DNA of 32,659 bases from Alphaproteobacteria bacterium (lineage in GTDB: Bacteria > Pseudomonadota > Alphaproteobacteria > Sphingomonadales > Sphingomonadaceae), in NCBI GenBank assembly GCA_005882415.1, contig VBAE01000085.1, forward strand, positions 1-32,659, written 5' to 3'. This document shows, piece by piece, positions 1 through 32,659 of this stretch (the first letter of the stretch is position 1; every line of letters starts with the position of its first letter). Below the pieces are notes generated by a model, which searched no databases, had not been told where the DNA came from, and was given only the letters and a program-made list of their open reading frames with translations. The position numbers were made by a program, and so were the translations under genes.

Positions 1-890
1 TACCGGCACTTCGCCTCGTTCCGCGCCGCAGGGAGGCGCTGCTTGACGAAGTCGCGCATGTTGGCGCCGTAGACGTCGTCAAGTTCATCATAAACTTTGC
101 AGGCTTCGGGGAGCTTTTTCAGCCTGACCAAAGCCTGGCCGAGGAAATAGAGGCTGTCCGCGGCCCGCTCGCCGCGCGGGTTGGACTGGTAGTTGGCGAG
201 GAAGACCTTGGCGGCGGTCGCGGGCTTGCCGTCGTCGAGATAGGCGCGGCCGGCGAGGTTGCTCGCCCAGCTCGCAAGGCGGTGGCGCGGATATTTGGTG
301 GCGACGCCCTCCAGCGCCTTCACCGCGTCGGCGTAGCGCTTCTGTTCCCAGAGGTGGAAGCCGTCGTCATAGGCGCTCTGCACCTCGTCGTCGGCGCCGC
401 CGGTGGAGGCGAGGGTGGCGGGCGTCGTGGGCTTGACCGGCGCGCGTTCGGCGGTGGGCTTGCGCGCAGGCTCGCGGACCGGCTCGGCGGGTGCGCTGGC
501 TTCCGGCGCAGGAGCGGGCGAACGCTCCAGCGCATCGAGGCGGGCGCCGTTGCTGTCGCGGAGCTGGTTCAGCGCCTCTTCGAGCCTGCGGATGCGGTTG
601 GAATCGGTCTCGACCTGGTTGGTCAGCGAGGAGAGCTGGCTCTCAAGCGCGTCGACCCGGGCGGTGAGGTCGGCGACGGGGCTGGAAGCGGGGGAGCCGC
701 CGGAGAAGCCGGGCTCGACCCGTTCCTCGATCTCGGGGCGGACCGGCTGGCCGTTCGGGAAGACCCGGCGCTGGACGGCCTGCATCTCCTGCTCGAGCTT
801 GCCGACCCGCCGCTCGACATTGTTGCTCTGGGCGTAGGCGGGCATCGCCACACCCGCCATCAGGACGAGGCCAAGAAGATGAAAACGCAT
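1..890 (-). CDS. cpoB: Tol-Pal system protein YbgF/CpoB (probably complete or nearly so, at the left edge)
   Basis: Reverse-strand reading from ATG at 890: MRFHLLGLVLMAGVAMPAYAQSNNVERRVGKLEQEMQAVQRRVFPNG...; signal peptide, coiled-coil-like N-terminus, TPR-like C-terminal region reaching the window edge (...KCR then TA-). Confidence 0.8.
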   Translation of the reverse strand, partial: MRFHLLGLVLMAGVAMPAYAQSNNVERRVGKLEQEMQAVQRRVFPNGQPVRPEIEERVEPGFSGGSPASSPVADLTARVDALESQLSSLTNQVETDSNRIRRLEEALNQLRDSNGARLDALERSPAPAPEASAPAEPVREPARKPTAERAPVKPTTPATLASTGGADDEVQSAYDDGFHLWEQKRYADAVKALEGVATKYPRHRLASWASNLAGRAYLDDGKPATAAKVFLANYQSNPRGERAADSLYFLGQALVRLKKLPEACKVYDELDDVYGANMRDFVKQRLPAARNEAKCR

Positions 891-966
891 GACTATTACC
901 CCCACGGTAAGCTGGACGCGATTCTAGCCTAAGCCGCGCCGCCTGTCGCCTCCCTTAAGCGGCTTT

Positions 967-1791
967 TTACCGTCCGGCGGGCGCAGGCGCGGCAGGAGCA
1001 GCGCCGCCGCCCTGGGCGCGGGCGGCGAGATCGGCGCCGAGCAGGCTGACGTCCTTGATCCGCTTCTCGGGCGGGCCGAGCGGCGGGATCGCCGTACCGC
1101 CGACGGTGACGTTGAGCACGTTCGGCCGCCCGGTCATGATCTGCGGCGCCTTGGCTCCGGCCGGGATCTGGTAGCGCTCGCCGCTCTTCAATGTGCCCTC
1201 GTAGAGCTTGGGCCCGCCATTCCCTTCGTAGATGCGCAGCCAGACGTCGTCGGTGGCGGTGAGCACCACGGGGCCGCCGGCAACGGGCGCCGGAGTCGCG
1301 GGAGCCGCCGCTTGCTGCGTGGGAGCAGGCGCTTCGGCGGGCGCGGTGGCGATCTCGCTCTGGCTGCTGCCGTCGCCGAGCGCTGCATTGCGCCAGACGA
1401 GATAGCCGACCACCAAAGCGATTGCGACCAGAGCTGCGACGATGGCGAGCCAGCGCGGTGGCACCCGGGCGGCGTCGGCGGGCTCGTAATAAGCGGGAGC
1501 GGAGGCGCTGGAGCCGCGCGACAATCCCAATTGCTCGCGAAGCTCGGCGCCGATTGCCGGGCCGTCCATGCCGATGGCATTGGCGTAGGAGCGGGCGAAA
1601 CCGATCGAATAAGTGGAGGCGGGGAGCGAATCCCACTCGCCTGCCTCGATATGCTGGAGGTGGCGGATCGGGATCCGGGTCTGGCGCGCGACGTCGTCGA
1701 GGCTCATCCCCTTGGCCTCGCGCGCGACGCGCAGGCGCTCGCCGATCGTGGGGCCGGTGCCGAACTGATCGATATCCGCTTCAACCATCAA
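967..1791 (-). CDS. RodZ-like protein: N-terminal HTH (HTH_25), one TM, C-terminal DUF4115-like domain
   Basis: GERLRVAREAKGMSLDDVARQTRIPIRHLQHIEAGEWDSLPASTYSIGFARSYA motif; TM WLAIVAALVAIALVVGYLVW; C-terminal DVWLRIYEGNGGPKLYEGTLKSGERYQIP. Confidence 0.85.
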   Translation of the reverse strand: MMVEADIDQFGTGPTIGERLRVAREAKGMSLDDVARQTRIPIRHLQHIEAGEWDSLPASTYSIGFARSYANAIGMDGPAIGAELREQLGLSRGSSASAPAYYEPADAARVPPRWLAIVAALVAIALVVGYLVWRNAALGDGSSQSEIATAPAEAPAPTQQAAAPATPAPVAGGPVVLTATDDVWLRIYEGNGGPKLYEGTLKSGERYQIPAGAKAPQIMTGRPNVLNVTVGGTAIPPLGPPEKRIKDVSLLGADLAARAQGGGAAPAAPAPAGR

Positions 1792-1900
1792 AATCGCTGC
1801 CCCAATTCCCGCGCCCAGACTTGATCCACATTCATGTCATAGCAGCCCCCCTTGTCAACCGGAGTGCGACTCCGGCTGTCGGCGGTCCGCTTCGGTCCGT

Positions 1901-4174
1901 CTATCCAAGCGCGACCTTATGCTCGTCCGCCCAGGCCGACAGCGCCTCGCGCATCGAGGGCGGGGGGTTGTCGAGCATCGCCTCTACGGCCGGCATCAGG
2001 CTCGCCCGGTCGAGCGATCGGATCATCGCCTTGATCGCTCCGACTGCGACGGGGGTGATCGAGAAGCGCTCCAGGCCGATCCCGATCAGCGCCATCGCCT
2101 CCAGCGTCCGCCCGCCCATCTCGCCGCAAATGCCGACCGGAACCCCGGCCTCGCCGCACATCCGGACGACCCGGCGGAGGAAGCGCAGGATCGCCGGCGA
2201 CAGCCAGTCGTAGCGTTCGGCGAGCTTCGGATGGGCGCGATCGGCCGCGAACAGGAACTGGGTGAGGTCGTTGGTGCCGATCGAGAGGAAGTCGATCTTG
2301 GGGAGCAAGATGTCGAGGGTTTCGGCCAGCGCCGGGACTTCCAGCATCGCGCCGTAGCGGATGTTGGTGGGGAGGAGCTTCTTGCGGCTGGCGAGCCAGG
2401 CGCGCTGCTGCTCGACGATGTCGCGCGCCTCCTCGAACTCCCAGGGCTCGGAGACCATCGGGAACATGACGTTGAGCTCGCGCCCCGCCGAAGCTTCAAG
2501 CAGGGCCCGGGCCTGCGATTTCATCAGTCCGTCGCGGTCGAGGGCGAGGCGCAGCGCGCGCCAGCCCATCGCCGGATTCTCCTCCTCGCCCGCCTCGCCA
2601 TGGTCGAGATAGGGAAGGGCCTTGTCGCCGCCGATGTCGACGGTGCGGAAGATCACCGGTTTGTCGCCGGCCGCCTCGATCACCGAGCGGTAGAGCCGCT
2701 GCTGGCTCTCGCGGCGGGGGAGGGTGGCGGAGACGAGGAACTGGAATTCGGTGCGGAACAGGCCGATCCCGTCGGCGCCGACCAGGTCGAGCGCCGCCAC
2801 GTCGTCGCGCAGGCCGGCGTTGACCATCACCGTGATCCGCGAGCCGTCCTTGGTCACCGGCGGAACGTCGCGCAGCGCGGCATATTGGGCGCGGCGCTTC
2901 TGGGTGATTGCGAGCTTGGCCTTGAACGCCTCTTCGACCGGGCCGGTGGGGCGGACGAACACCGCGCCGTCGCCGCCGTCGAGCAGCAGATAGTCGCCCT
3001 CGCCGATCATCCGGCGGACGTTGCGGACCCGGCCGAGCATCGGCAGGCCCATCGCCCGGGCGACGATGGTGACATGGGCGGTGAGCGAGCCTTCCTCAAG
3101 GATCACGCCCTTCAATTTGCGCCGGTCATATTCGAGCAGTTCGGCTGGGCCGAGGTTGCGGGCGACGAGGATCGCGTCGCCGCGGAGGCCCATTTGCGCC
3201 GCGGTGCCGAGCTGGCCGGAGACGATGCGCAGCAGACGGTTCGACAGATCGTCGAGGTCGTGCATCCGTTCCTGGAGGAGGGGGTCGTGGATGTCGCGCA
3301 TCCGCATCTGCATGCGCTGGCGGACCCGCTCGATCGCGGCTTCGGCGGTGAGGCCGCTGTCGATCGCCTCGTTGATCCGCCGCGACCAGCCTTCGTCATA
3401 AGCGAACATCTTGTAGGTCTCGAGGACCTCCTGATGCTCGCCCGCAGTGCCGAACTCGGCGAGGCTGGTCATATGGTCGATCTGTTCGCGCATCTTGGCG
3501 AAGGCGGAATAGACGCGGTGGCGCTCGGCCTCGGTGTCCTCGGCGACTGTGTGCTCGATGAGGACGCGCGGCTGGTGGTAGACGGCGTTGCCGCGGGCGA
3601 GGCCGGTGACGAGGCGGAGGCCCGACAGGCGAAGCGGGCTGTCGTCGCGGACGGTGGCGGCGGCGCTCGCTTTGTCGGCAAGGCCGGCATTGGCGATCAG
3701 CTCGGACAGCACCATTGCGACGGTCTGGAGCGCCTCGATCTCGAGATCGTCATAGGCGCGCGGATCGCCATGCTGGACGCAGAGCACGCCGATCGCCCGC
3801 TCGCGCCGGACGATGGGGACGCCCGCGAAGCTGTGGAACAGCTCCTCCCCCGTCTCCGGGCGGTAGGCGAATTCGGGATGGCTCGCGGCCTCGGCGAGGT
3901 TCAGCACCGCGACCTGCTTGGCGATGGTGCCTACGAGGCCCTCGCCGAGCGCGAGCTTGGTGACGTGGACCGCGCTCTGCTTGAGGCCCAGGGTGGCGAA
4001 CAGCTCGAGCACGCCGTCGCGGAGCAGGTAGATCGAGCAGACCTCGCTCTCCATCGCCTCGGCGACGATCTGGACGACCTTGTTGAGCTTGCCCTGAGCA
4101 GCGAGCCGCGACGCCATCAGGTCGTGAAGGCCGGTGAGGATTTCCCGGGCGGAATTGGTCGAGGCGGTCGGCAT
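1901..4174 (-). CDS. ptsP: Phosphoenolpyruvate-protein phosphotransferase PtsP (EI-Ntr) with GAF domain
   Basis: 757 aa; N-terminal GAF, central GSLTAHVTIVARAMGLPMLG (His phosphorylation site region), C-terminal PEP-utiliser motifs (GIGLFRTEF, IGTNDLTQF, GICGEMGG). Confidence 0.95.
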   Translation of the reverse strand: MPTASTNSAREILTGLHDLMASRLAAQGKLNKVVQIVAEAMESEVCSIYLLRDGVLELFATLGLKQSAVHVTKLALGEGLVGTIAKQVAVLNLAEAASHPEFAYRPETGEELFHSFAGVPIVRRERAIGVLCVQHGDPRAYDDLEIEALQTVAMVLSELIANAGLADKASAAATVRDDSPLRLSGLRLVTGLARGNAVYHQPRVLIEHTVAEDTEAERHRVYSAFAKMREQIDHMTSLAEFGTAGEHQEVLETYKMFAYDEGWSRRINEAIDSGLTAEAAIERVRQRMQMRMRDIHDPLLQERMHDLDDLSNRLLRIVSGQLGTAAQMGLRGDAILVARNLGPAELLEYDRRKLKGVILEEGSLTAHVTIVARAMGLPMLGRVRNVRRMIGEGDYLLLDGGDGAVFVRPTGPVEEAFKAKLAITQKRRAQYAALRDVPPVTKDGSRITVMVNAGLRDDVAALDLVGADGIGLFRTEFQFLVSATLPRRESQQRLYRSVIEAAGDKPVIFRTVDIGGDKALPYLDHGEAGEEENPAMGWRALRLALDRDGLMKSQARALLEASAGRELNVMFPMVSEPWEFEEARDIVEQQRAWLASRKKLLPTNIRYGAMLEVPALAETLDILLPKIDFLSIGTNDLTQFLFAADRAHPKLAERYDWLSPAILRFLRRVVRMCGEAGVPVGICGEMGGRTLEAMALIGIGLERFSITPVAVGAIKAMIRSLDRASLMPAVEAMLDNPPPSMREALSAWADEHKVALG

Positions 4175-4230
4175 CTTGCCCTCCGGCTAGCAGGAAGGCG
4201 AAGCGGAATCCAACGCCATTGCCGCCCCGC

Positions 4231-5959
4231 TCAGGCGTGCTGCGACGCGATCCAGCGTTCGGTCGATGACTGCAGGATTTCGAGCGGCACCCGCCCGGTG
4301 CCGAGCACCGCGTCGTGGAACGCCTTGATGTCGAAACGCGGGCCCAGGGCCTTCTTCGCCTTGTCGCGGAGCTGGACGAAGACCGAGTGGCCGAGCTTGT
4401 AGCTGCACGCCTGCCCGGGTGTGGCGCAATAACGCTCGACCTCGCGGGTAGCGAAGCCGGGCGCCTCGCCCTCCTGGTCGACGAAATAGGCGATCGCCTT
4501 CTCGCGGCTCCACTTCAGATGGTGGATTCCGGTGTCGACGACGCAGCGATTGGCGCGGAACAGTTGGAATTTGAGATAGCCGAGCCGCCCGAGCGGGTCG
4601 TCGTCATACATCCCCATCTCGTCGGCGAGCTGCTCGGCATAGAGCGCCCAGCCCTCGCCATAGCCGGAGAAGCCGCCGGTCTTGCGGATCATCGGCAGGT
4701 CCTTGTTGGACAGGCCGAGGCCGCTTTCGAACTGATGGCCGGGGAGCCCCTCATGATAGACGGTCGTGGCGAGGCAGAATTTCGGCCATTCGGCGCTGTC
4801 GTGCAGGTTGAAATAGACGAGGCCGGGCCGCGATCCGTCGATCGCCGGCGCCTGGGAGAAAGCGGAGGCCGCGCCCGCCTCGGTCTGCACCGGCACCCGG
4901 CGGACCTCGAAGCTGTATGGGGGCATGCGGCTGAACATGGTCGGGAGGCGCGAGCGGATCGCCGCGAGGCGCGCGTTGCAATATGCGATCGCCTGCGCCT
5001 TGCCCGCGTCGGTGTTCGGATAGAGCTGGGCCGGGTCCTTGTAGAGCGCCGCCATGCGCTGGCCGACGGTGCCCTTGCTCATGCCCTGCTTCTTCAGGAG
5101 CCCGTCGAGCCGGGCCGAGATCGCCCGCGCCTGGTCGAGGCCGAACTTGTGCACCTCCTCAGGCGAGTAGCGGGTGGTGGTCGTGTTGCGCAGCGCCGTG
5201 CGGTAGAAGTCCGCGCCCTGGGGGAGCTTCCAGACGCCGGCATCGTGGGTCGCCTTTGCCCGAAGCGCCCGGGTCTCGGCGATCTGCCGGTCGAGGGCGG
5301 GGAGCACCTGTGCATCGTAGATCCGCACCGCCTCTCGCCCATAGCGCTCGCCGAGCCCCTTCTCCTTCGCGCGTTTGGCGATCGAGGTGACGAGCTGCGC
5401 ATCCGACGCGGGGAGGCGCATCTTCTCCATCTGGACGAGCGCGGTATCGAGCAGGAAGTCCGGCGGGACCACGCCCATCCCGGCGTCGTGCCGCATCCGC
5501 TCGGTGTTCGCGTCGAGCTGCCCGGCGAATTGGGAGAGGCGGGCGAGATAGGCGTCCGCATCTTCCTTCGACTGGACCGGATGCTTGGTGTCGAGGAAGT
5601 CCGGCACCGACTGATAGGCGCCGGTGAGCTGGCTCACCACATAAGGCGAAGGCCCGAAGCCGGCGCCGCCGAAGTCGAAGCGCTGCACCTCGGCGGAGGA
5701 GCGGCGGGTGTAGAGCACCGTCTCATAGTCGATCCGGTCGGCAGGCGAGAGGGTGGCGGGGTTGATGGCGGCAAGCCGGCGAAGCTGGTCCTGCGTCTGC
5801 GCCCGGATCGCGGCGCGGCCGGCAGGGCCTTCATCGGAGAGCTTCGCCCGGAGGTCCGCGTTAGGCCCCTTGTCGATTGGGCGCCGCAGCGAAAGAGGGA
5901 AGCGCAGCGGCGGCTCCGGCGAGGGCGCTAGTCTGTAGGGAAGTACGGCGATCCAGCAT
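4231..5959 (-). pseudogene. DUF885 family protein (M32-like/HExxH peptidase-like), apparently frameshifted near its N-terminus
   Basis: Long reading frame 4231-~5885 with YHEGLPGHQFE and GYGEGWALYAEQLADEMGMY motifs typical of DUF885. The Tat-type signal MLDRRTSLQTSALAGAAAALPSFAAAP (ATG at 5959) lies in a different frame that stops at 5861. Confidence 0.8.
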
Positions 5960-6043
5960 CTTGGCAGCTCCAAATGGCGCCGCACCATTGGCGCGGGCTC
6001 GAGGCACGCGCAAGGGCTTCCGGATTGCGGCTGCGGCGCCAAT

Positions 6044-6068
6044 GATATACATTCGAGCTATGTAGATC
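6044..6068. promoter_or_regulatory. Candidate autoregulatory operator of the mazE-like/PIN operon
   Basis: Inverted repeat gatatacat-tcgagct-atgtagatc (8/9 arm match) just upstream of the antitoxin start. Confidence 0.45.
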
Positions 6069-6080
6069 ATGGAGTCGAAC

Positions 6081-6308
6081 ATGAAGGTCGCCAAATGGGG
6101 CAACAGCCTCGCCATCCGTATCCCCAAGGAGGTAGCCGAGGCGCTTGAACTCAAGGAGGGTTCTGACGTCGAGGTGTTTCCCGTGACCGACAAAGTGGGT
6201 GTCGCCCGGTCCATGACGCGCGAGGAAGCCATTCGCAATCTGCGGAAGTTCCGGGGCCTTCTCCCTGCGGACTTCAAGTTCGACCGGGATGAGGCGAATG
6301 CCCGGTAG
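6081..6308 (+). CDS. AbrB/MazE-family antitoxin
   Basis: MKVAKWGNSLAIRIPKEVAEALELKEGSDVEV... is the SpoVT/AbrB fold signature; GGAG Shine-Dalgarno 7 nt before ATG 6081 (upstream ATG at 6069 also possible). Confidence 0.88.
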   Translation: MKVAKWGNSLAIRIPKEVAEALELKEGSDVEVFPVTDKVGVARSMTREEAIRNLRKFRGLLPADFKFDRDEANAR

Positions 6309-6630
6309 CTTCTTCGACTCCAACGTATTGCTCTACTCTGCGGCTGAAGATGAGAAGAAAGCCGCACGCGCCGAGGCACTGATGGAGGCGGGCGGCGTCA
6401 TCAGCGTTCAAGTCTTGAACGAGATTACGAACGTCCTGCGGCGAAAGCGGACGCGCAATTGGACGGAGGTGCTTGCCTATCTCGACCTGCTTCGGGTTAC
6501 TTACGACGCGATGCTAATTGCCTCTGCGCTGGTCGCCGAGTGCGACGTGTTCTGGTCCGAGGATATGCACGACGGCCTCGTCATCGACGGGACCCTCACC
6601 ATCCGGAACCCCTTCTCACGCGTGAACTGA
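6298..6630 (+). CDS. PIN-domain toxin (VapC-like), apparently shortened internally
   Basis: SFFDSNVLLY, VISVQVLNEITNVLRRK, TYDAMLIASAL, WSEDMHDGLVIDGTLTIRNPF motifs; overlaps the antitoxin end by 11 nt. Confidence 0.82.
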   Translation: MPGSFFDSNVLLYSAAEDEKKAARAEALMEAGGVISVQVLNEITNVLRRKRTRNWTEVLAYLDLLRVTYDAMLIASALVAECDVFWSEDMHDGLVIDGTLTIRNPFSRVN

Positions 6631-7656
6631 GCGCCTTTCCAGTGCGTGGGCGGCTTCGTCGATGAGGTCGCGGAGGATGTCGGCGACGGGGGCCTCGCCC
6701 TTGACCATGCCGACCGACTGGCCGGCCATCACCGAGCCGCTCTCGACGTCGCCCTCGATCACCGCGCGGCGGAGGGCGCCGGCCCAATAATGTTCGATCT
6801 GGAGCTGGGCTTCGGCCATCTCGACCGTGCCCGCGTCGAGCAGGCCGGCGACTTCGCGCTGCTTGGCGGCGAAGCTCTCCATCTCCTTGTTGCGGATCGC
6901 GCGGACCGGGATGACCGGCAGGCGCGGGTCGATCTGGACGCTGGTGATCGCATCGCGCGCCGAGGCGCGGATGAATGCCTTCTTGAAGTTCGGGTGGGCG
7001 ATGCATTCGTTCGCGCAGACGAAGCGGGTGCCGAGCTGCACGCCGACCGCGCCCATCTCCAGATAGCCGGCGATGAGCCCGCCATGGCCGATGCCGCCGG
7101 CGACGAAGATCGGGACGTCGGCGGCAAGCGGCGGGAGGATCTCCTGGGCGAGCACCGAGGTCGAGACCGGGCCGATATGTCCGCCCGCCTCCATGCCTTC
7201 GATGACCAAGGCGTCGACGCCCGAGCGCACCAGCTTCTTGGCCAGCGCCAGCGCGGGGGCGAAGCAGATCAGCTTGGCGCCACTGCCCTTGATCCGGTCG
7301 ATCGAGCCGGGCGGCGGAAGGCCGCCGGCGAGGACGACATGGCTCACCCCATGGCGGGCGCAGACGTCGATCAGTTCGCTCAATTGCGGGTGCATGGTGA
7401 TGAGGTTGACCCCGAACGGCCGCTCGGTCCGCTTCTTCGTCTCGGCGATCTCGGTGTCGAGAAGCTCGGGCGACATCGCCCCGCAGGCGATCACCCCGAA
7501 CGCGCCGGCGTTCGACAGAGCCGAGACGAGGTGCCGCTCCGAGATCCAGCTCATCGCCCCGCCGAGGATCGCGACTTCGCAGCCCAAGAAGTCGGTCCCC
7601 CGCTTCATCAGCCGCTTCAGCCGGTCGTGGCCCATTGCGTCGCTGGAACTACTCAA
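6616..7656 (-). CDS. Nitronate monooxygenase / 2-nitropropane dioxygenase family (FabK-like TIM barrel)
   Basis: 346 aa; VEGMEAGGHIGPVSTSVLAQEILP..VPIFVAGGIGHGGLIAGYLEMGAVGVQLGTRFVCANE. Confidence 0.9.
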   Translation of the reverse strand: MSSSSDAMGHDRLKRLMKRGTDFLGCEVAILGGAMSWISERHLVSALSNAGAFGVIACGAMSPELLDTEIAETKKRTERPFGVNLITMHPQLSELIDVCARHGVSHVVLAGGLPPPGSIDRIKGSGAKLICFAPALALAKKLVRSGVDALVIEGMEAGGHIGPVSTSVLAQEILPPLAADVPIFVAGGIGHGGLIAGYLEMGAVGVQLGTRFVCANECIAHPNFKKAFIRASARDAITSVQIDPRLPVIPVRAIRNKEMESFAAKQREVAGLLDAGTVEMAEAQLQIEHYWAGALRRAVIEGDVESGSVMAGQSVGMVKGEAPVADILRDLIDEAAHALERRSVHA

Positions 7657-8894
7657 GCCGCTTCCCCCGTATCGTCTAGCCCGTAGGCGGTGTGGAGCAC
7701 GCGGACGGCGAGCTCGGTATATTCCTCGGCGATCAGCACCGAGACCTTGATCTCCGACGTAGTGATGGCGAGGATGTTGATGCCGCGCGCGGCCAGCGTC
7801 TGAAACATCTGCGCGGCGATGCCCGCATTGGAACGCATGCCGATCCCGACCGCGCTGATCTTGACCACATTGAGGTCGGTCAGCATCTCCTGAAACCCGA
7901 TCTCCTCCTTCGCTTTCTCCAGAGCGGCGACGCTGTGGGCGAGGGAGGCGGTGGGTACGGTGAAGGTGAGGTCGCTCGGCTTCCCCGCGCGCGGCACCGA
8001 CTGGACGATCATGTCGACGTTGATGTTCGCTTCGGCGAGCGGCGCGAAGATCGCGGCGACGGTGCCGGCGCGGTCGGGAAGGCCGGTCAGAGTGATCCGC
8101 GCCTCGTTCTTATCGTGGGCGATGCCGGTGACGAGCTGGCGTTCCATGTTCATTTCCTCGATTGCGTCGTCGCCGACGATCAGGGTCCCGGGCCGGTCCT
8201 CGAAGGAGGAGAGGACCTGGACCGGCATGTTGTAGCGCATGGCGAGGCCGACCGAGCGGGTCTGGAGCACCTTGGCGCCGACCGAGGCGAGCTCCAGCAT
8301 CTCCTCATAGGTGACCGCGCGGAGCTTGCGCGCCTTGGGGACGATGCGGGGATCGGTGGTGAAGACGCCCTCGACGTCGGTGTAGATGTCGCAGCGGTCC
8401 GCCTTCATCGCCGCCGCAAGCGCAACCGCAGACGTATCGGAGCCGCCGCGGCCCAGCGTGGCGAGGTCGCCGTCTGCGGTGACCCCCTGGAAGCCGGGGA
8501 TCACCGCGATCCCGCCCTGCTCGAACACGCCTTCCAGCACGTCCGCCTCGATATGGTCGATCAGCGCCGCGGCGTGGCCGGTGGCGCGGATCGGGAGCTG
8601 CCAGCCCATATAGGAGCGCGCGTTGAGGCCCATGCCCTGGAGGGTGATTGCGAGGAGGCCGCTGGTCACCTGCTCTCCGGAGGCGACGACCACGTCATAT
8701 TCGCGCGGATCGTAGAGCGACGCGGCTTCGCGGCAGAGCTGGACCAGCCGGTCGGTCTCGCCCGCCATCGCCGAGACGACGACGGCGACCTGGTTCCCCG
8801 CTTCCGCCTCGCGCTTCACCAGGTTCGAGACATGGCGGATGCGCTCGATGCCCGCCATCGAAGTGCCGCCGAATTTCATCACGATGCGCGCCAT
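7653..8894 (-). CDS. lysC: Aspartate kinase
   Basis: MARIVMKFGGTSMAGIERIRHVSNLVKREAEAGNQVAVVVSAMAGETDRL, GRGGSDTSAVALAAAMKADRCDIYTDVEGVFTTDPRIV; C-terminal ACT domains; 4-nt overlap with the downstream NMO gene. Confidence 0.97.
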   Translation of the reverse strand: MARIVMKFGGTSMAGIERIRHVSNLVKREAEAGNQVAVVVSAMAGETDRLVQLCREAASLYDPREYDVVVASGEQVTSGLLAITLQGMGLNARSYMGWQLPIRATGHAAALIDHIEADVLEGVFEQGGIAVIPGFQGVTADGDLATLGRGGSDTSAVALAAAMKADRCDIYTDVEGVFTTDPRIVPKARKLRAVTYEEMLELASVGAKVLQTRSVGLAMRYNMPVQVLSSFEDRPGTLIVGDDAIEEMNMERQLVTGIAHDKNEARITLTGLPDRAGTVAAIFAPLAEANINVDMIVQSVPRAGKPSDLTFTVPTASLAHSVAALEKAKEEIGFQEMLTDLNVVKISAVGIGMRSNAGIAAQMFQTLAARGINILAITTSEIKVSVLIAEEYTELAVRVLHTAYGLDDTGEAA

Positions 8895-8905
8895 CGCCGG
8901 GGGTC

Positions 8906-10198
8906 TTAGCGGCTGGGGCCGGTGTTGCAAGGCGGGCGGGGGAGCCAGTCGGGGATGGAATCCCCCGCGATCAGCCGTTCGATGTCCACCCGCTCGCGCA
9001 CCACCGCCCAGCGCGGGCCGTCGACCAGCACCTCGGGGGTGAGCGGACGGCTGTTATAGGTGCTCGACATCGCCGCCGCATAAGCGCCGGCGGTGCGGAA
9101 GACGACGAGGTCGCCCGGTTGGGTCCGGTCCATGTCGCGTGCGGTGGCGAAAGTGTCGCCGGTCTCGCAGACCGGGCCGACGACGTTCACCGTCTCCCGG
9201 CCCCCGCGCGGGCTGACCGCGTCGATCGCGTGCCAGGCATCGTAGAGAGCGGGGCGCATCAAGTCGTTCATAGCCGCATCGACGACCAGGAAGGGGTGGC
9301 GGGCGCCCGGCTTGACCCGGATAACCCGGGTGAGGAGCACTCCGGCATTGCCGACGATGAGGCGGCCGGGCTCGAGGAGCAGCCGCGCGTCCCAGCCGCC
9401 CGCGACGCGCCGGATCATCGCGCCATAGGCTTCGGGAGAGGGCGGCGGGGGAGCCGAGGGATCGTAGGGGATGCCGAGCCCGCCGCCGAGGTCGGCTGCG
9501 CGGATCGTATGGCCAGCGGCGCGAAGCTCGGCGATGAGGGCGCCGACCTTAAAGAACGCCTGTTCGAGCGGGGCGAGATCGGTGAGCTGACTGCCGATAT
9601 GGACCGCGACGCCCTGCACTTCGAGGCCGGGGAGGGCGGCTGCGCGGGCGTAGGCGGCGGGGGCGTCGGCGATCGGTACCCCGAACTTGTTGTCCGCCGC
9701 GCCGGTGGAGATTTTGGCGTGGGTGCCGGCGAGCACGTCCGGATTGATCCGGAAGGCGACCGGGGCGGTCCGGCCGAGGCGGGTCGCGACCTCGGACAGC
9801 ATCTCGGCTTCGGCGAGCGATTCGAGGTTGAACTGGAAGAGCCCGCCTTCGAGCGCCAGCGTCATCTCCTCCGCCGTCTTGCCGACGCCCGAGAAGACGA
9901 TCTTCTCCGCCGCCACCCCCGCCGCCCGCGCGCGGCGATATTCGCCGCCCGAGACCACGTCTGCGCCGAGGCCCGCCCCGGCGAGGGTGGCGATCACCGC
10001 CGCATTGGGGTTGGCCTTCACCGCATAAGCGATCAGCGGGTCCGGGAGCGGCTCCAGCGCTGCCCGGAGCACATCGGCGTGGCGGAGCATGGTTGCGCTC
10101 GAATAGACGTAGACCGGAGTCCCCACCGCGTCGGCGATGGCGGCGAGCGGCACCTCTTCGCAATGGAGGCTGCCCTGGCGCAGCTCGAAATGGTCCAT
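8906..10198 (-). CDS. lysA: Diaminopimelate decarboxylase
   Basis: MDHFELRQGSLHCEEVPLAAIADAVGTPVYVYSSATMLRHAD..IAYAVKANPNAAVIATLAGAGLGADVVSGGE; VGPVCETGD; fold type III PLP decarboxylase signature. Confidence 0.96.
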   Translation of the reverse strand: MDHFELRQGSLHCEEVPLAAIADAVGTPVYVYSSATMLRHADVLRAALEPLPDPLIAYAVKANPNAAVIATLAGAGLGADVVSGGEYRRARAAGVAAEKIVFSGVGKTAEEMTLALEGGLFQFNLESLAEAEMLSEVATRLGRTAPVAFRINPDVLAGTHAKISTGAADNKFGVPIADAPAAYARAAALPGLEVQGVAVHIGSQLTDLAPLEQAFFKVGALIAELRAAGHTIRAADLGGGLGIPYDPSAPPPPSPEAYGAMIRRVAGGWDARLLLEPGRLIVGNAGVLLTRVIRVKPGARHPFLVVDAAMNDLMRPALYDAWHAIDAVSPRGGRETVNVVGPVCETGDTFATARDMDRTQPGDLVVFRTAGAYAAAMSSTYNSRPLTPEVLVDGPRWAVVRERVDIERLIAGDSIPDWLPRPPCNTGPSR

Positions 10199-10258
10199 GG
10201 TCGGCGCTTTTGCGTTGGGGGGTTGGGGGCGGAGCGGCGTCCTGATAGGTGCGAAAGC

Positions 10259-10987
10259 ATGACCACGGCAACAGGCACGATCGACCCCAAAGAGGCCGAG
10301 CATTTCGGCCGGATGGCGTCCGAATGGTGGGACCCCAAGGGGTCCTCTTCGATGCTCCACCAGCTCAATCCGGTGCGTCTCGCCTATATTCGGGACCGGA
10401 TCGACCAGCATTGGGGCCTGGACGAGTGCGACCTGAAGCCGCTGAAGGGCCGCCGGGCCGCCGATGTCGGCTGCGGCGCCGGGCTTCTCGCGGAACCGCT
10501 GGCGCGGCTCGGTGCTGAGGTGACGGGCGTGGACGCGGCGCCGGAGAATATCGCGGCGGCGCGGGTGCATGCGGAGGGTCAGGGGCTTTCGATCGACTAT
10601 TGCGTCGGAAGCGTCGAGGCGCTGACGGAGGGCGGCTACGACCTCGTCACTTCATTGGAGGTGGTCGAGCATGTCTCCGACACCCACGCCTTCGTCCACG
10701 GCCTCGCCCGGGCGCTGAAGGACGACGGCCTGCTCATCCTCTCCACCCCCAACCGCACGTCGATGTCGCGGCTGATGCTGATCCTGATCGGCGAAGGCAC
10801 CGGCCGGATTCCCCGCGGCACCCACGATTGGGAGAAGTTCCTCTGCCCGGACGAACTGTGCGCGCTTTTGAAGGACGCGGGCCTGGAGGTGGTCGACTGC
10901 ACCGGCCTCGCCTGGGGCCCGGGCCGGGGCTTCCACATCTCCGATAATAAGAGCCTGGATTATTTCGTGACCGCGAAGAGGGCCTAA
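10259..10987 (+). CDS. ubiG: Bifunctional ubiquinone biosynthesis O-methyltransferase UbiG
   Basis: 242 aa; EAEHFGRMASEWWDPKGSSSMLHQLNPVRLAYI; DVGCGAGLLAEPLARLGAEVTGVD; ILSTPNRT; GTHDWEKFL. Confidence 0.96.
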   Translation: MTTATGTIDPKEAEHFGRMASEWWDPKGSSSMLHQLNPVRLAYIRDRIDQHWGLDECDLKPLKGRRAADVGCGAGLLAEPLARLGAEVTGVDAAPENIAAARVHAEGQGLSIDYCVGSVEALTEGGYDLVTSLEVVEHVSDTHAFVHGLARALKDDGLLILSTPNRTSMSRLMLILIGEGTGRIPRGTHDWEKFLCPDELCALLKDAGLEVVDCTGLAWGPGRGFHISDNKSLDYFVTAKRA

Positions 10988-11018
10988 CTCCTCCCCGTCT
11001 TCGACGGGGAGGAGTTAG
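10984..11018. terminator. Perfect-stem hairpin between convergent ubiG and GST genes; probable bidirectional terminator
   Basis: ctaactcctccccgtc-ttc-gacggggaggagttag; the TAA stops of both genes lie at the ends of the stem. Confidence 0.75.
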
Positions 11019-11686
11019 AAGTCGACCTTGTCGTAATGGGCGGGCGGAGCGATCACCTCCATCCGCTCCGTCAGCAGGGGGCGGAAGCTTGGACGTGACT
11101 TCATGACCGCGTACCAATCCGCCGTCTGCTTGTGACCGCGCCAGTCGATCCCGCCGAGATAGTCCGCGACCGACAAATGCGACGCTGCGGCGAGGTCGGC
11201 GAGGCTCAGCACCGGCCCCCCCAGCCAGCGGCGGTGGTCGAGGAGATAGTCGATATAGTCGAGATGCGCGTTGGCGGTCTTCATCGCCTCGCGCAGGATC
11301 CGCGTGTCGGGCGGATCGCGGGTGACGAGGCGCTTGGTCATGCGTTCGTCCATGATCGGCTTCACCACCTCGCCGAACAATTTCTGGTCGAAGAAGGAGA
11401 CGAGGCGCCGGACTTCGGAGCGGTTGACCGCGGTGCCCGGGATCATCGGCGATCGGTCGATCGTCTCTTCGAAATATTCGCAGATGGCGAGCGAATCGAT
11501 GAGGACGATGCCGCGCGATTCCTCGACCAGCACCGGAGTCTGGCCGGCCGGATTGAGGTCGGCGAACTCGTCCCGCTCGAGCCACGGGGACTCGCGGACC
11601 AGCTCATGCTGGACGCCCTTCTCCGCCAGCATCAGCCGGACCTTGCGGGAAAAGGGGCAGAGCGGAAATTGGTAGAGCTGCCACAT
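11015..11686 (-). CDS. Glutathione S-transferase family protein
   Basis: MWQLYQFPLCPFSRKVRLMLAEKGVQHELV...NPAGQTPVLVEE..LIDSLAICEYFEE; thioredoxin-fold N-terminal GST domain. Confidence 0.88.
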   Translation of the reverse strand: MWQLYQFPLCPFSRKVRLMLAEKGVQHELVRESPWLERDEFADLNPAGQTPVLVEESRGIVLIDSLAICEYFEETIDRSPMIPGTAVNRSEVRRLVSFFDQKLFGEVVKPIMDERMTKRLVTRDPPDTRILREAMKTANAHLDYIDYLLDHRRWLGGPVLSLADLAAASHLSVADYLGGIDWRGHKQTADWYAVMKSRPSFRPLLTERMEVIAPPAHYDKVDF

Positions 11687-11730
11687 GGCCGCCCCTTTAG
11701 CGGCGGTGGACTCGGAAGACTATGCCTTGA

Positions 11731-12213
11731 TTAGCGCGGCTCGCGCGGGTCGCGCGGGTCCATCGGCTCGTCGATCGCGTCCTCGAACTGTCGCGTCGCC
11801 TGCTCGAGGGTACGGCGAAGCTGGGGCGCCAGGATCGCGATCCGCCGGGTGGCGACGGCGAGGCCGGCGCTGGTGTGGCGGATCTCGTCGTGGAGCCGCT
11901 CGCGGGCATAGGGATCGTCGCGCGACGCCAGATCGCCCAGCGTCTCCTCGCGCTCGCGGCGGCTCATCCGCCGGCCGGGTTCGATCGCTTCGCGCAGCGG
12001 GCCAACCTGAACGTCGAGCAGTGCGTCGGTAGCGCGGGCGAGGGTGTCGCCGATCGCCTCGACCTCGCCCGGCGAGGGAATGTCGCGCACCAAGGCCTCG
12101 TCGCGCCCCTCGTCCCGGGGGTCCTGATAAGGGTGGGCGTCGTAGGGCTGGGCCGCTGCGGGGGCGGCGATTGCGGCGGCGGCGACAACGGCGCCGAGGA
12201 TAAGCTTGCGCAA
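11731..12213 (-). CDS. Hypothetical secreted/periplasmic protein
   Basis: Signal-like LRKLILGAVVAAAAIAAPAAAQ; TTG start at 12213 preceded by AGGAG; ORF extends to an alternative ATG at 12243. Confidence 0.6.
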   Translation of the reverse strand: MRKLILGAVVAAAAIAAPAAAQPYDAHPYQDPRDEGRDEALVRDIPSPGEVEAIGDTLARATDALLDVQVGPLREAIEPGRRMSRREREETLGDLASRDDPYARERLHDEIRHTSAGLAVATRRIAILAPQLRRTLEQATRQFEDAIDEPMDPRDPREPR

Positions 12214-12315
12214 GACGAAATCTCCTTCGTGCGGCATGCGCACGGGGCATCAACGCCCGTCACGTGCGACTCGTTGCCGCTTATGCCCCGGCGCGCCTGA
12301 CCGCCCGCTGAACGC

Positions 12316-12987
12316 TCAGCCGCGCTTCCCCTTGGGCGGCTTGGGCAGCGGCAGGTGGGCGGTGGCAGTCTGCACCTTCTTCATGATCGAAGGCATCGAC
12401 TTCATCAGCTCCGGCGCCATACCCGCCATCGTGCGCGCCATCTCCGGATCGGTCATTATCAGCATCGCCTCGGAAGCATAGGCCCGGCCGGTCGGGCTGT
12501 CGAAGAAGCGGTTGAGGTCGCCAAGCTGCTCGACGGTGAAACGGCGCGCATAGACCCGGGCGAGCGTTTCGCGCACATCGGGCTCCATGCGGTTCATGAT
12601 CGGGATCATCTCGTCCATCATCACCTTGTAGGTGATCCTGGTCCGCTCCTGGAAATGCGGGTCGTATTTGGCCATCGCCTCGCGCATTGTCGCGTGGAGA
12701 AGCTCCGGATCCGCCTTGCCGAGGTCGGTGCCCGCCGGAAGCATGTCTTCCATCTTCAAGTCCATCATCGAAGCGAATGTGGCGTCCATCACCTGGTCGA
12801 ACGTTCCCCGCATCATCCGCTCGTAGGTGCCGAGCGGCCAGACCCTGTCGACCGTGATCTTGGCGGCGGCGAGGCGCTGCGGGTCCACCGAGGTCTCGAC
12901 GGAGACCGTGGGCGCCGGCGCGGGCGCCTGGGCAAAGGCCGGAGCGGCTCCGGCGAGCAGCATCGCTGCCAGGATAGGCATCTTCAT
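12316..12987 (-). CDS. DUF2059 domain-containing exported protein
   Basis: MKMPILAAMLLAGAAPAFAQ signal peptide; DUF2059-like C-terminal region (ARVYARRFTVEQLGDLNRFFDSPTGRAY). Confidence 0.8.
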   Translation of the reverse strand: MKMPILAAMLLAGAAPAFAQAPAPAPTVSVETSVDPQRLAAAKITVDRVWPLGTYERMMRGTFDQVMDATFASMMDLKMEDMLPAGTDLGKADPELLHATMREAMAKYDPHFQERTRITYKVMMDEMIPIMNRMEPDVRETLARVYARRFTVEQLGDLNRFFDSPTGRAYASEAMLIMTDPEMARTMAGMAPELMKSMPSIMKKVQTATAHLPLPKPPKGKRG

Positions 12988-13057
12988 GTCTTTGTATTCC
13001 CCCTAGAATCTGTCGCGAGGATGCCCGGTCAAGGCGCGCCCTGCAAGCGTTAAAGCG

Positions 13058-13861
13058 TCAGCGCGCGAGCAGCCAGGCCAAGGCTGCGCCACCGGCGACG
13101 ATCCGGTACCAGGCGAAGGGCGCGAAGCCGTGCCGCGAGACGATCGAGACGAACGCCTTGATCACGACCAGCGCCACCACGAAGGCGACGACAAAGCCGA
13201 TCGCGATGCCCTGGAAGCCGATGGGCCCGAGATCGTGGCGGTTGCTCCACAGCTCGAGCGTGCTGGCGCCGAGCATGGTGGGAAGCGCGAGGAAGAAGCT
13301 GAACTCGGCCGCGGTCTTGCGCTCGACCCCGAGCGAGAGCGCTCCGAGGATGGTCGCGCCCGAGCGGCTGACCCCCGGCACCATCGACAGGCACTGGACG
13401 AAGCCGATGCCGAGCGCGGTCTTCCAGCGCATGCCGGACACGGAGTCGACGGTCGGGGTGCGGATCAATCGCTCGATGACGAGGATCGCGACGCCGCCCA
13501 CGATCAGCGCCACCGCCACCGTCACCGGGCTTCCGAGCAGCACCTCGATGGCGTCGTGGAGGATGAGGCCGACCACCGCGGCGGGAAGGAAGGCGATGAG
13601 GAGGTTGCGAACGAACCGCCACGCCTCCGCGTCGCGCCGGAGGAGGCCGGTGATGACGTCCCAGAAGGTCCGCCAGTAGAGCACCACCACCGCCAGCATC
13701 GCGCCCAATTGGATGACGACGTTGAACACCAGCCACTGCTGCGGGTCGAAGCCGAGCAGGGCGTTGGCGAGGATGAGGTGGCCGGTCGAAGACACCGGGA
13801 TGAACTCGGTGACGCCCTCGACGATGCCGAGCAGGATGATGGTGAGGAGGGAGGCTTCCAT
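13058..13861 (-). CDS. uppP: Undecaprenyl-diphosphatase UppP/BacA
   Basis: IVEGVTEFIPVSSTGHLIL and VPGVSRSGATILGAL motifs; 267 aa polytopic. Confidence 0.97.
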   Translation of the reverse strand: MEASLLTIILLGIVEGVTEFIPVSSTGHLILANALLGFDPQQWLVFNVVIQLGAMLAVVVLYWRTFWDVITGLLRRDAEAWRFVRNLLIAFLPAAVVGLILHDAIEVLLGSPVTVAVALIVGGVAILVIERLIRTPTVDSVSGMRWKTALGIGFVQCLSMVPGVSRSGATILGALSLGVERKTAAEFSFFLALPTMLGASTLELWSNRHDLGPIGFQGIAIGFVVAFVVALVVIKAFVSIVSRHGFAPFAWYRIVAGGAALAWLLAR

Positions 13862-13907
13862 GTCTTTCCGTCAGGCTGCGCTTCCCCACGGGGAAGGGGC
13901 AAAGGGC

Positions 13908-14843
13908 TCAGTAAGGCGACTTGGCGGCGAAGCGGCCGCGGCGGCGGTAGGAGGTGAGCCAGCCTTCGGAAACGGCGATCAGCGGCGTCTGGCGGACCCC
14001 GAAGCTTTCCAGCCCCTTCGCGCCCGGCGCCACGACATTGTCCTTCTGGAGCATCATCCACTGGTCGTAGGTGAGCGGAGCGCCGGGCGCCCAGCCGGTC
14101 GCACGGGCGAGGAGGGCGCCGGCGAAGTCGGGCACGTCGACCAGAGCGCGCCCGTAGCCGGTCGTCTTGCAGATCCACTCCATCAGCTCGCGCATCGTCA
14201 TCACCTGCGGCCCGCCGAGCTCGTAGGTCTGGCCGGCATGCGCCTCGGGATCTGCCACCGCAGCCGCGATCGCGTGCGCCACGTCGGAGGCGTAGACCGG
14301 CTGCATCCGCATCTTCGGCCGGAACACCGGAAGCACCGGCGACAGCCGGGCGAGGCCGGCGAAGCGGTTGACGAAATTGTCCTCGCGCCCGAACAGCAGC
14401 GACGGCCGAAGGATGGTCGCGTCCGGGAACGCCGCCCGGACCGCGTCCTCGCCCTCGCCCTTCGTCCGCGCATATCTGCCGTCGCTGGCCGGATCTGCGC
14501 CGATCGCGGAGACGTGGACGAGCGCGCGTGCTCCCGCAGCAGCCGCCGCCTCGGCGACATTGCGGGCGCCATCGACGTGGATTCCGTGGAAGTCGCCGGA
14601 GAGGGTGCCGACGAGGTTCACCGCCACGTCGCTTCCCGCGGTTGCGGCGTGGACGCGGCCCGCGTCGCGGATGTCGCAGCTGACGAACTGGGCCTGGCCG
14701 AGGGTGGAGAGCGGCTTCAAAAACCAGGCGGCGCGGGCGTCCCGCTGGACGATGCGCACGCGCGCTCCCGTCCTGAACAGGGCCTGCGCGACATAGCGGC
14801 CGAGGAAGCCGCCGCCGCCGAAGACTGTGACCAGCCGGTCCAT
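13908..14843 (-). CDS. NAD(P)-binding SDR / complex I NDUFA9-subunit-like protein
   Basis: MDRLVTVFGGGGFLGRYVAQALFRTGARVRIVQRDARAAWFLKPL; VSAIGADPASDGRYARTKGEGE. Confidence 0.88.
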   Translation of the reverse strand: MDRLVTVFGGGGFLGRYVAQALFRTGARVRIVQRDARAAWFLKPLSTLGQAQFVSCDIRDAGRVHAATAGSDVAVNLVGTLSGDFHGIHVDGARNVAEAAAAAGARALVHVSAIGADPASDGRYARTKGEGEDAVRAAFPDATILRPSLLFGREDNFVNRFAGLARLSPVLPVFRPKMRMQPVYASDVAHAIAAAVADPEAHAGQTYELGGPQVMTMRELMEWICKTTGYGRALVDVPDFAGALLARATGWAPGAPLTYDQWMMLQKDNVVAPGAKGLESFGVRQTPLIAVSEGWLTSYRRRGRFAAKSPY

Positions 14844-14944
14844 CTTTCGGGTTCCTTGAGCATGAAGTTGCGGCGCCCCATTGCCCGCTCCCCACATCGT
14901 TGACAAGCGCCCGCGCGCCCCCTAGTTCGCGCGGCCTACCCCGT

Positions 14945-15031
14945 GCCCAGATGGCGGAATTGGTAGACGCACCAGCTTCAGGTGCTGGCGCTCGCAAGGG
15001 CGTGGAGGTTCGAGTCCTCTTCTGGGCACCA
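14945..15031 (+). tRNA. tRNA-Leu (anticodon CAG), CCA encoded
   Basis: Acceptor stem gcccaga/tctgggc, D-loop ggtagac, anticodon arm ccagc-ttCAGgt-gctgg, variable arm, T-loop ggttcgagtcc, terminal acca. Confidence 0.95.
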
Positions 15032-15061
15032 ATTTCCCGGCGGCTGCGCCGGCCACCACCG

Positions 15062-15543
15062 TCAGCCTTGCGCCTCCGGACGATCGGTCCGGACTTGCCG
15101 GAGGGCGAAACCGCGGGCGGCCGCTTTCGCGACGAAGTCCGCCGTCGCGTCGCCGGTGCCGTGGGGGCGGCCTTCCCAGACGGCGATTGCGAGCGCTGCT
15201 CCGTCGCCGAGGGATTCGGCCTCTTCGACGATCCGGCCGTTCGCATGCCTATAGACGTCCTCCGCATCGGGATCGCCGCCCAGGGTGACGAGATCGCCCC
15301 GCCCCTCGGCGAGGCGGATCGAGCGGTCGAACGGGCGCATTCGAGCGCGATCAGGTCGGCCCCCGCGGCCGCCGAGCAGACGAGGCACTTCACGCCTTCC
15401 GACACGAGCAGGTCGCGCAAGCCTTGCCGAACCTGCCCGACGGCGGCGGTCGGGAAGCGCGCCTCGCCGCCGCCGGCGGGGTCCGGGCGGCGTCCGGCCA
15501 GCGCTGCGATGCACCCGTCGGCGCGGACGGCAGGTCGGTTCAT
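15062..15543 (-). pseudogene. SLOG (SMF/DprA-LOG Rossmannoid)-like protein, disrupted by frameshift and internal loss
   Basis: Frame 1 from ATG 15543: MNRPAVRADGCIAALAGRRPDPAGGGEARFPTAAVGQVRQGLRDLLVSEGVKCLVCSAAAGADLIALECA. It continues in another frame: RPFDRSIRLAEGRGDLVTLGGDPDAEDVYRHANGRIVEEAESLGDGAALAIAVWEGRPHGTGDATADFVAKAAARGFALRQV; crossover ~15310-15345. Confidence 0.65.
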
Positions 15544-15647
15544 CGAGGCGCTCCGGCACAAGAGCCCTGCTCCAGGGCTTCGAGCCTTGCATCTAGCGAT
15601 TGCAGCGGGCCCCGTACAACGGCATGCTTCGAGGGCAGGAGGGCGAC

Positions 15648-16574
15648 ATGCCGCACGTAACCTTCATCCATGGCATCGGCAACAAGCCGGAGCGCGAGCA
15701 GCTCCGCCAAATCTGGCTTAGAAGCCTCGCCGCCGCCGGCGGTCTCGATCTCGGCGCCGAAGGGGTGACGAGCGCGATGGTCTACTGGGCCGACGTGCTC
15801 CACGCCGAGCCCGATCCCAATGTGGCGGCTTACGAAGCGGCGGCGCTCGATGAACATGGCGTCGAAGCCGACCCCGCAGCGGATGTTCCGACTGCCGACA
15901 GCGCCGACGAAGCCCTCTTCCTCGCCGGGATTGCGGCGAAGCTGGGCGGCACCCTCGCCGCGGCCGAGCTTGCGGCAGAACCCCAGGCGCGGGGAACCGA
16001 TCTCGCGCTCGAGCGCATTCCGCTGCCCTGGCCGATCAAGAAGCTGTTCCTCAAGAATTTTCTGAGGGACGTTCACGATTATCTGTTCAATGCCGATTCC
16101 AGCCCCCGGCCCGGCGAACATTACAAGGTTCGGGACGAGATTCGGTCGCGTTTCGTCAGGGCGGTGAAGGACGCCCCCCAAGACGATGTCCATGTCGTGG
16201 TCAGCCACAGCATGGGCACCGTGATCGCCTATGACTGCCTGAAGAACGTAGCGGATTGCCCGCGCGTCGACGCCCTCGTCACGATCGGGAGTCCCCTCGG
16301 CCTGGACGAGGTGCAGGACAAGCTCGACCCGGGCTATTCGCGCCGGGACGGCTATCCCGACTTCCGTTCCTCGACGCCCTGGGTGAATTTATTCGATCGC
16401 CTCGATCCGGTCTGCGGCTTCGACCCGATCCTCGCCAACGATTTCGAGCGCGGCGGCGTGAAGGCGATCGATGACGTTCAGGTCGTGAATCCCGGGTCAT
16501 GGCGCCATTCGGCCGTCAAATATCTGGCCCAGGCGGAGCTTCGGACCAGGCTCGCCGCCGCGCTCGGCTTATGA
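15648..16574 (+). CDS. Alpha/beta-hydrolase (lipase/esterase-like)
   Basis: 308 aa; MPHVTFIHGIGNKP N-terminal strand/oxyanion loop, nucleophile elbow VVVSHSMGTVIAYD, acid WVNLFDRLDPVCGFD, His NPGSWRHSAVKYL; AGGAGG before ATG. Confidence 0.82.
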   Translation: MPHVTFIHGIGNKPEREQLRQIWLRSLAAAGGLDLGAEGVTSAMVYWADVLHAEPDPNVAAYEAAALDEHGVEADPAADVPTADSADEALFLAGIAAKLGGTLAAAELAAEPQARGTDLALERIPLPWPIKKLFLKNFLRDVHDYLFNADSSPRPGEHYKVRDEIRSRFVRAVKDAPQDDVHVVVSHSMGTVIAYDCLKNVADCPRVDALVTIGSPLGLDEVQDKLDPGYSRRDGYPDFRSSTPWVNLFDRLDPVCGFDPILANDFERGGVKAIDDVQVVNPGSWRHSAVKYLAQAELRTRLAAALGL

Positions 16575-18160
16575 GCCCGGCTGAAGCGGCCGCGGAGCGG
16601 CTCGGCCTGCGCAGGAGGGCGGCCGGGTTGATCGCGACGCTGGCCGGTGCGCGGGACGGGCAAGCGGTCGCCGATCTCGCCGCGGAGCTTCGGCAGGAAC
16701 GGCAGTTCGACCTGCTCGAGGAGCTTGCGGAGCGGGCGCGGACGCTCGGAGACGATCGACCGCGAATCTCGCTCTATCTTGCCCAGGCCCTCATCGACCG
16801 CGACCGCCCGCGCCTCGGCGCCGACGTGCTCGCGGGGCTCCTTCCGACCCTGGAAGCGGGGGATCCGCTTCGCGCGGAGGCGCTTGGGCTCGCCGGCCGC
16901 TCGTGGAAGGACGTGATGCTGGCTTTGCCCGAGGCGGCTGAGGCGCTGAGGCAGCATGCGCTTTCGAGCTCGGCGCGATCCTACCGCGCCGCCTTCGAGG
17001 AGAGCGGGCGGTGCAACAGCTGGGCCGGAGTCAATCTGCTGGCGCTGGCGGTCTATGCCGATCGCAATGCCCTGCCGCTCGGCGAGCCGGTGGAGATTGA
17101 CGGGCTCGCGGCGGAATTGTGCAATGTGCTCGACTCGGTCGCCCCGGAACAGCGCGACGGCTGGCACCATGCGACGGCCGCCGAGGTGGCGGTAGCGCGC
17201 CGGGACCTGGCCGATGCCGAGCGCCACATCCGCCTCTATCTGGAGAGCCCGGCGACGACCGCCTTCGCTTTGGCCGGGACGCTTCGGCAATTCACCAGGC
17301 TTTGGTGCCTGCGTTCCGAAGGCGTGCGCGGACGATCGATCGTGGAGGCCCTGGAAGCGGCTACTCTCGAGCGGGAGGGCGGCCATTTCGACATCCCTGC
17401 CGCAGCGGTTCGGGAGCGGCCGGAAGAGCCGGCGCGCGCGGCGACCCTCCAGGCGATATTGGGAAACACGGGTGAGGTGACCTACTCCTGGATGCAGATG
17501 GGGCTTGCAAGGGCGAAGTCGGTGTGCGCGGTGGTGCACTCGACCGGCAGGGTCGGTACGGGCTTCGTCGTTGCGGGAGCGGCGCTCGACCCGCGTCTCG
17601 ACGGCGAGAAGTTCGTGCTGACCAACCGCCACGTCGTCAGCGAGGATCCCGGCGAAGACGCATTCTCCCCGGACGACTGTCACCTCGTCTTCGAAGCGGT
17701 CGATCCCGGCCGGAAGGTCGCGCTTGACGGGATCGTCTGGTCCTCGCCCGTCGGCGAGCTGGACGCGACGCTGCTAAGGGTGCGGTGGGAGGATTTGGAG
17801 GCCGATCCGCTGCCGATCGCGCCGCGCCTGCCGATCGTCGATGCCGGCCAGCGCGTCTACGTCATCGGTCACCCGCGCGGCGCCGAGCTCTCCTTCTCCC
17901 TGCAGGACAATGAGCTGCTGGAGCATGAGGGCCCGACTGCCGGCAAGCCGCCCAACCCGAAGGTCTGCAAGCTCCACTACAGGGCGCCGACGGAGCATGG
18001 CAGCTCAGGCAGCCCCGTATTCAACCGGTCGGAATGGAAGGTGATCGCGCTCCACCACGCCGGCGGAGAAATGGCGCGCCTGAACGGCAACAGCGGCAGC
18101 TGGCCCGCCAACGAAGGAATCTGGATCCAGTCCATCGCCAAGGCGATTCAGGAGCGCTGA
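16571..18160 (+). CDS. Serine protease: N-terminal TRAFs-binding (DUF4071)/TPR-like helical domain + C-terminal trypsin-like peptidase
   Basis: ATGA overlap with the hydrolase; LAGRSWKDVML..SARSYRAAFEESGRCNSWAGVNLLALAVYADR is TRAFs-binding-like; triad LTNRHVV (H), GELDATLLRV (D), HGSSGSPVF (S). Confidence 0.8.
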   Translation: MSPAEAAAERLGLRRRAAGLIATLAGARDGQAVADLAAELRQERQFDLLEELAERARTLGDDRPRISLYLAQALIDRDRPRLGADVLAGLLPTLEAGDPLRAEALGLAGRSWKDVMLALPEAAEALRQHALSSSARSYRAAFEESGRCNSWAGVNLLALAVYADRNALPLGEPVEIDGLAAELCNVLDSVAPEQRDGWHHATAAEVAVARRDLADAERHIRLYLESPATTAFALAGTLRQFTRLWCLRSEGVRGRSIVEALEAATLEREGGHFDIPAAAVRERPEEPARAATLQAILGNTGEVTYSWMQMGLARAKSVCAVVHSTGRVGTGFVVAGAALDPRLDGEKFVLTNRHVVSEDPGEDAFSPDDCHLVFEAVDPGRKVALDGIVWSSPVGELDATLLRVRWEDLEADPLPIAPRLPIVDAGQRVYVIGHPRGAELSFSLQDNELLEHEGPTAGKPPNPKVCKLHYRAPTEHGSSGSPVFNRSEWKVIALHHAGGEMARLNGNSGSWPANEGIWIQSIAKAIQER

Positions 18161-18468
18161 TGGGGCCAGGCATGGTGGGCGAGGAGAGGATGGTTCGAAT
18201 GGCATATCTGGCAGGCGCCTTCTTCCTGTTCGCGCTCGGCGCTCGCGCCGGGCGCTGGTTCGCGGGCGCCGCGGTCCTCCTCGCTCTCGCCGCCGCGGCC
18301 CGGGCGCTGATGGGCTATCCGGCGCTGACGGTGACGCTCTGCGCCGTCGCGGGCGGCGCCGCATTCCTCCTTCCCCGCCAGCGTACGCCCGTGAGCGCGG
18401 CTGCCCTGATGCTTGGGACCGTGCTGGCGGCTTATGCGGTGTTCGGCCCCGCCGACGGGCTGCTCTAG
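18160..18468 (+). CDS. Small membrane protein (~102 aa, about four predicted TM helices)
   Basis: TGATG overlap with the protease stop; hydrophobic stretches AYLAGAFFLFALGARAG, WFAGAAVLLALAAAARALM, ALTVTLCAVAGGAAFLL, AAALMLGTVLAAYAVFG. Confidence 0.65.
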   Translation: MGPGMVGEERMVRMAYLAGAFFLFALGARAGRWFAGAAVLLALAAAARALMGYPALTVTLCAVAGGAAFLLPRQRTPVSAAALMLGTVLAAYAVFGPADGLL

Positions 18469-19691
18469 AGCTCCGCCAGCGCCTCGATCAGCGTGTCGAC
18501 CTCGGCTTCGCTGCTATAGTGGCAGAAGCCGATGCGGAGCAGGCCGCCGGAGGCGGCGAGGCCGAGGCGGTCGATCGCTTCCTTGGCGTAGAAATTGCCG
18601 GACCAGGCGAAGATGCCTCGTTCGGCGAGCAGCTCGGCGGCCTCGCGCGCGGTCATGCCGTCGACGGTGACGGAGAAGGTCGGGACCCGGCCTTGCGTCG
18701 TCGGCGGGCCGTAGAGCCTCAGGCGCTGGAGCCCGGCGATGCCGCCAAGGAAGCGTTCGCCGAGGGCGCGCTCATGCTCCTGGATCGCGGCCATTCCGGC
18801 GCGGATCCGGTCGCGGCGGCTGCCCGCTTCGCCGCCCAGCGAAGCGATATGCTCGACCGCGCCGATCGTCGCCGCCTGGCCTTCGTAGGAGGGGGTGCCG
18901 GTCTCGAAGCGGATCGCCGCAGGGTGGGAGTCGGCGGGGCGGACCTTATAGGCTTCCAATTCCTCCATCAGCGCCTCGCGGCCCCACAGCACGCCCTGGT
19001 GCGGGCCGAAGAATTTGTAGGGGGAGCAGGCGAGAAAGTCGCAGCCGCTCGCGCGGACGTCGGTGAGGACATGCGGCACCGACTGGACCGCGTCGACGAA
19101 CACCAGAGCGTCGGAATTCGCCCGGACGATGCGGACGATCTCCTCGAGCGGGTTGAGCGTGCCGAGCGCGTTGCTGGCCCCGCCGACTGCGACAAGCCGG
19201 GTGTTGGGGCCGAGCAGGCCGGGCAGTTCGTCCAGCCGGAGCGCGCCCGTCTCCGGATCGAAATCCAGCCACTTCACCTCGAGGCCGATGTCGCGGGCGA
19301 GGAGCAGCCAGGGGGCGACATTGGCGTCGTGGTCGAGCCGGGTGACGACGATCTCCCCGCCCTTGTCGGCCCAGCGTCGGCCGAGGCTCCGCGAAAGGGC
19401 GAAGGTCAGCGAGGTCATGTTCTGCCCGAAGGCGATTTCGGAACGGTCGCCGCCGAGCAGGTCCGCCATCGCCTGGTGCGCCGCTTCGCTCATCGCGTCG
19501 GTTGCGACCGCGGTTGCGAAGGCCCCGCCGGAATTGGCTGTGCCGGTTTCGAGATGGTGCCGCATCGCGTCGATCGCTCGGCGGCAGGCCTGGGTGCCGC
19601 CGGGTGCGTCGAAATAGATGCGGGGGCGGCCGCCGTCGGTAATGAGGAGGGCGGGGAATTCGGCGCGGACGGCCTCGACGTCGAGCGCCAT
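18465..19691 (-). CDS. Cysteine desulfurase-like protein (class-V aminotransferase)
   Basis: 408 aa; YFDAPGGTQ, TRLDHDANVAPW, VDAVQSVPHVLTDVRASGCDFLACSPYKFFGPHQGVLWG (PLP-Lys region). Confidence 0.9.
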   Translation of the reverse strand: MALDVEAVRAEFPALLITDGGRPRIYFDAPGGTQACRRAIDAMRHHLETGTANSGGAFATAVATDAMSEAAHQAMADLLGGDRSEIAFGQNMTSLTFALSRSLGRRWADKGGEIVVTRLDHDANVAPWLLLARDIGLEVKWLDFDPETGALRLDELPGLLGPNTRLVAVGGASNALGTLNPLEEIVRIVRANSDALVFVDAVQSVPHVLTDVRASGCDFLACSPYKFFGPHQGVLWGREALMEELEAYKVRPADSHPAAIRFETGTPSYEGQAATIGAVEHIASLGGEAGSRRDRIRAGMAAIQEHERALGERFLGGIAGLQRLRLYGPPTTQGRVPTFSVTVDGMTAREAAELLAERGIFAWSGNFYAKEAIDRLGLAASGGLLRIGFCHYSSEAEVDTLIEALAEL

Positions 19692-19990
19692 CAGCCCTCC
19701 GAAGCCTCGCCCTCGGCTTCGTTCCCGCCTTCCGAAGCCGGCTCCTCCTCCTTCACGTCGGTGAAGAAGGGCTCGACCTCGCCTGCAAGCTTGATCGTCA
19801 TCGGTTGCCCGAAGCGATCGCGGCTTCGGCCGGCGGCGACTCGGATCCAGCCTTCGGAGATGCTGTACTCCTCGACGTCGTGGCGCTCCTTGCCCTTGAA
19901 GCGGATGCCCACCCCGCGCTGCAGAGTGTCGGCGTCGAAATGGGGGCTTCGCGGGTTGAGCGAGAGGCGGTCGGGGGGCGTGTCGGTCAC
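19691..19990 (-). CDS. DUF3297 family protein
   Basis: RLSLNPRSPHFDADTLQRGVGIRFKGKERHDVEEYSISEGWIRVAAG. Confidence 0.85.
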   Translation of the reverse strand: MTDTPPDRLSLNPRSPHFDADTLQRGVGIRFKGKERHDVEEYSISEGWIRVAAGRSRDRFGQPMTIKLAGEVEPFFTDVKEEEPASEGGNEAEGEASEG

Positions 19991-20021
19991 TGTGCCTGTC
20001 TTTCGTCTGGTGGAGCCGGGC

Positions 20022-20201
20022 TCAGCGCAGCTTGGTGATGGTGAGCCCGTCGGATTTCGCCCGCTCCTTCACGGACTCCTCGGTCCGGGTCAATGCCTTG
20101 GCGATGGCCTTCAAGGACATGCCCTTGCCGGCGAGGAGGTGCAGCTTCTGCAGCTCCTCGCTCTTCCAGGCCTGGCGGTGGCGGGCGAAATGCTCTGCCA
20201 T
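20022..20201 (-). CDS. Small hypothetical protein with HTH-like sequence
   Basis: MAEHFARHRQAWKSEELQKLHLLAGKGMSLKAIAKALTRTEESVKERAKSDGLTITKLR; TGATG junction with the upstream 36-aa ORF. Confidence 0.65.
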   Translation of the reverse strand: MAEHFARHRQAWKSEELQKLHLLAGKGMSLKAIAKALTRTEESVKERAKSDGLTITKLR

Positions 20202-20311
20202 CAATCCTTCGCCACGTTGCCTTTTGTGGAGGGGTTGGCGGCGATGGTCTTTTTCACTTCCTTCTTGGGCTTGCGGGCTTCCTTGCTTCCGCGGACCTGT
20301 CCCTTGGCCAT
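20201..20311 (-). CDS. Very small basic protein (36 aa), not in the supplied ORF track
   Basis: Reverse-strand reading: MAKGQVRGSKEARKPKKEVKKTIAANPSTKGNVAKD; stop overlaps the next ATG; gagatgagATGgcc context. Confidence 0.6.
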   Translation of the reverse strand: MAKGQVRGSKEARKPKKEVKKTIAANPSTKGNVAKD

Positions 20312-20348
20312 CTCATCTCTCCTCGACTAAATATTACCGGGTTCGCCC

Positions 20349-21305
20349 CTAATGCGGCGGAGCGGCGCCGAGGTCCAGCCCGGCGCCTCCATGGGCCATC
20401 CAGCACGGGTCCCAGCTCGGCTCGGGGCCGAAGCGGCCGACCAGGAACTCGACCAGCGCCCGGACTCGGGCAGTGACCGCGCGGCCGGGCGGCATCACCG
20501 CGTGGAGCGCGCCTTCCTCCATCGGAAAATCGCGAAGCAGCGGCTCCAGCGTCCCCGCCTCGAAGCCGGGGGCGGCGATGAAGCTCGGAAGGATGCAGAT
20601 GCCGAGCCCGGCGACCGCGGCGGCGCGCAGCATCTCGCCATTGTCGGCGCGAAGCCGGGGTGTTCCGCGGACATGCTCCCAGCGGTCGCCGACCCGGAAG
20701 CGCCATTGTTCGTTGGCGTAGACCAGGATGTCGTGCCCGGCGAGGTCGCGCGGCTGCTCCGGCCGCCCGCGCCGCTCCAGATAGGCGGGACTCGCCACCG
20801 CCACCTTGCGCACCGGCGCGATCCGCCTTGCGACCAGCGCGCTGTCCTTCAGCGAGCCGATCCTCACGGCAAGGTCGAAGCCGCCGGCGATGAGGTCCAC
20901 GGCCTTGTCCTCGAAGCTGATGTCGAGCTCGACCCGGGGGTGCATTTCGGCAAACTCGGCGAGCGCCGGGGCGAGGTGGAGCACTCCGAACGACAAAGGG
21001 GCGGAGAGGCGCAGCGGCCCAGCGACCTGGGTCACCGCCTCGGCCACCACCTCCTCCGCCGCCTCCAGCTCGACGAGGACATTCGACGCCCGCTCGAAAT
21101 AGGCCTGGCCGACATCGGTCGGCTGCGCCCCCGAGGCGCTGCGGGTGAGCAGGCGGGCGCCCAATTGCTCCTCGAGCCGCGCGACGCGGCGGCTGAGGAT
21201 CGATTTCGACATCCCCATCCGCTCGGCGGCGCGGCTGAAGGCGCCGGTCTCGACCACCCGGACGAAGGCGAGGACGTCGAGCAGGTCCACCGATGAGCGT
21301 TCCAT
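20349..21305 (-). CDS. LysR-family transcriptional regulator
   Basis: DLLDVLAFVRVVETGAFSRAAERMGMSKSILSRRVARLEEQLGARLLTRS HTH; periplasmic-binding-like effector domain. Confidence 0.93.
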   Translation of the reverse strand: MERSSVDLLDVLAFVRVVETGAFSRAAERMGMSKSILSRRVARLEEQLGARLLTRSASGAQPTDVGQAYFERASNVLVELEAAEEVVAEAVTQVAGPLRLSAPLSFGVLHLAPALAEFAEMHPRVELDISFEDKAVDLIAGGFDLAVRIGSLKDSALVARRIAPVRKVAVASPAYLERRGRPEQPRDLAGHDILVYANEQWRFRVGDRWEHVRGTPRLRADNGEMLRAAAVAGLGICILPSFIAAPGFEAGTLEPLLRDFPMEEGALHAVMPPGRAVTARVRALVEFLVGRFGPEPSWDPCWMAHGGAGLDLGAAPPH

Positions 21306-21350
21306 ATTCCGCAACACCATCATGCGCCGCGCGCGGCTACCGGCAACACC

Positions 21351-21364
21351 TCTAGGCGCCTAGA
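21351..21364. promoter_or_regulatory. Candidate LysR operator in the divergent LysR/azoR intergenic region
   Basis: Perfect 14-bp palindrome tctaggcgcctaga, ~30 nt upstream of the azoR start. Confidence 0.5.
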
Positions 21365-21393
21365 TTGGGCTTAGCAAGTTTCAGGAGGAAGAT

Positions 21394-22020
21394 ATGACCA
21401 ACGTTCTCATCATCGACAGCGCAGCCACTGGCGAGGCGTCGGTGTCGCGCAAGCTGACCCGCTCCTTCGAGGAAGCGCTCGGCGCTCGCGGCCCGGTGCG
21501 GATCGTCCATCGCGACGTCGGCTCCGATCCGGTCCCGCACCTCAGCGAGGCCACCACGGGCGCGATCCGCGGCGCCGAGGCGGCGACCCACGAGGCGCGC
21601 GAGGCGGTCGCTCTGTCCGACCGGCTGATCGCCGAGATCATGGAAGCCGACGTCATCGTAATCGGCGCCCCGATGTACAATTTCGGAATGCCCTCCACGC
21701 TCAAGGCCTGGTTCGATCACGTTCTTCGCGCCGGCATCACCTTCCGTTACTCCGAGGCGGGGCCCGAAGGGCTGGTCAAGGGCAAGAAGGCGATCGTGAT
21801 CGAGAGCCGCGCCGGCCTCTACAGCGAGGGCCCGGCCGCGGCGATGGACAGCCAGGAGCCGCATCTTCGCACCCTGCTCGGCTTCATGGGCGTCGACGAT
21901 GTCAGCTTCGTCCGGGTCGAGCGGCTCGCTTTCGGCCCCGACGCCGCCGCGGCTGCGATCGCCGATGCGACCGAGCAGCTCGTGTCCCTGGGCGGCGAGC
22001 AGCTCGCGCTGGCTGCCTGA
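21394..22020 (+). CDS. azoR: FMN-dependent NADH-azoreductase
   Basis: MTNVLIIDSAATGEASVSRKLTRSF; ADVIVIGAPMYNFGMPSTLKAWFDHVLRAGITFRYSEAGPEGLVKGKKA. Confidence 0.94.
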   Translation: MTNVLIIDSAATGEASVSRKLTRSFEEALGARGPVRIVHRDVGSDPVPHLSEATTGAIRGAEAATHEAREAVALSDRLIAEIMEADVIVIGAPMYNFGMPSTLKAWFDHVLRAGITFRYSEAGPEGLVKGKKAIVIESRAGLYSEGPAAAMDSQEPHLRTLLGFMGVDDVSFVRVERLAFGPDAAAAAIADATEQLVSLGGEQLALAA

Positions 22021-22062
22021 CCTGCGCGGGCGCACTATATAACGACTGAAGGAGGAACCGAC

Positions 22063-22665
22063 ATGAAGCTCTATTACGCACCCGCAGCCTGCTCGCAGGC
22101 CCCGCACATAGTGGCCCGCGAGGCGGGGCTCGACATCGAGCTCGCCAAGGTCGAGTTCCCGTCCAAGAGCGTCGAAGGCGGCAGCCTCTACGACGTCAAT
22201 CCCAAGGGCGCGGTTCCGACGCTCAAGCTCGACGACGGCGATGTGCTGACCGAGAATGCGGTGATCCTCCAATATCTGGCGGACCTGGCGCGGCAGTCGG
22301 AGCTTGCACTGCCGGAGGCCGGAATCGAGCGTTACCGGCTGCTCGAATGGCTGAACTTCATCGCGACCGAATTGCACAAGGGCTTCGGCCCGCTGTGGAA
22401 TCCGGCGACCCCGGCCGAATATAAAGCGGCCACCCGCGAGGCGCTGGGTAAGAAGTTCGATTACCTGCAAGGCGAGATCGGCGACGGCCCCTATATCCTC
22501 GGCGACCGATTCTCGATCCTCGACGCCTACGCCTTCGCGGTCCTCAACTGGACCCGGATCCACGACATCGACATCGCCCGCTGGCCAGGCCTCGCCGCCT
22601 ATCTCCAGCGCGTCGCGGCCCGTCCCGCCGTCCAGGCGACGCTCCGCGCGGAAGGGCTGATCTGA
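22063..22665 (+). CDS. Glutathione S-transferase (bacterial beta-type GST)
   Basis: MKLYYAPAACSQAPHIVAREAGLDIELAKVEF...NPKGAVPTLKLDDGDVLTENAVILQYLAD. Confidence 0.93.
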   Translation: MKLYYAPAACSQAPHIVAREAGLDIELAKVEFPSKSVEGGSLYDVNPKGAVPTLKLDDGDVLTENAVILQYLADLARQSELALPEAGIERYRLLEWLNFIATELHKGFGPLWNPATPAEYKAATREALGKKFDYLQGEIGDGPYILGDRFSILDAYAFAVLNWTRIHDIDIARWPGLAAYLQRVAARPAVQATLRAEGLI

Positions 22666-22676
22666 AAGGAGCAACA

Positions 22677-23375
22677 ATGATCGACATCCGTCCCTTTAAC
22701 TCGCTCGGCCATGCCAATCATGGCTGGCTGAATGCGCGGCACCATTTCTCCTTCGCCAATTATCACGAGCCGGCCCGGATGGGCTGGGGCGCGATCAGGG
22801 TGTGGAACGACGACGAGATCGCCGCCCGCTCCGGCTTCCCGCCCCATCCCCATTCGGACATGGAGATCGTCACCTATGTCCGGCAGGGCGCGATCACCCA
22901 TCAGGATTCGATGGGCAATCAGGGCCGGACCGGTGCCGGCGACGTTCAGGTGATGAGCGCCGGCACGGGCGTTCGCCACGCCGAATATAATCTGGAGGAC
23001 GAAGCGACGACCTTGTTCCAGATCTGGGTGCAGACCGACAAGCCCGGCGCTGAGCCGAGCTGGGGCGCAAAGGCCTTCCCGAAGGACGACCGCTCCGGCA
23101 GCTTCGTCACGCTGGCCAGCGGGTTCGACGGGGACGAGGAGGCGCTTCGGATCAACGCCGCCGCCCGAGTGATGGGCGCGACCCTTCGCGAAGGCGAGAC
23201 GGCCGAGCTCAGCCTCGACCCGTCCCGCCACGTCTACCTGGTGGGGCTCGGCGCTCCGATCGAGGTCAACGGCGTCCGCGCCGAGCCGCGGGACGGAGTG
23301 GCGGTCACCGGCGAGGAGAAGGTCGTGATCCGGGCCGTGGGCGACGCGGAGATCGTCCTCGTCGACGCGCGCTGA
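22677..23375 (+). CDS. Pirin family protein (YhhW-like)
   Basis: MIDIRPFNSLGHANHGWLNARHHFSFANYHEPARMGWGAIRVWNDDEIAARSGFPPHPHSDMEIVTYV cupin metal-binding His/Glu pattern. Confidence 0.94.
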   Translation: MIDIRPFNSLGHANHGWLNARHHFSFANYHEPARMGWGAIRVWNDDEIAARSGFPPHPHSDMEIVTYVRQGAITHQDSMGNQGRTGAGDVQVMSAGTGVRHAEYNLEDEATTLFQIWVQTDKPGAEPSWGAKAFPKDDRSGSFVTLASGFDGDEEALRINAAARVMGATLREGETAELSLDPSRHVYLVGLGAPIEVNGVRAEPRDGVAVTGEEKVVIRAVGDAEIVLVDAR

Positions 23376-23381
23376 AACAAA

Positions 23382-23413
23382 GGGGAGGGGGCGCTTCGGC
23401 GCCTCCTCCTTTT
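23382..23413 (+). terminator. Intrinsic terminator after the azoR-GST-pirin operon
   Basis: ggagggggcgc-ttcg-gcgcctcctcc-tttt. Confidence 0.75.
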
Positions 23414-23518
23414 CCGGCTTTACCTAAGTATGTGGCCGCGAAGACACTTTTCTATGGTTAACGAGGATTAAACCACCAAAGCTCGGCACTTTCCGCGGTG
23501 CGCCTCGTTACTGCCCAC

Positions 23519-23758
23519 ATGCCTCGCTACTACTTCAACCTTCGCGGCCGTGACGCATTGCTCCAGGATGAGCATGGCATTCCGCTGCCCGACGGGGAAT
23601 CGGCCTGGTACCAGGCGGTGCGCAGCGCGCGCGAGGTGATCCGGGCGGACCTCCAGATCGGCATCGGCTGGGACGGCCAGGCGATCGAGATCATCGACGA
23701 GAGCGGGATAAGGATCGACGAGGTCCCGCTCCACGAGGTGGCGCAGGTTTTCTTGTAG
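23519..23758 (+). CDS. DUF6894-like small protein
   Basis: MPRYYFNLRGRDALLQDEHGIPLPDGESAWYQAVRSAREVIRADL..; start M(P)RYYFNLR typical of this family. Confidence 0.65.
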   Translation: MPRYYFNLRGRDALLQDEHGIPLPDGESAWYQAVRSAREVIRADLQIGIGWDGQAIEIIDESGIRIDEVPLHEVAQVFL

Positions 23759-23777
23759 CGGGGTTGTTGGCGACAGC

Positions 23778-23873
23778 CGTCATGCCGGACTTGATCCGGC
23801 ATCCATGAACACGGACCGTGTCCAGTTCTCAGAAACCTGTGTTCATGGATCCCGGGTCAAGCCCGGGATGACG
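23778..23873. repeat. Intergenic palindromic repeat
   Basis: cgtcatgccggacttgatccggcatccatgaacac...gtgttcatggatcccgggtcaagcccgggatgacg; ~35-bp imperfect inverted arms. Confidence 0.8.
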
Positions 23874-23916
23874 ATCGAGAGGTGGAGGCCGCCCGTGCCT
23901 CTAAGACGCCCCGCCC

Positions 23917-24270
23917 CTACACCCGCTTGAACACGTCCCTCGCCCGCACCTTGCTGACGGGGGTGGTGAGCGCGTCCAGATCCTTGGGGTGGAGCTCCAC
24001 TTCGAACTCGCAGCCGGCGTCGTTGCCTTCGGCCCAGACCACGCGGCTGCGCTTCATTTCGAAGCCGGGGAGCTTCAGCCACACTTCGGCGCCGATCTCG
24101 AGCTGCGTGCCCGCGTCGATCTTGAAGCCGCCGGTCGAGACGTCGAGCACCACTACCGGAAGCGTGCTCGCCCCCTCCTCGCGCAAGGCGGCCGCCAGGT
24201 TGACGATCCGGCGCTCGGTCTTGCGGCCGTCCCCGGTCGGCAGCCTGGAGAGTTGTGCATTGATGAACAA
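23917..24270 (-). CDS. PilZ domain protein
   Basis: GRKTERRIVNLAAAL...LDVSTGGFKID; c-di-GMP-binding R-rich and D/NxSxxG motifs. Confidence 0.82.
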   Translation of the reverse strand: MFINAQLSRLPTGDGRKTERRIVNLAAALREEGASTLPVVVLDVSTGGFKIDAGTQLEIGAEVWLKLPGFEMKRSRVVWAEGNDAGCEFEVELHPKDLDALTTPVSKVRARDVFKRV

Positions 24271-24367
24271 GGCGTCGTCCTTTCGTCCCCGCGGTCGTGC
24301 GGAAGGGCTAGCAGCCGAGTGGCTAATATCGGGTTAGCGTCTGGAAGAGAGTGCCGGCGGAGGGTTC

Positions 24368-24397
24368 GGGGCCGGCATCCCGAAAGATGCCGGCCCC
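24368..24397. terminator. Strong hairpin, possible terminator or structured RNA element
   Basis: ggggccggcatc-ccgaaa-gatgccggcccc, 12-bp perfect stem. Confidence 0.5.
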
Positions 24398-24687
24398 CCC
24401 TCGATACGCGACACAAGGGGCCGCCGTTGCGGCGTAAGCCATCCCGACGACGAGCTGCTTATCGCTGAAAAGGGTTGAGAAAGTGCTGAACGACATGGTT
24501 AGCGTAGGTTCAACCAAGTGCCTCCGCGCCCGATTCGCAAAGGCGCGGCGCAGAGGGGGCGGGCAGAGAAAAGGCGGAGCCGGTCCAAGACCACCTCCGC
24601 CCCCCCGGTCGCGTACCGTCGCCCCTGTTAATGCGGAAGGGTTACGAAATATTTTAAGGGCCGGAACGATTCGCCGGTCCCCTGCTC

Positions 24688-24770
24688 CGTCATTGCGAGG
24701 AGCGAAGCGACGCGGCAATCCATGGGCCTCTGAGACCGTACTGGATTGCTTCGCTTCGCTCGCAATGACG
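24688..24770. repeat. Intergenic palindromic repeat (cgtcattgcgag... type)
   Basis: cgtcattgcgaggagcgaagcgacgcggcaatccatg...tactggattgcttcgcttcgctcgcaatgacg inverted arms. Confidence 0.8.
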
Positions 24771-24796
24771 GTTTGCACCGCCTGACGCGACTGTCC

Positions 24797-25435
24797 TCAG
24801 ACCGGCGCCTCATTGTCGCTGCCCATATCGGCGCGGCGGTGATGCCAGCTGAAGATGGCGAGGGGGCCCCGGTGGGGGCGCCAGGCTTCGGCGAGCTCGC
24901 GGATGTGGCGTTCTGTCGGGCGGTCGGGGAGGCCGAGGATTCGGCCGATCTCGATCTGCACCGCAAGGTCTCCCGCCGGCCACATGTCGACCCGGCCTTC
25001 CGCGAAGAGGAGGTAAACCTCGGCGGTCCAGCGGCCGATGCCTTTCACCGCAACCAGCTTGGCGATCGCCTCCTCGTCGTCCTCGGGGAGGTTGTCGAGG
25101 TCGAGCCGTCCCGAGACCACCTCCTCGGCGAGGCTCCTCGCATAGCTCATCTTCTGGCGGGAGAGGCCGGCGCCGCGGAGCGCCTCGTCGCTGGCGGAAA
25201 GGATGTTGCGGGGATCCATGTCGGCGCCGACCGCGGCTTCGAGCTTCGCCCACATCGAGGCCGCCGCCTTGATGCTGACCTGCTGGCCGACGATGGCGCG
25301 GAGCAGGGTGGTGTAGCCGCGTTCGCTGATCCTCGGCTCGGGATAGCCGGCGCGGGCGAGGGCCGCGGCGATGGCGGGATCGCGCTCGGCCAGCGCGTCG
25401 AGCGAGCGCTTCAATCCTTCCGCCTGAATTCCCAC
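24797..25435 (-). CDS. DNA-3-methyladenine glycosylase (AlkA-like, HhH-GPD)
   Basis: GYTTLLRAIVGQQVSIKAAASMWAKLEA; LVAVKGIGRWTAEVYLLFAEGRVDMWPAGDLAVQ (HhH-GPD with catalytic Asp); GTG start at 25435. Confidence 0.92.
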   Translation of the reverse strand: MGIQAEGLKRSLDALAERDPAIAAALARAGYPEPRISERGYTTLLRAIVGQQVSIKAAASMWAKLEAAVGADMDPRNILSASDEALRGAGLSRQKMSYARSLAEEVVSGRLDLDNLPEDDEEAIAKLVAVKGIGRWTAEVYLLFAEGRVDMWPAGDLAVQIEIGRILGLPDRPTERHIRELAEAWRPHRGPLAIFSWHHRRADMGSDNEAPV

Positions 25436-25520
25436 GCCTGTCGCTCCCGCTTGAAATGCCCCCCCGGGCCTAGCATAGCTCGACGCCGGGGCGCTTCTTC
25501 GAAATCGGACGGGATGTAAC

Positions 25521-25838
25521 ATGGCCAAGCTCACCATCGTCGGCCGCGACGGCAGCGAGAAGACGGTGGAGGGCCATGACGGCTGGAGCGTGATGGAGAC
25601 GATCCGCGACGCCGGCTTCGACGAATTGCTCGCTCTGTGCGGCGGCTGCTGCAGCTGCGCGACGTGCCATGTCCATGTCGACGAGGGGTGGCTGGGTGCG
25701 CTTCCTGCGATGGGCGCGGATGAGGACGACCTTCTCGACAGCTCCAGCTTCCGCGGGGCGAACAGCCGGCTTTCGTGCCAGCTCGAATTCGGGCCGGAGC
25801 TGGACGGGCTGCGGGTCACGATCGCGCCTGAGGACTAA
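25521..25838 (+). CDS. [2Fe-2S] ferredoxin (adrenodoxin-type)
   Basis: LCGGCCSCATCHVHVDEGW (Cx5Cx2C) and RLSCQLEFGPELDGLRV. Confidence 0.93.
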   Translation: MAKLTIVGRDGSEKTVEGHDGWSVMETIRDAGFDELLALCGGCCSCATCHVHVDEGWLGALPAMGADEDDLLDSSSFRGANSRLSCQLEFGPELDGLRVTIAPED

Positions 25839-26003
25839 GTCCTCCCCGTCGCCAGACGGGGAGGGGGACCACCCGAAGGGTGGTGGAGGGGTAGGTGGCT
25901 CGACGTTGGCAGTTCTCGCGCGAACCTCTGATTCCCAGCCTTTTACCCCTCCACCACATTTCATGTGGTCCCCCTCCCCCCGCTTCGCGCGGGGAGGACT
26001 TAG
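25835..26003. repeat. Composite palindromic element between convergent ferredoxin and lipoprotein genes
   Basis: Arms 25835-25892 and 25945-26003 are inverted copies beginning ctaagtcctccccg; each arm has internal hairpins; TAA stops of both flanking genes lie inside the ends. Confidence 0.85.
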
Positions 26004-26800
26004 CGCAGCTGCAGGAGCGCCTCGGGCTTCTTTGCGTCCAGCGGCCCTACGACCCATGTCAGCACCCGCGTTCCGCCGGCGCCTGGTGCGGGGCCGTCCT
26101 GCGTGTTGTTGGTCAGCACTTCGGCGTCCGTCGTGACGGTGAAGGTGCCCTGGGGCCTCGGCGCGGAGTCTCCAGCCCCGGTCGGCATGGACCCCGCATT
26201 GCCGGCAAGCGCCTTCAGCCCGGAGTCGCTCCCTTGCACGAAGGCCGGGGCGTTGATCCGGACCTTGTTGCCGACGGCGCGGTTGACCTCGACGAAGGGG
26301 ATGATGAAGTCGATGGTCGGGTCGAACACGCCCTTGCCCTTATGGACGACGCGCTTCCAGCCTTCATAGCCCTGCAACCGCCGGGCGAACTCGTCCATCG
26401 TCTTGGGATCGTTGACGTCCATGCCGCCGAACATCGCCCGGGTGCGCTCGTCCTCCGCCTTCTTCTCGGCCGCGCGGGTGGCCTTGTTCGCCTCCCATTC
26501 CTTGCGCTTGGTCTCGAGCTCGGCAGGGGTGCATTCGCGGGCGGTCGGCTCGCTGCTGTCGGGGGTCTGCTGGTCGACGCAGTCCTGCATCTCCGGATCG
26601 AACTTGTCCTCGGCCGCGGCCGCGCCGGCGCCCATTTCGCCCAGGCCCTGGGCGGTCATCAGCACGATCTCGCCGGCATAATGGTAGGTGAAGCTGCCGT
26701 CCTTCTTCAGCGTCAGTTCGGCATTGAACTTGCCGGGCGTCAGCAGGCAGCCGCTCAGAAGCATGAGCGCGCCCAAAGCGGCGATCCGAACGAAGTTCAT
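26000..26800 (-). CDS. Hypothetical lipoprotein
   Basis: MNFVRIAALGALMLLSGCLLTPGKFNAELTLKKDGSFTYHYAGEI; lipobox LLSGC. Confidence 0.75.
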   Translation of the reverse strand: MNFVRIAALGALMLLSGCLLTPGKFNAELTLKKDGSFTYHYAGEIVLMTAQGLGEMGAGAAAAEDKFDPEMQDCVDQQTPDSSEPTARECTPAELETKRKEWEANKATRAAEKKAEDERTRAMFGGMDVNDPKTMDEFARRLQGYEGWKRVVHKGKGVFDPTIDFIIPFVEVNRAVGNKVRINAPAFVQGSDSGLKALAGNAGSMPTGAGDSAPRPQGTFTVTTDAEVLTNNTQDGPAPGAGGTRVLTWVVGPLDAKKPEALLQLR

Positions 26801-26836
26801 AGCTTAGGCCCCCCAACCGGAGCCGTTACGGCCCCG

Positions 26837-27580
26837 TCAGCCTGTATGCGTGGCGGCGGCGTAGAGCGCAATGGCGGCGGCGTTGGAGACGTTGAGGCTC
26901 TCGATCCGGCCGCTGATCGGGAGTCGGGCGAGGGCGTCGCAATGCGCCTCGGTGTTCTGGCGCATGCCTTCGCCTTCCGCGCCGAGCACCAAAGCGACCC
27001 GCTTCGGCCCGAGCGCCTCGGCCAGGGTCTGGTCCGCCTCGCCGGTCAGGCCGACCCGCCAGAAGCCGGCTTCCGCCATCTCGTCGAGCGCGCGCGACAG
27101 GTTGACGACGCGGGCCCAGGGCACCGTCTCCAGCGCCCCGCTCGCGGACTTGGCGAGCGCGCCCGATTCCGGCGGCGCGTGCCGGTCCTGGGTCACGATC
27201 CCCAGCGCGTCGAAGGCGGCGGCCGAGCGCAGGATCGCGCCGACATTGTGCGGGTCGGTGACCTGGTCGAGGACGAGCAAAGGCCGCCCGTCCTCGGCCT
27301 GCTCGAGCAGGTCGGCGAGGAGGATGTCTTCCAGCCGCTCAACCTCGGCGACGACGCCCTGGTGCGGCGCGTCGCGGGGCACGTGGCGGGCGAGGTCGGC
27401 GGCCTCGGCGAAGACGAGCGGGATGGAGGAGGGGATTGCGAGCTCGGCCGCGGCGTCGCGCGTCGCCCAGATCCGGACGATGGTCCGCTCGGGATTGTCG
27501 AGGGCGGCGGCGACGGCGTGGCGGCCCCAGAAGCGGGGCCTGTTCTCGGCCTTGCTGGCCTGGCGGGCTTTGCGGCGCAT
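26837..27580 (-). CDS. rlmB: 23S rRNA (guanosine-2'-O-)-methyltransferase RlmB (SpoU family)
   Basis: FWGRHAVAAALDNPERTI; VLDQVTDPHNVGAILRSAAAFDA; LVLGAEGEGMR; SLNVSNAAAIALYA. Confidence 0.95.
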   Translation of the reverse strand: MRRKARQASKAENRPRFWGRHAVAAALDNPERTIVRIWATRDAAAELAIPSSIPLVFAEAADLARHVPRDAPHQGVVAEVERLEDILLADLLEQAEDGRPLLVLDQVTDPHNVGAILRSAAAFDALGIVTQDRHAPPESGALAKSASGALETVPWARVVNLSRALDEMAEAGFWRVGLTGEADQTLAEALGPKRVALVLGAEGEGMRQNTEAHCDALARLPISGRIESLNVSNAAAIALYAAATHTG

Positions 27581-27710
27581 GGCGAGCCCAATGGCCGCGA
27601 CGGGCCGCCCTTGCAAGCGCGGATCGGGAAGGGCGCGCGCGCCTTTCCAGCAAGTTGACAGCGCCGCCCCCTTTCGCCATTGAGCGCGCCTCCCCATTTC
27701 GGGGCCTCCT

Positions 27711-27797
27711 GGACAGGTGGCCGAGTGGTTAAAGGCAGCAGACTGTAAATCTGCCCGGGTTTCCCGTACGCTGGTTCGAATCCAGCCCTGTCCACCA
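27711..27797 (+). tRNA. tRNA-Tyr (anticodon GTA), CCA encoded
   Basis: ggacagg...cagactGTAaatctg...ggttcgaatcc...cctgtccacca. Confidence 0.95.
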
Positions 27798-27816
27798 CCG
27801 CCCCAGGGGCGGTTTT
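27798..27816 (+). terminator. Intrinsic terminator of tRNA-Tyr
   Basis: ccgccccaggggcgg followed by tttt. Confidence 0.7.
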
Positions 27817-27857
27817 CCCCTTAGAAAGCGATCAGGCCGCCAGCAGGCCGCGGCCGA

Positions 27858-29555
27858 CTAGGCCGCCAGCAGGCAACGCGCGGTGGGGCCGGTTACGTGG
27901 TAGACATAGCCGTCGCGCGAGGTGGCGATGAAGGCGCCGGGTTCGGGCGCCGCGGCGAGCGACGAGATCCCTTCCGAGGAGAGGCGGACGAAGCGGAGAT
28001 ATTCGCCGCTCCTAAGGTCGAAGATGCCGACGCGGCCGGCCTCGTCGCCGGTGGCGAGGTGGGTGCCGTCGGCGCTCGCGGCGCAGCAGGACATGGCGTT
28101 GCGATGCGCGGTGGCGATCCCGACCGAACGGTCCAGGCCCCAGAGACGGAGCTTCAGGTCGCGGCCGACGCTTGCGAAGCGGCCGCCGGGTAGCGCGGTG
28201 CAGCCGGTCGCACCGCCGCTGTGGACGCTGGGGTCGGAATGGACCTCCTCCATCGTCTCCAGCCGGTGCGCGGCGTCGGAGCCGGCGGCGGTGACGGTGA
28301 ACAGCAGGCCGGCGTCGGACGCGATTCCGGTGATTGCGCTTCGGTGGAGTCGGAGCGCCGCGACCGGGCGAAGCGAATCGCCTTCCGCCTCGAACATCAG
28401 CATCTCGCCGGCGGCCGTGCCGATCGCGAGCCGGCCGCCTTCGACGGTGCAGGCGCAGAGCAAGGGCGCGTCCTGCTGCCAGAGCAGTTCGCCGCTGAGG
28501 GCGTCGACCAGGCCGCCGCTGTCGCCGCCGCAGACCAGGCGGCCCTCGTGGGAGACGATGAAGGTCGAGCCGCGGTTGAGGCGCGCCCGCTCCCGGCCGG
28601 CGGAGGCAAGGATGCCGCCCTCGCTGATCGTGAACAGGGCGCCTTCATGATGGCAGGCGTCGGCGAAGCCGGCGGCAGGCTCGATATCTTCGAGGTCCCA
28701 GGTGCCGCTCTTGAGGTCGAGCGTGCCGTAGCGGGAGCCGAAAGTGGGGAAAGCGAGGCGGTCGGGACCGACGAAAATGGGGGCGCGGGCGGCGACCAGC
28801 GGCGGCAGCTTCGCGTCCGCCGTGCAGGTGAGGCTTCCGCCCGACCGGCTCCAGACTTTGACCGAGCGGTCCATGCCGATCGAGATCAAAGCGCCCGAAG
28901 CAGGGTCGAAGCTGAGGTCGGCGATCGGCCCCCGGTGCGCCTCGAAGCGCTCGCGCCGGCGGCCGCAGAGGAGGATGATCGCGCCGTCGGCGGTGCCGGC
29001 GAAGAAGGTGCCGTCCGGGCTTGCCGCGGCCGCGCGCCCGAACGCGCCCTCTATGTCTCCGGCGGGCCGGCGCTGGCCGTTCTCCGCGTCCCAGCGGCTG
29101 ACGATTCCCTGCTCGCCGAGCGCGACCAGCTCGCCGCCGCCCTTCAGCCAGAGCAGGCAGACGACCGGGCCGTTATGGCCGGCGAGGTGGAGGAGGGGCC
29201 GTCCGGCGAAATCGAAGACGATAACGCTGCCGTCGCGGGCGGCGGTGGCGACGCGCTCCAATGTGGGGTGGAAGGCGGCCGCCTCGACCGCATCCTCATG
29301 CCCCGCCATCACCGCGCGCAGGCGAAGGTCGGGCACCGACCAGAGGCGGGCGCTGAAGTCGGCGCCGGCCGAGATCAGCCAGTTTCCGCTTCCGCTGAAG
29401 CCGCAGAGATAAGCGCTGTCGTCGTGGCAGCCGCGGGCCAAAGCGACATCGTCGTGCGCGTTCCACAAGATCACTCGGCCGTCCGCTCCCGCAGTGGCGA
29501 GCAGCGAATCCCGAAACCCTGTTATCGCGTGAATTGGCCCCCGGTGGTCGATCAT
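27858..29555 (-). CDS. WD40-repeat protein, probably two beta-propellers
   Basis: 565 aa with repeated GH..(A/V)..LATAGADGRVILWN / LISAGADFSARLWS / VATAARDGSVIVFD / FASVGRDLKLRLWG / LATGDEAGRVGIFD blades. Confidence 0.85.
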   Translation of the reverse strand: MIDHRGPIHAITGFRDSLLATAGADGRVILWNAHDDVALARGCHDDSAYLCGFSGSGNWLISAGADFSARLWSVPDLRLRAVMAGHEDAVEAAAFHPTLERVATAARDGSVIVFDFAGRPLLHLAGHNGPVVCLLWLKGGGELVALGEQGIVSRWDAENGQRRPAGDIEGAFGRAAAASPDGTFFAGTADGAIILLCGRRRERFEAHRGPIADLSFDPASGALISIGMDRSVKVWSRSGGSLTCTADAKLPPLVAARAPIFVGPDRLAFPTFGSRYGTLDLKSGTWDLEDIEPAAGFADACHHEGALFTISEGGILASAGRERARLNRGSTFIVSHEGRLVCGGDSGGLVDALSGELLWQQDAPLLCACTVEGGRLAIGTAAGEMLMFEAEGDSLRPVAALRLHRSAITGIASDAGLLFTVTAAGSDAAHRLETMEEVHSDPSVHSGGATGCTALPGGRFASVGRDLKLRLWGLDRSVGIATAHRNAMSCCAASADGTHLATGDEAGRVGIFDLRSGEYLRFVRLSSEGISSLAAAPEPGAFIATSRDGYVYHVTGPTARCLLAA

Positions 29556-29944
29556 CCGCGGGCAAAATAGCCGCGAAATCCGCAGGTTAAAGGAGATTTA
29601 GAGCCAAATTGGACCTTCCGCGTCCGAAACGGCGGCACCCCCGCAAGGGCTGGAAGCCGGCCTTAAAGGCACGGGGGAGTCACCAGCGCAAGGCTGATGG
29701 CTAAAGACCCCTTAGCCGCGTGGAGAGTGAGGCTAGTTGCATAGACGGACCGAGATGAGGCTGCATCTCATCTTGCTCCAACCCAAGTAATGATTGGCGA
29801 ATTCTGCCGCTATAGCCTGAGCCGCACCGGATGGCCCGCTCGCAACCTGAGCCGTGGGCGCCCGCCCCATCCGGCTTCGCGGCGCGGCGGAGCGTCCGGG
29901 GAAGCTCAGGCCCCGGAAAAAAAGCAATTTTTGTCGAAAAACCT

Positions 29945-30018
29945 TGGAGCGGGTAACGGGGATCGAACCCGTATCACAAGCTTGGAAGGCTAGTGCTCTA
30001 CCATTGAGCTATACCCGC
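29945..30018 (-). tRNA. tRNA-Gly (anticodon TCC), CCA encoded
   Basis: Reverse strand gcgggtatagctcaatggtagagcactagccttCCaagcttgtgatacgggttcgaatcccgttacccgctcca. Confidence 0.93.
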
Positions 30019-30068
30019 GCGCCAAGGCGTGAGCCATATGGCGCAGCCGCCGCGGCCGGGCAAGGGGG

Positions 30069-30716
30069 TCAGCTCGCCTTGCGCTTCTCCCCCGCGTCGG
30101 GACGGAGCCAGGCCATCAGCTCCTGGAAGGGGACGACCTGGTTGAAGGCGATCCCGCAAAAGCCGTCGCGCGACCAGCGGACCTGGCCGGCGAGCGGACG
30201 AAGCTTGTCGAGCGCGATCATCACCTGTGCGCCGACGGGGAGGGGAACGTCGCATTCGATCTTCACCCCGCCTTGCGAGATGTCGCAGGTGTTGACCCCG
30301 TAGACGTCGGACGCGATCCGGACGGTCGCCAGCCGGTCGACCTCGACCCGCGGCATTCGCGGCCGCCAGCCATTCTCCTGCAGGGACTGGCTGGCGAGCA
30401 TCTCCTCGACGTCGACCGCGCTGTCGAAGGCCACGCCGATGTTCGAATCGCGCGCCCAGATGATCGTGCCTTCGATCGGCTCCTCGCTCTTGAGCTCGAT
30501 CGACACCTTCTCGCCCGGGACGTGGCGGCAATAGACATGGGCCATGATCCCGCCGCCCGAGATGTTGCGGATCAGGCAGAGCTCGCGCCCGGCGGTCCCC
30601 ACGAGCGCGCCGACGCGCAGGATGGTGAGATGGCGCGCGTCGCGGCGCCGGTCCGGCGGCGGGGGCGCCTCCGCGGAGAAGGAGAAGGTGGTCTCCTCAT
30701 GTCTGTCGCCCGTCAC
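30069..30716 (-). CDS. Tandem PilZ-domain protein
   Basis: RRRDARHLTILR..LIRNISGGGIMA and RVEVDRLATVRI..VNTCDISQGGVKI; GTG start 30716 with upstream GAGGAG (longer ORF to 30776). Confidence 0.85.
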   Translation of the reverse strand: MTGDRHEETTFSFSAEAPPPPDRRRDARHLTILRVGALVGTAGRELCLIRNISGGGIMAHVYCRHVPGEKVSIELKSEEPIEGTIIWARDSNIGVAFDSAVDVEEMLASQSLQENGWRPRMPRVEVDRLATVRIASDVYGVNTCDISQGGVKIECDVPLPVGAQVMIALDKLRPLAGQVRWSRDGFCGIAFNQVVPFQELMAWLRPDAGEKRKAS

Positions 30717-30901
30717 CCCGCCCACTCCTCGTTGCCGTTGAACCGGGCGGATGGCGCCGCCCAATCCCCAACCCATTCAATATAGACAGGAAGAGGTTTA
30801 AGAACGTCTTACGCCTATACTGTCTTTGCGCCCGGCCGCGGTCGTGAAGGGGCAGGGTGCGTTCACCGCTTGCTTACCAATATTGGCTAGTGCTCCTCCC
30901 T

Positions 30902-32230
30902 ATGAACGCGGAAAGCAGGATCGCGGCGGCCTCGCTGCATTACGACCCACGGCCCAAGTCGGCGGTGAGCAGCGGCGTCGGCCTCGCGGGCCTTGCCGGC
31001 CTCTTCGCCTGGGCGGCGGCGGCGCGGGCCTGGCACTTGGACGGCACCGGCCCGGCGACCCTCGCCTTCTTCGCCTGCGGCATTCCGATGATCCTCTGGT
31101 CGCTGTTCGTCGACAAGGTCCACAGGAGCCCGACCACGGGCATCGACTGGGCCGCCCCGCCGCGCCCGCTCAAGCAGTCGCTCGACTTGAGCTTCGTCAA
31201 GATCGCCGGCCTGTGGACGACCTGGGCGGTGATCGGCTTCGCTTATTGCGTCGCCCGCTGGTATTGGGACGGCGTCTATCTGTTCGCGATGCGGCTGTTC
31301 GCCTTGAGCGCGATCCCGCTGCTCGTCCTCTCCGTCCCTTATGTGATCTGGATCGACCGGCGCCTCAAGGAGCCGCGCGACGGCGCCTGGCAGTTCGGCC
31401 GGCTGATCGTCGGCCGCGGCAAGGATGTGAACCGGGAGCTCCTCTACGACCATTTCCGAAGCTGGACGATCAAGGCCTTCTTCCTGGCCTTCATGGTCGC
31501 GGTAGCGCCGGGCAATTGGTCCCAGACCATCGCTCCCGCCGCCGAGGAGATCGTCTCCAGCCCGATCCGGCTGACCCAATGGCTGATCGGGGCGATGTTC
31601 ATGATCGACATCACCATGGCGACGGTCGGCTATGTGCTGACGATGAAGCCGCTCGACAGCCACATCCGCTCCGCCAACCCTTATGCCGCCGGCTGGATGG
31701 CAGCCCTCATCTGCTACCCGCCCTTCGTGCTGATGGCCTCGGGCGGACCGCTCGATTACCATCCGGGGACGATGGGCGAGGGCGGCTGGACCTATTGGCT
31801 CGGCGCCTACCCGCTGCTGATGACCCTGTTCGCCTTCTTCATGATCGCTCTGACCGGCATCTACGCCTGGGCGACGGTGGCGTTCGGGATCCGCTTCTCC
31901 AACCTCACCCACCGCGGAATCCTCACCCACGGCCCCTACGCCTGGACCAAGCACCCGGCCTACGTCTCGAAGAACCTCTATTGGTGGCTTGCCACGCTCC
32001 CCTTCTTCGCCACCACCGGCAATCCGGTCGACATGATCCGCAACACGGTGGTGATGGGCCTCGTCACCGGCGTCTATTATTGGCGCGCGCGGACCGAGGA
32101 GCGCCACCTGATGGCGGACCCCGCCTATCGCGAATATGCCGCCTGGATGGACCGCAACGCCCCCATCCCCCGCCTGCTGCGCAAACTCCGCGGCGGGGGA
32201 GGAGCGCCGGAGGCCGTGCCGGCGGAATAA
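30902..32230 (+). CDS. Polytopic membrane protein with C-terminal isoprenylcysteine/phospholipid methyltransferase (ICMT/PEMT)-like domain
   Basis: Multiple TMs; C-terminal LTHRGILTHGPYAWTKHPAYVSKNLYWWL...RARTEERHLMADPAYREYAAWM typical of the ICMT/PEMT fold. Confidence 0.82.
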   Translation: MNAESRIAAASLHYDPRPKSAVSSGVGLAGLAGLFAWAAAARAWHLDGTGPATLAFFACGIPMILWSLFVDKVHRSPTTGIDWAAPPRPLKQSLDLSFVKIAGLWTTWAVIGFAYCVARWYWDGVYLFAMRLFALSAIPLLVLSVPYVIWIDRRLKEPRDGAWQFGRLIVGRGKDVNRELLYDHFRSWTIKAFFLAFMVAVAPGNWSQTIAPAAEEIVSSPIRLTQWLIGAMFMIDITMATVGYVLTMKPLDSHIRSANPYAAGWMAALICYPPFVLMASGGPLDYHPGTMGEGGWTYWLGAYPLLMTLFAFFMIALTGIYAWATVAFGIRFSNLTHRGILTHGPYAWTKHPAYVSKNLYWWLATLPFFATTGNPVDMIRNTVVMGLVTGVYYWRARTEERHLMADPAYREYAAWMDRNAPIPRLLRKLRGGGGAPEAVPAE

Positions 32231-32508
32231 GCGCGCGCGGTGCCTGGAGGAGGCGAGTGGCGCGAATGGCGTGAAAGTCGTGAAAGTCACATGGATTCGC
32301 GGGGGGTACCCGCCTCCGGCGAGGCGTGACGGCGCACGAGACGGCCTTCGAAAAGGGCGATGGGGGCGCGTGAGTCGCTCATCCCGCAATGGTCTCACAC
32401 CTGCGAGGGTGTAGGAAAGTTCTTTCTTTGTTCCGTCTGCAAACGACGCAGTCGCTTCTTGCCTACAGCAATTTTGGGAAGGCGTTGTCCGAGGAAGCGG
32501 CACTGCAC

Positions 32509-32637
32509 CTTTGGTCTCTTTGGTGCTTTGGTGCTTTGGGTGAAACCGGCGCGGCCTGTGCCTCACCGCAGGCGTAAGCGACCTGAAACTAGGGCTGCAG
32601 TTTCACCCAAAGCACCAAAGGACCAAAGGAACCAAAG
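32509..32637. repeat. Large inverted repeat built from ctttggt-like heptads
   Basis: Arms 32509-32546 and 32600-32637 (38 nt each, 35/38 complementary). Confidence 0.85.
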
Positions 32638-32659
32638 AGGCCGAGCGGGAAAACAAGCC

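Follow-up and report, generated by a model that had tools for sequence, protein, structure and literature searches.

The window, that is, the whole stretch of 32,659 nucleotides that was analysed (contig C35 of a 3.3 Mb assembly in 296 contigs), contains two overlapping genes coding for an alpha/beta-hydrolase and for a trypsin-like protease with an N-terminal TPR-S region. Judging from the sequences, and with slightly more confidence than doubt, we read this pair as a mobile two-gene conflict module, in which TPR-S would sense and the protease would switch the hydrolase. Such a module would probably be anti-phage or anti-plasmid. The pair recurs in the same order in other genomes, where it appears among defence genes, and relatives of the hydrolase are coupled to several unrelated kinds of protease.

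Organization of the locus

Three open reading frames of the plus strand lie in tandem downstream of a tRNA-Leu(CAG) gene and encode the hydrolase, the protease and a small hydrophobic protein (Table 1). The tight coupling of these genes pointed out in the initial annotation is seen at both junctions, with an ATGA at 16571-16574 between the hydrolase and the protease, and a TGATG at 18158-18162 between the protease and the 102-aa protein. In the divergent intergenic region upstream of the hydrolase, no match to a sigma-70-type promoter was found, and the promoter and terminator scans gave no result.

Table 1. Features of the hydrolase–protease locus, with positions in the window
Feature	Position	Strand	Remarks
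tRNA-Leu(CAG)	14945-15031	+	conserved genus landmark beside epimerase gene; outside the module
SLOG-like C-terminal remnant	15065..15331	-	frame differs from the N part of the same gene
SLOG-like N-terminal remnant	15334..15543	-	~46% identity to the N-terminal part of Lichenicola WP_171837716.1
Divergent intergenic region	15544..15647	.	104 bp, between SLOG remnant and hydrolase
Alpha/beta-hydrolase	15648..16574	+	308 aa; ATG start; AGGAGG-like ribosome site upstream
TPR-S/trypsin-like protease	16571..18160	+	529 aa; Pfam domains, catalytic motifs
Small hydrophobic protein	18160..18468	+	102 aa, four hydrophobic stretches; start overlaps protease stop

The tRNA-Leu gene, which had also been indicated as a neighbour, is present. 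It adjoins the epimerase gene in 20 of the 22 other loci of the genus, and the sequence that follows the tRNA varies among them; given this fixed position, the presence of the tRNA does not by itself point to an insertion. It was considered as an attachment site and rejected, as it is a fixed landmark of the genus and its 3' end is not repeated within the window.

Searches with the 102-aa protein, which is predicted to have four transmembrane segments, gave no relative, and its membership of the module is doubtful. The combination of four genes proposed initially, with a role for this protein at the membrane, is unsupported.

Catalytic and TPR-S features of the two proteins

The predicted catalytic residues of the hydrolase are S188 (SHSMG), D250 or D253 (FDRLDPV) and H287 (WRH). 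They are conserved in all near relatives, in agreement with the triad candidates given for this protein beforehand. Its alpha/beta-hydrolase matches in Pfam are all sub-threshold, and no signal peptide is evident. A stretch at about residues 53-118 is variable, with a mean conservation of 0.65 vs. 0.79 elsewhere, and its length is very different across the wider hydrolase family; the AlphaFold model, obtained from two sequences, has a pLDDT of 35, too poor to judge a blocking of the active site. Viral contigs and phage records contained no relatives. A class-wide search of 386 alphaproteobacterial genomes gave no other close hydrolase, which indicates that the pair is rare.

In the protease, a TPR-S match spans residues 46-159, with helices extending to about residue 269, and a trypsin-like domain with H354, D398 and S479 (GSSGSP) occupies residues 329-494. 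That this domain is a trypsin-like protease, as read initially from its motifs, is confirmed by a match over the full length of Trypsin_2 (PF13365; 1.2e-21, 78.4 bits, profile positions 1-144 of 144) and by the invariance of the three residues in all near relatives. PADLOC models match the protein weakly, through the same domain. The N-terminus had been described as TRAFs-binding, which stands in part: the TRAFs-binding-like TPR-S family is matched (PF20308; 2.4e-9, 38.1 bits vs. a cut-off of 27.6, profile positions 2-101 of 102), whereas MAP3K_TRAF_bd (PF13281) stays below its cut-off (20.3 vs. 24.1 bits). The best fold matches of an AlphaFold model (two sequences, mean pLDDT 50) are TPR proteins, with ASK1 first, which lends some support to a TPR-like fold of this half.

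The defining paper for TPR-S is said to be that of Burroughs and Aravind, from 2020. The window protein resembles the members of this family in that its N-terminal half lies above the family cut-off, and differs in that its effector half is a trypsin-like protease. Several other arrangements of TPR-S were observed. Among the ORFs checked around an 858-aa TPR-S and trypsin protein of genome G408 (L131:4231-6807, minus strand), none encodes a hydrolase of the family, so that the sensor-protease can also occur without this partner. At L106:1384-3252 and L120:997-3201 (both plus strand), TPR-S is fused to adenylate/guanylate cyclase domains, and at L107:67-2451 (minus strand) a TPR-S protein carries a RyR domain at its N-terminus. 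RyR-type phage proteins are reported to act on ADP-ribose signals (PMC13232231), and taken together with the RyR-TPR-S protein this would fit a place of TPR-S in NAD-derived signalling.

The pair in other genomes

The initial annotation had suggested a search for the hydrolase and the protease as neighbours elsewhere, and the same adjacency is indeed found in Rhizobium, Sinorhizobium and Agrobacterium. In Rhizobium sp. FKY42, a full-length relative of the protease has a hydrolase of 58% identity directly upstream, and plasmid searches gave the same gene order in Agrobacterium fabrum, A. tumefaciens, Rhizobium etli and Sinorhizobium. Besides the window, the two genes are adjacent at loci L009, L010, L011, L012 and L014/L015, mostly plasmid-borne. 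Identity to the window proteins is 22-29% for the TPR half, 49-53% for the trypsin domain and 52-60% for the hydrolase; the TPR half is the fastest to diverge and the hydrolase the slowest, in keeping with a sensor that changes and an output that stays the same. The TPR-S profile was scanned against three pair proteins and reached those of the window and of Sinorhizobium K101; that of Agrobacterium fabrum was not reached at 1e-3.

In Sinorhizobium sp. C101 (L015:9949-11612), the protease is annotated as two CDS, the TPR part and the protease part, unlike in the near-identical plasmid pK101b, where it is undivided; L015 would represent a split or a frameshift.

The neighbours of the pair include pieces of Dsr1 (L009), a type IIG restriction gene and a patatin (L011), and TIR and TIR-nSTAND proteins (L014), together with recombinases. 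These neighbourhoods support the view that the pair keeps the company of defence genes, and on this basis the conflict-system context proposed initially is supported. A plasmid-type selfish or exclusion module, serving addiction or competition and not phage defence, would have the same biochemistry with another target. It would suit the location of most relatives on conjugative or large plasmids, several of them adjoining parB-like genes, yet the window copy is found on a chromosomal-looking contig with housekeeping genes around it, other copies adjoin Dsr1 or restriction genes, and no antitoxin-like partner was seen. We consider this explanation unlikely and retain a module directed against phages or plasmids as the preferred reading.

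Protease partners of the hydrolase family

A plasmid search with the hydrolase gave 35 records, from which 23 loci were opened, 7 near-duplicate and 5 unlisted records being left out. Counting this hydrolase family alone, a protease is fused to or near the hydrolase in all 23 opened loci, many of which are related, so that the independent events are fewer than 23. The TPR-S/trypsin type of pair is found in five of them (L014 and L015 being near-identical). At L013, the hydrolase belongs to an operon with an Endonuclease_NS-trypsin protein, a CHAT protein and an S8 peptidase; L016 and L017 encode single chains of 689 aa, trypsin first and hydrolase second; and at L092 a trypsin gene is directly upstream of the hydrolase. 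Caspase-type neighbours are present at 14 of the 23 loci, eight of them above the Pfam cut-off (L082, L086-L090, L095, L098), one below it (L091), and five recognised by His/Cys motifs only (L085, L093, L094, L096, L097). On a chromosome, an alpha/beta-hydrolase and a Peptidase_S8 domain (S8 subtilase) form one chain (L075:5795-8314, minus strand), and for two distant, weaker chromosomal relatives (L076, L077) no protease partner could be recognised. With three peptidase superfamilies as partners, this cannot be one inherited arrangement. That the hydrolase is coupled to proteases of unrelated kinds argues for protease control as the element that stays the same.

In two Agrobacterium plasmids (L010, L012), the hydrolase and a trypsin-type protease lie between parB-like and large helicase genes, and in two others (L098, L088) the same slot holds a caspase and a hydrolase of about 30% identity. 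The flanking parB-like and helicase genes are 81-98% identical between the two arrangements. Since both occupy one slot, the trypsin-type and caspase-type pairs are probably alternatives for one function. More tentatively, and at somewhat less than even confidence, the hydrolase family may be an exchangeable killer enzyme, checked and switched on by proteases of the trypsin, caspase and subtilisin superfamilies, with the TPR-S/trypsin version as its stand-alone two-gene form. By analogy, such an enzyme would take its place beside bacterial gasdermins and gated nucleases as their lipase-type counterpart, a comparison that we regard as possible, if short of probable.

Control could also run in the opposite direction, the hydrolase editing a lipid, an acyl group or an ester and thereby licensing the protease, which would be the true effector and cut cell or phage proteins. 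The sequence is compatible with either direction, as also with an action of the hydrolase on a third molecule, and in Actinobacteria the hydrolase and the protease are found in one chain; in the tested nuclease–protease pairs, however, the protease is the activator (PMC12799240), and licensing by the hydrolase seems distinctly improbable. The reading in which the protease switches the hydrolase is therefore kept.

The SLOG-like remnant

An intact divergent SLOG-like gene had been placed at 15062-15592 in the initial annotation. This ORF (176 aa) is a composite, the first half of which is an off-frame reading. Its codon-position GC is.84/.76/.65 in that half, compared with.80/.60/.89 and.81/.54/.81 in the two true frames, which favours the two remnant frames over the reading in the N-terminal half of the ORF; the true start of the gene is near 15543. 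Both frames match a single gene on a plasmid of Lichenicola cladoniae (N frame 4163-3975, C frame 3863-3591), and a reverse search with the Lichenicola protein recovers the two window pieces. The N and C parts are separated by 2 bases in the window vs. 117 in the 194-aa Lichenicola homologue, the only full-length relative, which amounts to a net loss of 115 bp (base count from alignment coordinates) with a change of frame and leaves no single open frame. Judged by this loss, the assembled sequence carries a broken SLOG-like gene, although the break may stem from an error of assembly. The name SLOG rests on motifs; Pfam contained no match for the remnants or for the full-length relative, and the PDB none for the relative.

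On the Lichenicola cladoniae plasmid (NZ_CP053711.1, L072:5551-7909), the full-length relative is part of a cluster formed by a ThsB-type TIR gene, the SLOG-like gene and a TIR+TPR-S gene, which adjoins a type IIL restriction gene and recombinases. From its composition, the cluster is possibly a TIR/SLOG/TPR-S signalling system, and with the relative placed between the two TIR genes the link between SLOG and TPR-S drawn initially was not baseless. Nucleotide signalling, in which a nucleotide made or sensed by the SLOG protein is read by the TPR-S protease, would draw on this placement and on the fusions of TPR-S to RyR and cyclase domains, which suggest that the SLOG–TPR-S linkage is not random, yet it is the least probable of the explanations considered here, as the 115-bp loss disrupts the reading frame of the window copy, the pair was not seen next to a SLOG gene at L009-L012, L014 or L015, and the window genome has a single TIR_2 match, on another contig (C95, L130:5703-9268, minus strand), adjoining a STAND-like ORF. 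SLOG is left out of the proposed system, and the two-gene module remains the preferred reading.

Relation to described systems

Protease-coupled conflict systems and a caspase/hydrolase pairing are already known (PMC7159879). The vWA-MoxR-VMAP conflict systems, described by comparative genomics, combine a caspase with an alpha/beta-hydrolase (Kaur et al. 2020, PMC7159879), and the window hydrolase gene likewise adjoins a peptidase gene; unlike in that pairing, the protease of the window combines a trypsin-like domain with TPR-S. None of the ORFs inspected beside the module is a vWA, MoxR or VMAP gene, and the proteins of the module have no VMAP match in Pfam. The two families meet at L085, where a relative of the window hydrolase is directly upstream of a VMAP-M2 gene with caspase-like motifs.

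In Hachiman, AVAST and Canu, nuclease proenzymes are activated proteolytically by trypsin-like proteases (Tuck et al. 2025, PMC12799240). The window pair resembles them in having an effector enzyme encoded beside a trypsin- or caspase-type protease, with a presumed proenzyme logic, but its effector is an alpha/beta-hydrolase instead of an MBL-fold nuclease, and its activation would follow by analogy. The NucA-trypsin conflict systems, which are trypsin-centred and mostly alphaproteobacterial (Kaur et al. 2020, system 3; PMC7159879), are approached through L013, where a close relative of the hydrolase sits in such an operon, whereas the window module has no nuclease. Similarly, the full-length SLOG-like relative sits among TIR and TIR-TPR-S genes, as in Thoeris-type TIR systems with SLOG, whereas the window module has no TIR gene and its SLOG gene is broken.

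The best reading of these likenesses is, by analogy, that the pair is a variation on the caspase/hydrolase pairing already in the literature, parallel to the nuclease–protease pairs. In the portions of the literature compared, no description was met of the stand-alone TPR-S/trypsin and hydrolase form, of the trypsin and subtilisin fusions or of the slot swap; an earlier description of the pair is possible, for example in the main TPR-S paper, which lies outside that literature.

Proposed mechanism and implications

In the mechanism that we propose, the fast-diverging TPR-S half would sense an infection signal, either a NAD-derived nucleotide or an invader protein, and sensing would release or turn on the trypsin-like domain. 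The protease would in turn switch on the hydrolase, a cytosolic lipase- or esterase-like enzyme, a direction of control that we infer as well. The protease may do so by cutting the variable stretch at about residues 53-118, a putative cap, or by acting within a complex with the hydrolase; the variability of this segment in both sequence and length makes it a natural place for a cleavable cap. The hydrolase could then damage a cell component, presumably of the kind of a membrane lipid, and the spread of the invader would be stopped.

If this is true, hydrolases would join the short list of immune effectors under protease control in bacteria, which comprises pores and nucleases, and the TPR-S sensor family would be linked to a testable output. 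Small two-gene systems of this type would then allow direct tests of protease-controlled hydrolysis.
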